A program made the translations under genes and the position numbers. The notes below the pieces were generated by a model that did no database searches, was not told the DNA's origin, and worked only from the letters and a program-made list of their open reading frames with translations. Shown in pieces: positions 1 to 64,000 of a DNA stretch of 64,000 nucleotides (position 1 is its first letter; each line of letters opens with the position of its first letter). Source of the stretch: Defluviitaleaceae bacterium (lineage in GTDB: Bacteria > Bacillota > Clostridia > Lachnospirales > WQUN01); NCBI GenBank assembly GCA_009780185.1, contig WRAN01000006.1:62001-126000 (forward strand). The letters run 5' to 3'.

Positions 1-214
1 GAAGCTGAAGTCCTTCTTCGCAAATAGCGACACCTAGAGAATCTGCCCCGTTTCTAAGCATGGTAGCAGCAACTCTAACTGCCCCATGACCATATCCATC
101 GGCTTTTACAATCCCCATTAAGGCTGTACCTGAAGGCAAACACCCTCGTATCACTTTAACATTATGAGCAAGATTATCCAAGTTAATCTCAGCCCAAGCT
201 CTTTGGTATTCCAT
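1..214 (-). CDS. alr: Alanine racemase, N-terminal part (runs off the left edge)
   Basis: PLP enzyme that interconverts L- and D-alanine for peptidoglycan. The 71 visible residues start at ATG 214, behind an AGGGGAG ribosome-binding site. They open with RAWAEINLDNLAHNVK and reach the hallmark VKADGYGHGA at residues 36-45, in which Lys37 is the expected Schiff-base lysine. It lies 30 bp downstream of the gerS-like lipoprotein gene in the same direction, so the two are probably cotranscribed. That pairing occurs in Clostridioides, where the racemase acts in spores. The C-terminal domain is outside the window. Confidence 0.95.
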   Translation of the reverse strand, partial: MEYQRAWAEINLDNLAHNVKVIRGCLPSGTALMGIVKADGYGHGAVRVAATMLRNGADSLGVAICEEGLQL

Positions 215-244
215 GTTGTACTCCCCTATGTACATCATATGGTT

Positions 245-892
245 TTACATAGTAAACAATCCATCATCCAAGACCATATTATACTCGAAAACATGGTAAG
301 TTACCACAATTCTTTCAGCGCCATCGGCATCAAAGATTATTAATTTTACAGGAAGCATGGTTTCATTGTCTACCCACAAACGAGCAATGGATAAATATGG
401 ATGGTTCCCTGGTATGTTAGCCTCCAAGACTGTCCTTGTCCCTTCATCCATATCAGCAACACTTACACTAACTTCTTCGCTCTGCTTATAGTTTCGTATG
501 AAACTGGTTAGAAAAATCTCGCTGCGCTCAGGGGTCTCCTGCACAGCAAGGCTGACCCGGCCATTAACACGATTATTAAATTGTAAAATCTGTTGTCCAT
601 CACTAGTGGTTACACTCCCTGCAACAGCTGCAGGCCCTGTAACCTCAATGCGATACTCGCCGGTAATACGGGCATGCTGCACAGTCTCATAAGTGTTAAC
701 CCCTCGATTAGACCGATACTCTACAGTAGCTATGGCTCTATAAGACTGCATTTCAAACAGCATCCGCTGAATCCGTTCAAAAGCAGTAATTTCAGCGGCA
801 TCAGCCGGCCCACGAAGCCCATCACTTCCACAAGCCACCAATAATAGCAACAAAATTAGTCCCACTGCCAAAGCCCATAATCTCTTTCTCAT
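245..892 (-). CDS. gerS: GerS-like germination lipoprotein (LolA-like fold)
   Basis: Predicted lipoprotein of 215 residues with an N-terminal hydrophobic segment and a lipobox ending at Cys21 (LLLLVAC). The start at 892 is preferred over the longer frame because GGAGG lies 5 nt upstream. The body is beta-rich with a late LWVDNETMLPVKL segment typical of LolA/outer-membrane-lipoprotein-sorting folds, which in clostridia include GerS, a spore protein needed for cortex hydrolysis. The assignment rests on this fold signature plus the adjacent alr. A general LolA-like lipoprotein of unknown role is the alternative. No sporulation-sigma promoter could be called. Confidence 0.65.
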   Translation of the reverse strand: MRKRLWALAVGLILLLLLVACGSDGLRGPADAAEITAFERIQRMLFEMQSYRAIATVEYRSNRGVNTYETVQHARITGEYRIEVTGPAAVAGSVTTSDGQQILQFNNRVNGRVSLAVQETPERSEIFLTSFIRNYKQSEEVSVSVADMDEGTRTVLEANIPGNHPYLSIARLWVDNETMLPVKLIIFDADGAERIVVTYHVFEYNMVLDDGLFTM

Positions 893-981
893 ATTTACCT
901 CCAATAGTCATTTCTATATTTATACGGGAAAGGAGACGTGTTTAGACTTGCAATGTTATAATTGCGCTATTATGAAAATGA

Positions 982-1347
982 AGGGAGCACAAAAACGAAA
1001 CTAATATCATCTTCTCCTACGGTGACGCAGTAAGCCTAACCCAAGGACTAGAACACGTGTCAGCAATGGTAGACAGTTACCACCAATATGTAAACAATCT
1101 AAGCTACGATGATCTATACAACTACCCAACCCATTTAAAGCATCTCCACACAGCCTATCCCATAGGAAGAAAAGTCCCATCCATAACAGATGACATGACT
1201 GTCTACGAAGACTTCGTAAAAATGGTAAAGGCCCTAAACTATAACGGAATGATAAGCGTAGAAGGCTCTCTAAACTCTACCTCACCAGAAGATATAACAG
1301 CGGAGATTAAAGCTAGTCTTAAAACCCTAAAATCCCTATTTGAATAA
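982..1347 (+). pseudogene. C-terminal remnant of a sugar phosphate isomerase/epimerase (TIM barrel)
   Basis: The frame is open from just after a TGA at 979-981 to the stop at 1345. It reads NIIFSYGDAVSLTQG, then LKHLHTAYPIGRKVPS and MISVEGSLNSTSPED. These resemble the last third of AP-endonuclease-2-type sugar isomerases, with the HLH strand, the R..P loop and the final SVEG. Such proteins are about 280 residues, so the N-terminal two thirds is missing and there is no ATG with a ribosome-binding site at the proper point. A GTG at 1057 would give a 96-residue peptide that cannot form the barrel. I read it as a decayed gene left between gerS and the transporter. Confidence 0.6.
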
Positions 1348-1380
1348 ATATCTCTGAATTAGTGTTAAATGGTAATTGAT

Positions 1381-1424
1381 AAGAGCTACTGCAAACTGTG
1401 ACAGGTTTTGCAGTAGCTCTTTTT
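1381..1424. terminator. Bidirectional hairpin terminator
   Basis: A near-perfect stem pairs AAGAGCTACTGCAAA at 1381-1395 with the complementary arm ending in GCAGTAGCTCTT at about 1422. It is followed by a T tract on the + strand. It lies just past the stop of the solute-binding protein gene on the - strand, so it can end transcription from both sides. The U tract is weaker on the - strand. Confidence 0.8.
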
Positions 1425-1431
1425 GGTTCTT

Positions 1432-2214
1432 TTACTCTGGCGCGCCTGCCCCTTCAGTATAATAATAGTACAACTCAGCAAGTTCCCCTGATGCTTGCAT
1501 TGCGGCAATTACTTCGTTAATAGTATCTAGCAAGTCATACTCGCCAAAACGCACCGCAATGCCATAGTTCTCATCACCAAAAGCATAATTATCTCGTATG
1601 ATTCTCAAGTCATTTGGGTTAGCATTCACAAATCTTTGGGCCACCGCCGAGTCGATAACTACAGCGTCAACTCTGCCGCCAAGGAGTGCAGCAAATGCCT
1701 CTGATGCGCGGATAAATGGTAACACATCAGCATCGGTTTCATCCATGGCAAAGAAGTACCCAGTGGTGCCGCCCTGTACTGCAACATATCTGCCGTCCAA
1801 ATCCGCCGCAGTAGTAATAGACTCATTATCCATAGCTACAACCATGTACTGTACTGCCGCAAAATATGGTATAGAAAAATTAACAGACTCCATCCTATCG
1901 GGTCTAATTGTCATCGCGGCGGCAATAAAGTCAATGCTTCCGCCCTGCAAGTCCATAATAAGCCCTTCGAAGGCTGCGTCATGGATAATCAGGTCCGCAC
2001 CCAGAGCCTCAGCAATACGCACAGCTATTGCTACATCTAGGCCAGAGTATTGACCATGGCGGCCTTCGCCACCGTCGGCGATAAATTCAAATGGAGGGAA
2101 GTCAGCGGATGTTCCCATCACTATTATTGGCCTTTCTTCGTCCTCTCCACTAGAGCATCCAACAACAACACCAAAAGCTAGCATTAACAGTAATACAAAT
2201 AATAATTTACGCAT
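1432..2214 (-). CDS. Amino-acid ABC transporter, substrate-binding lipoprotein
   Basis: Extracytoplasmic receptor (260 aa) of a polar-amino-acid importer. A signal peptide ends in a lipobox with Cys20 (GVVVGC). The mature part has family-3 binding-protein landmarks: GTSADFPPFEF, the GLDVAIAVRIAEALG helix, DFIAAAMTIRPDRM, and VDAVVIDSAVAQ. AAAGGAG precedes the ATG. It is the last gene of the permease-ATPase-receptor operon and is separated from the ATPase by two strong hairpins. The predicted ArgR operator upstream of the operon suggests arginine or another basic amino acid as substrate; that is inference. Confidence 0.9.
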   Translation of the reverse strand: MRKLLFVLLLMLAFGVVVGCSSGEDEERPIIVMGTSADFPPFEFIADGGEGRHGQYSGLDVAIAVRIAEALGADLIIHDAAFEGLIMDLQGGSIDFIAAAMTIRPDRMESVNFSIPYFAAVQYMVVAMDNESITTAADLDGRYVAVQGGTTGYFFAMDETDADVLPFIRASEAFAALLGGRVDAVVIDSAVAQRFVNANPNDLRIIRDNYAFGDENYGIAVRFGEYDLLDTINEVIAAMQASGELAELYYYYTEGAGAPE

Positions 2215-2253
2215 TTAAAAATCTCCTTTTAAAGTTATTTTTTTAGTAGACTT

Positions 2254-2343
2254 CTTTCGAAATCACGTTTTATGATTTCGAAAGTAGGTTTCATTATGAG
2301 TCTTTTGCTTCTTCTGAAATCACGCCTTTTGATTTCAGAAGAA
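2254..2343. repeat. Two tandem related hairpins between ATPase and binding-protein genes
   Basis: Hairpin 1 pairs CTTTCGAAATCA (2254-2265) with 2273-2284. Hairpin 2 pairs TTCTTCTGAAATCA (2309-2322) with 2330-2343. Both are perfect, share the inner GAAATCA...TGATTTC and have 7-nt loops, so one looks like a diverged copy of the other. They lie in the transcript between two transporter genes. They may stabilise the mRNA or uncouple receptor expression from the membrane genes. Neither has a long T tract. Confidence 0.85.
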
Positions 2344-2345
2344 CG

Positions 2346-3083
2346 CTAGTATAAAATCTTCTGTAAAAACGATTGAGTTCTTTCATGCTGGGGGTTATCA
2401 AAAATATCTTGAGGCAATCCTTCTTCTACAATTGCCCCGGCATCCATAAAAAGCACCCGTGAGGCCACTTCTTTTGCAAATCCCATTTCATGAGTTACTA
2501 CAATCATGGTCATGCCTTCCTTTGCCAAATCCTTCATAACCCCAAGCACTTCTCCTACCATTTCCGGGTCCAAGGCTGAGGTTGGCTCGTCAAAGAGCAT
2601 CACCTCCGGCTCCATTGCCAAGGCCCGTGCTATGGCCACACGCTGTTTTTGTCCGCCAGATAATTTTCCCGGATACTCATTGGTTTTATCCAGCAAGCCT
2701 ACTTTCTCAAGTAAAGACAATGCAAGTTTTTTAGCAGTGTCAGCAGTGACATTTTTTATTTTCATAGGTGCAAGGGTTATGTTCTCAAGCACAGTCATAT
2801 GGGGAAATAGGTGAAACTGTTGAAAGACCATGCCCATTTTCTGGCGGACTTTATTTATATCGGTTTCGGGGTCATTAATCTTTTGTCCGTATATGAATAT
2901 TTCGCCCCTCCAAGGGGTATCCAACATGTTTAATGAGCGCAAGAAAGTACTTTTACCTGAGCCAGATGGGCCAATTACTACTACTTTTTCACCTTGCTTT
3001 ATCTCCTGGTTGATACCGCGAAGCACATGCAGTTCCCCAAAGCGAACATGTAAATCTTTTACGCTAATCATCTTCTCACCCAT
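2346..3083 (-). CDS. Amino-acid ABC transporter ATPase (GlnQ/ArtP type)
   Basis: Cytoplasmic ATPase (245 aa) that powers the importer. It shows Walker [10 protein letters not shown], the Q-loop region [17 protein letters not shown], signature [15 protein letters not shown] and Walker [15 protein letters not shown], followed by the H-loop VVTHEMGF. The length is normal for polar-amino-acid ATPases. The ATG at 3083 overlaps the permease stop by 8 nt, which implies translational coupling. An internal ATG at 3071, just after the permease stop, is an equally possible start. Confidence 0.95.
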
Positions 3084-3816
3084 CCAATCGCTTACGGCTC
3101 TTAACTTGGGGCGTATCCGCTTTCCTAAGCCGCTTTTCCAAAAGCCCCAGCAGCATTGTCAAAATAGATATTACAATAAGGTACATTGCCGCGGATACAA
3201 ACAAGGGGGTAGGCTCCATGGTGCGGCTCATAATCAGGTTTGCCACCCGTGTCACGTCCCTGATGGCTACAAAGCCCACAATGGCTGTTTCTTTAATAAG
3301 TACAATAAACTCGTTGACAAAGGTGGGTAAAATATTCTTTATAGCCTGTGGCAACACGATATAAAACATTGTCTGCCACTTACTAAGCCCAAGAGAAAGC
3401 CCAGCCTCTGTTTGTCCTTTGTCAATAGACATAAGTCCTGCCCGGATAATCTCAGCCACATAAGCACCGCTATTGATACCCAGTGCCACAATGCCGATGC
3501 GAAGAGGCGCGCCCCTAGTTGTGGCAAAAACAGTTGCACTTACAATTAACAGCTGTGTAACTGCCGGAGTACCTCGGATTACCCCCAGATAAACGAAAGC
3601 CACAGCTCTAAGCAATTTAAAACGTGAAAGCTTAAATGCCACAATGATACTGCCAATAACAATACCCAGTATCATTGCCCCGATGGATATCTGGATAGTA
3701 ATCCACATACCACCCAAGAGATCCCAAGCCCGGCCACCTCCTAAAGTGCGCTCAAGGTTTATTACTAAATCTAAATCCCCGAAGCGACCCCAGGATTCTG
3801 AAAAAGAGAAAATCAT
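3076..3816 (-). CDS. Amino-acid ABC transporter permease (HisMQ family)
   Basis: Integral membrane subunit (246 aa) with about five hydrophobic segments. The cytoplasmic EAA loop that docks with the ATPase reads [20 protein letters not shown]. The conserved [17 protein letters not shown] just before it is typical of His/Glu/Gln permeases. It is the first gene of the operon and its start lies about 70 nt below the predicted promoter and ArgR operator. The N-terminal 25 residues are hydrophilic, ahead of the first membrane helix. Confidence 0.93.
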
Positions 3817-3858
3817 ATTAAAAAATCCCCCATCAATACTAATCGCCTATATAAAAAA

Positions 3859-3905
3859 ACAGCGTGCATAATTATGCAGTTAATTTGCATAATTATGCAC
3901 GCTGT
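3859..3905 (-). terminator. Terminator of the wal operon, made of the ArgR operator itself
   Basis: A perfect 20-bp inverted repeat has its left arm at 3859-3878, a 7-nt loop GTTAATT, and its right arm at 3886-3905. On the - strand it is followed by seven T residues (3853-3859), 20 nt past the walI stop. It should end the leftward wal operon transcript. Each arm contains the 14-bp palindrome TGCATAATTATGCA. Confidence 0.88.
3865..3899. promoter_or_regulatory. Predicted ArgR operator (two ARG boxes)
   Basis: TGCATAATTATGCA occurs twice, at 3865-3878 and 3886-3899, with centres exactly 21 bp apart. Known ARG boxes are 18-bp imperfect palindromes of the TGAATAATTATTCA type, usually paired 2-3 bp apart, which gives the same 21-bp centre spacing. 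The right box covers the -10 of the amino-acid transporter promoter. Repression by arginine-bound ArgR is therefore predicted. No argR gene lies in the window. Confidence 0.75.
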
Positions 3906-3920
3906 AATTGATATTGTCAA
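3892..3920 (-). promoter_or_regulatory. Sigma-A promoter of the amino-acid transporter operon
   Basis: On the - strand, TTGACA (3915-3920), a 17-bp spacer and CATAAT (3892-3897) form a near-consensus promoter directly after the walI stop. Transcription would begin near 3885, in the loop of the terminator hairpin, so the transporter mRNA carries only one arm and cannot form that terminator. Confidence 0.75.
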
Positions 3921-3925
3921 GATTA

Positions 3926-4789
3926 TTAATTTATAATCTCATTAGTAAGAGCATTTATAAGAAGGGGATCCCCTTCATCTCCAGCAATAAATACCCGGTA
4001 AAAAGGCTCTAATCGATAAGGACGCTCAGGGTCAGGGCTGCCCTCATCCTGAAAATAAACTAAATCCATATGAATAACTACCATAGGCGATATAAGCGCA
4101 TGCTGCCAGACTCTTTGCACAAAAGTAAGCAAGACCTCATCAGGTGCAGCAATAGGATGTCGCTCCCGATCCATATCCAAAATCTGCCCAAACTGCATAT
4201 CAACCTGCACAATACCCCTATCAGTAACAATAAGCTCAACAAAATTGCTGTGAATCACATATCCCCGATAAACCTGGCGGTAAGAAAACCGAATCAATCC
4301 CTGATCTACAAATACATCTACATCATCCAGCCGAAAGTCAGAAAAATGCTGACCCACAAACGCGTCAGTCAAAGACTGAGCTTCAGTCCTACTCACATTA
4401 GTAAGCCACTCACCAGGCCCGCCATGCCCAGAAGTGTTGTAGTAAGAAATGAACCCATGAGCGATACTAAGCTCCCCCTGTCCATGAGTAAAAACATATC
4501 CACGGGCATTAGAACTCCGCCCCACAGTAGCATTTCCAAAAAATATCTCTATAAGCTCATTTTCATCATAATAAAATCCAGAAACATTAATAAGCCGCAT
4601 AGGAGGAAAGCGCCTGAGTATCCGTGCATCCATAGTAATATTGTTTTGGGCCATAATCTCAACAATAGCCTGCTGGCGCGCATTAGAAACTGTATAGCGA
4701 CGGCGTTCCATCAATAAAAACCCACCAAGAAAAACATTCACAATCACAAAAAACAGCAAGATATAAGTTTTAGCACGCTCCCATTCCAT
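3926..4789 (-). CDS. walI: WalI/YycI-type regulator of the WalK kinase
   Basis: Single-pass membrane protein (287 aa). A cytoplasmic start MEWERAKT leads into one transmembrane helix (YILLFFVIVNVFLGGFLL) and a large extracytoplasmic domain. This layout, the RAKTYILLFFVIVNVFLGG helix and the position after walH are characteristic of YycI. In bacilli YycI binds YycH and restrains WalK. It is the last gene of the operon, 2 bp after walH, and ends just before the hairpin terminator. walJ and an htrA-type protease, common next members in bacilli, are absent. Confidence 0.85.
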   Translation of the reverse strand: MEWERAKTYILLFFVIVNVFLGGFLLMERRRYTVSNARQQAIVEIMAQNNITMDARILRRFPPMRLINVSGFYYDENELIEIFFGNATVGRSSNARGYVFTHGQGELSIAHGFISYYNTSGHGGPGEWLTNVSRTEAQSLTDAFVGQHFSDFRLDDVDVFVDQGLIRFSYRQVYRGYVIHSNFVELIVTDRGIVQVDMQFGQILDMDRERHPIAAPDEVLLTFVQRVWQHALISPMVVIHMDLVYFQDEGSPDPERPYRLEPFYRVFIAGDEGDPLLINALTNEIIN

Positions 4790-4791
4790 AT

Positions 4792-6219
4792 CTATTCATC
4801 CTCCAGAGGCACTGCATATAAGTTTAAGCGCAAATAATCATCAGGACTGGTAAGTAAGCCCGGTCTTAGTGTATATCCCAGCCGCAGGTCCACAATCTCT
4901 TCTTCATCCAAAAGCCCTTCAAAATCCAAATCCCATTCATTTATCCAGCGATGCCCAGATTCATTTATATGGAAATTATGAGCCAGTCTGCGATACAGCA
5001 CCACACGCCCTTGCTCTACAACTACTTCAATAGGCGCCGTTAAAATATCATCATGAGAAGAAACCCTCCACCCATCAGGCATCAGAATGGGGAAATTATC
5101 CACAATATACCCAAACCAAAATACATATCCAATCCCGCGACATTCAAAATCCATTAAAAAGAACTCGTTGACTACATGATTATCCTCATCAATAAAAGCA
5201 ATAGCAGCAGAAAAATCATCCATTAAGCTGGTAGTTGCGTTCTGTCTGCGGGGCCTGAAGCTAGCATACTCCAACACATCCGTATCAAAATATCTAACCG
5301 TTGTATGGACATTGCTATATGTCCATACTCCATCCGCAGCAACTCGCCCATTGATAGTAGCCGGATTGTCAAAAAATTGTGCAACTTGATTGCCAACAAA
5401 ATCCAAGCTTATGCCAACTTGCGTACGATAGGGATTAGTCATTACAACAGTGGTAGACGCAAACCTATTTAGATCTCCGGCCCTAGGCACAAAAGTACTT
5501 GCATCCAAGCCTTCATATCCCTCCAAGGCGGCAGAGACAAAATATAAAGAACCAGTTGAAACAGGATGAATAGGAAAAATCTCAAGTCCGTTATGATCTA
5601 TAGTAAACTCCCATGTCTGATCTCCAGATACAAAAAATACTCGCAAATCATCATAATTCTCATAAGGCAGCCATATTACCACTTTTGTAAAGTCTACAAT
5701 ACCGCGGCTAGTAAGGAATCCCCCCGTACGCTGATTAAATCCTAAAGGAAACACATGACTAGGCATTAAAAACGCATACTCAGAAAGAAGCATCGGCCGA
5801 GAAAGTAACCGATTAAAATCCGTTTCTGATGATCCGATAAAATTACCCCTGTCAAACATCGCAGTAAGAACCGTATCGAAATAAGCACGCTGCTGGGTAT
5901 CCATTAACCCGCTGGCACTAATCCCAAATCGGCCAGACCCGTCCCCATACACTAAACGCATTGGCCGCACAAATTCCCGGTACCCTGCTGCCACAGATGG
6001 GTTCCAGCGATCCGCAAGGTATAAAAAAAAGTTACGGTTTGAAAGGTTCACAAACCATAACTGCCCAGTCTGATATATAGCAAGGGCCACAAAAATCAAA
6101 ATCAGTAATGATTTCAGCCGCCGATACATAGTTTTTGTTCCACGCAAGGCTTCACTTACACGATGAAAGCCACGCGCAAATGAATTCTTAATCCTTTTCA
6201 CTGTCCACCGCCGCTTCAA
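4792..6219 (-). CDS. walH: WalH/YycH-type regulator of the WalK kinase
   Basis: Membrane-anchored extracytoplasmic protein, up to 475 aa, with one helix (SLLILIFVALAIYQTGQLWF) near the N terminus and a long beta-rich outer domain, as in YycH. It lies between walK and walI. The start is uncertain. The full frame begins with TTG at 6219 and overlaps walK by 32 nt. A GTG at 6201 and an ATG at 6129, just before the membrane helix, are alternatives. Sequence similarity of YycH proteins is low, so order and topology carry much of the call. Confidence 0.8.
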   Translation of the reverse strand: MKRRWTVKRIKNSFARGFHRVSEALRGTKTMYRRLKSLLILIFVALAIYQTGQLWFVNLSNRNFFLYLADRWNPSVAAGYREFVRPMRLVYGDGSGRFGISASGLMDTQQRAYFDTVLTAMFDRGNFIGSSETDFNRLLSRPMLLSEYAFLMPSHVFPLGFNQRTGGFLTSRGIVDFTKVVIWLPYENYDDLRVFFVSGDQTWEFTIDHNGLEIFPIHPVSTGSLYFVSAALEGYEGLDASTFVPRAGDLNRFASTTVVMTNPYRTQVGISLDFVGNQVAQFFDNPATINGRVAADGVWTYSNVHTTVRYFDTDVLEYASFRPRRQNATTSLMDDFSAAIAFIDEDNHVVNEFFLMDFECRGIGYVFWFGYIVDNFPILMPDGWRVSSHDDILTAPIEVVVEQGRVVLYRRLAHNFHINESGHRWINEWDLDFEGLLDEEEIVDLRLGYTLRPGLLTSPDDYLRLNLYAVPLEDE

Positions 6220-7621
6220 AGTATCTGTTAAACCTTAGTACCATAGTAGTGCCTTCACCTGGTGTACTAGAGGCGTAAATGTTGCCACCATGCTCTTCAA
6301 TAATCTCTTTGGCAATGGCAAGGCCAAGTCCGGTACCGCCCATAGCCCGGCTACGCCCTTTGTCTACCCGGTAAAAACGCTCGAATATCCGGCTAATACT
6401 ATCCTCTGGAATACCTACGCCTTCATCTTTTATATAAACCCGGTGGTCTGTATCCGTAGTCTCTACAGATACAGAAATCGTTGTATCCTCCGGGCTATAC
6501 TTAATCGCGTTAGACAAAATATTAGAAATAACCTGGTTAACCCGCGGAGAGTTGCCCAAAATAAAGCACGCATCCACAGGTGTTTCAAATTGAATTGTCT
6601 GGTTTTTTTGCTCCGCAAGAATTTGGCTTTGACGAATGGTTACACGCAAAAGCCCAACCAAGTCCAGAACATCCTGATCAAGTTTACTTCTAGCACTGTC
6701 TAAACGGCTAAGCTCAAGTAAATCCGAAACCAGCAAGGACATACGCTGGGCTTCATCATCTACAATCGTCAAAAAGCGTGTTGCTGTTTGCGGATCCTCT
6801 AAAGCACCTTCTAAAAGCGTCTCGGTATAAGTACGAATGGAAGTAAGCGGCGTGCGAAGCTCATGAGAAACATTGGCCACGAACTCCTTTCGCATTGTGT
6901 CAAGCTGAGAAAGCTCTTTGGCCATATGATTAAAATTATATGCCAGCTGTCCTATTTCATCTTTGCCATGAACAGGTATCTCTTGAGATAGCTCCCCTTC
7001 TGCCATGGCCTTGGCTCGGTCAATCATTGTTACAATAGGGTTGGTAATCGTATTGGCCAGAAAAAACCACAAAATAGCCGTAATAACAACAGCTATCAGT
7101 ACCATGATCACCAAATGAAACATCAGTCTAGACATACTCTCATTTAACGCGTCCGCACTTACCCGGGTATACACAATAAACGTTGTAGCCCCTACACTAA
7201 CCGGCCTGGCATATGCAATCCATGTCTGTGTGACACGGTTGGTGTCTATGGCTCGGCTTCTTGTAGTAAAACCTTCTTCCATCCCTATGGCCAAAAGCAC
7301 AGCTTCATCATTAATCCGCTGTGCACCAAGAAGTGCCACAAATGGCTGAGGAGCCATAGGAATTCCTATGTCGCTTAAGATCATGCTTTCAATGTTATAC
7401 GCAGCGAGGATGCCCCATTCAGGGGCTTGCCAAAATTGCGTAGGGTCATATTGGTGTACTATTTCGTCCGCTACTATATCTGCATGTGAGCTTAGTCTGC
7501 TTCTAACACGGTTTATTTCTTCGTTACGTACACTGTAAATCATATATGTGCCGCTTAAAATCATAACAACTAATACAACAGAGACATATATAATCATTAG
7601 TTTTAGCTTAATACTATTCAT
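6188..7621 (-). CDS. walK: WalK-type sensor histidine kinase
   Basis: Membrane kinase that phosphorylates WalR to control wall metabolism. The start at 7621 (477 aa, MNSIKLKLMIIYV) overlaps the walR stop by 8 nt; the longer frame would run into walR. Helices lie at about residues 6-30 and 167-188 around an extracytoplasmic sensor. A HAMP domain follows (about 190-240), then the phospho-acceptor motif VSHELRTPLTS with His253. The ATPase has N box NQVISNILSNAIKYS, DEGVGIP and GGTGLGLAI. The PAS domain found between HAMP and the H box in Bacillus WalK is absent, as in several cocci and clostridia. Confidence 0.93.
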   Translation of the reverse strand: MNSIKLKLMIIYVSVVLVVMILSGTYMIYSVRNEEINRVRSRLSSHADIVADEIVHQYDPTQFWQAPEWGILAAYNIESMILSDIGIPMAPQPFVALLGAQRINDEAVLLAIGMEEGFTTRSRAIDTNRVTQTWIAYARPVSVGATTFIVYTRVSADALNESMSRLMFHLVIMVLIAVVITAILWFFLANTITNPIVTMIDRAKAMAEGELSQEIPVHGKDEIGQLAYNFNHMAKELSQLDTMRKEFVANVSHELRTPLTSIRTYTETLLEGALEDPQTATRFLTIVDDEAQRMSLLVSDLLELSRLDSARSKLDQDVLDLVGLLRVTIRQSQILAEQKNQTIQFETPVDACFILGNSPRVNQVISNILSNAIKYSPEDTTISVSVETTDTDHRVYIKDEGVGIPEDSISRIFERFYRVDKGRSRAMGGTGLGLAIAKEIIEEHGGNIYASSTPGEGTTMVLRFNRYFEAAVDSEKD

Positions 7622-8333
7622 TAGGGGTCCCGTCACCAAACTCCTGTGTAAAATAATAGCCCACCTTACGTTTTGTAAGGATATAAGTAGGCTCTGTATC
7701 ATCCGGTTCAAGCTTGGCTCTAAGGCGCCTTACGGTTACATCAACGGTACGCATATCGCCAAAATGCTCATACTGCCATACTTTTTCAAATAGTTGCTCG
7801 CGAGAAAATACCTGATTGTTACGCTGCGCTAGGAATTTTACCAGCTCAAACTCACGGCGGGTAAGCTCTACAACTACACCTCCACGTTTTACCTCATGCA
7901 TATCAAGATCAATTACAACTTCTCCAAAGACTAGCTTGTTATTGGTTTGCTGCTCTCCGGAAAGACCGCCGCTACTACGACGTAAGTTGGCCATAACTCT
8001 GGCAAGAAGCTCTCTTACACTAAAAGGTTTGGTGATGTAATCGTCAGCACCTAGCTCAAAACTAAGAACCTTATCTGTTTCCTCGGCTCGGGCGGTTAGC
8101 ATGATTACTGGCACTTGAGATTGCAGTCTTAGTTGCCTACATACTTCATATCCGTCCATTTTTGGCATCATTATATCCAGCATTACCAGATCTGGATTTT
8201 CTTCTGTTGCCATTTTTAGTCCTGTTTCACCATCATATGCTTCAATGGTTTCATAACCTGCTTTACGTAGGTTATATGTTAGTATTTCCACGATATTAGT
8301 TTCGTCATCCACAACTAAAATTTTTTCAGGCAT
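7614..8333 (-). CDS. walR: WalR-type response regulator (OmpR family)
   Basis: DNA-binding partner of WalK (239 aa). The receiver domain (1-120) has the acidic pair DD (9-10), phospho-acceptor Asp53 in MLDIMMPKMDG, Thr in VIMLTARAE and Lys in DDYITKPFS. A winged helix follows, with LTRREFELVKFLAQR and DVTVRRLRAKLE. GGGGAGG precedes the ATG. It follows the LysM/G5 gene by about 30 nt and overlaps walK, so these genes form one operon. WalR is essential in most Bacillota. Confidence 0.95.
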   Translation of the reverse strand: MPEKILVVDDETNIVEILTYNLRKAGYETIEAYDGETGLKMATEENPDLVMLDIMMPKMDGYEVCRQLRLQSQVPVIMLTARAEETDKVLSFELGADDYITKPFSVRELLARVMANLRRSSGGLSGEQQTNNKLVFGEVVIDLDMHEVKRGGVVVELTRREFELVKFLAQRNNQVFSREQLFEKVWQYEHFGDMRTVDVTVRRLRAKLEPDDTEPTYILTKRKVGYYFTQEFGDGTPNE

Positions 8334-8365
8334 TTAAAACCCTCCCCTTTTCCTTGGTAAATATA

Positions 8366-9724
8366 TTATCGTACTTGTACAACTGTTTCGGAAGTCCCTA
8401 CCTCTATAACTCGTGTTACTGGTGCCCTTAGCTCTCTGCGTGAGACGATTTCCGGGTCTCCCACCTGTTGGCCGTTTATTCGCATTATGCGTTTTGTAAC
8501 TTCTTGTTGGCCGTAACTGCCTTCCGTGATTATATTGGAAGCAGATACATGCATATTCGAGTTTTCTCTTGTTTCTATTTCCATAGGTATATCTTCAAGC
8601 ATTCTTATTTCTTCTATAGTTCGTACAGTAAGCCGTGGCCTGGTGGTTTCTATTAATATTGTTGAGCCGGTTCGTATGATGTCATCTACTGTAATATTAT
8701 TAAGGCGGCCTAGACTTTCGAGGGTGGTACCAAATTCGATTGCTAAACTGCCCTGGGTATCGCCTGGTCTTATTGTATGTTCTATTACATCGCTGACGGG
8801 TCGCTCAAGCAGTTGAATTACGTCGCTTGGATTATCCAACTCATCTTGGTCAACAAGTGCAGGCCTTATTTGCCATCCTTCTTCAAAGCTAGAATCTATC
8901 GTAGTTTCATCGTCAACATACGGGCGCTTAAGCTCAGCGGCAACATGGTCAGCATCAGATTCGTTGCGAAGCACTGCGATACGCTCACCGTCGATATAGA
9001 TAGCCGCTCCTACAATACGATAAGTAAATTGCTGGCTTAGCCGTACAATCATTTCGGGAGCCGCAACTATCTCACCCCTGCGGGCTCGGGCAGTGTCAAT
9101 AACTGTTTCTTCATTGACTTGAATCTGTGCACCTAGTGACTCAGATAAATGCCTAACCGCATCTTCATGGACAGTGTGAGTTTCCACTTCCCGGTTTATG
9201 GGCATATACCCAACAAATCTATCATCTACATACACAGCCCAGGCATTATGCCTAAGCATACTCATAAGTGCTAGTACAATAAATGCAACCGCAATGAGTC
9301 CTAGCGCCCAAAATCTAAGCACTCTTTTTGCACCAGGAGGGATTAAGGGTTCTTTTGCCTGAGGCGGATTATATAACCTGTCTCCTTGGCCTAGACGGGG
9401 CTTTTGCGACCCTGCCTGCTTCCGTGTTGGCTTTTTCTTTTCAGGTTTTGGCTGACGTGGCCGTTTTTGACCGTAGGCTTTTTGAGCGGATTTGTAAAAG
9501 CCTGTTGATTGTTTTTGAGGTTCATCTTTTTCTGATTTGTGGTGCTTTGTTTGTTCGCTTCGTCCGTCTGGCGGAGCATAATCGTAATGAGAATGGCGGT
9601 CATCTGTTTCAGGCTCATGCAAACGGCGTTGTTTTTTTCCCTGTTGCTTTGGTGGCAAATCAAGGACAATGGGTTTTGGAAGTTGCCTGAGACCTTCAGA
9701 GTCAGGATTATGTGGTCTGGGCAT
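8366..9724 (-). CDS. LysM and G5 domain membrane protein heading the wal operon
   Basis: The 452-residue protein has three parts. The first 130 residues are a basic, Pro/Gln/Lys-rich cytoplasmic tail. One transmembrane helix follows (VLRFWALGLIAVAFIVLAL). Outside is a long region with a LysM repeat (HTIRPGDTQGSLAIEFGTTL, about 305-350) and a C-terminal G5 domain (RTIEEIRMLEDIPMEI..., about 355-452). Related clostridial proteins continue into an M23 endopeptidase domain, which is absent here although the stop is clean. It probably binds peptidoglycan. Being first in the walRK operon, it may report wall state or be a WalR target. GGAGGT precedes the ATG as part of a repeat element. Confidence 0.8.
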   Translation of the reverse strand: MPRPHNPDSEGLRQLPKPIVLDLPPKQQGKKQRRLHEPETDDRHSHYDYAPPDGRSEQTKHHKSEKDEPQKQSTGFYKSAQKAYGQKRPRQPKPEKKKPTRKQAGSQKPRLGQGDRLYNPPQAKEPLIPPGAKRVLRFWALGLIAVAFIVLALMSMLRHNAWAVYVDDRFVGYMPINREVETHTVHEDAVRHLSESLGAQIQVNEETVIDTARARRGEIVAAPEMIVRLSQQFTYRIVGAAIYIDGERIAVLRNESDADHVAAELKRPYVDDETTIDSSFEEGWQIRPALVDQDELDNPSDVIQLLERPVSDVIEHTIRPGDTQGSLAIEFGTTLESLGRLNNITVDDIIRTGSTILIETTRPRLTVRTIEEIRMLEDIPMEIETRENSNMHVSASNIITEGSYGQQEVTKRIMRINGQQVGDPEIVSRRELRAPVTRVIEVGTSETVVQVR

Positions 9725-9731
9725 ATCGGCA

Positions 9732-9831
9732 CCTCCTTTTAAATGAGGGCTTTGCCCTCAAGCTCCCGCCGCTTCGCGAGGCTAAGCCCCACTCCGCTTC
9801 CTCGCTTCGCTGCGGGGTCGTGCTTTGCACG
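9732..9831 (-). repeat. Hairpin/RBS repeat element, full-length copy 1
   Basis: Read on the - strand the element starts with CGTGCaaaGCACG and continues CCCCGCAGC...AGCGAGGAAGC. It then passes through GGCGGGAGCTTGAGGGC and closes with the hairpin GAGGGCaaaGCCCTC fused to ATTTAAAAGGAGGT, which is the ribosome-binding site of the LysM/G5 gene. It aligns over its whole length with 56464-56563. It begins just after the ispE stop. Confidence 0.8.
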
Positions 9832-9843
9832 GCTTGCGTTGGT

Positions 9844-10680
9844 TTAGTTTATCGTTTCAGTCAGGAATGTCCTTCCCGTTATATTTTCAATTTTCACTTG
9901 CGTTTTTTTAGCAGTTTCTTTATCTAAAAAATATCCGAAAACCGATGGCCCAGAGCCGCTCATTGCAGCATTCATGGCACCTTGAGTTATCATTTCGTTA
10001 ATAAGCTTTTGAATTATTGGATGTAATTTTATGGTTACATCAGCAAGGTCATTATTGAAATTTTTTGCTATGTCTCTCAGGTTTCCTTTGGCCAATGCAG
10101 TTATCATATCATCTATGTTATTGCTTACTCCAGGTTTGCACTTATTAAAGATTGCTGCTGTGGATACATAAATATCAGGGCAAGCCAGAAGTACCCAGCA
10201 GTGAGGATGGACGGGTAGGGGGGTTAGTTTTTCTCCTATCCCTTCCGCCAATGCAGTGCCCCCTAGTAAACAAAAAGGCACATCCGCCCCGAAGCGCTGC
10301 CCTATTTCCATTAGGGTATGTAGGGGGATGTTAAGGTCAAATAACTGATTTATTCCCACCAGGGTCGCGGCACAATCGCTGCTTCCTCCAGCTAAGCCTG
10401 CCGCCTGAGGTATTCGCTTTTCTAATTGTATGCAAATCGGTTGAACGATATTGTACTCTTTTATCAAGAATTTCGCGGCTTTGGTTACAAGATTACGATC
10501 ATCTGTGGGGAGAGCTGGATCACTGCATATTAACTGAAACCCATTATTGTTCTTAGATATAGATATAGTCACTGTGTCATGTAACGCCAGCATCTGCATT
10601 ACAGATCGCAGGTCGTGATAACCGTCAGATCTTTTTCTTAGAACATCCAAAATAAGGTTAATTTTGGAAAAAGCCCTCAT
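9844..10680 (-). CDS. ispE: 4-diphosphocytidyl-2-C-methyl-D-erythritol kinase
   Basis: GHMP-family kinase (278 aa) that phosphorylates CDP-methylerythritol in the non-mevalonate isoprenoid pathway. It starts MRAFSKINLILDVLRKRSDGYHDL, the standard IspE N terminus, which fixes the start at 10680. A longer frame upstream would cross the rpsI terminator and rpsI itself and is rejected. The ATP-binding loop is IPQAAGLAGGSSDCAATL and the third motif is MSGSGPSVFG. A terminator hairpin sits directly before the ATG. Its GGGGG arm, 11 nt upstream, is the only purine-rich stretch that could serve as ribosome-binding site. Confidence 0.95.
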   Translation of the reverse strand: MRAFSKINLILDVLRKRSDGYHDLRSVMQMLALHDTVTISISKNNNGFQLICSDPALPTDDRNLVTKAAKFLIKEYNIVQPICIQLEKRIPQAAGLAGGSSDCAATLVGINQLFDLNIPLHTLMEIGQRFGADVPFCLLGGTALAEGIGEKLTPLPVHPHCWVLLACPDIYVSTAAIFNKCKPGVSNNIDDMITALAKGNLRDIAKNFNNDLADVTIKLHPIIQKLINEMITQGAMNAAMSGSGPSVFGYFLDKETAKKTQVKIENITGRTFLTETIN

Positions 10681-10686
10681 CTGCAC

Positions 10687-10712
10687 AAAACCCCCGGCGC
10701 TTGGCCGGGGGT
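10687..10712 (-). terminator. rpsI terminator abutting the ispE start
   Basis: GCCGGGGG (10704-10711) pairs with CCCCCGGC (10691-10698) around a 5-nt loop. On the - strand the stem is followed by TTTT (10687-10690) and then, 6 nt later, by the ispE ATG. It should end the rplM-rpsI transcript. Readthrough would feed ispE. Confidence 0.85.
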
Positions 10713-10744
10713 CTTTTGGGTATGCGCATACATGCGCCATAAAA

Positions 10745-11137
10745 TTAACGCTTGGAGAACTGAGGCGCACGTCTTGCACCTTTGAGTCCATACTTTTTAC
10801 GCTCTTTCATCCGTGGGTCACGTGTCAGAAAGCCTGCACGCTTTAGGGGCTGTCTGAAGTCACCGTCGGCTTCAAGCAAAGCCCTAGATATGCCGTGGCG
10901 GATTGCGCCGGCTTGGCCTGTGTAGCCACCACCAAATACATTGACTTTTACATCAAACTTGGCTGTGGTACCTGTCAGCTCAAGAGGTTGGCGTACAATC
11001 AGCTTCAGGGTTTCTAAGCCAAAATAATCATCTATACCGCGCTTATTGATAATAATGTCGCCCTTACCTGGCAATAGGTACACCCTGGCGACGGCGCTTT
11101 TTCTTCTGCCTGTACCATAATATGAAACTGCTGCCAT
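10745..11137 (-). CDS. rpsI: 30S ribosomal protein S9
   Basis: 130 residues, full length for bacterial S9. It begins [19 protein letters not shown] and ends with the basic tail [16 protein letters not shown] that reaches the P-site tRNA. It follows rplM by 22 bp on the same strand, the usual L13-S9 pair. AAAGGAG precedes the ATG. Confidence 0.98.
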
Positions 11138-11159
11138 AAAAATCTCCTTTATAAACCTT

Positions 11160-11600
11160 TTACAGATTTGTTATAGTCAGTACTTCAGGCTTTTGAGCCT
11201 CGTGTTTATGAGTCGGGCCAGCGTATACGTGAAGTTTTTTGAACATCTGCCGACCTAGGTTGTTCTTAGGCAACATGCCTTTAATTGCATGTGTAAGGAC
11301 GTACTCTGGTTTGCGCTTTAGCACTTCTTTGAGTACGGTTTCTTTGCGATGTCCAATCCAACCTGAGTGGCGGACATATAACTTTTGGTCTAGCTTTTTG
11401 CCTGTTACGCGAACTTTGTCAGCGTTTACTATAATTACATAGTCCCCACAGTCTACGTTTGGACTGAATTCAGGCTTATGCTTTCCGCGTAAAATAGCGG
11501 CTATTTGGGAACTCAAACGGCCCAGGAGCATACCTTCGGCATCTACAACATGCCACTTGCGCTGGACTTCCTGGGGCTTAGTGATATGGGTGGTGCGCAT
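11160..11600 (-). CDS. rplM: 50S ribosomal protein L13
   Basis: 146 residues, full length. It contains [19 protein letters not shown] near the start and the conserved [20 protein letters not shown] near the end. The ATG at 11600 follows GTGGAGG. The frame can be extended to a GTG at 11612, but that GTG is part of the ribosome-binding site. It heads the rplM-rpsI operon with its own promoter about 90 nt upstream. Confidence 0.97.
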
Positions 11601-11660
11601 GAATACCTCCACTTTTTAAACAGTTGTTTGTTATTGTGTTTCTTATTTAGAAGCATTTCG

Positions 11661-11680
11661 TGATTCCGGGGCGGAAATCA
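11661..11680 (-). promoter_or_regulatory. Hairpin in the rplM leader, possible L13 leader
   Basis: The 5' leader of rplM, about 80 nt, holds a stem TGATTTCC/GGAATCA (one bulged base) around GCCCC. Rplm leaders in Bacillota are known autoregulatory RNA targets of L13. The position fits, but I cannot confirm the Rfam L13-leader consensus by eye. Confidence 0.35.
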
Positions 11681-11685
11681 ATCTC

Positions 11686-11714
11686 ATCTTAAAAGATGTC
11701 TCGACAAAAGTCAA
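11686..11714 (-). promoter_or_regulatory. Sigma-A promoter of rplM-rpsI
   Basis: On the - strand, TTGACT (11709-11714), a 17-bp spacer and TAAGAT (11686-11691) form a strong promoter, about 85 nt upstream of the rplM start. Confidence 0.75.
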
Positions 11715-11766
11715 GAAAAAATTGGACGTATGCAGTTTTGATGATACCGACAAAGGTTTTTTTGTT

Positions 11767-11794
11767 TTGATGATTTGTTAAAAAGCGATATAAT
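11767..11794 (+). promoter_or_regulatory. Sigma-A promoter of the MFS transporter gene
   Basis: TTGATG (11767-11772), a 16-bp spacer and a perfect TATAAT (11789-11794). Transcription would start near 11801, which excludes the TTG at 11775 as start codon of the downstream gene. Confidence 0.7.
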
Positions 11795-11822
11795 CCAAGA
11801 TGAAAAATCAATAGATAGGAAT

Positions 11823-13148
11823 ATGCCCGTGAGAAGAATAAAAATAAGAAATCCTTTTACCGCCATATGGATGTACTTTGCTCGTATGCGAAGCTTTGCC
11901 ACACACAACCCTGTGGCTACTAATTACGCTATCGATGGGCTTTTGGTAATAGGGGCGCTTAATCTTGCAGGAAGTAATAATAATATATTTGCCCAGCGCC
12001 TTGGGGCAGGGGATTTTCATCTGGCTATGATGCAGTTTTTGCCTCAGAGTATTAATCTTTTGATTATTATCCCGGCGGGGTTATTTGCCGACAGCTTGCG
12101 AAATAAGGCGCGTATGGTTTCAGGAGCTTTGGTTGCCGCTTCGTTTTTCTTTATGGTAGTTGCTGGTATCAGTTTTATTACAGATCAGCCTCTTTACTTT
12201 TTTCTTATTTTTCTGGCTTTGGCCAATGCGTCCAGTATGGTGTACAACATCGGCTGGCAAGGTTTCTTCCCGGAAGTCGTGGAAGCTGAGAAGCGTAATG
12301 CCGTTCTTACTATACGCTCAAGGGTTAGTATACTTGTATCCTTAATTGCCCCACTTATAAGCGGTGGGATACTGGCTTCCATTCCCAGTGAAGAAGGAAA
12401 AATAATCGCTCATCAGGTATTTTATGCCATTGTCGCCATAATGCTGTTGGGCAATGCATTTCATCTCAAGAAAATTAAAGCCACAAAACCGGCTCCTCCT
12501 ACTAATCTAAAACTTAGAGAAATAAAAAAAGCAAGCTCTCGCCTGCTTAGGAATAAACCATTTGTCATTTTTACTCTTGTAGCTCTATTTTTTCACATGA
12601 CATGGCAGATGGACTGGACGCTGTACTTTATTGGTCAGGCCAATTATCTTCATATGAATGAGTTTCAGCTAAGTCTTACGGCAGTGGGTTCTACGGCGGC
12701 TCATTTTCTTACATTAAAATTCTGGAGTAAGCGCAATCAGCGTCATGGTGTGGAAAAGCCTGTAACCTTTAGCATATTAGGCTTTGCCCTTTGTCCTGTG
12801 GCAATACTAGTATCAACAAGCCTGCCTATAGCTTTTGGGCCTACTGTATTTTTGATGATTCATACCTTTGCTATGATGTTTACAGTCACTGTCGGGCTTA
12901 ATTTTTTCCAGTGTCTTATTCCAGTGCTTGATGAGGAATATCGAAGTTTTTCTGTCTCGGTGTACACTTGCCTTATGACCCTAAGCAATGCAGTGATGCC
13001 TCTTGCCGGGGTAGCTTTATATCGCAGTTTAGGAGGCAATATCACAGGTCTAAGAATAACATTTGCCATTGTTTTTGTGCTTAGGATTATAGCCGCAGGT
13101 ATTTGGTGGCTGAGAATAAAAAAGGCCCCGAAGGGAGCCGTAGAGTAG
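11823..13148 (+). CDS. Major facilitator superfamily transporter
   Basis: 441-residue membrane protein with about twelve hydrophobic segments in two halves joined by a basic cytoplasmic loop (HLKKIKATKPAPPTN, about residue 220-245). A cytoplasmic loop with FADSLRNKARMVSGALVAAS between helices 2 and 3 corresponds to the MFS motif A. The start at ATG 11823 follows TAGGA and lies about 20 nt below the predicted transcription start. It is monocistronic, divergent from rplM, and ends in its own terminator. The substrate cannot be predicted. Multidrug or sugar efflux is usual for this type. Confidence 0.85.
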   Translation: MPVRRIKIRNPFTAIWMYFARMRSFATHNPVATNYAIDGLLVIGALNLAGSNNNIFAQRLGAGDFHLAMMQFLPQSINLLIIIPAGLFADSLRNKARMVSGALVAASFFFMVVAGISFITDQPLYFFLIFLALANASSMVYNIGWQGFFPEVVEAEKRNAVLTIRSRVSILVSLIAPLISGGILASIPSEEGKIIAHQVFYAIVAIMLLGNAFHLKKIKATKPAPPTNLKLREIKKASSRLLRNKPFVIFTLVALFFHMTWQMDWTLYFIGQANYLHMNEFQLSLTAVGSTAAHFLTLKFWSKRNQRHGVEKPVTFSILGFALCPVAILVSTSLPIAFGPTVFLMIHTFAMMFTVTVGLNFFQCLIPVLDEEYRSFSVSVYTCLMTLSNAVMPLAGVALYRSLGGNITGLRITFAIVFVLRIIAAGIWWLRIKKAPKGAVE

Positions 13149-13153
13149 GACTT

Positions 13154-13177
13154 ATTTTACAATTGTGTAAAATTTTT
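13154..13177 (+). terminator. Terminator of the MFS gene
   Basis: ATTTTACA (13154-13161), loop ATTG, TGTAAAAT (13166-13173) and a T tract, 5 bp after the stop codon. Confidence 0.8.
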
Positions 13178-13227
13178 ATTAGGTACTTGTATAATTCCTC
13201 TTAAAATGGTAAATATTATACCTGTGA

Positions 13228-13247
13228 CCTTAAACTTAGGTTTAAGG
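13228..13247. promoter_or_regulatory. Palindrome resembling a MerR-family operator, no gene attached
   Basis: CCTTAAAC-TTAG-GTTTAAGG is preceded by TGTGA, giving TGACCTTAAAC. MerR-family operators of this style normally fill the 19-bp gap between TTGACC and a -10. No clear -10 follows. It lies between two convergent genes and may be a relic. Confidence 0.35.
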
Positions 13248-13269
13248 AACAACTAAATATCCCCCCTCA

Positions 13270-13300
13270 AGCCCGGCCCCACCCCCCCTGTGGTCGGGCT
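13270..13300. terminator. GC-rich hairpin after the CPBP protease gene
   Basis: AGCCCGACCACA and TGGGGCCGGGCT pair with two mismatches around a C-rich loop, 8 nt past the stop of the leftward gene. No T tract follows on the - strand, so termination strength is uncertain. The 13148-13308 gap contains only this, the MFS terminator and the palindrome at 13228. Confidence 0.45.
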
Positions 13301-13307
13301 ATTCCTT

Positions 13308-14306
13308 TTAAGGGGATATTAAGGGGATAATGGAAAACATGGTTACAAGTATTAGAAAGACTATAATAATTGCTTTAAAATATGGGTCATGTGTATAGTG
13401 CCTGGTAGTTTCGGGGAAATCGTGTGGGGGGGACTGCTCGCCAAAGGTATTATAGGTGTTTGTATCAGTTATAGGTGTTGGAGCATCGTCGCAACGTTTG
13501 CTGTGTTTTTTAAGCATCCTAAACAAAATTATAATTACAGGCATAAGCAAAATGGTTATGCTGCCCATGACTAGAATCGCTTGGGCTTCAGCGCTTAGCC
13601 CAGTGGATGGACTTGCAACCTCTGTCGGTTCTATTAAAAATACAAGCCTCCCCAAAATCCCTTGAGATGCATTGATTATGAAGTGAGGTAATATCCCTGC
13701 CCATATACTCTTGGTATAATGTACCATGTACGCAAAGATTGCCCCTAACGCAAAGGCATAAGCAAACTGCTGCAAGTTAAGATGAATAATCCCAAAGAAG
13801 AGGCCGTTTAATAAAGCGGCCTTTCTTATTGGAAATACCCCATGCTTTGTCTGGATATACCCCCGGAAAACCAGCTCTTCGCATACAGCAGGTGTAACAG
13901 CAGAGGCAAGTAGAATAAGCCACAAAGGCTGTTCCATAAAAGTATAAATCATCTCGGATACAAGATTAGGGAAGAAAAGTGAGGATATACCAGATATAGT
14001 CATCATTGCCGGCTGAAGCAAGAAGCCAAGTACCACAATAATCAGGATGCTAATGCCGCTAAGCTTCTGCCTTGGAAGATGTGCCAGGAGAGACTCTTTT
14101 TTTATGCGGCTCCACACCACTAATGGAAGAATTAATCCACCAAGCTGCATAGCTATAATAAACCAAGGAGACTGCAAAATAAGATTCATATCCCAAATCC
14201 CTAGTTCCCCAAGTATCGCTACTGGCGTAACAGAAACAAACTGAAAGCCTACAAACCATACAAGGATAACTAGCATAAATTTACTGCCTTCTGTGTGCTT
14301 ACCCAT
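13308..14306 (-). CDS. CPBP family intramembrane metalloprotease
   Basis: 332-residue polytopic protein of the CAAX-protease/bacteriocin-processing (Abi) family. The diagnostic motifs are EELVFRG with the paired glutamates, then FFGIIHLNLQQF and, later, the HFIINASQG helix. These supply the glutamate and histidine metal ligands. The ATG at 14306 overlaps the stop of the upstream membrane-protein gene by 1 nt, so translation is coupled. A hydrophilic C-terminal segment (KHSKRCDDAPTPITDT) precedes a last helix. Family members process prenylated proteins, regulators or bacteriocins; the target here is unknown. Confidence 0.88.
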   Translation of the reverse strand: MGKHTEGSKFMLVILVWFVGFQFVSVTPVAILGELGIWDMNLILQSPWFIIAMQLGGLILPLVVWSRIKKESLLAHLPRQKLSGISILIIVVLGFLLQPAMMTISGISSLFFPNLVSEMIYTFMEQPLWLILLASAVTPAVCEELVFRGYIQTKHGVFPIRKAALLNGLFFGIIHLNLQQFAYAFALGAIFAYMVHYTKSIWAGILPHFIINASQGILGRLVFLIEPTEVASPSTGLSAEAQAILVMGSITILLMPVIIILFRMLKKHSKRCDDAPTPITDTNTYNTFGEQSPPHDFPETTRHYTHDPYFKAIIIVFLILVTMFSIIPLISP

Positions 14307-15013
14307 TACCAAACTACCTCAGGAATGACATCTCCAAAGAACAAAATCTCCAGAGCCTTTGCGATTTCATAATAATGATATGAATTTGAAATCACACCAA
14401 GATATAAATCATCCACAAAAACCCCAACAGATGCAATCATGGGTGAAGAGCTTAAGTCTATGCCCACAACATCATATACCGTGGTGCCATCTTCTAGTGT
14501 TATTGGTACATGCAATAGGTGATTAGATACATGGTTAAACAGATTAATATCAAATGTCTCAATCTCAGCTAGTAAGCCATGTATGGGTTTTATTAAATCC
14601 CCTCCCACGTTGGCGATCATATCTTCTTTGGTAGCAACAACCCCATGTAAATCCCCAACATGAACCATGGCAAAGAATCTAGTAACAATGGCCTGATCCA
14701 TCTGAGGATCTCCCGTAAACATATATGAGCTAATTGATACCCGGTAGCGGTCAGGATCGCCTATAATCGGGTCTAGTGCTTCACTTAGGGCATTAAGCTG
14801 AATAGATGTTGCGGGTGCTTGCCACGCAATATATAGATATTCTTGTTTTGGCGGATTGATAAACCAGGTATTAATAAGGCTTCCAGCAATGAAAATGATA
14901 ATAATGGCTACAAATATGTGTAGCTTATAGTATTCCCAGATATATTGGCGCTTTTCTGTAAAGTTCATTTTCTTGAGCTTTGCGCCCTCTGTTCTAAAGA
15001 AATTTCGTATCAT
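14306..15013 (-). CDS. Single-pass membrane protein of unknown function
   Basis: 235 residues from ATG 15013, which follows AAAGGAG 6 nt upstream; the longer frame would overlap the DUF6062 gene. The N terminus is basic (LKKMNFTEKRQYIWEYYKLHI), then one helix (FVAIIIIFIAGSLINTWF), then about 170 extracytoplasmic residues. I recognise the KRQYIWEYYKLHI start from uncharacterised clostridial proteins but know no function. It sits between the DUF6062 gene (1-bp gap) and the CPBP protease gene (1-nt overlap), which suggests a working unit and a possible protease substrate. Confidence 0.8.
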   Translation of the reverse strand: MIRNFFRTEGAKLKKMNFTEKRQYIWEYYKLHIFVAIIIIFIAGSLINTWFINPPKQEYLYIAWQAPATSIQLNALSEALDPIIGDPDRYRVSISSYMFTGDPQMDQAIVTRFFAMVHVGDLHGVVATKEDMIANVGGDLIKPIHGLLAEIETFDINLFNHVSNHLLHVPITLEDGTTVYDVVGIDLSSSPMIASVGVFVDDLYLGVISNSYHYYEIAKALEILFFGDVIPEVVW

Positions 15014-15014
15014 G

Positions 15015-15734
15015 TTAAAACTCCTTTGTAGACCCAAACATAGCCAGCGCACGAGGAATGGCATCTTTGGCATTTTTCCAGGGTTGATCTGCGTTGCGGT
15101 GATCGAATTTTAATGTAAACCATTCTACATCTTCTTCCAGTTGCTTCATGTCGGCTAGCTGGGGCTTAGCTATTTCTTCAATGAACCGTTCTCGCTTCCC
15201 GCGACTTAGCTTTTCAGTAGCTGTTGCTACAAGACGGGTAAAGTGTGGCAGACAGTAGCTTTTTTGGTCTTTTATAAGCTTTGCCTCTTCCCCGCCCTTA
15301 TTCCATAGATGTAAAAATGTATCAATATATAGGGCAAAGTTGTGCTCCACCTTTTTACATACGTAACAGGAGTTTATTGACTTATCCAGATAGCTTTGCA
15401 TTTTGGCAAGTGGACTGGTCGTATCTTTGCCAAATAGGGGTGAGGATGCTTTTGCGTTTATTATTGCGGTGATATCTTTATTCAGCTGCTGTATATGCGT
15501 ATGCAGCATTAGGGCTAGGCCTAGGCGGTTTTGCTCTTTATACATGGATTCCATATGTGTGTGGCAGAAGCCAATTTTATTGGTTTCCATTCTTATATCG
15601 TCTTCCATATAGGCAGGCCCCATAATAAACTGGATTGCGTGTTCTTCTATACGTTTATGCATTACGCAAAACGCGCAATTTTTCGGGTCGCGCAAAGCTT
15701 CTAGCACCGGGATGGTGTGGATATATTCCTTCAT
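15015..15734 (-). CDS. DUF6062 family cysteine-rich cytoplasmic protein
   Basis: 239 residues with no signal peptide or helix. It contains repeated Cys/His pairs: CAFC (20-23), GFCHTH (56-60), SCYVC at about residue 127 and SYCLPH near 175. These could bind zinc or another metal. The stretch FIMGPAYMEDDIRMETNKIGFC matches my memory of DUF6062. Function is unknown. A short inverted repeat ACTAG...CTAGT lies between it and the M15 peptidase gene upstream. It is translationally close to the membrane protein and CPBP protease genes that follow. Confidence 0.8.
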   Translation of the reverse strand: MKEYIHTIPVLEALRDPKNCAFCVMHKRIEEHAIQFIMGPAYMEDDIRMETNKIGFCHTHMESMYKEQNRLGLALMLHTHIQQLNKDITAIINAKASSPLFGKDTTSPLAKMQSYLDKSINSCYVCKKVEHNFALYIDTFLHLWNKGGEEAKLIKDQKSYCLPHFTRLVATATEKLSRGKRERFIEEIAKPQLADMKQLEEDVEWFTLKFDHRNADQPWKNAKDAIPRALAMFGSTKEF

Positions 15735-15769
15735 ATCGCGCCTCCTTTGGACTAGTATAGCATATCTAG

Positions 15770-16618
15770 TTAGTTACGCCTCTCAAAGTGATGATAATCT
15801 CTGGGGCTAGTCCAATTACCACCCCAAATCCATCCCCTACCTATAAATGCGGTATACACCGCATCCCCAGGAATAATCATACCCGGACGTATATAACTGC
15901 GGTCTAAATACGGCTCTCCGGCGGCAGGCCAAATAACACCGTGGCGGTAATATGGGTTTTGGATGGGGTTGATATCAATAGCCATGCCAAAGCCATGACG
16001 AGAGATTACGTTGGTGCCTGCGATATAGCGGAAGTTAAAAGCGTGTGAGTTATTGGCTGCCATGGATTCATAGTCACTGGCGCCAAAATAATCTATAAGA
16101 CGGATACTGTGGATGGGGAAAGCAGCCTCATATATTTCCTGGAAAATTTCCAAAACCTCAGTCCCGATTTCTGCCGCAACGATAAGATGCCCGATGACAC
16201 TTTCGCCATTAAAATTGACATGGGTCACCGTAAGATACGTAAGAAAGTCGTAGCCGAATGGAGTATTGTCGTGAAAGGTTACTCCGGTTATCTGGGCAAT
16301 AATATGGTCCGGCAAGGGTTCCATTGTAAATATGGGGATAAACTCATATTCTTCCAATGCCTCTTCCTCTAAGTATTCTTCTTCAATCACTTCTATCTCG
16401 TTCATCTTATCCTCCCTAGCTTCATCAATGTCTTCATCTTCATCATACGCAAAATAAGCCTCTTCTTCGGGAGGCTGTTCTTGGTACATATAATCCTCCT
16501 CAATATATCCATTTTCTTCTGTGTTGGGCAAGTTGGCGCCTAGCCATGTGATAACTATTGTAACTGCCGCCATGGCAATAACCACAATGGTGATGATTAT
16601 GGCTTTATTTGATTTCAT
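15770..16618 (-). CDS. M15-type D,D-carboxypeptidase / endopeptidase-like protein
   Basis: 282-residue membrane-anchored wall hydrolase. It has an N-terminal helix (IIITIVVIAMAAVTIVITWL), a Glu/Asp-rich linker of about 70 residues, then an M15 zinc peptidase domain. Zinc ligands are seen in SRHGFGMAIDINP (His and Asp) and in DYHHFE (second His). The acidic linker is low complexity. The start at 16618 follows GGAGG, and its own promoter lies at 16646-16674. It is likely the first gene of the operon that continues into the DUF6062, membrane-protein and CPBP genes. Confidence 0.87.
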   Translation of the reverse strand: MKSNKAIIITIVVIAMAAVTIVITWLGANLPNTEENGYIEEDYMYQEQPPEEEAYFAYDEDEDIDEAREDKMNEIEVIEEEYLEEEALEEYEFIPIFTMEPLPDHIIAQITGVTFHDNTPFGYDFLTYLTVTHVNFNGESVIGHLIVAAEIGTEVLEIFQEIYEAAFPIHSIRLIDYFGASDYESMAANNSHAFNFRYIAGTNVISRHGFGMAIDINPIQNPYYRHGVIWPAAGEPYLDRSYIRPGMIIPGDAVYTAFIGRGWIWGGNWTSPRDYHHFERRN

Positions 16619-16645
16619 GAACACCTCCGCTGAAGTTCTTTGCTA

Positions 16646-16674
16646 ATTATTGCGAAATCATGGCAAAGGGTCAA
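16646..16674 (-). promoter_or_regulatory. Promoter of the M15 peptidase operon
   Basis: On the - strand, TTGACC (16669-16674), a 17-bp spacer and AATAAT (16646-16651), about 28 bp upstream of the start codon. Confidence 0.55.
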
Positions 16675-16788
16675 GAAATTTGCAAAATGGAAATGATTGA
16701 CAAGACTAGGAAATGTATGGCAATATTTCCTGGAAATTATTGGCCAAATAATTGCCCAGACAATTGCTGTACTACAGGAGGAGAAATA

Positions 16789-18057
16789 ATGCAACAGCAG
16801 ATGAACATAAGAGGAATAGTAGCAATTTTTTTAGCGGTAGTTATCATGATCGCCGCAGTTACCACTCCAAGGCTTGCATACGCCGCGCAAGAAGAGACAG
16901 AGCCGGAAGAATATATTTCAGCGAATATACCATTATCCTGGGAAGATGTATGCATTGAGAGTCTAGAGCTAACCAGCGATCTATACAGCTTCCGCCTAGT
17001 GGCAATGAATGAAGATATTGCAGTAGCCCTAATTTCCCAGTGCCCAGAATGTCCAGATAGCGACGCGTTTTTTGCAACCTCATCCAATATGATTGATTGG
17101 GAAATCAGAAGCCCATCTTCAGGGTGGTATGTATTTTTCAACGGAAATTATTATTGGTATATGAATGGCCTTCATTCCACATCCGATTGGCAAGATGATT
17201 GGCGGTTCTTTCCTACACCTCCAGATGATTATACCGGGGATATTGCGGGATGGATTTATACGATGTCTTATGTATTTGGAGACTTTGAACGGTTTACTGA
17301 AATTCCTACTCTAGAGTTGCCCGCCTATGGCATACAGCGGATAGACCGCCTCCCCTTTATGATAGATGGAAGCATAGTATGGATAGGCTTTATAGTGGAT
17401 GAAAACGGAACAAGGCAGCAGATACGCCTATACGCCCAGGATGAACTACTAAACCCTCTAGAAGATGGCGTGGTATCAGCCATTACAGGGCTAAGCGGTT
17501 TTAGCTGGGCGCGGGAGGCTGTTGAATTTATTGTTGCCAGGGACTTAATGGATATGTATATGTGTCCAGATACAGGAGAATACATTAACTTTAATGCCTC
17601 AGGCAATGCAACTCGAGGGGATGTACTGGCAGCGGCGGTAAAAGCTCTAGGGCTAACAGCGCCACGCGCACCTGATATGGAATACAGTGCCTTTGCAGAT
17701 GTAGAGACTTGGGGGCGGGGTTATTATATAGATGTAGCTCGGAGGCTAGGCCTGGTAACAGGGGTTGGCAATAATCAATTTGCCCCAGATAGAGGCATAT
17801 CCCGCCAGGATATGATGACCATGCTTTACAATATAATGCTTGCTCAAGGGCTTGTGGAGCCTGACTATGAACTATCTGCCCTAGGCCAGTTTAGAGATGT
17901 GGTGCAAATTGCCCACTATGCGAGATTGCCCATCTCATCCTTAGCAAGAGCCGGAATTATTGCTGGAGATGGGTCAAATCTTAATCCCAGAAGATATATG
18001 ACTCGTGTTGAGGCGGCAGCCCTTATTTGGAACCTTTATCAAAATGCACCGAAATAA
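16789..18057 (+). CDS. S-layer homology (SLH) domain protein
   Basis: Secreted surface protein of 422 residues. The ATG at 16789 follows GGAGGAG; the upstream in-frame extension is rejected because it lacks a ribosome-binding site and would bury the signal peptide (IVAIFLAVVIMIAAVTTPRLAYA). Residues about 45-240 are a unique domain rich in Trp and Tyr. Three SLH repeats fill the C-terminal 190 residues: WAREAVEFIVARDLM..., YSAFADVETWGRGYYIDVARRL and FRDVVQIAHYARLPISSLARAG. SLH triplets bind pyruvylated secondary wall polymers, so the protein is probably held on the cell wall. The ligand of the N-terminal domain is unknown. Confidence 0.9.
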   Translation: MQQQMNIRGIVAIFLAVVIMIAAVTTPRLAYAAQEETEPEEYISANIPLSWEDVCIESLELTSDLYSFRLVAMNEDIAVALISQCPECPDSDAFFATSSNMIDWEIRSPSSGWYVFFNGNYYWYMNGLHSTSDWQDDWRFFPTPPDDYTGDIAGWIYTMSYVFGDFERFTEIPTLELPAYGIQRIDRLPFMIDGSIVWIGFIVDENGTRQQIRLYAQDELLNPLEDGVVSAITGLSGFSWAREAVEFIVARDLMDMYMCPDTGEYINFNASGNATRGDVLAAAVKALGLTAPRAPDMEYSAFADVETWGRGYYIDVARRLGLVTGVGNNQFAPDRGISRQDMMTMLYNIMLAQGLVEPDYELSALGQFRDVVQIAHYARLPISSLARAGIIAGDGSNLNPRRYMTRVEAAALIWNLYQNAPK

Positions 18058-18096
18058 CAATGCGTGGAAGATTTGTTTTTTTGGGTAAAAGCATCA

Positions 18097-18858
18097 TTAA
18101 AACACTGTTATCACCAGTGCTATTCTGTCTTTTTTAGTAGTTCCGATAACTTGCTCTATTTTTATGCGACCTACTTTGCGTACAGTAATAATATCATCTG
18201 TTGATAGCTGCATGGTCTTCTTTCCGATGGCCCAGTTTACAAATACTTTCTCAGCTTCGATTAGGGATGCAGCTTTGCCTCTGGACAAATGAAGCGCTGT
18301 GCTTATCACAGTGTCTAGGCGCATAGATGATACTGTTATGCGCTTTTGGGTGCCTGGAGTCTCTATTCCAGAAACCTCTGTGCTACGTGATGCGGTTACG
18401 GAAGTGCGGCCTACCTCACATAGGCTTTCTGTGATGAAATCTGCCACTTCATGAGCCACGTACATTACCGCACCAGAATCTCCTATACGGATATCCCCTA
18501 TTTTCCCACGGTCTAAACCAAGACCTAGTACCGAACCGAGGAAATCCCGGTGGGTTAGCTGCCGGGAGAAGCGGCCATTGTATGATATGGCCAGTGGGAT
18601 TATTGGGAAATTATCATCTAAAAGAGGCTCATAAGAGGTAAAACCTATCATTTTCCGCTCGGCATCTTCGTAGCCGCCGTATAGCTGTGCCTCAATTTTC
18701 ATTTTTGTAAATTGTTGCAAAAAAACCACGCTGCGCTGAGGATTCATAAAATCTGTAAAGGTGGCATGGCTTCTATTTTGAGCTGCCTTGAAACGGTCTA
18801 AAGCCTTGGCAAATTGCAGGCGGTCTTCTGTTTCTTTGAATGGATTGTCCATATGCAT
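18097..18858 (-). CDS. YlmH-like S4-domain RNA-binding protein
   Basis: 253 residues. The N-terminal half resembles the YlmH domain (MNPQRSVVFLQQF, ...GGYEDAERKMIGF, LTHRDFLGSVLGLGLDRGKIGDI). The last 75 residues are an S4 domain (MRLDTVISTALHLSRGKAASLI...VNW) with a KVGRIKIEQ tail. YlmH binds ribosomes and helps rescue stalled peptidyl-tRNA. In bacilli it sits in the division cluster; here it stands alone, divergent from thrS. The start at 18858 has GGAG 10 nt upstream, while the ATG at 18885 has none. Confidence 0.85.
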   Translation of the reverse strand: MHMDNPFKETEDRLQFAKALDRFKAAQNRSHATFTDFMNPQRSVVFLQQFTKMKIEAQLYGGYEDAERKMIGFTSYEPLLDDNFPIIPLAISYNGRFSRQLTHRDFLGSVLGLGLDRGKIGDIRIGDSGAVMYVAHEVADFITESLCEVGRTSVTASRSTEVSGIETPGTQKRITVSSMRLDTVISTALHLSRGKAASLIEAEKVFVNWAIGKKTMQLSTDDIITVRKVGRIKIEQVIGTTKKDRIALVITVF

Positions 18859-18945
18859 GGTAACTTTGCTCCTATGGCCCGACATTTATTGTGTGTTTGA
18901 ATTATGGTATTATACCGCAAAAATAACCACAAAGGAGCGATATAC

Positions 18946-20652
18946 ATGCAACAAGACCTGCAAGCTTTACGCCATACAGCGGCACATATTATGGCTCAGG
19001 CTGTAAAGCGTCTATTTCCCCATGTAAAAGTTGCCATAGGCCCGGCAATAGAGGATGGTTTTTACTATGATTTCGATACCCCAAATCCTTTCACACCCGG
19101 GGATCTGGAAGCAATAGAAAAGGAAATGAAAAAAATCGTAAAGGCAAATCTGCCAATTGAGCAATTTAGCCTAGGCAGGGAAGAGGCCTTTGCTTTTGTT
19201 GATGAGCAAGGAGAACCTTATAAACGCGAGCTATTGGAAGGCCTTACAGAGGAAGCTTCTTTTTATAAACAAGGTGAATTTACCGATTTATGTGCCGGTC
19301 CGCATATGCCAAAAACCGGGGCTGTTAAGGCCTTTAAACTCCAATCCGTAGCCGGAGCCTACTGGCGCGGGGATGAGAAAAACGCCATGCTATCCCGGAT
19401 TTATGGTACTGCCTTCTTTACTAAAGAAGAGCTGGCAACCCATCTGGAACGTATAGAGGAAGCTAAAAAACGTGACCACCGTAAACTTGGTAAGGATATG
19501 AAGCTATTCACCTTTATGCAAGAAGGGCCTGGTTTCCCATTTTATTTACCAAAAGGTCTTATTCTCAAAAACAGACTTATCGAATATTGGCGCAAGGTAC
19601 ACAAGAAATACGGCTATCAAGAAATTTCTACTCCTATAATGCTTAACGGTGACCTATGGAGGCGTTCTGGCCACTATGAAAACTACCGGGATGATATGTA
19701 CAATTCTATTATCGACGAAGAGGAATATTTTATTAAGCCCATGAACTGCCCCGGTGGTATGCTTACCTATGGGTTGGAGCTTCATTCGTACAAAGAATTC
19801 CCACTGCGAATGGCAGAGCTTGGAATCGTACACAGGAACGAGCTTTCTGGTGCGCTCCATGGCATGGCGCGGGCGCGGTGTTTTACCCAGGATGATGCCC
19901 ATATTTATATGACGGAAGAGCAGCTAACAGGAGAAATTATCAATATCATCAAGTTATACGAAGATGTATACAATGCCTTTGGCTTGACGGAGTTTAAATT
20001 TGAACTTTCTACTCGCCCAGAAAAAAGCATAGGCTCTGCCGAAGCTTGGGAAAAAGCAACAGAAAGCTTGCGCCAGGCTTTGGACGAGCTTGGCAGGCCA
20101 TACCAGGTAAACGAAGGTGACGGGGCATTCTACGGGCCAAAAATCGACTTCCATATCAAGGATTGTATGGGCAGAAGCTTCCAATGCGGTACAATCCAGT
20201 GTGATATGAACCTTCCCGAGCGCTTCGACTTGACTTATATTGGCCCCGACGGAGCAAAACATAGGCCGGTGATGATACACCGCACCTGTTTTGGCAGTAT
20301 CGAGCGCTTTATCGCGATACTTACAGAGCATTGTGCCGGATGGTATCCATTCTGGCTAACCCCGGTTCAGATTGTGATTATCCCAATATCTGAGCGCCAT
20401 CATGAGGCAGCAAGGAAAGTATATGAGGAGATTGATGCCGCTGGAATAAGAGTAGAGATGGATGATCGAGGGGAAAAAATGGGCTTTAAGATAAGAGAGG
20501 CTCAGCTGCAAAAGATTCCTGTAATGCTGATTATTGGTGATAAAGAAGTGGAAGAAAATAAAGTATCCGTAAGAAGCCACGCTAATGGTGACGAAGGTCA
20601 GCAAGATTTGGCTACTCTTCTTGAGAAATGGAAGGCTGAATCGGCTATATGA
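18946..20652 (+). CDS. thrS: Threonyl-tRNA synthetase, form without TGS domain
   Basis: 568 residues that charge tRNA-Thr. It begins directly in the editing domain (RHTAAHIMAQAVKRLFP, with CAGPHMP later) and lacks the N-terminal TGS domain of about 60 residues present in standard ThrRS. AAGGAG fixes the ATG at 18946. The class II core is complete: PMNCPGGM supplies the catalytic zinc Cys and MIHRTCFGSIERF the last His. A C-terminal anticodon-binding domain follows (VQIVIIPISERHHEAARKVY). No T-box leader fits in the 87-bp gap to ylmH, unlike many clostridial thrS genes. It overlaps the next gene by ATGA. Confidence 0.96.
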   Translation: MQQDLQALRHTAAHIMAQAVKRLFPHVKVAIGPAIEDGFYYDFDTPNPFTPGDLEAIEKEMKKIVKANLPIEQFSLGREEAFAFVDEQGEPYKRELLEGLTEEASFYKQGEFTDLCAGPHMPKTGAVKAFKLQSVAGAYWRGDEKNAMLSRIYGTAFFTKEELATHLERIEEAKKRDHRKLGKDMKLFTFMQEGPGFPFYLPKGLILKNRLIEYWRKVHKKYGYQEISTPIMLNGDLWRRSGHYENYRDDMYNSIIDEEEYFIKPMNCPGGMLTYGLELHSYKEFPLRMAELGIVHRNELSGALHGMARARCFTQDDAHIYMTEEQLTGEIINIIKLYEDVYNAFGLTEFKFELSTRPEKSIGSAEAWEKATESLRQALDELGRPYQVNEGDGAFYGPKIDFHIKDCMGRSFQCGTIQCDMNLPERFDLTYIGPDGAKHRPVMIHRTCFGSIERFIAILTEHCAGWYPFWLTPVQIVIIPISERHHEAARKVYEEIDAAGIRVEMDDRGEKMGFKIREAQLQKIPVMLIIGDKEVEENKVSVRSHANGDEGQQDLATLLEKWKAESAI

Positions 20653-21974
20653 TTCAACTTCCAGAATTATTTTTAACTAATATGAAGGAGCTGCTGGGGG
20701 AGGAGTATGAGGCCTTCCTCGGCAGTTATAACGACCCTACTCGGCGAGGATTGCGGTTTAACTTGCTTAAAACATCCTGTGCTACGCTGGTGAGGTGTCA
20801 GGGGGATAGTTCTGATGACACTTTCAGAAATCTAATCCCTGTACCATGGTGTGGTGAGGGTTATGAGTATCCTGGGGATATGCGTCCGGCTAAGAGTATT
20901 CTTTATAACGCGGGGTTATTTTATATTCAAGAACCCAGCGCCATGTGCCCGGCGGCAATTTTGCGGCCCGAGCCGGGAGATAGGGTATTGGATTTATGCG
21001 CCGCCCCAGGTGGAAAATCTGTGCAGCTGGCTGGATATATGCAGGGTAGGGGAGTGCTGGTATCCAACGATGCCAGCCCTTCTCGTGCCAAGGCCTTGGT
21101 GAAAAACCTGGAACTGGCCGGGGTTACTAATGCCATCGTGCTAACAGAAATGCCTTACCGCTTAGCCGATAGGTTTGAGGGATATTTTGATTGTATTTTG
21201 GTGGATGCGCCTTGCTCCGGCGAGGGGATGTTCCGGCGAGATCCGGACGCGATTAAAGCCTATACCGCCAATAAACCGGAGGCCTGCGCCCAAATTCAGC
21301 AGGATATACTTCATCATGCCAGCCGTATGCTAAAACCAGGCGGTCGCATGGTTTATTCCACATGTACTTTTAATACTGTGGAAAACGAAGGCAGCATTAA
21401 TGATTTTATCTCCTCCTATGAGGGTTATAAACTTAATCTGATAAAGCGTATCTGGCCCCACAAAGACCCCGGTGAGGGGCATTTTATTGCCCATATGACA
21501 AAAGCAGGGAAAAGGGATTTTAGTCCAGATATACCAATAAATAAACCTCCAAGGGAATTTGAGGCTTTTTGTGATGAGGCGCTTGAGAGCTTTCCTTTTA
21601 CAGGAGGCAGATTTTATCTAGGAGATATAGCAAAATCAAATTCTCAGAGGTTATTTTTTTTGCCACAGGCGCTTGAGCTTAGTGGTTTACGGGTGGCTCG
21701 AAGTGGGTGGTTACTCGGAGAGATATCTAAAGGCCGATTCATTCCATCCCAAGCCCTTGCTATGGGTATTATAAAAACCCAAGCTCGCCACGCAGTGGAT
21801 TTATCCGAATCAGATGCTACACGTTATCTAAAAGGAGAATCCCTAGCTACGGAAAAGGATATTCCCGGTAAGCCTTGGATACTAATCTGCTATCAAGGCC
21901 ACCCCTTAGGCTGGGCAAGGCTGGTACAAGGGCGGTTAAAAAACCATCTGCCTACAGGATGGGTACTTGCATAA
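20649..21974 (+). CDS. RsmF-like rRNA cytosine-C5 methyltransferase
   Basis: 441 residues of the NOL1/NOP2/Sun family. It carries the SAM loop VLDLCAAPGGKSVQLA, the catalytic VDAPCSGEGMFRRDP and the second cysteine in YSTCTFNTVENE. A C-terminal extension of about 150 residues with FFLPQALELSGLRVARSGWLLGE and a late RNA-binding PUA-like module matches the RsmF/YebU type that methylates 16S rRNA. The ATG overlaps the thrS stop by 4 nt, implying coupled translation of two translation-related genes. Confidence 0.9.
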   Translation: MIQLPELFLTNMKELLGEEYEAFLGSYNDPTRRGLRFNLLKTSCATLVRCQGDSSDDTFRNLIPVPWCGEGYEYPGDMRPAKSILYNAGLFYIQEPSAMCPAAILRPEPGDRVLDLCAAPGGKSVQLAGYMQGRGVLVSNDASPSRAKALVKNLELAGVTNAIVLTEMPYRLADRFEGYFDCILVDAPCSGEGMFRRDPDAIKAYTANKPEACAQIQQDILHHASRMLKPGGRMVYSTCTFNTVENEGSINDFISSYEGYKLNLIKRIWPHKDPGEGHFIAHMTKAGKRDFSPDIPINKPPREFEAFCDEALESFPFTGGRFYLGDIAKSNSQRLFFLPQALELSGLRVARSGWLLGEISKGRFIPSQALAMGIIKTQARHAVDLSESDATRYLKGESLATEKDIPGKPWILICYQGHPLGWARLVQGRLKNHLPTGWVLA

Positions 21975-22025
21975 TTCTACAAACCTCCTCGTATAGTGGA
22001 AATACAACTATATTAGGAGTAAAAT

Positions 22026-22433
22026 ATGCGAAGAGAAATTTCCACAAATCTAGTAACGGAAGAAAATAAATCCCAAATAAAGCAACTAGTAATAGGTGTA
22101 ATGATCGGCTATGCGATAACCTGCATCGTGTTTCTGGCCTATGCCATGCTTATTACATACACCCAAATGAGTGAGCGCAACTTACCCATGGTAGTGGCAG
22201 TCACAACCTTACTATCAGTAATGATAGCCGGCTTTGACGCAGCTAAGGGAGCTACAAGTAAGGGCTGGATGTGGGGCATGATTGCAGGGTTTATCTATGT
22301 AGTGATTATGGGTATTATCATGATGGTAATGTTGCCGGGCTTTTTTGCCGATGGCCGTACCGCAACGGTTATTATATTATCTATTGCGGGGGGCGGATTA
22401 GGCGGTATACTGGGGATAAATATAAGAAGATAG
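22026..22433 (+). CDS. TIGR04086 family membrane protein
   Basis: 135 residues with four hydrophobic helices and a Gly-rich last segment (SIAGGGLGGILGINIRR). I recognise it as TIGR04086, a small membrane family common in clostridia with no assigned function. A conserved stretch DAAKGATSKGWMWGMIAG lies between helices 2 and 3. TTAGGAG lies 6 nt before the ATG. It is followed closely by uppP behind a hairpin/RBS repeat. Confidence 0.8.
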   Translation: MRREISTNLVTEENKSQIKQLVIGVMIGYAITCIVFLAYAMLITYTQMSERNLPMVVAVTTLLSVMIAGFDAAKGATSKGWMWGMIAGFIYVVIMGIIMMVMLPGFFADGRTATVIILSIAGGGLGGILGINIRR

Positions 22434-22436
22434 CTT

Positions 22437-22462
22437 GAGGGCGGGGCCCTCATTGAAAGGGG
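22437..22462 (+). repeat. Hairpin/RBS repeat, short copy before uppP
   Basis: GAGGGCgggGCCCTC (22437-22451) is followed by ATTGAAAGGGG, the uppP ribosome-binding site. This matches the 3' end of the elements at 9732-9831 and 56464-56563. Confidence 0.75.
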
Positions 22463-22468
22463 ATACAG

Positions 22469-23266
22469 ATGAGTATTTTTGAAGCGATTATTTTAGGTAT
22501 AGTACAAGGTATTTCAGAGTTTTTGCCCATTAGCTCCTCTGGGCATTTGATTTTACTTCATCAGTTTTTTGGCATAGATAAAGGTGCATTCACTTTTGAC
22601 ATCGTAGTGCATCTAGGGACTTTAGTGGCTGTAATTATTTATTTCAGGCACGATATTTGGGCTTTGATAAAAAATCCATTCCAGAAACTCACAGGGCTTT
22701 TGATTATCGGTACCATCCCTGCGGTAATCGCCGGGTTCTTTTTGCGCAATGTTATTGAGGATAATTTTCGCACAGGAATATGGCTGGCTGCCGCTTTTAC
22801 CCTTACAGGTGTACTTTTATTGATTGCAGACCGTTTGACCAAAGGCAAAAAGGAAGAGCGGGATATTACATGGTTTGATGCATTGTTTATCGGTTGCTGT
22901 CAGGCACTTGCCATCCCTCCTGGTATTTCTCGCTCAGGCACTACAATCACCGGAGGCTTAGCCCGCGGCCTTAACCGGGAAACAGCAGCGCGTTTTTCAT
23001 TCCTGCTGGCTATTATTGCAATATTCGGGGCAGGAGTGCTTGAGGCGTATCAAGAAATCTCTCGCGGTGCTGAGGCAAATATTGCCGCAATTGGTGTGAT
23101 GCCTATAATTGTAGGTTTTGTTGTCGCTTTGGTGGTGGGGTATTTAAGTATTGGTCTGTTGCTGAAGCTTCTCAAAGCCTGCAATCTTAAATATTTTTCA
23201 TTTTACCTATGGGGTTTAGCGTTGTTACTTTTTGCGGATTGGATGATATTTAACCGTTTCTTTTAA
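22469..23266 (+). CDS. uppP: Undecaprenyl-diphosphate phosphatase (BacA/UppP)
   Basis: 265-residue membrane enzyme that recycles the lipid carrier of wall synthesis and gives low-level bacitracin resistance. The catalytic motifs are visible: GISEFLPISSSGHL near the N terminus and PPGISRSGTTITGG at about residues 149-162. Full length with about eight helices. It precedes ylmC by 10 bp on the same strand. Confidence 0.96.
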   Translation: MSIFEAIILGIVQGISEFLPISSSGHLILLHQFFGIDKGAFTFDIVVHLGTLVAVIIYFRHDIWALIKNPFQKLTGLLIIGTIPAVIAGFFLRNVIEDNFRTGIWLAAAFTLTGVLLLIADRLTKGKKEERDITWFDALFIGCCQALAIPPGISRSGTTITGGLARGLNRETAARFSFLLAIIAIFGAGVLEAYQEISRGAEANIAAIGVMPIIVGFVVALVVGYLSIGLLLKLLKACNLKYFSFYLWGLALLLFADWMIFNRFF

Positions 23267-23275
23267 GGAGAATAT

Positions 23276-23539
23276 ATGGCGCGTATGTATGACTTACGCC
23301 AGAAGGAAGTAATAAATACAAACGACGGCTCTAGGTACGGCTTTGTAAGTGACTTGGATATAGATGTAGCGGAAGGACGAATCAAGTCTGTAATTGTTCC
23401 AGGTCCAGGGCGAGTGTTGGGAGTATTTGGCCGGGACCAAGAATACAAAATCCCCTGGGATAAGATTATTAAAATAGGTGAAGACATAGTATTGGTAGAA
23501 TGTGACACTAATAAAATCCTGGTGGAAAGTGATGAATAA
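23276..23539 (+). CDS. YlmC/YmxH family sporulation protein (PRC-barrel)
   Basis: 87 residues forming a PRC-barrel-like domain: MARMYDLRQKEVINTND...GFVSDLDIDVAEGRI and WDKIIKIGEDIVLVE. This matches YlmC/YmxH, small conserved proteins of spore formers whose biochemical role is not established. AAGGAG precedes the ATG. Its stop codon directly abuts the ATG of the LD-carboxypeptidase gene. Confidence 0.9.
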   Translation: MARMYDLRQKEVINTNDGSRYGFVSDLDIDVAEGRIKSVIVPGPGRVLGVFGRDQEYKIPWDKIIKIGEDIVLVECDTNKILVESDE

Positions 23540-24433
23540 ATGAAAATGCCAAAACTGCTTCGCCAAGGAGATACCGTAGCCATAATAGCCACGTCAGGCC
23601 CATGTGACCCTGAGCGATTAGACACAGGCCTAGAGATTATTAAGGCCATGGGTCTAGTGCCATGGGTGATGGAAAGCTGCCGCAGCCGTCATGGTTTCCT
23701 TGCAGGCACCGATGACATAAGATTAAAGGACTTGCATACAGCCTTTGCCGCGCCGGATGTGCGCGGCATTTTTGTTGCCCGGGGCGGCTATGGAGCCGCG
23801 AGACTGTTGCCCTATATTGACTTTGACTTAATCCGTAATAACCCCAAAGTATTTGTAGGATATAGCGATGTCACGGCCCTTCATATAGCAATAAACCAGC
23901 GTTGTGGGTTTATTACCTTCCATGGGCCAATGTCAGCGGTAGATTTTAGCAAGGAAATCCATCCGCTTACCCTAGAATCTTTTAAAAGAATGATTTTTGA
24001 AGGAATAGCGCCCCCATTATCTGGGGTTACAATAATTCCAGGCCGTGCCAGAGGCCCTTTAACCGGCGGCAATTTAAGCTTACTAACTGCCTCTATAGGC
24101 ACGCCTTTCGAACTGGATACACGAGGAAAAATACTTTTCATTGAAGAAATAGATGAAGAGCCCTACAGCGTAGATAGAATGTTGCTACAACTAAAACACG
24201 CTGGAAAATTTAAGGACGCCGCTGGAATACTGCTAGGTGACTTCACGCCCCAAACCTTGGAAACCCTTCATATATCCATAAATGAATTAATAATTCCAGA
24301 AAAAAAGCCGACCCTGGCAGGGCTGGCTTGCGGTCATACGTCTCCTAATTTTACACTACCTTTGGGGGCAACTGTCGAGCTAATCAGTGATCTTCCATTC
24401 GGCATCCGCTTCTTGTTGTATCCTTCCAAATGA
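23540..24433 (+). CDS. LD-carboxypeptidase (peptidase family S66)
   Basis: 297 residues. S66 enzymes remove the terminal D-alanine from tetrapeptides in wall recycling; MccF relatives cleave microcin C. Visible features are the N-terminal GDTVAIIATSGP, the arch IFVARGGYGAARLLPYID, and the nucleophile motif VGYSDVTALH with the probable catalytic Ser. GGNLSLLTASIGTPFE, FIEEIDEEPYSVDRML (catalytic Glu region) and CGHTSPN (catalytic His) follow. It starts immediately after the ylmC stop. Its last 54 bp overlap the convergent HExxH gene. Confidence 0.93.
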   Translation: MKMPKLLRQGDTVAIIATSGPCDPERLDTGLEIIKAMGLVPWVMESCRSRHGFLAGTDDIRLKDLHTAFAAPDVRGIFVARGGYGAARLLPYIDFDLIRNNPKVFVGYSDVTALHIAINQRCGFITFHGPMSAVDFSKEIHPLTLESFKRMIFEGIAPPLSGVTIIPGRARGPLTGGNLSLLTASIGTPFELDTRGKILFIEEIDEEPYSVDRMLLQLKHAGKFKDAAGILLGDFTPQTLETLHISINELIIPEKKPTLAGLACGHTSPNFTLPLGATVELISDLPFGIRFLLYPSK

Positions 24434-24829
24434 GTCTGATTTATCAGTAGCACCAAGTTCTTTGTATCCCTTGGCCAAGTCCTCTGTGGTTTGCTCCAGT
24501 AATCCCATGAATTGTGTATAAGCAAATTCAAACTTAGGGTCAGATTCATCATCGCCGTATACTGCGTGAAGCAAGCGTTCAATCATCTGATCCATGCCCC
24601 ATAGCTTCACATGCAACAACTCATGAATGACTGTTGCCTCTATGTTGGTTTGCTTTGGATTGAAGTTATTGATTAACAGAATCGCCTTTTTATCGTCAGC
24701 ATCTATTTTTATATCTCCGGTTTTGCGCCACTTGGTTGTGATAAATTCCAGTTTTATATCCCAGTCTCTTAGGCGCAGGATACTCTGCCATTTATCTAGA
24801 TATGATTTTACTTCGTTATAATCAAACAT
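24380..24829 (-). CDS. Small HExxH zinc-metallopeptidase-like protein
   Basis: 149 residues with VIHELLHVKL at about residues 67-76, the zinc-binding HExxH of a metallopeptidase. A region before it, YLDKWQSILRLRDWDIKLEF, resembles phage- and plasmid-type SprT-like or ImmA-like domains, but I cannot place it in a named family. There is no signal peptide, so it is probably cytoplasmic. GGAAGG precedes the ATG. The 3' end overlaps the opposite LD-carboxypeptidase gene by 54 bp, which is unusual and argues that one end has shifted. Confidence 0.72.
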   Translation of the reverse strand: MFDYNEVKSYLDKWQSILRLRDWDIKLEFITTKWRKTGDIKIDADDKKAILLINNFNPKQTNIEATVIHELLHVKLWGMDQMIERLLHAVYGDDESDPKFEFAYTQFMGLLEQTTEDLAKGYKELGATDKSDSFGRIQQEADAEWKITD

Positions 24830-24871
24830 TTTGCATGTCCTTCCACTTACCCTTCTGCTTTTTCACTTATT

Positions 24872-25657
24872 TTATCCAAACACTTCTGCCGCCGCAACCA
24901 CGCGCAAAACTTCTTCATTAACCTTCTCTCGCCCGTATGCATCTATGAAGCGTTGCCGATATCTGTCTGTTTTTAGATTAAATGATAGCGACCATAATCC
25001 CCCAAATATATCCACATGGCGGTCTCCTACTCCTCCCTGGTCTAAGTCTATAAAGCCCGAGAATTTCCAATTGTCTAGCATTACGTTAGGCAGGCAATAG
25101 TCACCATGTAATAGGGTATCGTTTTGTAATAGATTGCCATGGGTTTTGACAACAGTCCATGCTTCTTCGGCGCTTTTGTAACCATAACTATCTGGAAAAT
25201 GGCTTGTGTCATAACTGCCACTTTTCATATTACCTTCAACTTTGGCTAAATACATTTGGGTATGATTTGTTATGGGGCAGCCTGTGAAGTCTGTACTATG
25301 AAGCAATACCAGCGTCTCGGCTAGTGTATCGCATAAACGGGTTGGATGTTCTAAGTATTTTGTCGCGATGCAGTCATTCCCTGGGATTTTTTCTGTTAGA
25401 ATCCAGTCTTGGTCATTTGCTAAATAGAGTAGCACATTAGCGGATAGGCCCTTGTCGTAGAAGAATTTTGTTATCTTAGCTTGCCGCTCCAATCGGCCTT
25501 TTGGTGCAGATTTTAGGAAGTAGCCCTGATCTTTATCTATGAAAATGGTTTTGGCTTCCTGGGAGCAACTGCTATCGTAGATGCAGGCATTGGATAGCAA
25601 ACCATGTAGCTCCTCTGGATACTGAGCGAGGTCAATTCCAATTGGTTTCAGAGTCAT
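24872..25657 (-). CDS. Aminoglycoside phosphotransferase-like kinase (APH(3')-like)
   Basis: 261 residues of the APH/choline-kinase fold. Motifs: nucleotide loop YFLKSAPKG, hinge LTEKIPG, and Brenner motif LLHGDYCLPN with catalytic Asp186. The metal motif is FIDLDQGGVGDRHVD, with Asp204. Known APH(3') enzymes have IDLGRxGxADR, so the Gly after Leu is replaced by Asp. The C-terminal RYRQRFIDAYG helix also resembles APH(3'). It could give aminoglycoside resistance or phosphorylate another small molecule. It is divergent from an antibiotic-type ABC-F gene. AAGGAG precedes the ATG. Confidence 0.82.
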   Translation of the reverse strand: MTLKPIGIDLAQYPEELHGLLSNACIYDSSCSQEAKTIFIDKDQGYFLKSAPKGRLERQAKITKFFYDKGLSANVLLYLANDQDWILTEKIPGNDCIATKYLEHPTRLCDTLAETLVLLHSTDFTGCPITNHTQMYLAKVEGNMKSGSYDTSHFPDSYGYKSAEEAWTVVKTHGNLLQNDTLLHGDYCLPNVMLDNWKFSGFIDLDQGGVGDRHVDIFGGLWSLSFNLKTDRYRQRFIDAYGREKVNEEVLRVVAAAEVFG

Positions 25658-25751
25658 ATGGAATCTGCTCCTTATGTTATATTTTTAATAGCTTATCATA
25701 GAAACATATCACTTACTATAGCGAACGACATTGGGAAAAGTGATTGAAGGA

Positions 25752-25797
25752 GGGCACCTAAAAACGCGAAACAAGCGTTTTTGGGTGATTTTGCCCG
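25752..25797. repeat. Palindrome with 7-nt loop, related to the element at 58398
   Basis: CACCTAAAAACGC (25755-25767), loop GAAACAA, GCGTTTTTGGGTG (25775-25787), flanked by GGG and TTTTGCCCGA. The core AAACGCGAAAyAAGCGTTT and the flanks AG.GC and TTTTGC..CGA recur at 58430-58478. It lies in the gap between the APH-like gene and the ABC-F leader. Nothing else was identified at 25658-25895. Confidence 0.7.
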
Positions 25798-25895
25798 ACA
25801 CATAGCCTATTGTATTTTACTCAGCCATATGTTAGATTAATAAAAATCATCAGACAGGTGGCAAGAGCGTGATAGATAGATAATCCAAAAATTAA

Positions 25896-26042
25896 CTGCG
25901 GTACGCAGTATGACTGGTAAAACAAAGCCCCAACAGGGGGCAGCTTGTGATGCCGGAATTTGGGTTATTTTTTTATTGCGTTATTTTTATGCAAAGAAAA
26001 GACTTTATTTCCGGCATACAGGAGATGAAGTCTTATTTTTTT
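25896..26042 (+). promoter_or_regulatory. Transcription attenuator leader of the ABC-F gene
   Basis: The leader holds small hairpins CTGCGgtaCGCAG (25896-25908) and GCCCCaacaGGGGGC (25927-25941). A terminator stem pairs AAGACTTTATTTC (25999-26011) with GAGATGAAGTCTT (26022-26034), followed by seven T (26036-26042). A competing stem pairs ATGCCGGAA (25950-25958) with TTCCGGCAT (26009-26017), which overlaps the left terminator arm, so the two are exclusive. An upstream reading frame from ATG 25910 crosses the region. This is the layout of drug-inducible attenuators such as those of vmlR: a stalled ribosome would favour the anti-terminator. A candidate -10 (GATAAT near 25880) has no clear -35. 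Confidence 0.75.
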
Positions 26043-26054
26043 GGAGGAAACTAT

Positions 26055-27674
26055 ATGTTAGAGATAAAAAACGTATCCGTAAACCTATCCATCAACGATA
26101 GAAAATTAGTAGAAAACTTTAACTTTACCCTAAGCCAAGGTGACAAAGCGGTATTAATAGGTGAAGAAGGTAATGGGAAGTCTACATTGCTAAAACTGAT
26201 TTATGACGAATCACTAGTAGAGGATTACTGTCAGCACTCAGGCCAAATTATCAAAAAAGGCAGGCTAGCCTATCTTCCGCAATCTTTCCCGGAAGAAGGT
26301 CTGGATAGTACAATAGAAACATATTTTTCAGGTGAAGAAGTCGCCAAAAACGCTCAAGTTCTGGCACGGCTAGGGCTTAATGTAACCTTTACTTCTTCTC
26401 ATCAGCTTATCCGTACCCTGTCTGGTGGAGAAAAAATAAAAATCCAACTAGCCAAAATTCTATTCTCCGAGCCGGATGTTCTGCTTCTGGATGAACCCAC
26501 CAACGATATAGACATTGCTACCCTAGATTGGCTGGAGGGCTTTATAGCAAATAGCCGGGAGCCAATCCTTTTCATATCTCATGACGAAACTTTAATAGAA
26601 AAAACAGCCAATGTAATCATCCACATGGAGCAGTTAATGCGTAAAACTAAACCTAAAATCACAATAGCCCGCACTGGCTACACAGATTATGTAGAAGCCC
26701 GCAACCAAGCCTTTGACAAGCAGACTCAGGTAGCGAGGAAACAGCGAGCCGATCATAAAACCCAAATGCAGCGCTGGAAGCAAATTCATGATAGGGTAGA
26801 TCATCAAGGCCGCAATATTGCCAAAGCTGATAGAGACTTCATCGGAGGCCGCCTTAAAAAGAAGATGGCAGGTGTAAAAGCCACAGGGAAGCGCTTAGAA
26901 AAGCAATCCGAGGACTTCTTAGAAATCCCGGAAATGGAAGATGCGATCCTGACCCAGTTTGCCCCCCAGATATTCCTACCTCAAGGAAAAGTAATGCTCA
27001 TGTTGGAGTTGAGTGGGTTATATGTGGGCGAAAATGATAGCGCGGGTGTGTGTGATAGAGAAGGTATACGTAATTGCATAGATGTAGGTGTAAGTAGTTG
27101 CGTAGATGTAGGTTACAGTGCCGGCGTTGACAGGCGAAAGTTGACTGGCACGATTAATCTGACTGTAGTCGGCCCTGCCCGTATTGGCATAATAGGCAAA
27201 AACGGCACAGGTAAGTCCACTCTTCTAAAAAAAATCTGGGAATCTCTGCAACAAAGAGCTGATATAAAACCCGCATACATGCCCCAAGATTATGCCGAAG
27301 TGCTGGACTACAACCAGCCGGTAATAGACTTCCTGGCGGCAGACGCCCACAAATCCACAATAACCAAAGTACGCACCTACCTAGGCAGTATGAAGTTCAC
27401 TCCAGATGAAATGCTAGGTAAAATAGGTAAGCTAAGCGGCGGGCAAAAAGCCAAGATTCTATTCCTTGACATGGTGTTAAAGGGTGCCAATGTACTGGTG
27501 CTGGACGAGCCAACCCGCAACTTCAGCCCCCTTTCTGCCCCGGAAATAAGAAAGACCCTCACCAATTTTGGCGGGGCCATAATAAGCGTATCTCATGATA
27601 GAAAATACTTGGAAGAGGTTTGCGATACTGTATATGAACTTACAGTAAAAGGACTTACAAAGGTTGAGCCTTAG
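26055..27674 (+). CDS. ABC-F ribosomal-protection-type ATPase
   Basis: 539 residues, no membrane segments. Two ATPase halves are present: Walker A GEEGNGKSTLLKLI with LSGGEKIKIQLA and LLLDEPTNDID, then GKNGTGKSTLLKKI with LSGGQKAKILFL and LVLDEPTRNFSPLS. The basic interdomain linker of about 85 residues (QVARKQRADHKTQMQRWKQI) is the part that reaches the ribosomal drug site in ABC-F resistance proteins. GGAGG fixes the ATG at 26055, after the attenuator terminator. An in-frame extension to ATG 25950 lacks a ribosome-binding site. Odd: an 8-residue tandem duplication sits just before the second Walker A. Confidence 0.88.
   Translation: MLEIKNVSVNLSINDRKLVENFNFTLSQGDKAVLIGEEGNGKSTLLKLIYDESLVEDYCQHSGQIIKKGRLAYLPQSFPEEGLDSTIETYFSGEEVAKNAQVLARLGLNVTFTSSHQLIRTLSGGEKIKIQLAKILFSEPDVLLLDEPTNDIDIATLDWLEGFIANSREPILFISHDETLIEKTANVIIHMEQLMRKTKPKITIARTGYTDYVEARNQAFDKQTQVARKQRADHKTQMQRWKQIHDRVDHQGRNIAKADRDFIGGRLKKKMAGVKATGKRLEKQSEDFLEIPEMEDAILTQFAPQIFLPQGKVMLMLELSGLYVGENDSAGVCDREGIRNCIDVGVSSCVDVGYSAGVDRRKLTGTINLTVVGPARIGIIGKNGTGKSTLLKKIWESLQQRADIKPAYMPQDYAEVLDYNQPVIDFLAADAHKSTITKVRTYLGSMKFTPDEMLGKIGKLSGGQKAKILFLDMVLKGANVLVLDEPTRNFSPLSAPEIRKTLTNFGGAIISVSHDRKYLEEVCDTVYELTVKGLTKVEP
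27073..27120 (+). repeat. 24-bp in-frame tandem duplication inside the ABC-F gene
   Basis: ATTGCATAGATGTAGGTGTA at 27073 and GTTGCGTAGATGTAGGTTAC at 27097 are 24 bp apart and encode NCIDVGVS and SCVDVGYS. The surrounding insert (ENDSAGVCDREGIR before, AGVDRRKL after) is not expected in the strand preceding the second ATPase domain. Confidence 0.75.
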
Positions 27675-29002
27675 TCATAGTTTCTGCCCGGTCTAAGCTT
27701 CCTCAAAGATTCTCCAATCTTCTTTTCAACTCCATTTTCGGTAGGCTGATAGTACACTTTATCAGCCAATTCATCAGGCAAATATGCCTGATCTACATAA
27801 TGCCCAGGGAATGAATGGGCATATTGATATCCATCACCGTGGCCTAGGGTGCTGCTGCCTTTTTTGCCTGGGTCGCGGAGGTGGTTGGGTATAGACTTTA
27901 TAGGAATAGTGGCCACATCATTCATGGCTCTAAGGATCGCTCCGTCAGAAGCATTGCTTTTTGGAGCACATGCAATATAAATTGCCGCCTGACTAAGAGG
28001 TATCCGCCCTTCCGGTAGTCCTATAAAGTCCACAGCCTGGGCGGCCGCCATTGCCACCATAAGGGCGTGAGGGTCTGCGTTACCTACATCTTCTGCGGCG
28101 CAAATCACTATCCTGCGGGCTATAAATTTAGGATCTTCCCCGGCATAGAGCATACGGGCGAGATAGTACACTGCCGCGTCAGGGTCGGAGCCGCGCATAC
28201 TTTTTATAAAGGCTGAGATCGTGTCATAGTGGTTGTCACCGTTTTTTTCGTACCGCAAGGCACGCTTTTGGATGCATGCTGCAGCTACTTCTAAGTCAAC
28301 GATTATTTTTCCGTCATTATTTGGCTGAGTTGTTAGGGCCGCCAGCTCTAGTGCATTTAAGGCTGTGCGGGCGTCGCCGTTTGCTCGGTCTGCCAGGAAG
28401 GCTAGGGCCTCGTCTTCTATGTGGAGTGGGAGATATCCCAGGCCTTTTTCTTTATCTTCCACAGCTCGCGTCAGCAATGCGGAGATGTTTTCTTGGGTGA
28501 GGGGATACAATTCAAACACCATGGAGCGAGATACCAAGGCCTTGTTAACTTCGAAATATGGATTCTCGGTAGTGGCCCCGATTAATATCAACGTTCCGTC
28601 TTCTACATAGGGAAGCATGGCATCTTGTTGCAGCTTATTAAAACGATGAATCTCATCAACGAAAAGAATCGTTCGTTTACTATACAGTGCCAATGTGGAC
28701 TTGGCATCTTCAATAGCCCGTTGTATATCCTTTATCCCGGCGGCAGTAGCGTTTATTTGCATAAATACTGACTGAGTAGAATTGGCGATTATCCGCGCGA
28801 GGGTAGTTTTTCCGGTGCCGGGAGGGCCATAAAGTACCAAGGAGCTAACTCTATCCGCGATAATAGCCCTGTATAACAAGGTATTTTTTCCAATTATATG
28901 CTCCTGGCCTACCCATTCTTTCAAGGACGCCGGGCGCATCCTGGCAGCTAGAGGGGCTTCTTTTTTTAATACATTGGCTCTGTTATCTTCAAATATATCC
29001 AC
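27671..29002 (-). CDS. rarA: Replication-associated recombination protein A (MgsA/RarA AAA+ ATPase)
   Basis: 443 residues. It acts at stalled replication forks. Features: MRPASLKEWVGQEHIIG, Walker A LYGPPGTGKTTLARIIA, Walker B ILFVDEIHRFNKLQQDAMLP, sensor 1 LIGATTENPYFEVNKALVSRS, and the C-terminal YQYAHSFPGHYVDQAYLPDEL typical of RarA. It starts at GTG 29002 behind GGAGGG. It is the last gene of a leftward operon, 9 bp after the ABC exporter gene. It overlaps the convergent ABC-F gene by 4 bp, with no room for a terminator. Confidence 0.95.
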   Translation of the reverse strand: MDIFEDNRANVLKKEAPLAARMRPASLKEWVGQEHIIGKNTLLYRAIIADRVSSLVLYGPPGTGKTTLARIIANSTQSVFMQINATAAGIKDIQRAIEDAKSTLALYSKRTILFVDEIHRFNKLQQDAMLPYVEDGTLILIGATTENPYFEVNKALVSRSMVFELYPLTQENISALLTRAVEDKEKGLGYLPLHIEDEALAFLADRANGDARTALNALELAALTTQPNNDGKIIVDLEVAAACIQKRALRYEKNGDNHYDTISAFIKSMRGSDPDAAVYYLARMLYAGEDPKFIARRIVICAAEDVGNADPHALMVAMAAAQAVDFIGLPEGRIPLSQAAIYIACAPKSNASDGAILRAMNDVATIPIKSIPNHLRDPGKKGSSTLGHGDGYQYAHSFPGHYVDQAYLPDELADKVYYQPTENGVEKKIGESLRKLRPGRNYD

Positions 29003-29011
29003 GCTACCCTC

Positions 29012-30526
29012 CTATACAGGCGCATCCAAATTATGCAAAGTCTTAACTGCAATCAAAAATCCTAACCCGCCAATAACTCCACACCAGGCGGAAAATACCA
29101 TCAGCGCAACAAAAAGCCCAAATCCAAAAGGTTGCAAAAAGAATATAGCCATCATACCAACCCATCCTACCAGCACAAAAAATAAAACCGGCAAAGTAGC
29201 AGCAAGCTTCTTCCCAGCTCCTGAGCCTAAAGCAAATAACCCCACGGTTGCCGCCCTAACCCCCAGTACCATAAAAGCCCCGGTGATATAAGCAATTACA
29301 GCTACAAACACAATATCAGGAGCCGTGCGAGAAATAAACCCACCAAGGCTAATCACAAGTATCGAAACAACACCGACATAAATAACCCGTGACATAGAAG
29401 CCCAAAGAAGTTTACGTGTTATGCCATCCGGCAGCATATAAAAATACTGATGATTAAGCTCCCCGAATCCCCGGTCAAACTTAGGGCTAAGCGTGATAGA
29501 AAAAATCAAAGGCAGTAAAACAGCTAAAATGTTATTACTAGGTACTCCAACCATCATAAACAAAATAGCCAGTCCATCAATATTTAAATACGGATTCTTG
29601 GCATATATCCCCCAAAGGATAGCAAATACCATCCAACCTATGATGCCAAAAATCTCCCCACCTTTGGCTCTGATTATTTCCTTAATCTGCTTATAAAAAA
29701 ACACCTGAGCCCCAGCACCCCTAAATACCCCGGAAGTCTGCTCCTTGTCTCGTTTTAACTCGCCGCCGCTAGCTAGGGCTTCGTCATAAAAATCAGGAGA
29801 AGAACGATAAACAGCTCTGAAAAAATATCCACCGATCCAAAGCAGCAAAGCAGTATATCCAATCCCCCAAATCATTTGCCCAGAAGCAAAGCTATTAGCT
29901 CCACCAGCCGCCCAGCCTACAACGGGCGCAGCTAAAAGAAGTAAGGGGTAGTTTGTCAAACCCTCAAATCCGACGTGTAAAATGATAACCGCCATAATTA
30001 AAAAAAATACCCAAGAACGAATTTCCCCCCCCACTGCTTTTTTATATTCCACAAATAAGTACATGCCAAAGAGCTTACACACAACCATCAAAACAAACCC
30101 AAAAACACCTGCCCACAAAATCTGAGGCATAGTAATGATATTCCTAGTAGATATAAACCCAAGAATAACCATTATAAACACAGAGATTAAAACCATACCC
30201 CCAAGCCGCCGAAAAAGCCCGCTAAGAACCACAGAGCGAGGCAAAATAGGTGCAGTAAACACAAAGTTTACATCACTCATTTCATAAGACCCGCCGCCGC
30301 TAAACCGACCGACAAAGTAAGGTACCAAAAACAGCAAAAGCAAGACCCCAGCAAAAGCCCATTCAGGCAACTCTCCACGTATAAACACCCCGGTAAGAGC
30401 ACTAACCACAAGAATAACCCCAAAGAAAACAAGCCCTAAAGCTTTGACAATAAACTTAGGGCTTTTGAGTGCTACCAGTAACCGATTTTTTAGACTACGT
30501 GTATATAGATACAAAAGGGCTGACAT
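29012..30526 (-). CDS. ABC exporter membrane protein (ABC_export family), second copy
   Basis: 504 residues with about twelve hydrophobic segments. The N terminus LYTRSLKNRLLVALKSPKFIVK, the segment SYEMSDVNFVFTAPILPRSVVLSGLFRRLG and ELNHQYFYMLPDGITRKLLWASM recur in similar form in the upstream gene. These are hallmarks of the putative ABC exporter family PF16962. Together with the neighbouring ATPase it should form a heterodimeric exporter. Substrate unknown. AGGAGG precedes the ATG. Confidence 0.85.
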   Translation of the reverse strand: MSALLYLYTRSLKNRLLVALKSPKFIVKALGLVFFGVILVVSALTGVFIRGELPEWAFAGVLLLLFLVPYFVGRFSGGGSYEMSDVNFVFTAPILPRSVVLSGLFRRLGGMVLISVFIMVILGFISTRNIITMPQILWAGVFGFVLMVVCKLFGMYLFVEYKKAVGGEIRSWVFFLIMAVIILHVGFEGLTNYPLLLLAAPVVGWAAGGANSFASGQMIWGIGYTALLLWIGGYFFRAVYRSSPDFYDEALASGGELKRDKEQTSGVFRGAGAQVFFYKQIKEIIRAKGGEIFGIIGWMVFAILWGIYAKNPYLNIDGLAILFMMVGVPSNNILAVLLPLIFSITLSPKFDRGFGELNHQYFYMLPDGITRKLLWASMSRVIYVGVVSILVISLGGFISRTAPDIVFVAVIAYITGAFMVLGVRAATVGLFALGSGAGKKLAATLPVLFFVLVGWVGMMAIFFLQPFGFGLFVALMVFSAWCGVIGGLGFLIAVKTLHNLDAPV

Positions 30527-30571
30527 ATATGCCTCCTAATAGGGTTGTTTTTTCTGATAAGGGCTTAAGGT

Positions 30572-32173
30572 CTATATCTTAGGCATAACAGGCATATCGC
30601 TGTTGTGGAGAGCTCCTTTGCTAAGCGCGAAACATCCGATTCCAACCAAAAGCATCCACGCAGAAACCACAAGCAGCGCCAATGTCATAGCCAAGGCATA
30701 AGGAGCAACAGCAAACACAAGCGCAGCCCCAATAACTCCAGGCACCAAAGGAATAAGCACAACAGCGAAATAAATCACAAGAAGCAGCATAGTATTCAAT
30801 TTAGTACCCGTGACGCGCATAGACGCAAGACTAATCCCAGAAAGGTAAAACGCATAGACAATATATGTCACCAATGCCGCAAAGGTAATCCAAATAGGAG
30901 CTCCAACAATAATCCCCGTCGCTACAAAAATAATAATAGCCTCTACTGCAACCGTAAACATGCTCTCCATATTAGCCCAGATCCACTTAGTAAAAGGTCT
31001 GTCCGGCACCATATAAATATAATGGTTATAAGTCTCAAGAAGCCCCCGGCAATATCCGGAACCAAACATCTCGATAATTGAAAGGGTAATAAGCACAGCA
31101 AACAAATGGAATTCTGGATTACCCGTACTAAAAAAAGCCCAAACCACCGCTCCAATTACAACAATAATGGAAGGAATCCCCCAAAGCCCTAGGTAGTTGG
31201 CCCGGAAAGATTCCCGTATATGCTTATAAAAAAACGTATCGGCTCCGCGTCCGCGGCCAATCCCTACTGCTTTAATCTTTATATCCCGATTAGTACCGGA
31301 TAAAGTGCCAATAGCTGCCGCGCTATCTTCCTGAACAGCCCGCACTTTCTCAAATGCTGACTCTGTAGCCCCCAGCACATCTTCATAATAATCCGGGCTA
31401 CCAAAAAACACAGCGCCAAAAAACACAACCCCGGCTAACACTAAAAGCCCCAAAAGCAATATTCCTGTAAGCATCTCGCCTAGAAGGATGGCGGTAATGC
31501 CCGCAGAGGCCCAACCAACAATAGGGGTAAAATCCAAAACAGGAGATGCAATAAGCCCATTGAGGGCACCCATCAGAGTGCCTTCATTTAAAAACGCAAC
31601 ACAAAACAAAGCAACAGCAGGCATAAAAACTGCAACTAAAATAATCTTAGCCCACATCTTGCGCTTGGCATTAGCATTGGTAAACGCATAGATAAATAGA
31701 TTGAGCACCTGACAAACCAAGGTCAAAAGGATATAGCCCAGGGCAGCTAAAACTACACCGCCGAGGCTTACCCCAAAAGATCCACGCATCCACTGGATTT
31801 GAAATACCATAAACCAGCTTCCAATAACAATAGTTTTGGCAGTCTTAACCAACCCATATAAAAGCACGGTACGAGGCCGAATAGGCGCAACAAACAAAAA
31901 ATTGGCATCTTCCATCTCAAACAAGGATGCCCCCCGAGTAAACGCTGGCAGCAAAGTTACCACAAAGCTAAACATAAAGAATCCAGCCAGTATCCCCTTC
32001 AACAGTACGGGGTCACTAGGCACTTCAGGCATTTCCATGCTCATTCCCATCACGACGAAATAAGCCAAAGCCCCAATGGCAATGATATAAATTATAAGCT
32101 TAGCGGGCGTAGTTTTTAGTTCTAAAAATCGGTTCTTTGTCTGCCGCAGCAGTAAAAACGTAAGGCTACGCAT
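30572..32173 (-). CDS. ABC exporter membrane protein (ABC_export family), first copy
   Basis: 533 residues and about twelve helices. It shares LLLRQTKNRFLELKTTPAKLIIY, ASLFEMEDANFLFVAPIRPRTVLLYGLVK and ETYNHYIYMVPDRPFTKWIWANM with the downstream paralogue, so the two arose by duplication. The ATG at 32173 (8-nt overlap with the ATPase stop) has GGGGAG upstream; the longer frame is rejected. It probably pairs with the following gene product in the membrane. Substrate unknown. Confidence 0.85.
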   Translation of the reverse strand: MRSLTFLLLRQTKNRFLELKTTPAKLIIYIIAIGALAYFVVMGMSMEMPEVPSDPVLLKGILAGFFMFSFVVTLLPAFTRGASLFEMEDANFLFVAPIRPRTVLLYGLVKTAKTIVIGSWFMVFQIQWMRGSFGVSLGGVVLAALGYILLTLVCQVLNLFIYAFTNANAKRKMWAKIILVAVFMPAVALFCVAFLNEGTLMGALNGLIASPVLDFTPIVGWASAGITAILLGEMLTGILLLGLLVLAGVVFFGAVFFGSPDYYEDVLGATESAFEKVRAVQEDSAAAIGTLSGTNRDIKIKAVGIGRGRGADTFFYKHIRESFRANYLGLWGIPSIIVVIGAVVWAFFSTGNPEFHLFAVLITLSIIEMFGSGYCRGLLETYNHYIYMVPDRPFTKWIWANMESMFTVAVEAIIIFVATGIIVGAPIWITFAALVTYIVYAFYLSGISLASMRVTGTKLNTMLLLVIYFAVVLIPLVPGVIGAALVFAVAPYALAMTLALLVVSAWMLLVGIGCFALSKGALHNSDMPVMPKI

Positions 32174-32876
32174 CGGTAGAAAGCTCCCCTTCCTCAAATA
32201 GGGAGAAGTAGATATCTTCCAGAGTTTCAGCTTGCTCGGCCCGGCGACATTCCCGCACCATCTGGCCTTTTTTCATTATAAAAGTAACATCCCAGGAGGA
32301 TTCTACGGTATCAATCATATGAGTACTTACCAATACAGACTTTCCAGCCTCACGCATTTCCTCAATAGCACGTTGTAGCTGGCGTATACCGTGAGGGTCT
32401 AGGCCGCTTAATGGCTCATCAAGGATAATAACTTTTGGGTCAGGAAGCATAGCACAGCATAGGCTTACCTTCTGCTTCATGCCCTTGGATAACTCTTTTC
32501 CAAGCTTATTACGCTTGTCATCTAGATCAAACTGGGTCATTAGTTCGTCAGCTCGGTCTTTCCAGTTATCTTCCATACGGTAGGCGCGAGCAATAAACTC
32601 CATATGCTCTGCCACGGTTAGCATGGGGTAGGGGACTGCAATCTCTGGAGCGTAACCAAGTACAGCCTTAGCCTCTAATGAGCGGTTGTCATGGCCATCT
32701 ACGGTAATGCTACCATCAAAGCGCAGCAGTCCGCATATGGATTTTATTAAGGTTGACTTCCCTGCGCCATTTGGTCCAAGAAGTACCCCAAGTTCCCCAG
32801 CTTTTAACTCTAGGGATATATTATCATTGGCGATAAGCTTTCCGTATTTCTTTGTAAGACCCTTTACACTAATCAT
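32166..32876 (-). CDS. ABC exporter ATPase
   Basis: 236 residues. Walker A LLGPNGAGKSTLIKSICG, Q-loop YAPEIAVPYPMLTVAEH, signature LSKGMKQKVSLCCAML, Walker B VIILDEPLSGLDP, H-loop VSTHMIDT. The signature has K in place of the second G (LSKGM), which is common in ABC-2-type exporters. The ATG overlaps the stop of the adenylate-kinase-like gene by 4 nt and the stop overlaps the first exporter gene by 8 nt. Confidence 0.93.
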   Translation of the reverse strand: MISVKGLTKKYGKLIANDNISLELKAGELGVLLGPNGAGKSTLIKSICGLLRFDGSITVDGHDNRSLEAKAVLGYAPEIAVPYPMLTVAEHMEFIARAYRMEDNWKDRADELMTQFDLDDKRNKLGKELSKGMKQKVSLCCAMLPDPKVIILDEPLSGLDPHGIRQLQRAIEEMREAGKSVLVSTHMIDTVESSWDVTFIMKKGQMVRECRRAEQAETLEDIYFSLFEEGELSTDA

Positions 32877-33613
32877 GCTCTGCCCTCCTGGGCTTCATCC
32901 AGTTTTCTTTGAATACTTTTCAAGAACCCGCAAATCCAGCGGTTAATGGCAGGATTAATTGTGGTTTCATCGCCTCTCACAGCAAAGGACGTATTTATAT
33001 CAGTCATGTCATAGAAATAAAGCATATCTACAAGCCTAAGTACCCCAAGCAAGAAGTTGCTAAAGGTGATTTCCGCCCCAAGATTACCGTCAAGAGTAAT
33101 TACATCAAAAAGATCGGGGCGGGTAGCCACTTCCGCCATAACTGTCGGATGAAGCTCGTTATGGTCTTTATGGCGCTTGTACACTATAGAAAGGCTGTCG
33201 TCAGCGCGTTTACGGGCAAGAAGCCGCTCAATAATTTTTTCTATCCGGCACTGAATATCCACTACCAGTACACGCCAGTTATTGTCTTTGATAAATTTAA
33301 TCAAATCCAAAACCTGTGCACGATTACGGGGGAAGCCGTCTATAAGCCCAGGCGTATGAGAAAGAGCAAATTCTCTAAATATGCCGCATGTAATAGAATC
33401 ATCTACAAGTACACCTTGCTCTGTAAGGCTTTTGATAGCCGGGTCTTCTTGGGCTTTCTTCCTAAATATGTCGCCCATACTGGCGGAATATAGATTTTCA
33501 AGCCAATAATGCTTGATATTGCCAACAAGGGTTCCCTTACCCCCGCCGGATTCTCCCAGCAACACAATGAAGTCCCATTTTTCTAATAACAGTGGTTTTC
33601 GATTTATGCTCAT
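32873..33613 (-). CDS. Adenylate-kinase-like nucleoside monophosphate kinase
   Basis: 246 residues from ATG 33613 (GGAGGG upstream). The P loop is GESGGGKGT (20-28) where adenylate kinase has GxPGxGKGT. SASMGDIFRKKAQ corresponds to the AMP-binding helix and LIDGFPRNRAQ to DGFPR. The lid region RLLARKRADDSL is shorter, and a C-terminal extension of about 60 residues is not in standard Adk. It may be a divergent kinase with another substrate. It is divergent from guaB, which suggests a purine-nucleotide role. It is transcribed with an ABC exporter. Confidence 0.78.
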   Translation of the reverse strand: MSINRKPLLLEKWDFIVLLGESGGGKGTLVGNIKHYWLENLYSASMGDIFRKKAQEDPAIKSLTEQGVLVDDSITCGIFREFALSHTPGLIDGFPRNRAQVLDLIKFIKDNNWRVLVVDIQCRIEKIIERLLARKRADDSLSIVYKRHKDHNELHPTVMAEVATRPDLFDVITLDGNLGAEITFSNFLLGVLRLVDMLYFYDMTDINTSFAVRGDETTINPAINRWICGFLKSIQRKLDEAQEGRA

Positions 33614-33638
33614 ATTGCCCTCCGAAATATTTTTTCTC

Positions 33639-33667
33639 ATTTTACGCCCTATATGGCTTTGACACAA
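33639..33667 (-). promoter_or_regulatory. Promoter of the adenylate-kinase-like/ABC exporter/rarA operon
   Basis: On the - strand, TTGTGT (33662-33667), a 17-bp spacer and TAAAAT (33639-33644), 26 bp upstream of the start. It shares the 100-bp gap with the guaB leader. Confidence 0.55.
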
Positions 33668-33713
33668 GTTTATGTGTATAATGCTTGAAATAAAAATTAG
33701 GGAGTTGATCGCA

Positions 33714-35216
33714 ATGGCTTATTTCTATGAGCAGGAGTCACGCACCTTCAGCGAATACCTGTTGGTGCCAGGGTACTCATCATGTGAGTGCATTTCGCAA
33801 AATGTCTCACTTAAAACCCCTCTGGTAAAATACAAGGGCACAGATGCGCCCAAACTCACCATGAACATTCCGCTGGTTTCGGCAATAATGCAATCGGTCT
33901 CAGATGACACAATGGCCATTGCACTTGCCAAAGAAGGCGGAATTTCTTTTATTTTCGGCTCCCAATCTGTGGAGTCACAAGCTGCAATGGTGCAGCGGGT
34001 AAAGCTGTATAAGGCAGGTTTTGTAGTTAGTACCTCCAATATAAGGCCTGACCAAACCTTAGCTGACATCCTAGCCCTAAAAGAAAAAACAGGCCACTCC
34101 ACAGTAGCGGTAACCCAAGATGGCACTCCAACAGGCCGCTTTATCGGCTTAGTAACAGGCAAAGATTATCGTGTAAGCAGAATGGCCCCTGAAACCGTAA
34201 TATCCGAGTTTATGACCCCGGTAGAAAAATTAATCTACGCTGAAGAAGGGGCAAACATCAGCCAGTGCAACGACCTATTATGGCAGCACAAGCTCAATGC
34301 CCTGCCGGTAATAAGCAAAGACGGCAGCCTTTCCTCCTTTGTATTCCGCAAAGACTATATAATGCACAAAGATAATCCGCTGGAACTACTAGACAGCAAA
34401 AAGCGCTACATCGTAGGCGCAGGGGTGAACACCCACGACTACGCTACCCGCATCCCAGCCCTGGTAGAAGCCGGAGCGGATGTGTTATGCATAGACTCAT
34501 CAGAAGGATTTACCGAATGGCAGAAGCGCACAATCCAGTTCGTGCGTGAAAAATACGGCGATGATGTAAAAATAGGCGCAGGTAACATCGTATGTAAAGA
34601 AGGCTTCCGCTTCCTAGCTGAAGCTGGAGCTGATTTCATAAAAGTAGGCATAGGCGGCGGAGCAATCTGCATAACCAGGGAAGCCAAAGGCATAGGCCGA
34701 GGCCAAGCCACAGCTCTAATAGAGGTAGCCGAAGCCCGCAATGAGTATTTCAAAGAAACGGGCATCTATATTCCAATCTGCTCAGATGGTGGCATAGTCC
34801 ACGATTATCACATTACCGTAGCCCTTGCTATGGGGGCTGATTTTTGTATGCAAGGCCGCTATTTTGCCCGCTTTGACGAGAGCCCAACCAACCGGGTAAT
34901 GGTAGGCGGCAATTATATGAAAGAATACTGGGGTGAAGGGACAGAACGAGCCAGAAACTGGCAGCGCTACGAAGCCGGCGGTGCCCTCCCCTTCGAAGAA
35001 GGCGTAGATGCCTATGTACCATATGCCGGAAGTCTAAGAGAAAACCTAGCCACCACACTAAGCAAAATAAAAGCCACGATGTGCAACTGCGGTGCCTTGA
35101 GCCTTGCCGAATTTCAGGAAAAAGCCCGCCTAACCGCCGTATCCCCATCAAGTATAATAGAAGGCGGCGCCCACGATGTATATCTAAAGGACACCTATGG
35201 AAACCAACGAGGATAA
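33714..35216 (+). CDS. guaB: IMP dehydrogenase
   Basis: 500 residues. It oxidises IMP to XMP, the committed step of guanine nucleotide synthesis. The start at ATG 33714 follows AGGGAG. The barrel is interrupted by two CBS domains (about 100-220: [36 protein letters not shown]). The catalytic cysteine loop reads [10 protein letters not shown], where classical enzymes have GPGSICTTR. The flap ends with [11 protein letters not shown]. This is the variant IMPDH class seen in some clostridia and Bacteroidota. It overlaps tadA by 20 nt. Confidence 0.93.
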
Positions 35217-35652
35217 ATACTTCATGGGTGAAGCCTTAAAAGAAGCACGACGCGCCTACGACCTAGGTGAAGTCCCCATCGGCTGTGTAATCACCAAAGA
35301 CGGCGAAATAATAGCCCGTGGAGCTAACGAGCGCGCAACAAAGAAAAACGCCCTGCACCACGCAGAAATAACTGCAATAAACCAAGCTTGCGAAGCTATA
35401 GGTGACTGGCGATTAGAAGACTGCCGCATATATGTAACCATAGAACCCTGCCCAATGTGTGCCGGGGCTATTATCCAAGCCCGGATACCTGTGGTAATAT
35501 ACGGTGCAAAGAACCCAAAAGCAGGCTGCGCCGGGTCCATTCTAAATATACTGGAAGAGCCCAAGTTCAACCATCAAGCCCAGGTAATAACCGGGGTATG
35601 TGAAGATGAATGTGCAAGCATAATGCGGGAGTTTTTTCAACGCTTTAGGTAA
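35197..35652 (+). CDS. tadA: tRNA-specific adenosine deaminase
   Basis: 151 residues. It makes inosine at the wobble position of tRNA-Arg. Zinc motifs HHAEITAI (His and catalytic Glu) and [10 protein letters not shown] (two Cys) are present, with the substrate loop [14 protein letters not shown]. The ATG lies inside the guaB 3' end (20-nt overlap). The dnaX and SRP RNA genes that often follow tadA are not here; a TetR gene follows instead. Confidence 0.95.
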
Positions 35653-35663
35653 AGGGGTGCGTC

Positions 35664-36326
35664 ATGCCCAGAAATAAAAACCCAGAAGAAACCATTAAAA
35701 AAATCAAAGAAGTATCATTAAAACTCTTTTTAGAAAAAGGCTATGATGAAACCACTGTTCTAGACATAGTAAATAACTTAGGGGGCCTAACTCGCGGTGC
35801 TTTCTATCACCACTTTAAATCCAAAGAAGAAGTACTAGAAGCCATCTTTGCAGAAGAATTTACAGATGATACTCACCCGATAAAGAAAGCCCAAAGTGCC
35901 CAGGTAGAAAACGGTCTAGAACGAGTAAAACTGGCCATGAAGTACGGCATGAAGGCCAACTTTGAAAATAGTGACGTAGGGGATATAGCCCGCCTAGCAA
36001 TGTCTCTAATACAAAAACCCCGATTCATGGCCGAGCAGTTAAAAGGCAACCAAGAAATAGCGGCCATGCTAACACCCATGATTGCGGAAGGCATGGAGGA
36101 CGGCTCTATAAAACCAGGCAACCCAAAGGTTATAGCGGAAATGTCCATGCTACTACTAAACTTCTGGTTGATACCCGACATCTTCCCCTGTGGCATAGAG
36201 GAAACCCTAGCCAAAGTAGAAGTGATAGAGCAAGTTTTAACAGCCATTGGACTTAATGTGCTTGATGAGGAAGTCGGAGAGCTCTTTATGAAGGCTGTGG
36301 ACATGTTTGGCTGGGCAAAAGAATAA
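35664..36326 (+). CDS. TetR/AcrR family transcriptional regulator
   Basis: 220 residues. An N-terminal helix-turn-helix reads TTVLDIVNNLGGLTRGAFYHHFKSKEEVLEAIF; the rest is a helical ligand domain. It lies 11 bp after tadA with AAGGGG as ribosome-binding site, so it is probably read from the guaB-tadA transcript as well as from any local promoter. It ends in a strong terminator. A 21-bp palindrome in front of the ABC exporter genes downstream is its likely operator. Confidence 0.92.
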   Translation: MPRNKNPEETIKKIKEVSLKLFLEKGYDETTVLDIVNNLGGLTRGAFYHHFKSKEEVLEAIFAEEFTDDTHPIKKAQSAQVENGLERVKLAMKYGMKANFENSDVGDIARLAMSLIQKPRFMAEQLKGNQEIAAMLTPMIAEGMEDGSIKPGNPKVIAEMSMLLLNFWLIPDIFPCGIEETLAKVEVIEQVLTAIGLNVLDEEVGELFMKAVDMFGWAKE

Positions 36327-36330
36327 AAAT

Positions 36331-36372
36331 AAAAGCGCCGACAAAAAATATTTTTGGAGGCGCTATTTTTTT
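36331..36372 (+). terminator. Terminator of the tetR gene
   Basis: AGCGCC (36334-36339) pairs with GGCGCT (36359-36364), with an inner AAAAATATTTTT palindrome, followed by eight T on the + strand. Confidence 0.8.
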
Positions 36373-36384
36373 TGCAGACTCCAC

Positions 36385-36408
36385 ATACATACATCACGTA
36401 TGTATAAT
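36385..36408 (+). promoter_or_regulatory. TetR operator overlapping the -10 of the ABC exporter promoter
   Basis: ATACATAC (36385-36392), spacer ATCAC, GTATGTAT (36398-36405) is a perfect 21-bp inverted repeat of TetR size. TATAAT at 36403-36408 overlaps its right arm. A weak -35, TCCACA, lies 17 bp upstream. Binding of the upstream TetR protein would block the exporter promoter. Confidence 0.7.
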
Positions 36409-36431
36409 CACTAATTAAAAAGGAGCACGAT

Positions 36432-37385
36432 ATGGAAACTATCATCTCAGTTTCAAACCTAGAGAAATCCTTCAAAGCTAACAAAGTCCTAAAAGGGGTA
36501 AGCTTTGACGTATACAAAGGTAGTATATTCGCCCTTCTAGGTTCAAACGGTGCAGGCAAGACCACCGCTGTCAGGATTCTTTCAACCCTGCTAAGGCCTG
36601 ACGGCGGCAAGGCCACCATATGCGGTTATGATGTACTACGTCAAGCAGACAAAGTAAGAGAATCCATAAGTCTAACAGGCCAATACGCCGCCGTAGACGA
36701 AATCCTAACAGGCCGGGAAAACTTGCGCCTAATAGGTAACTTGCGCCGTCTAAAAAACCCTAACCAAAAAGCTGACGAAATGCTGGCAGTCTTTAACCTA
36801 GAAGATGCCGCCAACCGCCGCGCCCAAACCTACTCAGGAGGAATGCGCCGCCGTCTGGACATTGCCATGAGCCTAATGGGGGACCCAAAGGTAATATTTT
36901 TAGATGAGCCAACAACAGGCCTAGACCCACAAAGCCGTATAGCAATGTGGGAAATGGTAAAAGGCCTTGCAGGTAGTGGTACTACTGTATTCCTAACCAC
37001 CCAGTACCTTGAAGAAGCAGAATACCTTGCAAACCACATAGCCATACTCCATCAAGGGATAATCACAGCGGAAGGTACAGCCAACCAGCTAAAAACAACC
37101 CTGCCAAGAGGAGGCATTAAACTAGACTTCCCAACAATAGAAGACGCCGCCAACGCCAGAAGTATTCTAGGAGGGTATCGGCTAAGCACCCAAGAAGATA
37201 AACCAACCAATATAGATGTATCAACAGATGGCAGTCCTGCCCAGTTTGCTGATGTATTAACCCGTATAAATAACCACAACATCCCTCTAACACGATTTAC
37301 TCAATTTCAGCCATCCTTGGAGGATGTATTCCTGACAATGATCGGCGAAAAAGATGCCACCACTCAAACGAAGGGGGATAAGTAA
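36432..37385 (+). CDS. DrrA-type ABC exporter ATPase
   Basis: 317 residues. Walker A LLGSNGAGKTTAVRIL, signature YSGGMRRRLDIAMSLMG, Walker B VIFLDEPTTGLDPQSR, H-loop LTTQYLEEAEYL. The C-terminal 90 residues form the DrrA-type extension (GGIKLDFPTIEDAANA...FTQFQPSLEDVFLTMIG). Such pairs export drugs and hydrophobic compounds. It is under the TetR operator and is followed after 2 bp by its permease. Confidence 0.93.
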   Translation: METIISVSNLEKSFKANKVLKGVSFDVYKGSIFALLGSNGAGKTTAVRILSTLLRPDGGKATICGYDVLRQADKVRESISLTGQYAAVDEILTGRENLRLIGNLRRLKNPNQKADEMLAVFNLEDAANRRAQTYSGGMRRRLDIAMSLMGDPKVIFLDEPTTGLDPQSRIAMWEMVKGLAGSGTTVFLTTQYLEEAEYLANHIAILHQGIITAEGTANQLKTTLPRGGIKLDFPTIEDAANARSILGGYRLSTQEDKPTNIDVSTDGSPAQFADVLTRINNHNIPLTRFTQFQPSLEDVFLTMIGEKDATTQTKGDK

Positions 37386-37387
37386 TC

Positions 37388-38146
37388 ATGAGAATATTCA
37401 CAGATTCATGGGCAATGACAAAGCGCTGCCTTACAACCACGTTTAGAAACCCAGACGCCTTTGGGGCGGCAATAATAGTCCCTGCATTTCTTATGTGGCT
37501 CTTTGGCTCTGTATTTGGCACAATAATGGATTTTGGAGAGCTTGACGCCATCAACTTCATTGTGCCGGGTATTATTATGCAAACAGTAGCCCAAGGTGTA
37601 GCCTCTACAGCCATTAGTGTCAATAATGATATGTCCAAAGGTATAGTAGACCGCTTCCGTTCTATGCCAATAGCTAAGTCGGCTGTACTTACAGGCCATG
37701 TTCTTTCATCCGTTGTGCGTAATATTATCACTACCATTGTTATTGTAGCTGTTGCAATTATCATAGGCTTTAGGCCACAGGCCGGAATTCTTGACTGGCT
37801 GATAATATCAGGAGTACTAATCCTTCTTATGCTGGCAATAACCTGGATGGGAGTAATCGCTGGTATTATTGCTAAAACCCCGGAAAGCGCCAGCACCATG
37901 CTTTTCTTATTATTCCTTCTGCCATTTTTAAGTTCTGGCTTTATGCCAATAGAGGCACTGTCTGGTGGGCTTAGATGGTTTGCTGCCAATCAACCAATGA
38001 CACCAATAGTCGATACAGTACGAGCCTTAATGTTAGGGGTTCCTATACCTGATAATGCACTAATCCTTTCTCTTGTCTGGTGTGCAGGATTTATTGCTGT
38101 ATCCTTTATACTTGCTGTGCAGCTTTATAAGCATAAGCTATCATAG
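37388..38146 (+). CDS. DrrB-type ABC-2 permease
   Basis: 252 residues, six helices, ABC-2 family. It begins DSWAMTKRCLTTTFRNPDAFG, typical of DrrB, and has the MSKGIVDRFRSMPI loop and a hydrophobic LPFLSSGFMPIEALSGGLRWFAANQPMTP segment. It forms the membrane part of the exporter with the preceding ATPase. AGGGGGAT precedes the ATG. The unit ends in a bidirectional terminator. Confidence 0.92.
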   Translation: MRIFTDSWAMTKRCLTTTFRNPDAFGAAIIVPAFLMWLFGSVFGTIMDFGELDAINFIVPGIIMQTVAQGVASTAISVNNDMSKGIVDRFRSMPIAKSAVLTGHVLSSVVRNIITTIVIVAVAIIIGFRPQAGILDWLIISGVLILLMLAITWMGVIAGIIAKTPESASTMLFLLFLLPFLSSGFMPIEALSGGLRWFAANQPMTPIVDTVRALMLGVPIPDNALILSLVWCAGFIAVSFILAVQLYKHKLS

Positions 38147-38178
38147 CATTTGAGTGTGATTTGCGCTGACAATGGCAT

Positions 38179-38222
38179 AAAAAACGCTCCCAGCCGAGAA
38201 GTAGCGGTTGGGAGCGTTTTTT
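38179..38222. terminator. Bidirectional terminator between convergent genes
   Basis: AAAAAACGCTCCCA and TGGGAGCGTTTTTT pair with an inner CCG/CGG, leaving a loop of about eight bases. T tracts flank both sides, so it serves the exporter operon and the S41 gene. Confidence 0.9.
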
Positions 38223-38259
38223 ATATTACTATATTATTGTGATTAGTACCGTTAGATTC

Positions 38260-40023
38260 TTAAAGTTCTGGCTCTTCTACTTCCTCAACTTCTTCTACAT
38301 CTTCCACAAGCTCGGCTTCCCAAGCTGCAATCAGCTCAAGCACGGTTTCTAGTGCGTCCATGCCTTCGATGTTGAATACATGAGGGGCAATGCCGTAGGC
38401 TTCAAGAGAGTTGCCAAAATAGTCAGCCATGTATCCGATATCAATACGGAACAATAGTCCAGTGTTTGGAAGCATTACATATACATGTTGAGCTGCCATT
38501 ACGCCAGAGGTGTTAGTGCCTACAACAGTAGCAATGCCTAGGTTCATCAACATCAGAGTAGCAGCAGAAGATGCTGAAGCAACACCTTCATCAATCAATA
38601 GCCACACCTTGCCTTGGAATGTGTTGCGATACGTGTCTGGAAAAACCCAAGATCTAGTAACATAAGCATACTCAAGACGTGCCAAGTCATTGCGGTTGAA
38701 AGCTACCATTTCTTGCTCAGCTATAAAATCAGTAGCAGACATGATTTCAACATAAAAATAATCCTGCCATTCATACTCTTCAATCAAGATTGTCAAGAAA
38801 TGAAGCAGGCCTTCAAAGTGGTCTACCGCATAGTTACCGCCAGCGAAAAACTCATGGGTCACAAGAAGTGATGTTTCGTTTACTAGCCAAGGCAGTATAT
38901 TCGCGTCGAAATAGTTCATAAGTCCGCCGCCGTTGCCTCTTATATCTATAATTAGGTGATCAAAATCATAGATTTCCTCAAAGAAGGGGATGGTGATTAG
39001 ATTATCATAGTCTGGATTAGCCAAAAATGATTGGATTCCAAAGTAGGCAATCTCACCAGGAGCAATAATCTCTGTAACAATATTTCCAGGTACATTGGGG
39101 AATGCGGCAGTTGCCCCTCCCTCAATGTAGAAATCTACTTCAACCTCACCATAAAACCATCTTACTAAAGGATGCGTAAATGTAGCAAGACGTGCGGCAT
39201 TGTGTGGTTGGGTTTCAGGGTCAATGCTGTCATGATAGTCTGAAATTCTTATTGCTCTGTAAAGTATTTCAAACATATCAAGTGAACGCGGCCCTATATG
39301 GCCTATTCCTTCAAAAACATGAAGATCCATAGTAAGAGCCAGCAGATAAGCAAGATAATCCGCTGCAATATCCAATGGATCATCGGTGTCTCTTATTGGG
39401 AAAGCCACTTCATAAATAGGTACTCCAAGCAGCTCCTCATAAGCTTCCAATGTTAGCGGTAAAGTCAGTGAATCCATAAGATAGATATGTTCACGCAGAA
39501 TAGTTACATATTCCACAAAATCCATATCAAGACGTCTATTAATTACACTTTCCCATGGGGTGTTTTCAAGGATTGCAGCTACTGCATAGTCAAAATCCTC
39601 AAGTACAATATCCCTGGCTTCGGGAGTCAAGTAAAAGGTATGCCCAGGCTCTGTCTGATTAAGATAGTTAAACATATCAATTACAAATAAAAGATCATCA
39701 ATAAAGATGTAGGCGGTACCCTCAAAAAGCGCTACCGGAAACTCAATTTCAACATTAACGTCATTAATAACTACAATATTGCTTCCAGGAACAAACACAA
39801 TAGTACCGCCAAGTATGGCGATATGTATGCTTCTGGGGGTTCTTACCCACGTTACTACTCCGCCCTCTGCCTCAAATATATCCCTAATTGACACAAAGCC
39901 TTGTTCTTCCATAGAAAGCTCTTGTGCTGCTACTGCAACAGGTTGGAAAAAAGGTACCACTGGCACCGCAGCCATAATAAAGGCCAGCACCAAAGCAACT
40001 ATTACTTTTCTTGCTTTTTTCAT
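38260..40023 (-). CDS. Secreted S41-family peptidase-like protein
   Basis: 587 residues. A signal peptide (VIVALVLAFIMAAVPVVPFF...AVAA) is followed by a copper-amine-oxidase-N-like domain (about 45-130) that clostridia use as a surface module. The rest is an S41 C-terminal-processing-protease-like fold: HLIIDIRGNGGGLMNYF and VWLLIDEGVASASSAATLML, with the expected nucleophile Ser. The lysine of the CtpA dyad (GKG) is replaced (TNTSGVMAAQ), so it is either the Lys-independent type or inactive. The C terminus is acidic repeats (VEEVEEVEE). GGAGG selects ATG 40023. Confidence 0.82.
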   Translation of the reverse strand: MKKARKVIVALVLAFIMAAVPVVPFFQPVAVAAQELSMEEQGFVSIRDIFEAEGGVVTWVRTPRSIHIAILGGTIVFVPGSNIVVINDVNVEIEFPVALFEGTAYIFIDDLLFVIDMFNYLNQTEPGHTFYLTPEARDIVLEDFDYAVAAILENTPWESVINRRLDMDFVEYVTILREHIYLMDSLTLPLTLEAYEELLGVPIYEVAFPIRDTDDPLDIAADYLAYLLALTMDLHVFEGIGHIGPRSLDMFEILYRAIRISDYHDSIDPETQPHNAARLATFTHPLVRWFYGEVEVDFYIEGGATAAFPNVPGNIVTEIIAPGEIAYFGIQSFLANPDYDNLITIPFFEEIYDFDHLIIDIRGNGGGLMNYFDANILPWLVNETSLLVTHEFFAGGNYAVDHFEGLLHFLTILIEEYEWQDYFYVEIMSATDFIAEQEMVAFNRNDLARLEYAYVTRSWVFPDTYRNTFQGKVWLLIDEGVASASSAATLMLMNLGIATVVGTNTSGVMAAQHVYVMLPNTGLLFRIDIGYMADYFGNSLEAYGIAPHVFNIEGMDALETVLELIAAWEAELVEDVEEVEEVEEPEL

Positions 40024-40088
40024 TCGCATTTCCTCCGTTTTTTATTTATTCAAAGAAGCCCTGGGAAGGCTTCAATGCATTTAGTATA

Positions 40089-40116
40089 ACTATATCATAT
40101 GGTATAGGATTTGTAA
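40089..40116 (-). promoter_or_regulatory. Promoter of the S41-like gene
   Basis: On the - strand, TTACAA (40111-40116), a 16-bp spacer and TATAGT (40089-40094). A hairpin GAAGCC/GGCTTC at 40055-40073 follows in the leader and may also end the recQ transcript. Confidence 0.45.
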
Positions 40117-40121
40117 TGTCT

Positions 40122-41963
40122 TTATTTTGCATATTCTGCAATAACTTTCAAAAACCTCCCCCCAAACCGTTCAGCCTTAACTCTGCCAATCCCCGAAACC
40201 TTCATAAGATCATCTATTGACTTAGGTATCTTTTCACACATATCAGCTAGAGAGCTATCATGTAAAATTACAAAGGCTGGGACTTTTTGCTCGGTGGCAA
40301 TAACTAGGCGTAGTTCCTTTAGAGCTTCGAATAGGTTTTGGTCTACATCTTTGATTTCCTTCTTCTTATCCTTTGTTGCGGTTTTTTTATTAGGTTTTGG
40401 AGTTATTTTTTCTGGTGGTGGCTCGTCTTTTGCAATCTTGATTACTACAGGTTCACCCTGGAGTATCGCTGTTGCCCGCGCTCCAAGCTTTATCACTGGA
40501 TATTCATCATCGGTTTTATAAAGGCCGTCGTTTAATATCAGATAATCAATAATATCTCGCAATTGTTTAGCTGATTTTTTGCTGATGTTGTATGTGGAAA
40601 GCCGATCCAATCCCCACTTAAGCACTTTTTCATTCTTTGACCCACGTAACACATCGATAATCATAATTACCCCATAGCGCTCCTTCATCCGGGCAACGCA
40701 GGAGATTATCATTTGCGCATCCTTGGTTACGTCCACGGTTTCATAGTGGGTGTTGCAGTTGGCACAATTGCCGCAGTAATGAGGTGGCCGCTCCCCAAAG
40801 TATTTTAATATATATCCTCGTAAGCAATCCGTTGTTGTGCAGTAAAAAGTCATCTCCTTCAAGCGCTTTCGGTCCCGCTCTTTTAACACCATCTCCGTTT
40901 CGGCATCCGGATATTCCACATCCCGCGGGTTATCAATCATCCACAGGTTTGTATGTACATCCTGGCCGCTATACAGTAAAACACAGTCAGCAGGCTGCCC
41001 ATCCCGTCCGGCTCGTCCTGCCTCTTGGTAGTATGCCTCCAGGTTCATAGGCATATTGTAATGCACCACAAAGGATACATTAGACTTATCAATCCCCATG
41101 CCAAAGGCATTGGTTGCAACCATAATCTGCACTCGGTCATACAGGAAGTCATCCTGGTTATTTCGCCGCTCATTGTCCGGTAGCCCCGCATGATAGCGGG
41201 AGGCCTTAAATCCTTGATGCTTTAGCCTATGACAAGTCTCCTCCACCGCCGCACGTGTAGAGCAGTAAATTATCCCGGTGCGGTCAGGCTTCGCCTTTAG
41301 AAATTTAATCAAAGCCAGAAACTTGTCATCTGGTTTTTGTACCTGGAAAAATAAATTATCCCTGTCAAATCCAGTTACCAGCACAGTGGGATCTGCCAGC
41401 TGCAATTGATTCACAATATCATCTTTAACGATAGGGGTAGCCGTAGCGGTAAAAGCCGATACCCTAGGCCGCACAGGAAGTTCAGCTATAAACTCCGGAA
41501 TTTTGGCATAACTAGGCCTAAAATCCTGCCCCCACTGGGATATACAGTGAGCCTCATCCACAGTAAGCATTGAAATATCCACAGACCGCGCAAAGGTTAT
41601 AAAATCATATGTTGTAAGCCGCTCCGGAGCCACGTAAATAAGCTTATAAGCCCCATTTCTGGCATTAAAAAGTGCTTTTGAAATCTGCCCCTCGGTAAGA
41701 GACGAGTTGATAAAGGCCGCCCCAATTCCAGCTTGCGTAAGGGCATTAACTTGATCCTTCATAAGTGAAATAAGTGGCGAAATAACAAGTGTAATCCCTG
41801 TAAGCATCAATGCCGGAATTTGAAAGCACATAGACTTCCCAGCCCCAGTTGGCATTATCCCAAGTACATCTTGACCATCCAGGATATCACTAATAAGCTC
41901 CTCCTGCCCCGCACGGAAGCTATCATATCCGAAGTACTGCTTTAATAATTCATGAGATGTCAT
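40122..41963 (-). CDS. recQ: ATP-dependent DNA helicase RecQ
   Basis: 613 residues. Motif I is MPTGAGKSMCFQIPAL, motif II VDEAHCISQWGQDFRPSY, motif VI QEAGRAGRDGQPADC. The zinc-binding RQC module has four Cys (YCTTTDCLRGYIL, YCGNCANCN) and a C-terminal HRDC domain (FEALKELRLVIATEQKVPAFVI) follows. A Lys-rich linker (TPKPNKKTATKDKKKE) joins RQC and HRDC. The ATG overlaps the DUF1576 gene stop by 4 nt. Confidence 0.96.
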   Translation of the reverse strand: MTSHELLKQYFGYDSFRAGQEELISDILDGQDVLGIMPTGAGKSMCFQIPALMLTGITLVISPLISLMKDQVNALTQAGIGAAFINSSLTEGQISKALFNARNGAYKLIYVAPERLTTYDFITFARSVDISMLTVDEAHCISQWGQDFRPSYAKIPEFIAELPVRPRVSAFTATATPIVKDDIVNQLQLADPTVLVTGFDRDNLFFQVQKPDDKFLALIKFLKAKPDRTGIIYCSTRAAVEETCHRLKHQGFKASRYHAGLPDNERRNNQDDFLYDRVQIMVATNAFGMGIDKSNVSFVVHYNMPMNLEAYYQEAGRAGRDGQPADCVLLYSGQDVHTNLWMIDNPRDVEYPDAETEMVLKERDRKRLKEMTFYCTTTDCLRGYILKYFGERPPHYCGNCANCNTHYETVDVTKDAQMIISCVARMKERYGVIMIIDVLRGSKNEKVLKWGLDRLSTYNISKKSAKQLRDIIDYLILNDGLYKTDDEYPVIKLGARATAILQGEPVVIKIAKDEPPPEKITPKPNKKTATKDKKKEIKDVDQNLFEALKELRLVIATEQKVPAFVILHDSSLADMCEKIPKSIDDLMKVSGIGRVKAERFGGRFLKVIAEYAK

Positions 41964-43237
41964 GTCTTCGCCTCATTTTCCTTAGTAAAAAACCGTATCA
42001 CAGGAAGTAGCATAATAGCCGCGAATCCACCAGCAAACCCGTTATTATACAAGTTCATCCCACCATGAAAAAAGCCAACATGTGACGCAAGGCTTAGATG
42101 CACAAACCCGGCAACAATCCCCCAAAACACTCCATATCTTTTGGAAATAGGAGAAAGACAAGTAGAAAACAGTGCCGCAACAAGAAACCCAGGACTATTA
42201 AAAGCCATCCCGGTAATAAGCCAATTGGCACAAGCCGCAAGCATTGCCCCCGCCACAATAGGTGCAGCGCTGCGAAGTGCCTTCCCAAAAGCCCCAAACC
42301 CCACAACTGAAAGAATGGCCCCGATTACAGGCCCGGAGTAGTCCCCCCGAACCGCCAGCATAAATGCTAAACACCCAAGCCCAAGTGCCCCCATTGAAAT
42401 ATAAGACTCCTCAGCATGAGCACTAAAATAATCATGCCCCACAACATTGGGATTCAAAATTTCCTTAATAGGCCGCAACTTATGAGTAGACAGCCACCCG
42501 CAAGTAATCAAATAGACAGAAAGAATTGCTAAGAATAGAGCCAGTTCGAAATTATATCCGCTACTCCAGATACTCAGCGTTTCAAACGCAATGCCAAGAT
42601 TGCGATACAGTGCAAACAAACAAAGTCCCAAAATACCAGAGGCAAACCCAACATTGTAAAGATTAAAATCCTCGTAAGACCGCTTCATAGCCGCTGCCAG
42701 CGGGTTCATAATAAATCCAATAAAAATCCCAATACCAACCCCCAGCCCAAGCCCTAAAGCGCTGGGTAGCGCAGACAAATGCAAAAGGGTAGTAACCACG
42801 GGTGCAAGGCAGGTAGCCAGCACTGCCGGAAGCACACAGTCTCTATAATGTTTATGTGTAAACTTTGCATAAAAATAGCCCCCTAAAATAATAGGGAGCA
42901 TATTTAATGGATTTTTACCAAAAAAAGCAAAGCCTGTAACCAGACCCAAAGTACCTATAGTAAGCCCGACGGGTTCATGTTTTACAATTACAAACACTGC
43001 CAGGGAAAGCAGTCCAGCCAGCCCAACATTAACGAAGGCAGCTCCAAGGCCGCCAGTATAAATATAATCCGTAACCAAAATATCAGGCCCAGAAATAATA
43101 GCCCCTAGTCCACGAATAATCTCACCAGGTGACGCATAAAAAAATCCCTGCAAAATAAAAATCACAAACAAAGCCCCATGAACCCTGTAAGGCTTTTTAA
43201 GAAAATTCTCCTGCAACCATGTGTTATCTTTTGTCAT
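41960..43237 (-). CDS. DUF1576 family membrane protein
   Basis: 425 residues with about ten to twelve hydrophobic helices and many Gly-rich loops. I recognise the family as DUF1576, found in clostridia and fusobacteria, with no known function. Conserved-looking stretches are TDYIYTGGLGAAFVNVGLAGLL and the repeat-like NLYNVGFASGILG and NLYNNGFAGGFAA, which hint at an internal duplication. The ATG at 43237 is preferred. The frame extends to a TTG at 43273 with no ribosome-binding site. It is translationally coupled to recQ by a 4-nt overlap. Confidence 0.8.
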   Translation of the reverse strand: MTKDNTWLQENFLKKPYRVHGALFVIFILQGFFYASPGEIIRGLGAIISGPDILVTDYIYTGGLGAAFVNVGLAGLLSLAVFVIVKHEPVGLTIGTLGLVTGFAFFGKNPLNMLPIILGGYFYAKFTHKHYRDCVLPAVLATCLAPVVTTLLHLSALPSALGLGLGVGIGIFIGFIMNPLAAAMKRSYEDFNLYNVGFASGILGLCLFALYRNLGIAFETLSIWSSGYNFELALFLAILSVYLITCGWLSTHKLRPIKEILNPNVVGHDYFSAHAEESYISMGALGLGCLAFMLAVRGDYSGPVIGAILSVVGFGAFGKALRSAAPIVAGAMLAACANWLITGMAFNSPGFLVAALFSTCLSPISKRYGVFWGIVAGFVHLSLASHVGFFHGGMNLYNNGFAGGFAAIMLLPVIRFFTKENEAKT

Positions 43238-43312
43238 ATGTTCCGCGAGCCTTCCTGCAATCACGTTTCTCAATACCGTTCGCTATATGTAAAGTTTGCT
43301 GTTTCGTGTAGA

Positions 43313-44290
43313 TTATACCATACGTCCGGGATAGGCGTTAAGCTCCATCCCGTCTGAAATACCATCTTTTAGACGATAGTATCCTCTGGAGGCAATCATA
43401 GCAGCGTTGTCTGTACAGTAAATCGGCTGTGGCATAAAAAACGGAAGCCCTTTTAATCTACAAGCCTCTTCCATACTCTTGCGCAACCCTTTATTACAAG
43501 CTACACCCCCAGCCATCGCTACCTGTTTATATCCTAACTCATCACAAGCCTTTAAAGTCTTGCCAACTAATACATCCACCACAGCCTGCTGAAAAGAAGC
43601 CGCAATATCCTCTATAGGAAGTTGCAAGCGATTAATTACATCTCTTGTGGCTGTTTTAAGCCCACTAAAGCTAAAATCAAACCCATCAACCCTAGCTCTG
43701 GGAAAATGATGCGCTTCCGGATTCCCAGTCATAGCAAGCTTATCAATTTTAGGCCCACCGGGATACCCAAGCTCAAGAAGCCGCGCAACCTTATCAAAGG
43801 CCTCTCCGGCGGCATCGTCTCTTGTACTGCCTATAACCCGGTAGCTATCATAATCATCCACCGCAAGTATAACTGTATGCCCGCCGCTAACCACCAGGCA
43901 TAAAAAAGGCGGCTCTAAGCCGCTATCTAGATAATTAGCGCAAACATGCCCCTCAATGTGATGCACACCAACGAGGGGCTTCTTATTTACATATGCCAAT
44001 CCCTTTGCGTAGTTCAAACCAACCAACAATGCTCCAGCAAGACCAGGGCCATTGGCAACGGCATATCCGTCGATATCAGTCAATTTCACTCTCGCTTCTT
44101 TAATGGCACTATTCACTATAAATCCAATTGACTCGATATGCTGCCTGGCGGCAAGCTCCGGTACTACCCCGCCAAAAGGGGCATGAAGTTCTACTTGAGA
44201 CGCAATTATATTAGAAAGAACAAGCCGCCCGTCTTTTACGACAGAGGCGGCGGTTTCGTCACAGCTTGTTTCTATTCCCAGTACAATCAT
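43313..44290 (-). CDS. tsaD: tRNA N6-adenosine threonylcarbamoyltransferase
   Basis: 325 residues. With TsaB, TsaC and TsaE it makes t6A37 in ANN-decoding tRNAs. It begins VLGIETSCDETAASVV, has ASQVELHAPFGGVVPELAARQH and the iron-binding VGVHHIEGHVCAN. LVVSGGHT and the late YCTDNAAMIASRGYYRL follow. Full length. The ATG overlaps the anti-sigma factor stop by 4 nt, an unusual partnership. Confidence 0.97.
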   Translation of the reverse strand: MIVLGIETSCDETAASVVKDGRLVLSNIIASQVELHAPFGGVVPELAARQHIESIGFIVNSAIKEARVKLTDIDGYAVANGPGLAGALLVGLNYAKGLAYVNKKPLVGVHHIEGHVCANYLDSGLEPPFLCLVVSGGHTVILAVDDYDSYRVIGSTRDDAAGEAFDKVARLLELGYPGGPKIDKLAMTGNPEAHHFPRARVDGFDFSFSGLKTATRDVINRLQLPIEDIAASFQQAVVDVLVGKTLKACDELGYKQVAMAGGVACNKGLRKSMEEACRLKGLPFFMPQPIYCTDNAAMIASRGYYRLKDGISDGMELNAYPGRMV

Positions 44291-44820
44291 GCTTTGGTGC
44301 TCTTTTCTGAGCGCTGTAAAATCACAAGAAGCGCCCCAACTACAGCCACAAAAATGATAGCAACATTAACCATTGCAAACTCAGATCCTTGGAAATATGC
44401 GGTTAAATCCGCAAGCCATTCGGTTATATAAACCTGTGCACTGCCCATAGCAGCCATTGCGCTATATACAGCAGGAGACGCGGTAGTCAGAGCTGTAAGC
44501 CATGCGGGATTAAATGCAAATAACAATGCAATTCCTAAGAAAATGGCACCAAGTCCCCAGATAATCCGCATCGACATAGGTATAGGCTTCGAATGTACCG
44601 GCATCTTTCGTACTGCTTCCATTACATTGGCGGTAAAGTCAATTGGTGGCACGCTAAGCTCCGCGTCATCCAGTACCTCAAGAGCCATATCAAAACCTAT
44701 ATAATATTCTCGGCAATCTTCACATTCCAGCACATGGAGTGCCAGTTCTTTTGCACTTGCAGGATGGATAGTTTTTTCCATATGCTCCATCATTGCCAAT
44801 TGTGCTTTATTGCAGTCCAT
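44287..44820 (-). CDS. Anti-sigma factor with zinc-binding N terminus
   Basis: 177 residues. The N-terminal ZAS-type motif His-x3-Cys-x2-Cys is seen as ALHVLECEDCREYY. Two hydrophobic segments follow (MRIIWGLGAIFLGIALLFAF and MVNVAIIFVAVVGALLVIL). The protein would hold the ECF sigma factor encoded just upstream at the membrane. AGGAGG precedes the ATG. The 117-bp gap to the sigma gene contains a direct repeat. Confidence 0.88.
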   Translation of the reverse strand: MDCNKAQLAMMEHMEKTIHPASAKELALHVLECEDCREYYIGFDMALEVLDDAELSVPPIDFTANVMEAVRKMPVHSKPIPMSMRIIWGLGAIFLGIALLFAFNPAWLTALTTASPAVYSAMAAMGSAQVYITEWLADLTAYFQGSEFAMVNVAIIFVAVVGALLVILQRSEKSTKA

Positions 44821-44835
44821 AATTACCTCCTAATC

Positions 44836-44931
44836 AATGAGCAAAAATCGCGATGCTTTTACGTGTTTTTGTGAATGTTTTTTGCCGTTAGGCAAAAAGA
44901 TTTCATATAATGAGCAAAAATCGCGATGCTT
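44836..44931. repeat. 23-bp direct repeat flanking a small hairpin
   Basis: Identical copies of a 23-bp sequence beginning AATGAGCAAAAATCGCGATG lie at 44836-44858 and 44909-44931, 73 bp apart. Between them TTTTTTGCC-GTTA-GGCAAAAAGA forms a hairpin. The copies lie between the sigma and anti-sigma genes; the left copy ends just before the anti-sigma ribosome-binding site. Confidence 0.85.
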
Positions 44932-44936
44932 CTAAA

Positions 44937-45500
44937 TTAAGTTCTAGCTTCAATCAGGCCTTTAAGTAGCTTCCGGCCGCGAAAAATTCTGTTTTTGACC
45001 TTAGAAAGTGGCTCCCCAGTCCTGTCAGAAATCTCCTGATAGCTAAGCCCTTCTTGGTGATACAGCACTACAGGAACCTTATACATATCAGGAAGCTCGG
45101 CCACGATTTTATTAATCCTGGCGGTCTGCTCCCGCTTAATATAGATATTTTCTGGAGATGAAACAGTACCACCACTAAACCCAGTATCAGTCATATGGGC
45201 TTCAAGGGATATAGTGTCTAACTTCTTCTTCCGGTGATGGTCAATTACATGGTTACTGGTAATCCGCATGATCCACGTAGAAAATCTAAAAGCCGAGGTA
45301 TACGACTTTAGATTTTTATACACTTTAAGAAACACATCTTGAGCCAGATCACTGGCTTCATCGTTGTCTTTTGTCATACGCAAGATAATGGAATAGACTA
45401 GATTTTTATAGCGGTTTACAAGCTCTGTAAAGCACTCTTGATCTCCGGCTAGGCAAGCTTCGATTAGCTCCATATCGGTTCTGATATCTTTTTCGACCAT
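44937..45500 (-). CDS. ECF RNA polymerase sigma factor (SigW-like)
   Basis: 187 residues. Region 2 reads LVYSIILRMTKDNDEASDLAQDVFLKVYKNL and FRFSTWIMRITSNHVIDHHRKK. Region 4 reads LPDMYKVPVVLYHQEGLSYQEISDRTGEPLSKVKNRIFRGRKLL. No extra C-terminal domain. It is followed by its predicted anti-sigma factor, as usual for ECF systems that answer envelope stress. AAGGGG precedes the ATG. I see no clear ECF autoregulatory promoter (AAC...CGTC) in the short gap to rnz. Confidence 0.93.
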   Translation of the reverse strand: MVEKDIRTDMELIEACLAGDQECFTELVNRYKNLVYSIILRMTKDNDEASDLAQDVFLKVYKNLKSYTSAFRFSTWIMRITSNHVIDHHRKKKLDTISLEAHMTDTGFSGGTVSSPENIYIKREQTARINKIVAELPDMYKVPVVLYHQEGLSYQEISDRTGEPLSKVKNRIFRGRKLLKGLIEART

Positions 45501-45530
45501 GCGTCACCCCTTACATTTACTTATATAAAT

Positions 45531-46451
45531 TTAATCTTCAGTATATTTAATCGTTTTATACATACGATCTTTTCCTACTTTTGTATTGGGAAAGATATCT
45601 GTCGCGTTATTTAGATAGTTCCAAGGGTCTGGTAGCGCCGGGCTAAAGTGAGTCAACCACAATTCCTTTGCGTTTGCGGCCTTTGCAATCCTTGCCGCCT
45701 CCATAAAAGTCATATGCTTTCTGGCTGTGGCTTTTTCTTGCCGTTCTTCATCGCCGTATAACCCTTCACATATAAATAAATCCGCATCTTTTGCAAAGTG
45801 GGCCATCCCAGTTACAGGGCGTGTATCTGTACAAAATACTACCTTTAAACCCTTTCTTGGAGGCCCAAGCACCATATCACTTGTGAACTCCTTACCTTCA
45901 TATACGATAGAAGTGTCCGTTTGTTTTTGCAATGCACTCCATAATTTTAATGGAATATTCTGGGCCTTTGCTCTGTCGGAATCAAACTTTCCTCTGCGCA
46001 TAAGTTCAATGCAATATCCAAAACAGGGAGTGCGGTGTTGTAGGGGTAGGGTTTTGATTACCAGCATCTCTTCTGTATAAATAGACTCCTGGGACTTTGG
46101 CCATTCTATAAACTCAATAGGAAAAGGCAAATCTTGAGCTATAACACATAGGCACTTCACCACATGCTGAAGGCCGGTTGGGCCAAAGAGCTTCAGCGGC
46201 TCAGTCCTTTCCGCATTGGCCATGGTAAGCAGTAACCCAGGCAGCCCTGAAATATGGTCCCCATGAAAATGTGTAAAGCAAATCATATCAATCTGCTTAA
46301 ACCCCCAGCCCAGCATCCGAAGGCTTACCTGGGTGCCTTCACCGCAATCCACTAAAATCATCTTACCATTTACTCGGCACAACATAGAAGATAAAAACCG
46401 CCCCGGTAATGGCATCATACCACCTGTGCCTACTAATGCTATATCTATCAT
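45531..46451 (-). CDS. rnz: Ribonuclease Z
   Basis: 306 residues of the metallo-beta-lactamase fold that trim tRNA 3' ends. The zinc motif is THFHGDHISGLPGLL. Others are GTGGMMPLPGRFLSSMLCRVNGKMILVDCGEGT, LQHRTPCFGYCIE, the later FCTDTRPV and HMTFMEAARIA, and LTHFSPAL. Length is standard. The best ribosome-binding site (GGAGAGGAA) is farther than usual from the ATG at 46451. Confidence 0.94.
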   Translation of the reverse strand: MIDIALVGTGGMMPLPGRFLSSMLCRVNGKMILVDCGEGTQVSLRMLGWGFKQIDMICFTHFHGDHISGLPGLLLTMANAERTEPLKLFGPTGLQHVVKCLCVIAQDLPFPIEFIEWPKSQESIYTEEMLVIKTLPLQHRTPCFGYCIELMRRGKFDSDRAKAQNIPLKLWSALQKQTDTSIVYEGKEFTSDMVLGPPRKGLKVVFCTDTRPVTGMAHFAKDADLFICEGLYGDEERQEKATARKHMTFMEAARIAKAANAKELWLTHFSPALPDPWNYLNNATDIFPNTKVGKDRMYKTIKYTED

Positions 46452-46484
46452 CTTGAGTTAGAACATTCCTCTCCATAAAAGCGC

Positions 46485-46530
46485 AAAAAAAGAAGGCAGT
46501 AAAAGCGAATTAATTCGCTTTTACCACCTT
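46485..46530 (-). terminator. Terminator of the argD-argF-carB cluster
   Basis: A 26-bp perfect palindrome around GTAAAAGCGAATTAATTCGC lies inside AAGG...CCTT (46493-46530). On the - strand a seven-T run follows (46485-46491). Confidence 0.85.
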
Positions 46531-46609
46531 AAATATAGCATAGTGCAGTATAAAGGTTCAAGATTTCCGGTTTTGATGATAATGGTAAAGGTTTATTTAC
46601 ACAAAAGAT

Positions 46610-49600
46610 TTATTTATGATAATCCTGCAAGCTCATAACCCCAGCAGGCTCGACCCGCCATGCCGCAATTGCGTCAATAGCAGTGCGCGCGGCCTCTAAT
46701 GTCGTAAACATAGGAATAGACTTCCGAACCGCGGCTCGGCGTATATTTGGCCCCATATTATCTGTATCGCGGCGGCGAGTGTTTACTACGATATTAACAG
46801 TGCCGTCCATTATCAAATCTGCAATGGGCTTACCACCTTCAACTAGTGGCGCTACCGGCTGGCAATCAATGCCTAGCTCCACAGCTTTATTATAGGTGCT
46901 TTGGGTCGCCATAATTTTAAAGCCTAAGGCCAAAAACGCATTGGCAATCCCCGCAAGCTCTGGATAGAACCCTTCGGATATAGATAGCAGCACAGTACCC
47001 TCGTTGGGCAGGCGGTGTTTTCCTCCTTCTTGAGAAAGGAAAAATGCCCGATGGAAGTTGTCGCTTAGGCCCAGCACCTCACCCGTTGAGCGCATTTCTG
47101 GCCCCAGAACCGGGTCAACTTCATGGAACATATTAAAAGGAAAGATAGCTTCCTTTACCCCATAAACATTGAGTTTGCGTGGCTCTTGGTTAAGGATATC
47201 GGCAGTACATTGGCCTTCTCTGGCTTTAATCATTACTTCTGTTGCAAGCTTCGCCATTTGGATATCGCAGACTTTAGACACTAGCGGCACAGTCCTCGAC
47301 GCTCTTGGGTTGGCCTCTAATACGTATACCTTGCCGCTGTCTTGGTCGATAGCATATTGTATATTCATCAAGCCCACTACCTTGAGTTCTTGGGCTATTT
47401 TTTTGGTGTATTCTCTGATGATTAGCTGATGTACTTGGCGGATGGTTATTGGTGGGATGCTGCATGCGCTGTCGCCGGAGTGTACCCCAGTGGACTCGAT
47501 ATGCTCAATTATCGCAGGAACTAGCACGTTTTCGCCGTCGCTTATGGCATCGGCTTCGCACTCAAGGGCCCGATCTAGGAAGCGGTCTATCAAAATCGGA
47601 GCCATATCCGAGCCGCTTTGATTTATGGCTCTTTCCATATATGCGGCAAGGTGCTCGGCATTGTGTACTACTTCCATGCCGCGGCCACCTAGTACGTAAG
47701 AAGGCCTTACTATTACCGGGTAACCAATACCCTTGGCAACATTAAGGGCTTCGGCTACGGTTTTGGCCATTCCGCTTTCAGGCATTGGGATCTCCAGTCT
47801 TTCCATCATTGCTCGGAATAAGTCACGATCTTCTGCTGTGGCAATAATATCTGGTTGAGTGCCTAGTATCGGGACACCCAAAGCCTTTAACTCCTCTGCG
47901 ATATTAAGAGGGGTCTGGCCCCCAAACTGTACAACTACACCCGAGGGTTGCTCGTGTCGGTAGATGGCCATTACATCTTCTACTGTCAGTGGCTCGAAGT
48001 ATAGACAGTCGGCAGTGTCGTAGTCGGTAGATACGGTTTCAGGGTTACAGTTAACCATTACGGTTTCATAGCCTAGGTCGCGTAAGGAGTAGGTTGCGTG
48101 GACACAGCAATAGTCAAATTCTATCCCCTGGCCGATACGGTTGGGGCCGCCGCCAAGGATCATGATTTTCTTCTTAGAAGGAATCTTTGTCTGCTGGGTT
48201 TTGCCTAGATAGGTGGAATAATAATAGAAAGCTTCATCTGCACCGCTTACTTGGATGGAGTCAAAGCTTTTGTAAATTCCAAGGGCGGCTCGCTTGCTTG
48301 CTACGGCGATTTCATCGACTTGCAGTAGTTTGGCAATGTATTTATCGGCAAAGCCGTCTTTTTTTGCGCGAATTAGTAATGTATCAGGTAGTGGCTGACC
48401 GCGATGGGCTATTATTTCTTCTTCCATATCTATCATTTCTTTTAGATGGTTTAGGAAGAAGGGCTTTATGAATGTATGCTTATGCATTTCGTCTACGGTT
48501 ACGCCTTTACGCAAGGCTTCATATACAATGAAAAGCCGCTCGCTTGAGGGGCGTTCTAGCATTTTCATTAACTCTTCTTTACTTAGATCATTGAAATTGC
48601 TGGCAAAGCCTAGACCGTGGCGGCCATTTTCCAATGAGCGGATAGACTTTTGTAGGGATTCTTTGAAGCTTTTGCCTATGCTCATGGACTCGCCTACGGC
48701 CTTCATCTGGGTGCCCAGTATATCTGTTGCTTCTGAGAATTTTTCAAATGCCCATCTTGGGAATTTTACTACTACATAGTCACCTGGCGGGGTGTATTTA
48801 TCCAATGTGCCTTCTTTCCAGTATGGAAGCTCGTTTAGGTTAAGCCCAGCGGCTAGCTGTGCGGCTACACGCGCTATTGGAAAGCCGGTAGCTTTGGATG
48901 CCAGGGCTGAGGAGCGGGATGTGCGAGGGTTGATTTCTATAATAACGATACGGTCATCTATGGGATTATAGGCGAATTGGCAGTTGCAGCCTCCGATTAC
49001 TCCAACGCTTCCTACCACTTTATAAGCGGCTTCTTGTAGACGGCGTTGTACATCTTCTTTTACATCAAGCATGGGCGCGCAGCAGATAGAGTCCCCGGTG
49101 TGTACTCCCATTGGGTCTAGATTTTCTATGAAACAGGCGGTAATCATATGACCGGTGTTGTCACGCACTATTTCCAGCTCCAGCTCTTCCCAGCCCAGTA
49201 TGCTTTCTTCGATTAGAACTTGGTTGATAAGACTTGCGGCTATACCTCTGGCGGATACGGTACGGAGTTCTTCTTCGTTGTAGCAGATTCCGCCCCCTGT
49301 GCCACCCATCGTGTATGCCGGGCGCACAACACAGGGGTAGCCTAGCCCATTGGCGATTTCTACCGCGCCTTCTACGGTATATGTCTCGGCGGAGCGGGCC
49401 ATCTCTACCCCTAACTCTGCCATCATTTCTTTAAAGATTATTCTATCCTCGCCCCGCTCTATTGCGGCTAGGTTTATCCCTATTACTTCCACTTCGTATT
49501 TTTTTAGTATTCCGGTCTTATCCAGCTCCATTGCCAGGTTAAGAGCTGTTTGGCCGCCGCAGTTGGGTAGTAGAGCATCCGGGCGCTCTTTGGCTATTAT

Positions 49601-49828
49601 CAGCTCTATGCGCTTTGCGTTGAGCGGCTCGATGTAGGTGATATGGGCTATGTCAGGGTCTGTCATGATTGTGGCCGGGTTAGAGTTTACCAGTACTATT
49701 TCATACCCCAGGGCTTTAAGGGCTTGGCAGGCTTGGGTACCGGAGTAATCGAACTCACAGGCTTGTCCGATTACGATTGGGCCTGAGCCGATGATTAGGA
49801 TTTTCTTGATATCTGTTCTTTTTGGCAT
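46610..49828 (-). CDS. carB: Carbamoyl-phosphate synthase large subunit
   Basis: 1072 residues, full length. It makes carbamoyl phosphate for arginine and pyrimidines. Two ATP-grasp halves are visible: SGPIVIGQACEFDYSGTQACQ and GPNRIGQGIEFDYCCVHAT, with VRPAYTMGGTGGG and VRPSYVLGGRGMEVV as ATP loops. A C-terminal MGS-like regulatory domain (TVNIVVNTRRRDTDNMGPNIRR) follows. The small glutaminase subunit carA, normally adjacent, is not in the window. The gene follows argF by 44 bp, so it likely serves arginine synthesis. AGGGG precedes the ATG. Confidence 0.98.
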   Translation of the reverse strand: MPKRTDIKKILIIGSGPIVIGQACEFDYSGTQACQALKALGYEIVLVNSNPATIMTDPDIAHITYIEPLNAKRIELIIAKERPDALLPNCGGQTALNLAMELDKTGILKKYEVEVIGINLAAIERGEDRIIFKEMMAELGVEMARSAETYTVEGAVEIANGLGYPCVVRPAYTMGGTGGGICYNEEELRTVSARGIAASLINQVLIEESILGWEELELEIVRDNTGHMITACFIENLDPMGVHTGDSICCAPMLDVKEDVQRRLQEAAYKVVGSVGVIGGCNCQFAYNPIDDRIVIIEINPRTSRSSALASKATGFPIARVAAQLAAGLNLNELPYWKEGTLDKYTPPGDYVVVKFPRWAFEKFSEATDILGTQMKAVGESMSIGKSFKESLQKSIRSLENGRHGLGFASNFNDLSKEELMKMLERPSSERLFIVYEALRKGVTVDEMHKHTFIKPFFLNHLKEMIDMEEEIIAHRGQPLPDTLLIRAKKDGFADKYIAKLLQVDEIAVASKRAALGIYKSFDSIQVSGADEAFYYYSTYLGKTQQTKIPSKKKIMILGGGPNRIGQGIEFDYCCVHATYSLRDLGYETVMVNCNPETVSTDYDTADCLYFEPLTVEDVMAIYRHEQPSGVVVQFGGQTPLNIAEELKALGVPILGTQPDIIATAEDRDLFRAMMERLEIPMPESGMAKTVAEALNVAKGIGYPVIVRPSYVLGGRGMEVVHNAEHLAAYMERAINQSGSDMAPILIDRFLDRALECEADAISDGENVLVPAIIEHIESTGVHSGDSACSIPPITIRQVHQLIIREYTKKIAQELKVVGLMNIQYAIDQDSGKVYVLEANPRASRTVPLVSKVCDIQMAKLATEVMIKAREGQCTADILNQEPRKLNVYGVKEAIFPFNMFHEVDPVLGPEMRSTGEVLGLSDNFHRAFFLSQEGGKHRLPNEGTVLLSISEGFYPELAGIANAFLALGFKIMATQSTYNKAVELGIDCQPVAPLVEGGKPIADLIMDGTVNIVVNTRRRDTDNMGPNIRRAAVRKSIPMFTTLEAARTAIDAIAAWRVEPAGVMSLQDYHK

Positions 49829-49872
49829 AGTTTGTCCCCTTCTGGTTGATTTGTTTTTTTTTGGGTAAAAGC

Positions 49873-50781
49873 TTACTGCATAAGCAGTGCCATTACAGCT
49901 TTTTGGGCATGTAGGCGGTTTTCCGCTTCATCGAAGATTACATTGGTGTGGGCTTCGAATATGTCTGATGTAATTTCTTCGCCGCGATGGGCGGGTAGGC
50001 AGTGTAGTACTATTGCGTCAGGGTTTGCTTTGTTCATAAGCTCGGCGTTTATTTGATAATTGGCAAAAGTTTTCATTCTGGCGGCGGCTTCGGCTTCCTG
50101 CCCCATGCTTGCCCATACATCTGTTGCCAGTACATCAGCTTGGATGGCGGCTTTGGATGGGTCTTGCACCAGTTCGAAGGCGTCGCTGTAGCTTTTGGCA
50201 AAGTTAATCACATCTTGATGCGGCTCATGGCCTTTGGGTACTGCCACGGATATTTTCATGCCTACTGTTAAACAGCCTATTACTAGGGAGTTGCACATGT
50301 TATTACCATCGCCTATATAGGCCAGCTTTAGGCCCTCTAGCTTTCCTTTATACTCTCTGATGGTCATAAGGTCAGCAAGGATTTGGCATGGGTGGTCGTA
50401 GTCTGTTAGGCCATTGATTACCGGGATGCCAGACCATTTTGCTAAATCTTCCACATCTTGCTGTTTGAAGGTGCGGATCATAATCCCATCTACATAGCGG
50501 CCCAGTACTCTTGCCGTGTCTTCTATCGGTTCTCCTCGGCCCATTTGCAGGTCTGAAGCCGATAAAAAAAGCGCCTGCCCGCCTAGTTGGTACATACCTG
50601 TCTCAAATGAGACTCTAGTGCGGGTGGACGCTTTTTGGAATATCATAGCTAATGTTTTGCCCTTTAGGGGCTGTGGTGCATTGCCTTTTTTCTGCTGGGA
50701 TTTCATAGAATCAGCCAAGTCTAGGATTGTAATAATATCCTCCTTGGAAAGATCCAGCATCTTAGTTAAGTGCTTAATCAC
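49873..50781 (-). CDS. argF: Ornithine carbamoyltransferase
   Basis: 302 residues. It joins ornithine and carbamoyl phosphate to citrulline. Motifs: carbamoyl-phosphate loop KASTRTRVSFE, ornithine-loop region LPAHRGEEI with HCLP, and DVWASMGQEAEA. It starts at GTG 50781 behind GAGGAGG. The leader contains a long hairpin, and a promoter with predicted ARG boxes lies upstream. Degradative (arcB) use is possible, but the neighbours argD and carB favour synthesis. Confidence 0.96.
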   Translation of the reverse strand: MIKHLTKMLDLSKEDIITILDLADSMKSQQKKGNAPQPLKGKTLAMIFQKASTRTRVSFETGMYQLGGQALFLSASDLQMGRGEPIEDTARVLGRYVDGIMIRTFKQQDVEDLAKWSGIPVINGLTDYDHPCQILADLMTIREYKGKLEGLKLAYIGDGNNMCNSLVIGCLTVGMKISVAVPKGHEPHQDVINFAKSYSDAFELVQDPSKAAIQADVLATDVWASMGQEAEAAARMKTFANYQINAELMNKANPDAIVLHCLPAHRGEEITSDIFEAHTNVIFDEAENRLHAQKAVMALLMQ

Positions 50782-50867
50782 GGCGATCCTCCTCGTATAA
50801 GCGTTGCGATTTGAAATGGGCTGAAGCCTAATTTCAAACGAAATCGCTATTTTTGATTGGATTTTTG

Positions 50868-50921
50868 AGGGGGTTTATGCAAAATAACTGCATATTTATT
50901 CATTGCCGTGCTATTAATCAA
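50868..50921 (-). promoter_or_regulatory. argF promoter with predicted ArgR operator
   Basis: On the - strand, TTGATT (50916-50921), a 17-bp spacer and TAAATA (50893-50898). The -10 lies in an ARG box TGAATAAATATGCA (50889-50902). A second, half-conserved box (TGCATAAA at 50874-50881) is centred 21 bp away with a 7-bp spacer, as in the 3865-3899 operator. The argF leader that follows contains a hairpin (TTTGAAAT...ATTTCAAA) at about 50800-50846. The rest of the 50782-50962 gap shows nothing else. Confidence 0.65.
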
Positions 50922-50962
50922 ATTGAAAATATCATGTAAATCAGCGCTGAGCAAGAATCATC

Positions 50963-52135
50963 TCAAAAATCAGTACTCAGCACATTATGCATAATTTTGA
51001 GTCCGGCGTCAATATCATTTCTTTCGATTATTAGTGGGGGCAGTAGGCGTAGTATGTCAGTGCCCGCAGTTAAGGCGGCCAAGCCCGCTTCTAGTAGCCT
51101 TGCATTGATGGCGGCTGGAGGGTGGTTTTTCATTTTTATACCTATCATTAGGCCTCGGCCTCTAATTTCTTCTACACAGCTAAGATTCATGGAACTTACT
51201 TTTTCGCGGATGTAGTCACCATTTTCGGTGATGGTGGAAAGTTGGGGTTCGATGATATCCAGTACGGTTAAAGCCGCGGCACAGCAGATAGGGTTTGCGC
51301 CATAAGTAGTACCATGATCCCCTGGGCCCAAGGTTGACTGTAGTTTTTCGGACACCATAAAGCCGCCTAGGGGCAAGCCTCCGGCTATGCCTTTGGCAAA
51401 GCTTATGCCGTCAGGCTGTACGTCAAAGTGCTGATAACCAAACATTTTACCTGTGCGGCCTATGCCTGTTTGGATTTCGTCGAAGAGGAGTAGCCAGTCA
51501 TTTTTGCGACATGCCTCGGCGGCAATCTGTACTTGCTTTGGATCTAGAGGTATAACTCCCCCTTCACCTTGGATGGGCTCAAGTAATATTGCGCAAACAT
51601 CATCCCATGGGTCGATAAGTTTTAAGTTTTCAGGAGATATGTGCCTAAAGCCTGGGGTAAAAGGGTGAAAGTGGTGATGGAATTTATCTTGGCCTGTAGC
51701 GGCAAGGGTTGTAATGGTGCGCCCGTGGAAGGAATCTCTTAATGTGACAATGGTGGCTCGGCCTTCTCCGTATTTATCCCGGCTATATTTTCGAGCGATT
51801 TTAATCAGGCCCTCGTTGGCCTCTGCGCCAGAGTTGCAAAAGAATACTTTAAACTCGTCGCCGCAAAGTTTTGCGGCTAGTTTTGATGCGGGTTCTGTAT
51901 AGTAGAGATTAGAAACATGGGCTAGGTTTTGGGCTTGGTTAGTAACAGCTTGCACCCACTTAGGGTGTGCATAGCCAATGGAGTTAACCCCTATCCCTGA
52001 CATAAAGTCAATGTACTCCTTGCCGTCCGCATCCCAAAGGCGGCAGCCTTGACCCTTTACAAAGGCCACCGGATAACGGCCATAGGTTGGCAATATGTGC
52101 TGGTCAGATACTTGCTTGATGGTTTGATTTGTCAT
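50963..52135 (-). CDS. argD: Acetylornithine aminotransferase
   Basis: 390 residues, class III PLP aminotransferase. It makes N-acetylornithine. The PLP lysine is in DGISFAKGIAGGLPLGGF. Others are YIDFMSGIGVNSIGYAHP, FFCNSGAEANEGLIKIAR, SFHGRTITTLAATGQ and LLFDEIQTGIGRTG. The gene begins 11 bp after the AraC-type gene on the same strand with AAGGAGA before ATG, and has no visible promoter. It is followed by argF after a gap with its own promoter. Confidence 0.96.
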   Translation of the reverse strand: MTNQTIKQVSDQHILPTYGRYPVAFVKGQGCRLWDADGKEYIDFMSGIGVNSIGYAHPKWVQAVTNQAQNLAHVSNLYYTEPASKLAAKLCGDEFKVFFCNSGAEANEGLIKIARKYSRDKYGEGRATIVTLRDSFHGRTITTLAATGQDKFHHHFHPFTPGFRHISPENLKLIDPWDDVCAILLEPIQGEGGVIPLDPKQVQIAAEACRKNDWLLLFDEIQTGIGRTGKMFGYQHFDVQPDGISFAKGIAGGLPLGGFMVSEKLQSTLGPGDHGTTYGANPICCAAALTVLDIIEPQLSTITENGDYIREKVSSMNLSCVEEIRGRGLMIGIKMKNHPPAAINARLLEAGLAALTAGTDILRLLPPLIIERNDIDAGLKIMHNVLSTDF

Positions 52136-52145
52136 TTTATTCTCC

Positions 52146-54347
52146 TTATATTTTCACATAGCCGGAGGGGGTAGTCCCGGTAACTCGTTTAAACGCTCGG
52201 CGGAAGGTATTGGTATTGCTATAGCCAGACTGCAAAGCCACATTATCTATTGTAATCGAATTATCTTCAAGAAGCTTACAGGCGTGCTCGATGCGGATAC
52301 GCTCTAGGTAGCGGCTAAAGGGCTCTCCTACTTGCTCTGAAAAGAATTGAGAGAAATAGTTTTCCGCTACATTAAAATGGGACGCGAGTATAGCCACATT
52401 AAGATTGCTATTATGGTGGTACTCGTTTATATAGGAAAGGATGCTTTCTTTAAGCTTTTCCTTGCGGCCTTTTTTGGAGGTATTTAGCTGTGTACAAAAA
52501 TCTAAATAGGCGCTTCTTATAGCCAGGTAATACTCGCTAGGTTTTTCTGTCAATTTTTTCTCAAGTGCCTTGAAATTCACGCTAATTTTAGTCTCTGCGG
52601 ATAATTTTATCAATATAACATGAAGGCCAGAGAGGTATAGCTGCCTTACATTGGTGGAGGCCCATCGGATTCTGACTCTTTCGTATGCCTCATCCAGATA
52701 TTTGCCTAGTGTATTCTTGTCTCCTTGGCGTACCAATTTTATCAGGCATTGTTCTTGCTCTTTGCCAAACAGGTCATCGGTGTCGCCTGGAGTGATATCT
52801 ATAAACCATATTGTATGATTATCCTGTTGCAAGATATCTGCATAGTCGGCGGCAGTAGTTGCCTCTTGTAAAGACATATGAATATCCCCAGGATTATCAT
52901 AAGCCTCCCCGATGCCGCATAAGGGAATAAACCCAAATTGCCCGTTAAACCCCTCTTGCATTGCGCGGATAGTAGGCTCAATTTCATCTTCGGTTTCAAA
53001 GGACGCAATAAGGGCGAGTTCGTTATTCCCAAGAGTATGCACGACAAACCGCGGTGTGGCTAGGTTAATGAAAAAGGCTCGATACATATCCCAGTCGCTA
53101 AGAGGCGCATCTGTTGGGATAAAACTGCTGGGTAAAATCCGCACCAAAATAACACGGTAACTATTACCGCCAAATTGGATGCCAACATGTTTTAAGCTTA
53201 CTTCCAATTTTTCTATTGAGGTGAAATTATTTTTTAGAAGTTTATCTACATATAAAGTCTCCATGGATTTACGCTGCTCGCTTACCAGCTCTTGAAGGCC
53301 TATATTAAAAGAAAGCAACTGGGTGATTGGTAAAGTATTGCGATAAGAAAGAATAATAGAGGCAATAAGCCCAATAAGCAGAGCCGCCATTGTCAAGGAG
53401 ATTACAACTGTACGAAGCATTATCATATCCGCTCGGATAGCATCCAAAGGCAGCAGGGTTAAAAAACTCAAGTTGCTAAAACCAGATGGGATGTAAATGG
53501 CCAATGTATCATTGCCATCCCAGGTTATTTCACTTACATGTACGTCTCCTGACCTGTTTAGGTCAATATTCAAGTATTCGCCCTGGAAGCTTCCTGTTGA
53601 GGCTATTATGCGGCCGCCATCTAGGATAAAGGTTTCCCCGCCGTATTCATCCAAAGAGCCGGTAATCATATCGTAAAGCTCATTGGCATTGAGTAGATAC
53701 ATCATAGCACCCCAGACTCTGGTAGTGTCATATTCTGGTATGCCGAAAATCGTAGGCATTGAGAAAATATAAGGAATATACAGCCCCGTGCGGTTGAGAA
53801 AGGTAACCCGCTGTGCAGGCATAAAGCGGGAAAAATGCCTCTGGTTAAACAGCAGGTGTGTAAACTCCTCATAGGGCATATCCCCAAACTGCAAGAAATC
53901 CTCATCAGAATCCCCATAGAAATCCCAAAAATTAGAACTGAAAAAGTTATGTCCAAAAACGACACCATTGTTACGCAAGAAAAGAAAACTTCGATCCCCA
54001 TCTTGCACACTATGAAAGGCAAAGCGGTTAAACTCATGAAAGAATACATAGAACCAGTACATATTGGGTGAACTTGCATCTGTAATAGGCAGATGAATTA
54101 TCCGCTGAAGCCGCTCGTCAAAGCTAAGCTCTAGTACTGCGTTATCTATCCGTGCAAGCCTTTCATCAAAAATATCCCGGAAATTACTTAGCTTAAAGAT
54201 ATTGGTTTGGATTACATTAGCCTCAATAATATCTGTGGCACGTGCGTTGGCGTATAAAGTTATTGCCAAAGGGATGAATAGGATAAGCACGTAAGAAATA
54301 ACAAAGCGCTTAAAATTTTTATCCCGCATGATATGTATGCCCCGCAT
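52146..54347 (-). CDS. AraC-family regulator with membrane sensor domain (YesN/YesM-region type)
   Basis: 733 residues. A helix near residues 15-35 (FVISYVLILFIPLAITLYA) and a second near 300 (TVVISLTMAALLIGLIASIIL) enclose a large extracellular Cache-like sensor. After a central region, the C-terminal 100 residues hold two helix-turn-helix motifs (NLNVAILASHFNVAENYFSQFFSEQVGEPFSRYLE and NVALQSGYSNTNTFRRAFKRVTGTTPSGY). Such one-piece sensor-regulators control neighbouring lpl/ytc sugar transporters. It is divergent from one here. The start at 54347 follows AGGTGG; the longer frame to 54380 lacks a site. Confidence 0.9.
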   Translation of the reverse strand: MRGIHIMRDKNFKRFVISYVLILFIPLAITLYANARATDIIEANVIQTNIFKLSNFRDIFDERLARIDNAVLELSFDERLQRIIHLPITDASSPNMYWFYVFFHEFNRFAFHSVQDGDRSFLFLRNNGVVFGHNFFSSNFWDFYGDSDEDFLQFGDMPYEEFTHLLFNQRHFSRFMPAQRVTFLNRTGLYIPYIFSMPTIFGIPEYDTTRVWGAMMYLLNANELYDMITGSLDEYGGETFILDGGRIIASTGSFQGEYLNIDLNRSGDVHVSEITWDGNDTLAIYIPSGFSNLSFLTLLPLDAIRADMIMLRTVVISLTMAALLIGLIASIILSYRNTLPITQLLSFNIGLQELVSEQRKSMETLYVDKLLKNNFTSIEKLEVSLKHVGIQFGGNSYRVILVRILPSSFIPTDAPLSDWDMYRAFFINLATPRFVVHTLGNNELALIASFETEDEIEPTIRAMQEGFNGQFGFIPLCGIGEAYDNPGDIHMSLQEATTAADYADILQQDNHTIWFIDITPGDTDDLFGKEQEQCLIKLVRQGDKNTLGKYLDEAYERVRIRWASTNVRQLYLSGLHVILIKLSAETKISVNFKALEKKLTEKPSEYYLAIRSAYLDFCTQLNTSKKGRKEKLKESILSYINEYHHNSNLNVAILASHFNVAENYFSQFFSEQVGEPFSRYLERIRIEHACKLLEDNSITIDNVALQSGYSNTNTFRRAFKRVTGTTPSGYVKI

Positions 54348-54471
54348 ATCCTCACCACCTGAAAATGAAGTGATGAGCATTGTAACACCTAAGTCCTAAG
54401 AAATACAAGGATATATGCCAATGTAGACACTCGTATACTAAGAAAATGATAGTAAATCTAGCCAACTGCAC

Positions 54472-54555
54472 CCTATCAAAATTTGGATTTTCCTATCAAA
54501 TCGCACAATATCCTTTTAAATGATTCTTGTGCCTCTTGCACCAGAGATTTACTAT
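54472..54555 (+). promoter_or_regulatory. lpl-type operon promoter with AraC-type direct repeats
   Basis: CCTATCAAA occurs at 54472-54480 and again at 54492-54500, on the same face 20 bp apart, the spacing of AraC half-sites. A promoter TTGTGC (54527-54532), 17-bp spacer, TACTAT (54550-54555) follows. Activation by the divergent AraC-type protein is likely. No catabolite-repression site was recognised in 54380-54615. Confidence 0.6.
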
Positions 54556-54569
54556 GCGCTTACCTAATT

Positions 54570-54605
54570 GGGCGGCGGGGTCAGAGCCCTATTCTTAATG
54601 AAAGG
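54570..54605 (+). repeat. Hairpin/RBS repeat, variant copy before the first permease
   Basis: GGGCGGCGGGGTCAGAGCCC, then TATTCTTAATGAAAGG. It aligns with the 3' half of the 56464-56563 element but has lost several bases of the hairpin. AAAGG is the ribosome-binding site of the permease gene at 54615. Confidence 0.55.
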
Positions 54606-54614
54606 TTGTGCTGT

Positions 54615-55559
54615 ATGGAACAAGCATCAACCAAGCCAGCAGTCAGCGCACGGTTACGGAACTATGGCCTTCAAATGTGGAAAGCTCGTTTCATTTACCT
54701 GCTCGCGTTGCCTGGGATTGTATACTTGGCTATTTTCCAATACGGGCCTATGTACGGGGTACTTATGGCCTTCCAAAACTTCCGTCCACGTGACGGTATC
54801 ATGGGAAGCCAGTGGGTAGGCCTTGCCAACTTCCAACGCTTCTTTGATCATCCTCATTTCTGGCGGCTGATTTCAAATACGGTAATCCTTAATGTGTACC
54901 AGCTTTTATTTGTATTCCCTCTTCCTATAATCTTTGCCCTTCTACTTAACGAGCTTAGAGGAAAACGCTTTAAGAAAACCGTCCAGACAGTCAGCTATCT
55001 TCCTAATTTTATCTCCATGCCTGCCATCATAGGTATGATGATAATGTTCGTATCTCCAACAGACGGTTTTGTTAATCGTATAATCGTGAGCCTAGGTGGC
55101 GAAGCCGTTCACTTTATGGCCCGCCCAGAATGGTTCCGCCCGCTGTTCATAATCTCAGAAATATGGACGACTTTAGGTTGGGCTGCCATCATTTATATTG
55201 CAGCATTAGCCGGGGTAAACCCTGAATTATATGAAAGCGCGGTAATAGACGGTGCCAGCCGCCTTAAAATGATGCGGCATATCTCCATACCTTCAATTGC
55301 CCCTACAATTATCATTCTCTTCCTATTAAATGTAGGTACTATTATGAGTCTGGGACATGAAAAGGCGCTTCTGATGCAAAATTCTCTTAACCTGGAAACA
55401 GGGGAGATTATCAGTACCTTTGTATTTAGGCGAGGGCTTGAGTCTCTAGATTACAGTTTTGCAACTGCTGTTCAGTTCTTTAACTCCATAATAAACATCG
55501 CAATATTGACCATTGCCAACACAATAAGCCGACGTGTTTCAGAAACCAGTCTGTGGTAG
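54615..55559 (+). CDS. LplB/YtcP-family ABC sugar permease, subunit 1
   Basis: 314 residues with six helices. The start at ATG 54615 is chosen by AAAGG 9 nt upstream; the frame to 54483 would start ahead of the promoter. The cytoplasmic EAA loop is YESAVIDGASRLKMMRHISIPS. The N terminus (KARFIYLLALPGIVYLAIFQYGPMYG) is typical of LplB, part of a family importing oligosaccharides such as pectin or alginate fragments. It is followed after 12 bp by the second permease. Confidence 0.92.
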   Translation: MEQASTKPAVSARLRNYGLQMWKARFIYLLALPGIVYLAIFQYGPMYGVLMAFQNFRPRDGIMGSQWVGLANFQRFFDHPHFWRLISNTVILNVYQLLFVFPLPIIFALLLNELRGKRFKKTVQTVSYLPNFISMPAIIGMMIMFVSPTDGFVNRIIVSLGGEAVHFMARPEWFRPLFIISEIWTTLGWAAIIYIAALAGVNPELYESAVIDGASRLKMMRHISIPSIAPTIIILFLLNVGTIMSLGHEKALLMQNSLNLETGEIISTFVFRRGLESLDYSFATAVQFFNSIINIAILTIANTISRRVSETSLW

Positions 55560-55571
55560 GAGGAGGATATT

Positions 55572-56465
55572 ATGGTTAGGGATAAAAGCATTTCCTCCAT
55601 GCTAATGGACGTAATTATCCATATTATTATGATTTTTGTGCTAGTAGTAACTATCTATCCTGTGCTTCATGTATTAGCTTCTAGTTTAAGCGGGCGTATT
55701 GCTAATGAAGCAGGTTTGGTGAGTTTTTACCCGGTAGATTTTACTGTTGAAGCTTATGTAATGATTTGGCAAGCCGGGACGGTTCCTAATGCATTTGTCA
55801 ACTCTGTGCAGTATACGGCAGTTGGGGTTTTGATACAGATGTTGGTGACTACCTCTTTTGCCTATGCGCTTTCACGCAAAGGTGTGCCGCTTAGGGGCTT
55901 CCTTACCTTCTTTGCAATTTTCACTATGTATTTCTCTGGTGGTATGATTCCTACGTTTATGTTGGTTAGGAATCTTAACCTGCTTGGCACGATGTGGGCG
56001 CTGGTACTTCCTCCTGCTATGGGTATCACCAATATGATAATCATGCGCACATTCTTCCAAAACCTCCCTGCGGAGCTTGAGGAAAGCGCGAGGCTGGACG
56101 GAGCCAACGACCTTACTATTTTCTTTAGAATTATCCTGCCACTTTCCAAGGCTGTGCTTTATACAATCGGGTTATTCTACGCGGTTGGGCACTGGAACTC
56201 CTGGTTCCCAGCTATGATTTACCTCAGAGACCCGGATATGTTCCCGTTGCAGCTTATTCTTCGCCAGATTGTAGTACTTGCCGGAGATATCCGTGACGCT
56301 GCTATGACAGGGGAGCTGCACGCTGTTGGCTTCCTTGGGCAGATAAATGTAATTGCGATACGCTACGCTGTTGTATGTATTGCCATAGTACCAATGTTGA
56401 TCATATATCCCTTTGTGCAAAGGCACTTTATTAAGGGTGTAATGATAGGATCATTAAAAGGCTGA
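55572..56465 (+). CDS. LplC/YtcP-family ABC sugar permease, subunit 2
   Basis: 297 residues, six helices. The EAA loop is LEESARLDGANDLTIFFRIILP. The early YPVLHVLASSLSG and the ending YPFVQRHFIKGVMIGSLKG are hallmarks of this CUT1 subfamily. GGAGGAGG precedes the ATG. It pairs with the preceding permease. No ATPase gene lies in the cluster, as usual for systems that share a common MsmK/UgpC-type ATPase. The stop codon is overlapped by the next repeat element. Confidence 0.93.
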   Translation: MVRDKSISSMLMDVIIHIIMIFVLVVTIYPVLHVLASSLSGRIANEAGLVSFYPVDFTVEAYVMIWQAGTVPNAFVNSVQYTAVGVLIQMLVTTSFAYALSRKGVPLRGFLTFFAIFTMYFSGGMIPTFMLVRNLNLLGTMWALVLPPAMGITNMIIMRTFFQNLPAELEESARLDGANDLTIFFRIILPLSKAVLYTIGLFYAVGHWNSWFPAMIYLRDPDMFPLQLILRQIVVLAGDIRDAAMTGELHAVGFLGQINVIAIRYAVVCIAIVPMLIIYPFVQRHFIKGVMIGSLKG

Positions 56466-56563
56466 TCGCGCAAGGCGCGATCCCGCAGCACAGCGAGGAA
56501 GCCCTGACGGGCTTTGCCCGGCTGGGCGGCGGGGCTTGGGGCAGCGCCCCATTAAAAAGGAGG
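56464..56563 (+). repeat. Hairpin/RBS repeat element, full-length copy 2
   Basis: It starts GATCGCGCaagGCGCGATC (56464-56482), continues CCCGCAGC..AGCGAGGAAGC and GGGCGGCGGGGCTTG. It ends GGGGCagcGCCCC (56538-56550) with ATTAAAAAGGAGG, the ribosome-binding site of the binding-protein gene. It aligns with 9732-9831 read on the - strand. Confidence 0.82.
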
Positions 56564-56570
56564 ATTCACC

Positions 56571-58280
56571 ATGAAACGTATTTTTACATTGGTGTCACTA
56601 GTGGTACTTGCTGGTTTGCTTATTGGCTTACTATCAGCATGTAACAGCGAAGAAGACACCCAAGCCCCTGTTGCAACCCCAACACCAGAACAGCAGCAGC
56701 AAGACCAAGCCGATGCCACTGACAACGGCCCAGAAGTAGACGAACCTGTAGTACACGAAGGCCCCAACGGCCCCAACGGCCATCTTGCCGACTGGTCAAA
56801 TATCGACCTTAGCGAGCAAGTAACCATCACCATCACCCGCCGTGGCGGCCCTCGCGATGTTTCTCAAGAGAACATGTGGGCAGAGTTTATGCTGGAGAAC
56901 TTCAACGCCATTCTTGACGTGACAGATATCTCCAACGCGGACTATGTAACCCGTATGAACTTAATGTTCGCAGCCGGTGAAGCCGATGACGTATCTATTG
57001 CTCACCGTCCAGACTTTATGCTCAACGACTGGATTGAAGCTGGATACCTTCGTGGATTCACCTATGAAGATACTCTTCGCTTCCTGCCAAATTTTGTTGA
57101 TCACTTTGCAGATGGCAGATTCCCAGTAGTATGGGCCAGCAATGTTCACTCTGATGGTCTTATCTACCGCTTCCCAGGCCGCCGTGCTCAAGACCTTAAC
57201 ATGACCTGGATGTACCGTGCAGATATCTTTGAAGAGCTGGACCTAGCCTTCCCATACACCACAGATGATCTCTTTGATGTGCTTGTGCAGCTTAGGGACC
57301 ACACAGGCATGTATCCAATCGTAGAAGCCGACCCAGATACAGCGATTTGGGCCTTTGCAGGCTGGCTTCAAGCCTTTGGTATGCCCGAACTTGCCGCTCG
57401 TGATATCTCAATGGTAGACCCACGCACCGGCGAATTCATTCCTTTTATCTTCACAACCGATATGTACCGCGATGTGCTTAGTTTCCTTAATCGCCTATTC
57501 GAAGAAGGTCTAATGTGGCCAGAATTTGCAACAGGCACAGCAGAACAACGTGACAGCCTTATGGCTCGCGGTCATCGTCATGTAATCTGGGGCTGGCCAG
57601 AGCAAATTCCAACCCAGCTTAACGAACTATCCCAAACAGATAATCCAGACGCCCGTTGGGAATGGTCACGTGACATGATCACCGCCGACCCAGCAACAGG
57701 CCACTTCTTTAAAATGGATCCATTCTTCGCAGCGGACGGCGTAGGCTTTAACGCAGACGCTTCTGACATTGCAGTAGAGCGCTTCCTATATATCCTCAAC
57801 TGGCTATACTCAGATGAAGGTATGCGCTTCACCACCTTCGGAATCGAAGGCGTACACCATGAAGTTCAAGGCACCTACTATCGTTTCCTCGACCATATGA
57901 ACTCCCCAATCCGTGCTGCAGGGCATCAACTAATGCACTATGGTTGGGTGGTACTTGGTACCCCGCATCATCACAACCAAAACAACTTCTACCGTCCAAT
58001 CATGGTAGAACTGGCCGAAACTTTTGTAGGCCGCCCCAATTACTACTATCATGTAGCCCCAATCATCCACTTTACAGCCGACGAAACCAGAGATCTTGCC
58101 GATATCCAAACCCTTCTAAACCAAACCAGAGACACCTACTTTGCAAGATTTGTAATGGGTCATGTAGATATCAACGACGATACAGCATGGGCAAACTATA
58201 TCAACACAATGAACCAACTGGGCTTAGAGCGCGCAATTGAAATCCGCACAGAAGCCTTTAACCGTACACCACAGCCATAG
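56571..58280 (+). CDS. LplA-family extracellular sugar-binding lipoprotein
   Basis: 569 residues. The signal peptide ends in lipobox LLSACNSEE with the lipid-modified Cys at about 24. A Gln/Pro/Thr-rich linker follows, then a large family-1-type binding domain (ITITRRGGPRDV..., MWAEFMLENFNAILDV, NMTWMYRADIFEELDL). It delivers oligosaccharides to the two permeases. Its placement after both permease genes, instead of before them, and the strong ribosome-binding site in a repeat element are notable. Confidence 0.92.
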   Translation: MKRIFTLVSLVVLAGLLIGLLSACNSEEDTQAPVATPTPEQQQQDQADATDNGPEVDEPVVHEGPNGPNGHLADWSNIDLSEQVTITITRRGGPRDVSQENMWAEFMLENFNAILDVTDISNADYVTRMNLMFAAGEADDVSIAHRPDFMLNDWIEAGYLRGFTYEDTLRFLPNFVDHFADGRFPVVWASNVHSDGLIYRFPGRRAQDLNMTWMYRADIFEELDLAFPYTTDDLFDVLVQLRDHTGMYPIVEADPDTAIWAFAGWLQAFGMPELAARDISMVDPRTGEFIPFIFTTDMYRDVLSFLNRLFEEGLMWPEFATGTAEQRDSLMARGHRHVIWGWPEQIPTQLNELSQTDNPDARWEWSRDMITADPATGHFFKMDPFFAADGVGFNADASDIAVERFLYILNWLYSDEGMRFTTFGIEGVHHEVQGTYYRFLDHMNSPIRAAGHQLMHYGWVVLGTPHHHNQNNFYRPIMVELAETFVGRPNYYYHVAPIIHFTADETRDLADIQTLLNQTRDTYFARFVMGHVDINDDTAWANYINTMNQLGLERAIEIRTEAFNRTPQP

Positions 58281-58292
58281 GCGGTAAAAACC

Positions 58293-58372
58293 ATGGGGCT
58301 CTGCCCCATACCCCGCAAGCTTTTGAAAAAGCTTGATCAAAACTTTAAAAGGAGCCGCGCTTTGCGCGGCTC
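58293..58372. repeat. Hairpin cluster related to the hairpin/RBS family, after the binding-protein gene
   Basis: It holds ATGGGGctctgCCCCAT (58293-58308), AAGCTTTTgaAAAAGCTT (58317-58334), and ACTTTAAAAGGAG (58342-58354) ahead of GAGCCGCGCtttGCGCGGCTC. The TTTAAAAGGAG tail matches the repeat family, but no gene follows it. Confidence 0.6.
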
Positions 58373-58376
58373 TTGT
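58352..58376 (+). terminator. GC-rich terminator after the binding-protein gene
   Basis: GAGCCGCGC and GCGCGGCTC pair around TTT (58352-58372), followed by TTGTTT. Probably a partial terminator or stabiliser inside the operon. Confidence 0.65.
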
Positions 58377-58397
58377 TTAGTAATCAAATTTTACATA

Positions 58398-58510
58398 ATA
58401 CCGATTCCAAATTAAAACCTGTCTGACAGAGCGGCGGCTTGAAACGCGAAATAAGCGTTTCAAGTAGTTTTGCTGCGATAGGCAGATAGGATTTTAATTG
58501 GAATCGGTAT
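58398..58510. mobile_element. 113-bp palindromic element, MITE-like
   Basis: Terminal arms ATACCGATTCCAAATTAAAA and the near-complement ending GGAATCGGTAT enclose CCTGTCTG/CAGATAGG. The inner hairpin is CTTGAAACGC-GAAATAA-GCGTTTCAAG (58438-58464). The core is shared with 25752-25797. Almost the whole unit can fold on itself. No protein is encoded. Outside, TCAAATTTT and AAAATTGA extend the symmetry. Confidence 0.7.
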
Positions 58511-58535
58511 AAAATTGAAAAAAGGAGATGATTTA

Positions 58536-60695
58536 ATGAGTCGGTTATATTTTGAAAAATACGCCAACTTTGAAAGAAAAAACGAACCCGTAAGGGTTTC
58601 CATCCCCTTCCCAAAAGGAAAATTGATGGATACAGAAAAATTGCAAGTAAAAGACACAGTAACCCAAACAAAGGCTCTAAGCTACTGGGAGGATGGCTCA
58701 GTAAAATGGGCAAAGGTAGATTTCCTGGCAGACCTGCCGGCAAATGCAAGCAAAGAATATGAATACGGTTTCGACTTTGAAGGTGTAGAGTCCAAGCCAA
58801 TCAATATAACCAAAGCAGAATCCATTATAGAAATAGATAACGGAGCTATAAAAATAAACTTAAACAACACCCCAGGCACAAAACCTTTCCACTCCATAGG
58901 ATTCTTAACCCAAGACCAAATAAATGGCCCGTACATCATTGATGAAGATGATAATCAGCGTATAGCAATAATAAGTGGCCCATGGGAAATTGAAGAGCAT
59001 GGCCCGGTTCTAACAAAGCTTTGTGTAAAAGGTAGTCATTTTCTAGACTTCATGCTCACAGTAACCATCTACGCCAATACCCCATGGTTTGAAATCTCTT
59101 ACAGAATAATCAACCGCCACAACGCGGAATATGTAACCATTAAAAAAATTGCTTTTGACATACATCTAAAATCTGCCCAGGCTACCGATTTAAGCCTGGC
59201 AACATCCAATTACCTAACCAATATCCAAAAAGGAGAATCCCACTTTATAATAGACGACGAATACCTGCTTCTAGACCCCAACGAACACACCCCTGAAGTA
59301 TTTTACGGCACGTTCTTCGCAGACTGGGTTGGCGAGCAAGAAGGCATATGCGCCACCCACTACCAAGCCTATCAAAACTTCCCCAAAGGCCTTAAAATAG
59401 AAAAAAATCTACTGTCCATAGAAATCTTGCCAGAAGAATATGGCAGTTTAAAATATTATAGAGGCATGGCCAAAAGCCATACTTTCTTCCTGCACCTTCA
59501 CAACAAAACAGACGATATCAATAAGCGCAGCCTAATGATGCAACAACCAGACAGGCCAAATCTTCCAGCTGAGGTGTACGGAGAAAGCGGCGTATTCACA
59601 GGCATCTTCGCTAAAAATAAGTGGCAACCATTCCATTCTTATATAATGAACCTGGCCGACAACCGAGGCAAGGCCTACGGCATACTACATTGGGGTGACA
59701 CTCCAGACGGCGGATATTCCCAACAAGGACGAGGCGGCGGTATGTCTGTCTGGACCAACAATGAATATGATTTCCCATACCAGGCCATACAGTTATACGC
59801 CCAAACAGGTGAGCGCCGCGTCCTAGACTATGCTCTAACCGCCGCAGCGCATTTGGTAGATATAGATATCTGCCACTCCAGCGATGACCCGCTGCGGCAA
59901 GGCGCACAAATAGAACATTCTCGCGACCATGTAACCGGAGATGTAAACATCTCTCACCAATGGGTAGAAGGCTTATTTGAATACTATCATCAAACAGGGG
60001 ACAAATTCGCCTATAATACAGCCATTGGAGTAGGGGAGAATATATCCCGATATTTAGACCTCCCAAGATACCACCAGAAAGGCAACGTAAACGCAAGAGA
60101 AACCGGCTGGGCGCTACGTGCTCTAATGTCCTTATACCAAGAAACCGGAGACAAAAAGTGGCTGGAGAAAGCTGACTTCATTATCTCCCACTTCGAAGAT
60201 TGGCAAGAGACATATGGCGGCTTCTTCGCCCCATATACGGATCATACCCTGGTGCGAGTACCATTTATGATAGGGGTAGCGGTAGCAAGCCTAATGCGCT
60301 ACTACCGAGTAAAGCCCGAGCCCAAAATCAAAAACATGATTGTAAGCGCAATGGACGACCTATGTGAAAACGCCATCCTGGAAAACGGCATGTTCTACTA
60401 CAAAGAGCTGCCAAGCCTAAACCGCCCAGGAGCAAACCCCATAGTACTTGAAGCCTTAGCCTGTGCTTATGAGCTAACAGGAGATGAGAAATACCTAAGA
60501 GCCGGAATCCCCACTTTTATTGCAAACATAAGCAAAAAAAACAGTGGCCCCGGAAAAAAATCCAGAGTCACCGACGGAGTGCTACACGATGGAGCCGGGC
60601 CGAAAGGCTTTGCCCAAGGGTACTATCCCTTAACCTTCTACTATTATCACATAAGCGGCACAAATATCATAAACGAACTGTCTCGATACTTTTGA
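58536..60695 (+). CDS. YetA-like exo-rhamnogalacturonan lyase family protein (PcRGLX)
   Basis: 719 residues, cytoplasmic (no signal peptide), start after AAAGGAG. The first 350 residues are beta-rich (RIFT-related barrel: VRVSIPFPKGKLMDTEKLQVKD, DGSVKWAKVDFLADLPA). The last 350 form an (alpha/alpha) barrel (LHWGDTPDGGYSQQGRGGG, ISHQWVEGLFEYYHQTGD, ETGWALRALMSLYQETGD). This matches B. subtilis YetA, which neighbours lplABCD, and the PcRGLX lyase. It likely cleaves imported rhamnogalacturonan-type oligosaccharides. Exact activity unproved. Confidence 0.82.
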   Translation: MSRLYFEKYANFERKNEPVRVSIPFPKGKLMDTEKLQVKDTVTQTKALSYWEDGSVKWAKVDFLADLPANASKEYEYGFDFEGVESKPINITKAESIIEIDNGAIKINLNNTPGTKPFHSIGFLTQDQINGPYIIDEDDNQRIAIISGPWEIEEHGPVLTKLCVKGSHFLDFMLTVTIYANTPWFEISYRIINRHNAEYVTIKKIAFDIHLKSAQATDLSLATSNYLTNIQKGESHFIIDDEYLLLDPNEHTPEVFYGTFFADWVGEQEGICATHYQAYQNFPKGLKIEKNLLSIEILPEEYGSLKYYRGMAKSHTFFLHLHNKTDDINKRSLMMQQPDRPNLPAEVYGESGVFTGIFAKNKWQPFHSYIMNLADNRGKAYGILHWGDTPDGGYSQQGRGGGMSVWTNNEYDFPYQAIQLYAQTGERRVLDYALTAAAHLVDIDICHSSDDPLRQGAQIEHSRDHVTGDVNISHQWVEGLFEYYHQTGDKFAYNTAIGVGENISRYLDLPRYHQKGNVNARETGWALRALMSLYQETGDKKWLEKADFIISHFEDWQETYGGFFAPYTDHTLVRVPFMIGVAVASLMRYYRVKPEPKIKNMIVSAMDDLCENAILENGMFYYKELPSLNRPGANPIVLEALACAYELTGDEKYLRAGIPTFIANISKKNSGPGKKSRVTDGVLHDGAGPKGFAQGYYPLTFYYYHISGTNIINELSRYF

Positions 60696-60735
60696 CAAAA
60701 GTATTCAAAGCCAGTAATCACAAGAAAGGTGATAA

Positions 60736-62247
60736 ATGATGAAATACACTAATCCCATAATACCAGGCTTTTACCCAGACCCAAGCATCTGTAAAAAAGG
60801 AGATGACTACTACCTAGTCACATCCTCATTCGAGTTCTTCCCGGGTGTGCCCATCTTCCACTCAAAAGACCTAGTAAACTGGAAGCAAATAGGCCACTGT
60901 CTAACCCGCAAAAGCCAACTAGACCTAGAAAATATACCCGCATCCAAGGGTATCTACGCCGCAACCATCCGCTACAACCCACATGATGACCTATTTTATA
61001 TGGTAACTACCAACGTGACTAAGATAGGTAACTTTTATGTATCCGCCAAAGACCCGGCAGGCCCATGGTCAGAACCTGTGTTAGTAGACCAGGGCGGTAT
61101 AGACCCTTCTTTTTACTTTGAAGACGATGGAACTGCCCATTTTATTTCCAACGCACGGGATAGAAGCGTCCACAAGGCAGGCTTTTTGATGGGGCCCATT
61201 AACCTGCAAACCGGTGAATTTACAAGTCCGCCAGTCCCATTGTGGGGCGGTATAGGCCAAAACGCCCCGGAAGCCCCCCATATCTACAAGCGAAACGGCT
61301 GGTACTACCAACTAATAGCAGAAGGCGGAACAGAGCTTAACCACATGGTAACCATAGCCCGAAGCCGCGAGCTTTACGGACATTACGAGCCATTTCCAAT
61401 GAACCCGATACTGACCCACCAAAACCAAAAAGGCCACTTAATACAAGCCACAGGCCACGCCGACCTAATAGAAGATGACCAAGGACGCTGGTGGGCAGTA
61501 TTCTTAGGATACCGTCAAACCCATCAATACTTCCACCACTTGGGCCGGGAAACCTTCTTAGCCCCGGTAGAATGGGTCGATGACTGGCCGATAATAAACG
61601 GCGGCAAAGCCATAGAAATAGAAATGGAACATGATTATAACCATGATGTAGTGCAAAGACCAAAAACCGCTTACACCACAGGCCTAAAATCCTGGGATAT
61701 GAACTGGGTATACCTACGCAACCCAGACCAGTCCTGTTACGACTTCACCGAAAAAGGCTTAGTTTTATCAGGCAACGAATATACACTCTCTGATATAGCT
61801 AATCCCGCGTTTTTGGGAATCCGTCAGCCTCATCTCACAGGCAAAGCCGAATTTGAAATGGAGCTTCTCCCAGATTCCAAAGGTGAAGCAGGCGTATCCG
61901 TTTTCTATAAGTTCGACGCCCACTTCGATATTTTCATGACTCGCGAAGGCAAAAAGAACTACCTATGCTTCCGCAAGGTAGTGGGAGATATTGTCCATCT
62001 GGAAAAGAAAATACCAACCAAGACCAACAATATAACGATTAAAATCTGCGCAAAACCCTTGGAATACTGTTTCTGCGCAAAAGTGGACGGCAAAAAAGTA
62101 TACTTAGGCAAAGGCCTAACCCGCCATGTATCCACAGAAGCCCACGAGCTAGGCTTTACCGGTGTGTTCTATGCCTTATATGCCAGTGGTGTAGGCAGCA
62201 AAGCCCTATTTGCAAGTGCGAAAATATCCCAAGGTGAGCAAGATTGA
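60736..62247 (+). CDS. Glycoside hydrolase family 43 enzyme (beta-xylosidase/arabinofuranosidase type)
   Basis: 503 residues, no signal peptide, so it acts on imported oligosaccharides. A five-bladed propeller carries the catalytic triad candidates: IIPGFYPDPSICKKGDDYYL (base Asp), QGGIDPSFYFEDDG (pKa Asp) and APEAPHIYKRNGWYYQL (acid Glu). The C-terminal 190 residues are a beta-sandwich (LTGKAEFEMELLPDSKGEAGVSVFY) found in GH43 subfamilies 10-12. AAAGGTG precedes the ATG, 40 bp after the lyase gene. Xylosidase and arabinofuranosidase cannot be separated by eye. Confidence 0.92.
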   Translation: MMKYTNPIIPGFYPDPSICKKGDDYYLVTSSFEFFPGVPIFHSKDLVNWKQIGHCLTRKSQLDLENIPASKGIYAATIRYNPHDDLFYMVTTNVTKIGNFYVSAKDPAGPWSEPVLVDQGGIDPSFYFEDDGTAHFISNARDRSVHKAGFLMGPINLQTGEFTSPPVPLWGGIGQNAPEAPHIYKRNGWYYQLIAEGGTELNHMVTIARSRELYGHYEPFPMNPILTHQNQKGHLIQATGHADLIEDDQGRWWAVFLGYRQTHQYFHHLGRETFLAPVEWVDDWPIINGGKAIEIEMEHDYNHDVVQRPKTAYTTGLKSWDMNWVYLRNPDQSCYDFTEKGLVLSGNEYTLSDIANPAFLGIRQPHLTGKAEFEMELLPDSKGEAGVSVFYKFDAHFDIFMTREGKKNYLCFRKVVGDIVHLEKKIPTKTNNITIKICAKPLEYCFCAKVDGKKVYLGKGLTRHVSTEAHELGFTGVFYALYASGVGSKALFASAKISQGEQD

Positions 62248-62600
62248 TTAAGCGTTTTTTGCTCATGGCCTGGGGTGCTGGGATGATGTCTTTTTTTCTG
62301 GCTTACTCCCTAAGCGCCGGCTTTGTTGTAACTGGGGTAGGGATTGGGCTGTTTGCTACAGCATCTGCCCCACCGCCTGAGTTCTTCGGCGAAGGGAAGG
62401 CTAATAAGCGAAAGAATCAGGTTTGTTTCTTTTTTCTCAATGCCTTATTAGGTATGATATTGTGCTTTTGTATATCTTGGATATGGCCATTTATATTTAC
62501 TTGGGATATGGAGCCAATATTCTTCGGCTTGGTTTACGGTGTGCTCCATGTAGCAATTACATTTACATTAAATTGGATTTGGGGCTATGTGAAAACATAG
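62244..62600 (+). CDS. Small membrane protein of unknown function
   Basis: 118 residues with three or four hydrophobic segments (MAWGAGMMSFFLAYSLSAGFVV, VCFFFLNALLGMILCFCISWIW, and IFFGLVYGVLHVAITFTLNWIW). It has a TTG start overlapping the GH43 stop (TTGA) with AAGGTGAG upstream; an ATG at 62265 is an alternative. Not recognised. Its stop codon lies inside the terminator stem. It is the last gene of the sugar operon. Confidence 0.65.
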   Translation: MIKRFLLMAWGAGMMSFFLAYSLSAGFVVTGVGIGLFATASAPPPEFFGEGKANKRKNQVCFFFLNALLGMILCFCISWIWPFIFTWDMEPIFFGLVYGVLHVAITFTLNWIWGYVKT

Positions 62601-62610
62601 TCCTTTTTTT
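62582..62610 (+). terminator. Terminator of the sugar operon
   Basis: CTATGT (62585-62590), loop GAAA, ACATAG (62595-62600) extended by G-C pairs, then a T8 tract. The TAG stop of the small membrane protein is the last codon of the stem. Confidence 0.85.
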
Positions 62611-62638
62611 GTGCTAAAATGAAACAGAGATTTAATGC

Positions 62639-62662
62639 GGGCAGCGCCCTCATTTAAAAGGA
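62639..62662 (+). repeat. Hairpin/RBS repeat, short copy before the GTPase gene
   Basis: GGGCagcGCCC (62639-62649) is followed by TCATTTAAAAGGAG, the ribosome-binding site of the next gene. Same sequence order as at 9732, 22437 and 56538. Confidence 0.75.
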
Positions 62663-62669
62663 GTTTCTA

Positions 62670-63926
62670 ATGGGATTATTTAAAAAGAAAAAACTAGCCA
62701 TAGAAAAGGCCAAAATAGAAAAAACCCACGAAATCATATGCTTGTACTGCTTCCGTAACTTCAACCACGATAGGGTACTCTTTCGTGCTGTAAGCGCCAT
62801 CGACTCGGAGGGTTATCGTGCTGCGATAGATCATCCGTTAGACGAATATCGTGCCCGCTTTTTTATGGGTTCGCTAGGGGAGCTTCCAGTAGTATTGGAC
62901 CCAGACGAAGTAGGAGAGGCAAATAAAGGTTATCTGCGTGGTATTCTCTCCTCATTAAAAGATAGCCATGGCAACACCTCAACTAAGCGTCTATGTCCTT
63001 ATTGCCATAACGATGTGCCCGCCATTGCGGGCTTTGCACCCAGTACGATAATCTCAATAATAGGCGCCCCCGGTGCAGGGAAATCCGTATACCTAACCAG
63101 TCTAATCCACACATTAAAATCCGTAACTTCCCATAATTTTGATGTGTTTTGCACCCCAATATCCAACGAAATGGGACGCAAGTTCAAATTCGAATACGAA
63201 GACCCACTGTTGGATACCGGATATTTGGCAGACTCAACTCAAAAGCAGCAAGAGCCTCTAATCTTTACATTCTCTTTTGCCGATGGCACCAAGCCAGAGA
63301 TAAATATCGCTTTTTTTGATATTGTTGGCGAAGGCAGGGCTAACCTTGAGTACCTGGAAATTTTCGCCGCACATGTGCGCAATTCTTCAGGGGTAATGTT
63401 TATGGTAGACCCGCAGCAATTTCGCCCTATATCCCGCAGAATCCACATGATGAACCAAATGAACTACGATATCGGCGCCTCACGTGAGCCTGCGGAGGTT
63501 TTAAGCACCCTTGTAGAAAACTATATCTATAAACAATCCAATGGTATTTCCAATATCCCCACAGCAGTAGTGCTAACCAAAACCGACCTACTGGAAGCCA
63601 TAAGCTACGAAGGGGATTATATTCGCCCAAGAAGCAATGTGTTTTCCCGCTATACCCATCAAGATCACTTAAATCTAACCCAAACGGATATCGTCAACTA
63701 CGAGATAGATGAATTTATTCAGCGCATTGATCCTAACTTCCGCAATGCCCTGCAGCGACGCTTTGCACATCTTGGGATGTTCGGGGTTTCGTCTGTTGGG
63801 ACTAATCCCGACGCGATTAATCAGCGGTTGGCTCAGTTTGCCCCGGTTAGAGTGGATGAGCCTTTCTTGTGGTTGCTATATAAGCTGGGCTATGTTGAAG
63901 GATTTTATGAAGGTGCGAGACTGTAA
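62670..63926 (+). CDS. Zinc-ribbon P-loop GTPase-like protein (TRAFAC / double-GTPase type)
   Basis: 418 residues, cytoplasmic. Cys pairs CLYC (24-27) and CPYC (109-112) could form a zinc ribbon. A GTPase domain follows: P loop IIGAPGAGKSVYLTSL (131-146), G3-like IAFFDIVGEGR, and G4 TKTDLL. The helix after G3 (NLEYLEIFAAHVRNSSGVMFMVDPQQF) resembles TRAFAC-clade GTPases of the DO-GTPase2 group, some of which have been placed in predicted biological-conflict operons. Function unknown. The stop overlaps the start of a response regulator by 1 nt. Confidence 0.75.
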   Translation: MGLFKKKKLAIEKAKIEKTHEIICLYCFRNFNHDRVLFRAVSAIDSEGYRAAIDHPLDEYRARFFMGSLGELPVVLDPDEVGEANKGYLRGILSSLKDSHGNTSTKRLCPYCHNDVPAIAGFAPSTIISIIGAPGAGKSVYLTSLIHTLKSVTSHNFDVFCTPISNEMGRKFKFEYEDPLLDTGYLADSTQKQQEPLIFTFSFADGTKPEINIAFFDIVGEGRANLEYLEIFAAHVRNSSGVMFMVDPQQFRPISRRIHMMNQMNYDIGASREPAEVLSTLVENYIYKQSNGISNIPTAVVLTKTDLLEAISYEGDYIRPRSNVFSRYTHQDHLNLTQTDIVNYEIDEFIQRIDPNFRNALQRRFAHLGMFGVSSVGTNPDAINQRLAQFAPVRVDEPFLWLLYKLGYVEGFYEGARL

Positions 63927-64000
63927 TGGAACGCATATTACTTGTAGAAGATGATGCCATCATAGCTTCCGGGCTAGTGTATGCCTTAGAGCAAGCCGGA
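63926..64000 (+). CDS. Response regulator, N-terminal 25 residues (runs off the right edge)
   Basis: MERILLVEDDAIIASGLVYALEQAG is the start of a receiver domain with the acidic pair EDD (8-10). The start ATG overlaps the GTPase gene stop TAATG, so the two genes are coupled. The output domain and kinase lie beyond the edge. Confidence 0.85.
   Translation, partial: MERILLVEDDAIIASGLVYALEQAG

Follow-up and report, generated by a model that had tools for sequence, protein, structure and literature searches.

The 64,000-nucleotide stretch of DNA analysed here (the window) belongs to a Defluviitaleaceae MAG of 2.55 Mb in 31 contigs (G000), which is 84.5% complete. It contains full-length and short copies of a repeated element located just upstream of protein-coding genes, together with a related but distinct repeat (Table 1). 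The two long copies, which the first-pass annotation had aligned end to end, share 77% identity (E=1.6e-12 genome-wide), far above chance. The short copies, the last of which had been placed at 62639-62662, each consist, as had been described, of the hairpin proximal to the Shine-Dalgarno (SD) sequence followed by an SD-like stretch and then an ATG, located at 54615 for the copy starting at 54570. The pattern GGGCNNNGCCC-N1-6-TTNAAAAGGAG was matched 6 times in the window's genome, compared to 0 matches for a reversed control pattern. As forms with internal deletions (P1+P5 and P1+P2+P5) occur elsewhere in G000, the short forms are probably deletion remnants. At its 5' end, the long copy on the forward strand shares bases with the stop codon of the permease gene 55572-56465, and the lipoprotein gene behind it, for which no Pfam match was obtained, comes after two ABC permease genes. 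Gene identities in the window were assigned using Pfam, and gene names in related genomes were read from N-terminal sequences.

Table 1. Copies of the element, their hairpins and SD sequences, and the related repeat in the window
Feature	Position (strand)	Context	Basis
Full-length copy (P1-P5, linker, SD)	9732..9833 (-)	before LysM-G5 gene 8366-9724(-)	R1 (102.8 bits, E 4.4e-16; G000:C6:71732-71833) and gene domains
P5 hairpin TGAGGGC-AAA-GCCCTCA	9744..9760 (-)	in copy 9732-9833	sequence and consensus P5
SD AGGAGG	9732..9737 (-)	7 nt ahead of ATG at 9724	sequence
Short form: P5 GAGGGC-GGG-GCCCTC, linker, SD	22437..22462 (+)	before uppP/bacA 22469-23266	
Short form: GGCGGCGGGG (3' arm of P2), P5, linker, weak SD	54570..54605 (+)	before ABC permease	
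Full-length copy (P1-P5, linker, SD)	56464..56563 (+)	before lipoprotein gene 56571-58280(+)	R1 (105.9 bits, E 1.2e-16) and ORFs
P5 hairpin GGGGC-AGC-GCCCC	56538..56550 (+)	in copy 56464-56563	sequence and fold
SD AGGAGG	56558..56563 (+)	7 nt ahead of ATG at 56571	sequence
Related but distinct repeat	58281..58370 (-)	not SD-associated; downstream of 56571-58280	R1, 33.9 bits only
Short form: P5 GGGC-AGC-GCCC, TCATTTAAAAGGAG	62639..62663 (+)	before double-GTPase-like gene 62670-63926	

The element forms a multicopy family. A search of the whole genome with the copy at 56464-56563 identified the other long copy of the window and seven further long ones, and a covariance model, R1, was built from eight copies and takes in the linker and the SD. 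R1 detected 12-13 full-length copies in G000, 12 of which precede a recognised start codon; the remaining one (L059) lies ahead of an open frame that encodes a membrane protein and has an ambiguous start. The genes concerned include those for the ribosomal proteins S4, L17, L28, L19 and S16, an MsmK-like ABC ATPase, an Hsp70-like protein, a LysM-G5 protein and a lipoprotein beside ABC permeases. R1 gave matches in 25 of 61 related genomes; all strong matches, with up to ~46 copies, fell within Defluviitaleaceae. In a named genome collection, an exact pattern was matched solely in Defluviitaleaceae MAGs from termite guts (source study PMC7024585). A second model, R2, which lacks the 3' linker and the ribosome-binding site and stops at P5, matched 10 of the 22 listed Defluviitaleaceae genomes at E 1e-5, and the 174 genomes sampled from the rest of the order gave no match at this threshold; all of the genomes were draft assemblies or incomplete MAGs. 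Viral contigs yielded 34 pattern matches, none of which was recognised by the covariance model, and no phage carriage was seen. Nine copies compared to Rfam 15 gave no relevant match, even at E up to 10, and the element did not reach the Rfam gathering cut-off. The element is short (87-100 bp), has no coding capacity and is present in 12-46 copies in the copy-rich genomes. Within one genome the copies are ~80% alike, with a maximum of 0.86 in G000 and of 0.96 in G023; recent movement is thus not seen in G000.

Occupancy of the sites is polymorphic within the genus. Among 30 Defluviitaleaceae genomes, G000 alone has the element at rpsD and rplQ and G002 alone at rpoA, and the empty orthologous sites, as expected for a mobile repeat, are found in congeners. 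The earlier proposal of a mobile or copied sequence is supported by these differences and by the occurrence of the family in related genomes. Insertion upstream of the Hsp70-like gene of G000 and of two genes of G002 (behind L139 and L133) parts genes that overlap or abut in sister species, and the element in front of groES of G002 has the CIRCE operator on its 5' side and the SD on its 3' side. Only the rplQ site suggests a target-site duplication, a repeat of AAA, and no clear duplication could be defined because the congeners are too diverged.

The position and orientation of the element relative to genes are largely constant. In the R1 set, an open frame begins at most 30 nt away in 92 of 106 copies, a count that is biased because R1 contains the linker and the SD. 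With R2, 33 of 41 copies end 17-48 nt ahead of a start codon preceded by an SD, in sense orientation (23 of 24 in the sister genome G002). The eight exceptions comprise two copies directly before tRNA-Lys, one antisense copy directly after tRNA-Ser, two flush with a start codon (of genes for a 2-oxoacid:ferredoxin oxidoreductase-like and a UvrA-like protein, as read from translations), one copy in a tandem array, one degenerate copy and one copy at a contig end. Across the family, the 80 copies measured have 5-12 nt between SD and ATG. Of the 63 codirectional copies, about 30 are at most 20 nt from the upstream stop codon, which places many of them inside operons and leaves no room for a promoter in the spacer of these ~30. 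In the tandem arrays of G015, an SD is present after the last copy only, and the repeat unit contains the local 5' flank, indicating that these arrays are local duplications.

The sense strand of the element forms five helices: P1, P5 and, between them, P2, which encloses P3 and P4. P3 is a mini-hairpin beside a near-invariant GAGGAA junction. The fold is conserved: in an alignment of 95 copies from five genomes plus one more locus, which was fitted to the model, 24 of 29 pairs had changes on both sides, and 93.5% of cells were paired compared to 79.1% after shuffling and 34-57% in slid controls. The fold also holds in an alignment of 22 copies made from sequence only (15 of 26 pairs, 93.4%). 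On a sequence-only alignment, G.T mismatches outnumber A.C mismatches on the gene-sense strand of P2-P5 (25:7, p=0.002; 109:52 on the fitted alignment), whereas P1 has no such excess (2:9). The excess is indicative of selection at the RNA level, acting on the P2-P5 part of the sense transcript, with strand-biased mutation as a less likely alternative.

Compensatory base changes of this kind are expected of a cis-regulatory RNA, and the element could be a leader whose fold and GAGGAA junction bind a protein or RNA and jointly tune the translation or stability of housekeeping mRNAs, and which spread because it is useful. Besides the strong covariation and the sense-strand G.U bias, the conservation of the junction (93-99% at most positions) is in keeping with such a role, as are the genes that follow, which include those for S4, L17, L28, L19, S16, L6, S12, L10, L20 and L31 as well as rpoA, rpoZ, groES, groEL and clpP. 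Ribosomal-protein genes account for 11 of 100 versus ~2% expected (p about 1e-5, with an assumed background of 55/2500), an excess that would be explicable either by targeting of strong SDs or by a regulatory benefit. However, turnover is high and the same genes are without the element in sister species; a stable association with orthologous genes is lacking, as rpsD, rpoA and rplQ are each filled in 1 of 30 genomes. The target genes are otherwise heterogeneous, and the element is also found before tRNA-Lys and antisense to tRNA-Ser. Furthermore, the SD is predicted to have an accessibility of 0.524 in the presence of the element, of 0.512 behind shuffled elements (p=0.35) and of 0.466 once the element is removed. 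As real and shuffled elements behave alike in this prediction, there is no sign of a tuned switch acting by SD sequestration, and at most a mild insulation may be expected. The shared control proposed in the first-pass annotation is, at the level of translation, possible but unsupported. We consider a regulon unlikely and prefer a tolerated mobile repeat.

To what extent the ribosome-binding site belongs to the element can be judged from 18 filled sites whose orthologue in a congener is empty, one of these "empty" alleles, rpsP of G002, having a P5-like remnant. The manually transcribed SD-to-ATG spacers resemble those of their own empty orthologues (0.48) more than those of other genes (0.21), in 16 of 18 sites (p=4e-5), as for rpmB (filled AGGAGGTTTACTTACC, empty GGAGGTTTACTTATC) and msmK (filled AGGAGGCCATA, empty AGGAGGCCAATA). 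In contrast, the 9 nt preceding the SD resemble other copies of the element and not the host gene (18 sites, p=8e-5), and on the 3' side the copies have in common only the AT-rich linker, about 7-9 nt long, that precedes the SD. The element therefore ends at the SD or a few bases before it. By this sequence comparison, the spacer is shown to be native to the host gene, and the element appears to be seated immediately 5' of the native SD and does not demonstrably bring a ribosome-binding site of its own; the SD core is not assignable to either side, as both would read AGGAGG. The translation-initiation cassette with its own ribosome-binding site, as initially proposed, is thus not supported. 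Such a cassette would carry its SD along and replace that of the host upon insertion or recombination, and the near-fixed distance of the linker and SD from P5 (linker of 7-8 nt in 36 of 80 copies) and the recurrence of variants such as ATTTAAATAGAAAGGAGG ahead of unrelated genes would fit it. It is nevertheless improbable, since the spacer, which should travel with a portable cassette, is host-derived, the gene behind L144 in G002 shares even ATGAAAGGAGG with the empty G001 allele, two SDs are present in none of the filled sites examined, and no SD follows the linker of the tRNA-Lys copies.

Some genes were filled in two genomes: 9 such pairs were observed, whereas 1.7 would be expected if genes were hit at random out of 2500. 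Even so, elements at the same gene resemble each other no more closely than randomly paired copies do (mean percentile 0.53). This suggests repeated independent insertion at the same genes, although concerted evolution between copies could likewise erase the similarity of orthologues. Retention of shared sites by descent finds no support in the similarity of the elements. Two copies lie next to SD-like DNA that is not an SD, one in G002 antisense to the end of tRNA-Ser (GGAGAAGAGGGG) and one in G028 directly before ATGAAAGGG, where, beyond the other end of the element, the sequence AAAGGGGGG-TATAAT resembles the original SD. These two cases suggest that the element is attracted by SD-like DNA and not by SD function. 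The tRNA-Lys cases, in contrast, speak against a simple targeting rule. In two genera (L395 1603-1684 and L405 1419-1500), the mature 5' end of tRNA-Lys comes directly after the element, and at these sites (G028 and G029) an ATTTAAA-type linker is followed by the tRNA without any SD-like motif.

A Y1 (HUH) transposase could also mobilise an ordinary palindromic repeat of REP/BIME or IS200/IS605 origin, which would likewise be intergenic, multicopy and devoid of a clear target-site duplication, but this origin is very improbable, as Y1 is absent from G000, G001, G002, G015 and G023 (incomplete MAGs), is found mostly in genomes without the element (G004, G017 and G026) and coexists with it clearly in G033 alone (one Y1; G016 has Y1 and weak element matches), a distribution that does not fit a mobiliser, and as REPs are predominantly located downstream of genes (PMC3733652), whereas the element lies upstream in one orientation. 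REP/BIME sequences with RAYT/TnpAREP (PMC2817692, PMC3733652) resemble the element as GC-rich intergenic palindromes in many copies; however, they are palindromes of 20-40 bp and not five-helix units located upstream of genes, and the Y1 transposase is missing from four of the five copy-rich element genomes. In its copy number, its shortness and its filled and empty sites, the element agrees with a MITE in the broad sense. The bacterial MITEs and small mobile repeats ERIC, NEMIS/Correia and RUP (reviewed in PMC2229807) are similarly ~100 bp long, non-autonomous and multicopy, with a highly base-paired transcript, and are found next to genes, where they can act on the mRNA. The element differs from them in having no terminal inverted repeat, its end hairpins P1 and P5 being separate and unpaired with each other in the consensus structure, in showing no TA duplication and in its fixed sense orientation a few nucleotides before the SD. 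Ribosomal-protein leaders and other cis-regulatory RNAs of Rfam are also structured 5' leaders of housekeeping genes with covariation, but the element presents one fold before many unrelated genes and its insertion is polymorphic. The IS110/IS1111 elements with their bridge or seek RNA (PMC11187229), which combine a structured RNA with a specific target, are a lead only.

Our preferred reading, to which we assign a probability of roughly 0.6, is that the element is a non-autonomous, RNA-structured mobile repeat placed next to the SD. The repeat would consist of about 87 bp followed by the AT-rich 3' linker of 7-9 nt and would insert directly upstream of the SD core of the host in one orientation, so that the native SD and spacer are kept and the gene stays translatable. 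Its mobility may depend on an enzyme acting in trans, although a search covering Y1 transposases identified no mobilising gene. Its position may reflect a preference for targets close to purine-rich SD-like DNA, combined with selection that spares insertions leaving the SD usable. The RNA fold may be kept as part of the mobilisation, for making the insertion harmless, or both, and the tandem arrays and P5-only forms would be later local duplications and deletions. A literature search for SD-adjacent repeats returned nothing relevant. We tentatively propose that the element may represent an undescribed class of bacterial mobile element, a five-helix RNA-structured unit targeted to SD-like DNA, for which the translation-initiation regions of housekeeping genes would be safe landing sites. 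A family that precedes ribosomal-protein, chaperonin and RNA polymerase genes in a single orientation, with only a few bases between it and the SD, would reveal a placement rule of which no description was found in the papers searched. For the study of translation initiation, it would also offer dozens of naturally occurring gene pairs that differ in the presence of a strong 5' leader fold.

The sequence at 58293-58354, initially taken for a copy without a gene, was misassigned and is part of the related but distinct repeat at 58281-58370, in which AAAAGGAG is differently placed. This repeat is arranged as GGGGCTCTGCCCC-ATACCCCGC-AAGCTTTT..AAAAGCTT-..-GCGC hairpin and comprises a P1-like hairpin, the AAGCTTTT stem and a P5-like hairpin. 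It belongs to a second repeat family of the same genomes (also L064, L065, L066, L067, L069 and L071), characterised by a P1-like GCGC hairpin, an AAGTTT/AAACTT stem and a GGGGCAGAGCCCC hairpin. Both end hairpins are common to this family and the SD-adjacent element; its members are mostly not SD-associated, and in several g2 genomes the repeat is found before rpsD. The window further contains a separate 113-bp MITE-like element (58398-58510) with 28-nt terminal inverted repeats (ATACCGATTCCAAATTAAAACCTGTCTG / CAGATAGGATTTTAATTGGAATCGGTAT), shortly ahead of a gene starting at about 58538, and a 26-nt direct repeat (44836-44861 and 44909-44934, 96% identical and 73 nt apart) between the ORFs 44287-44820 and 44937-45500. 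In G027, a tandem array (L400) is made of units of roughly 60 nt that correspond to the P4-P5 part of the element.
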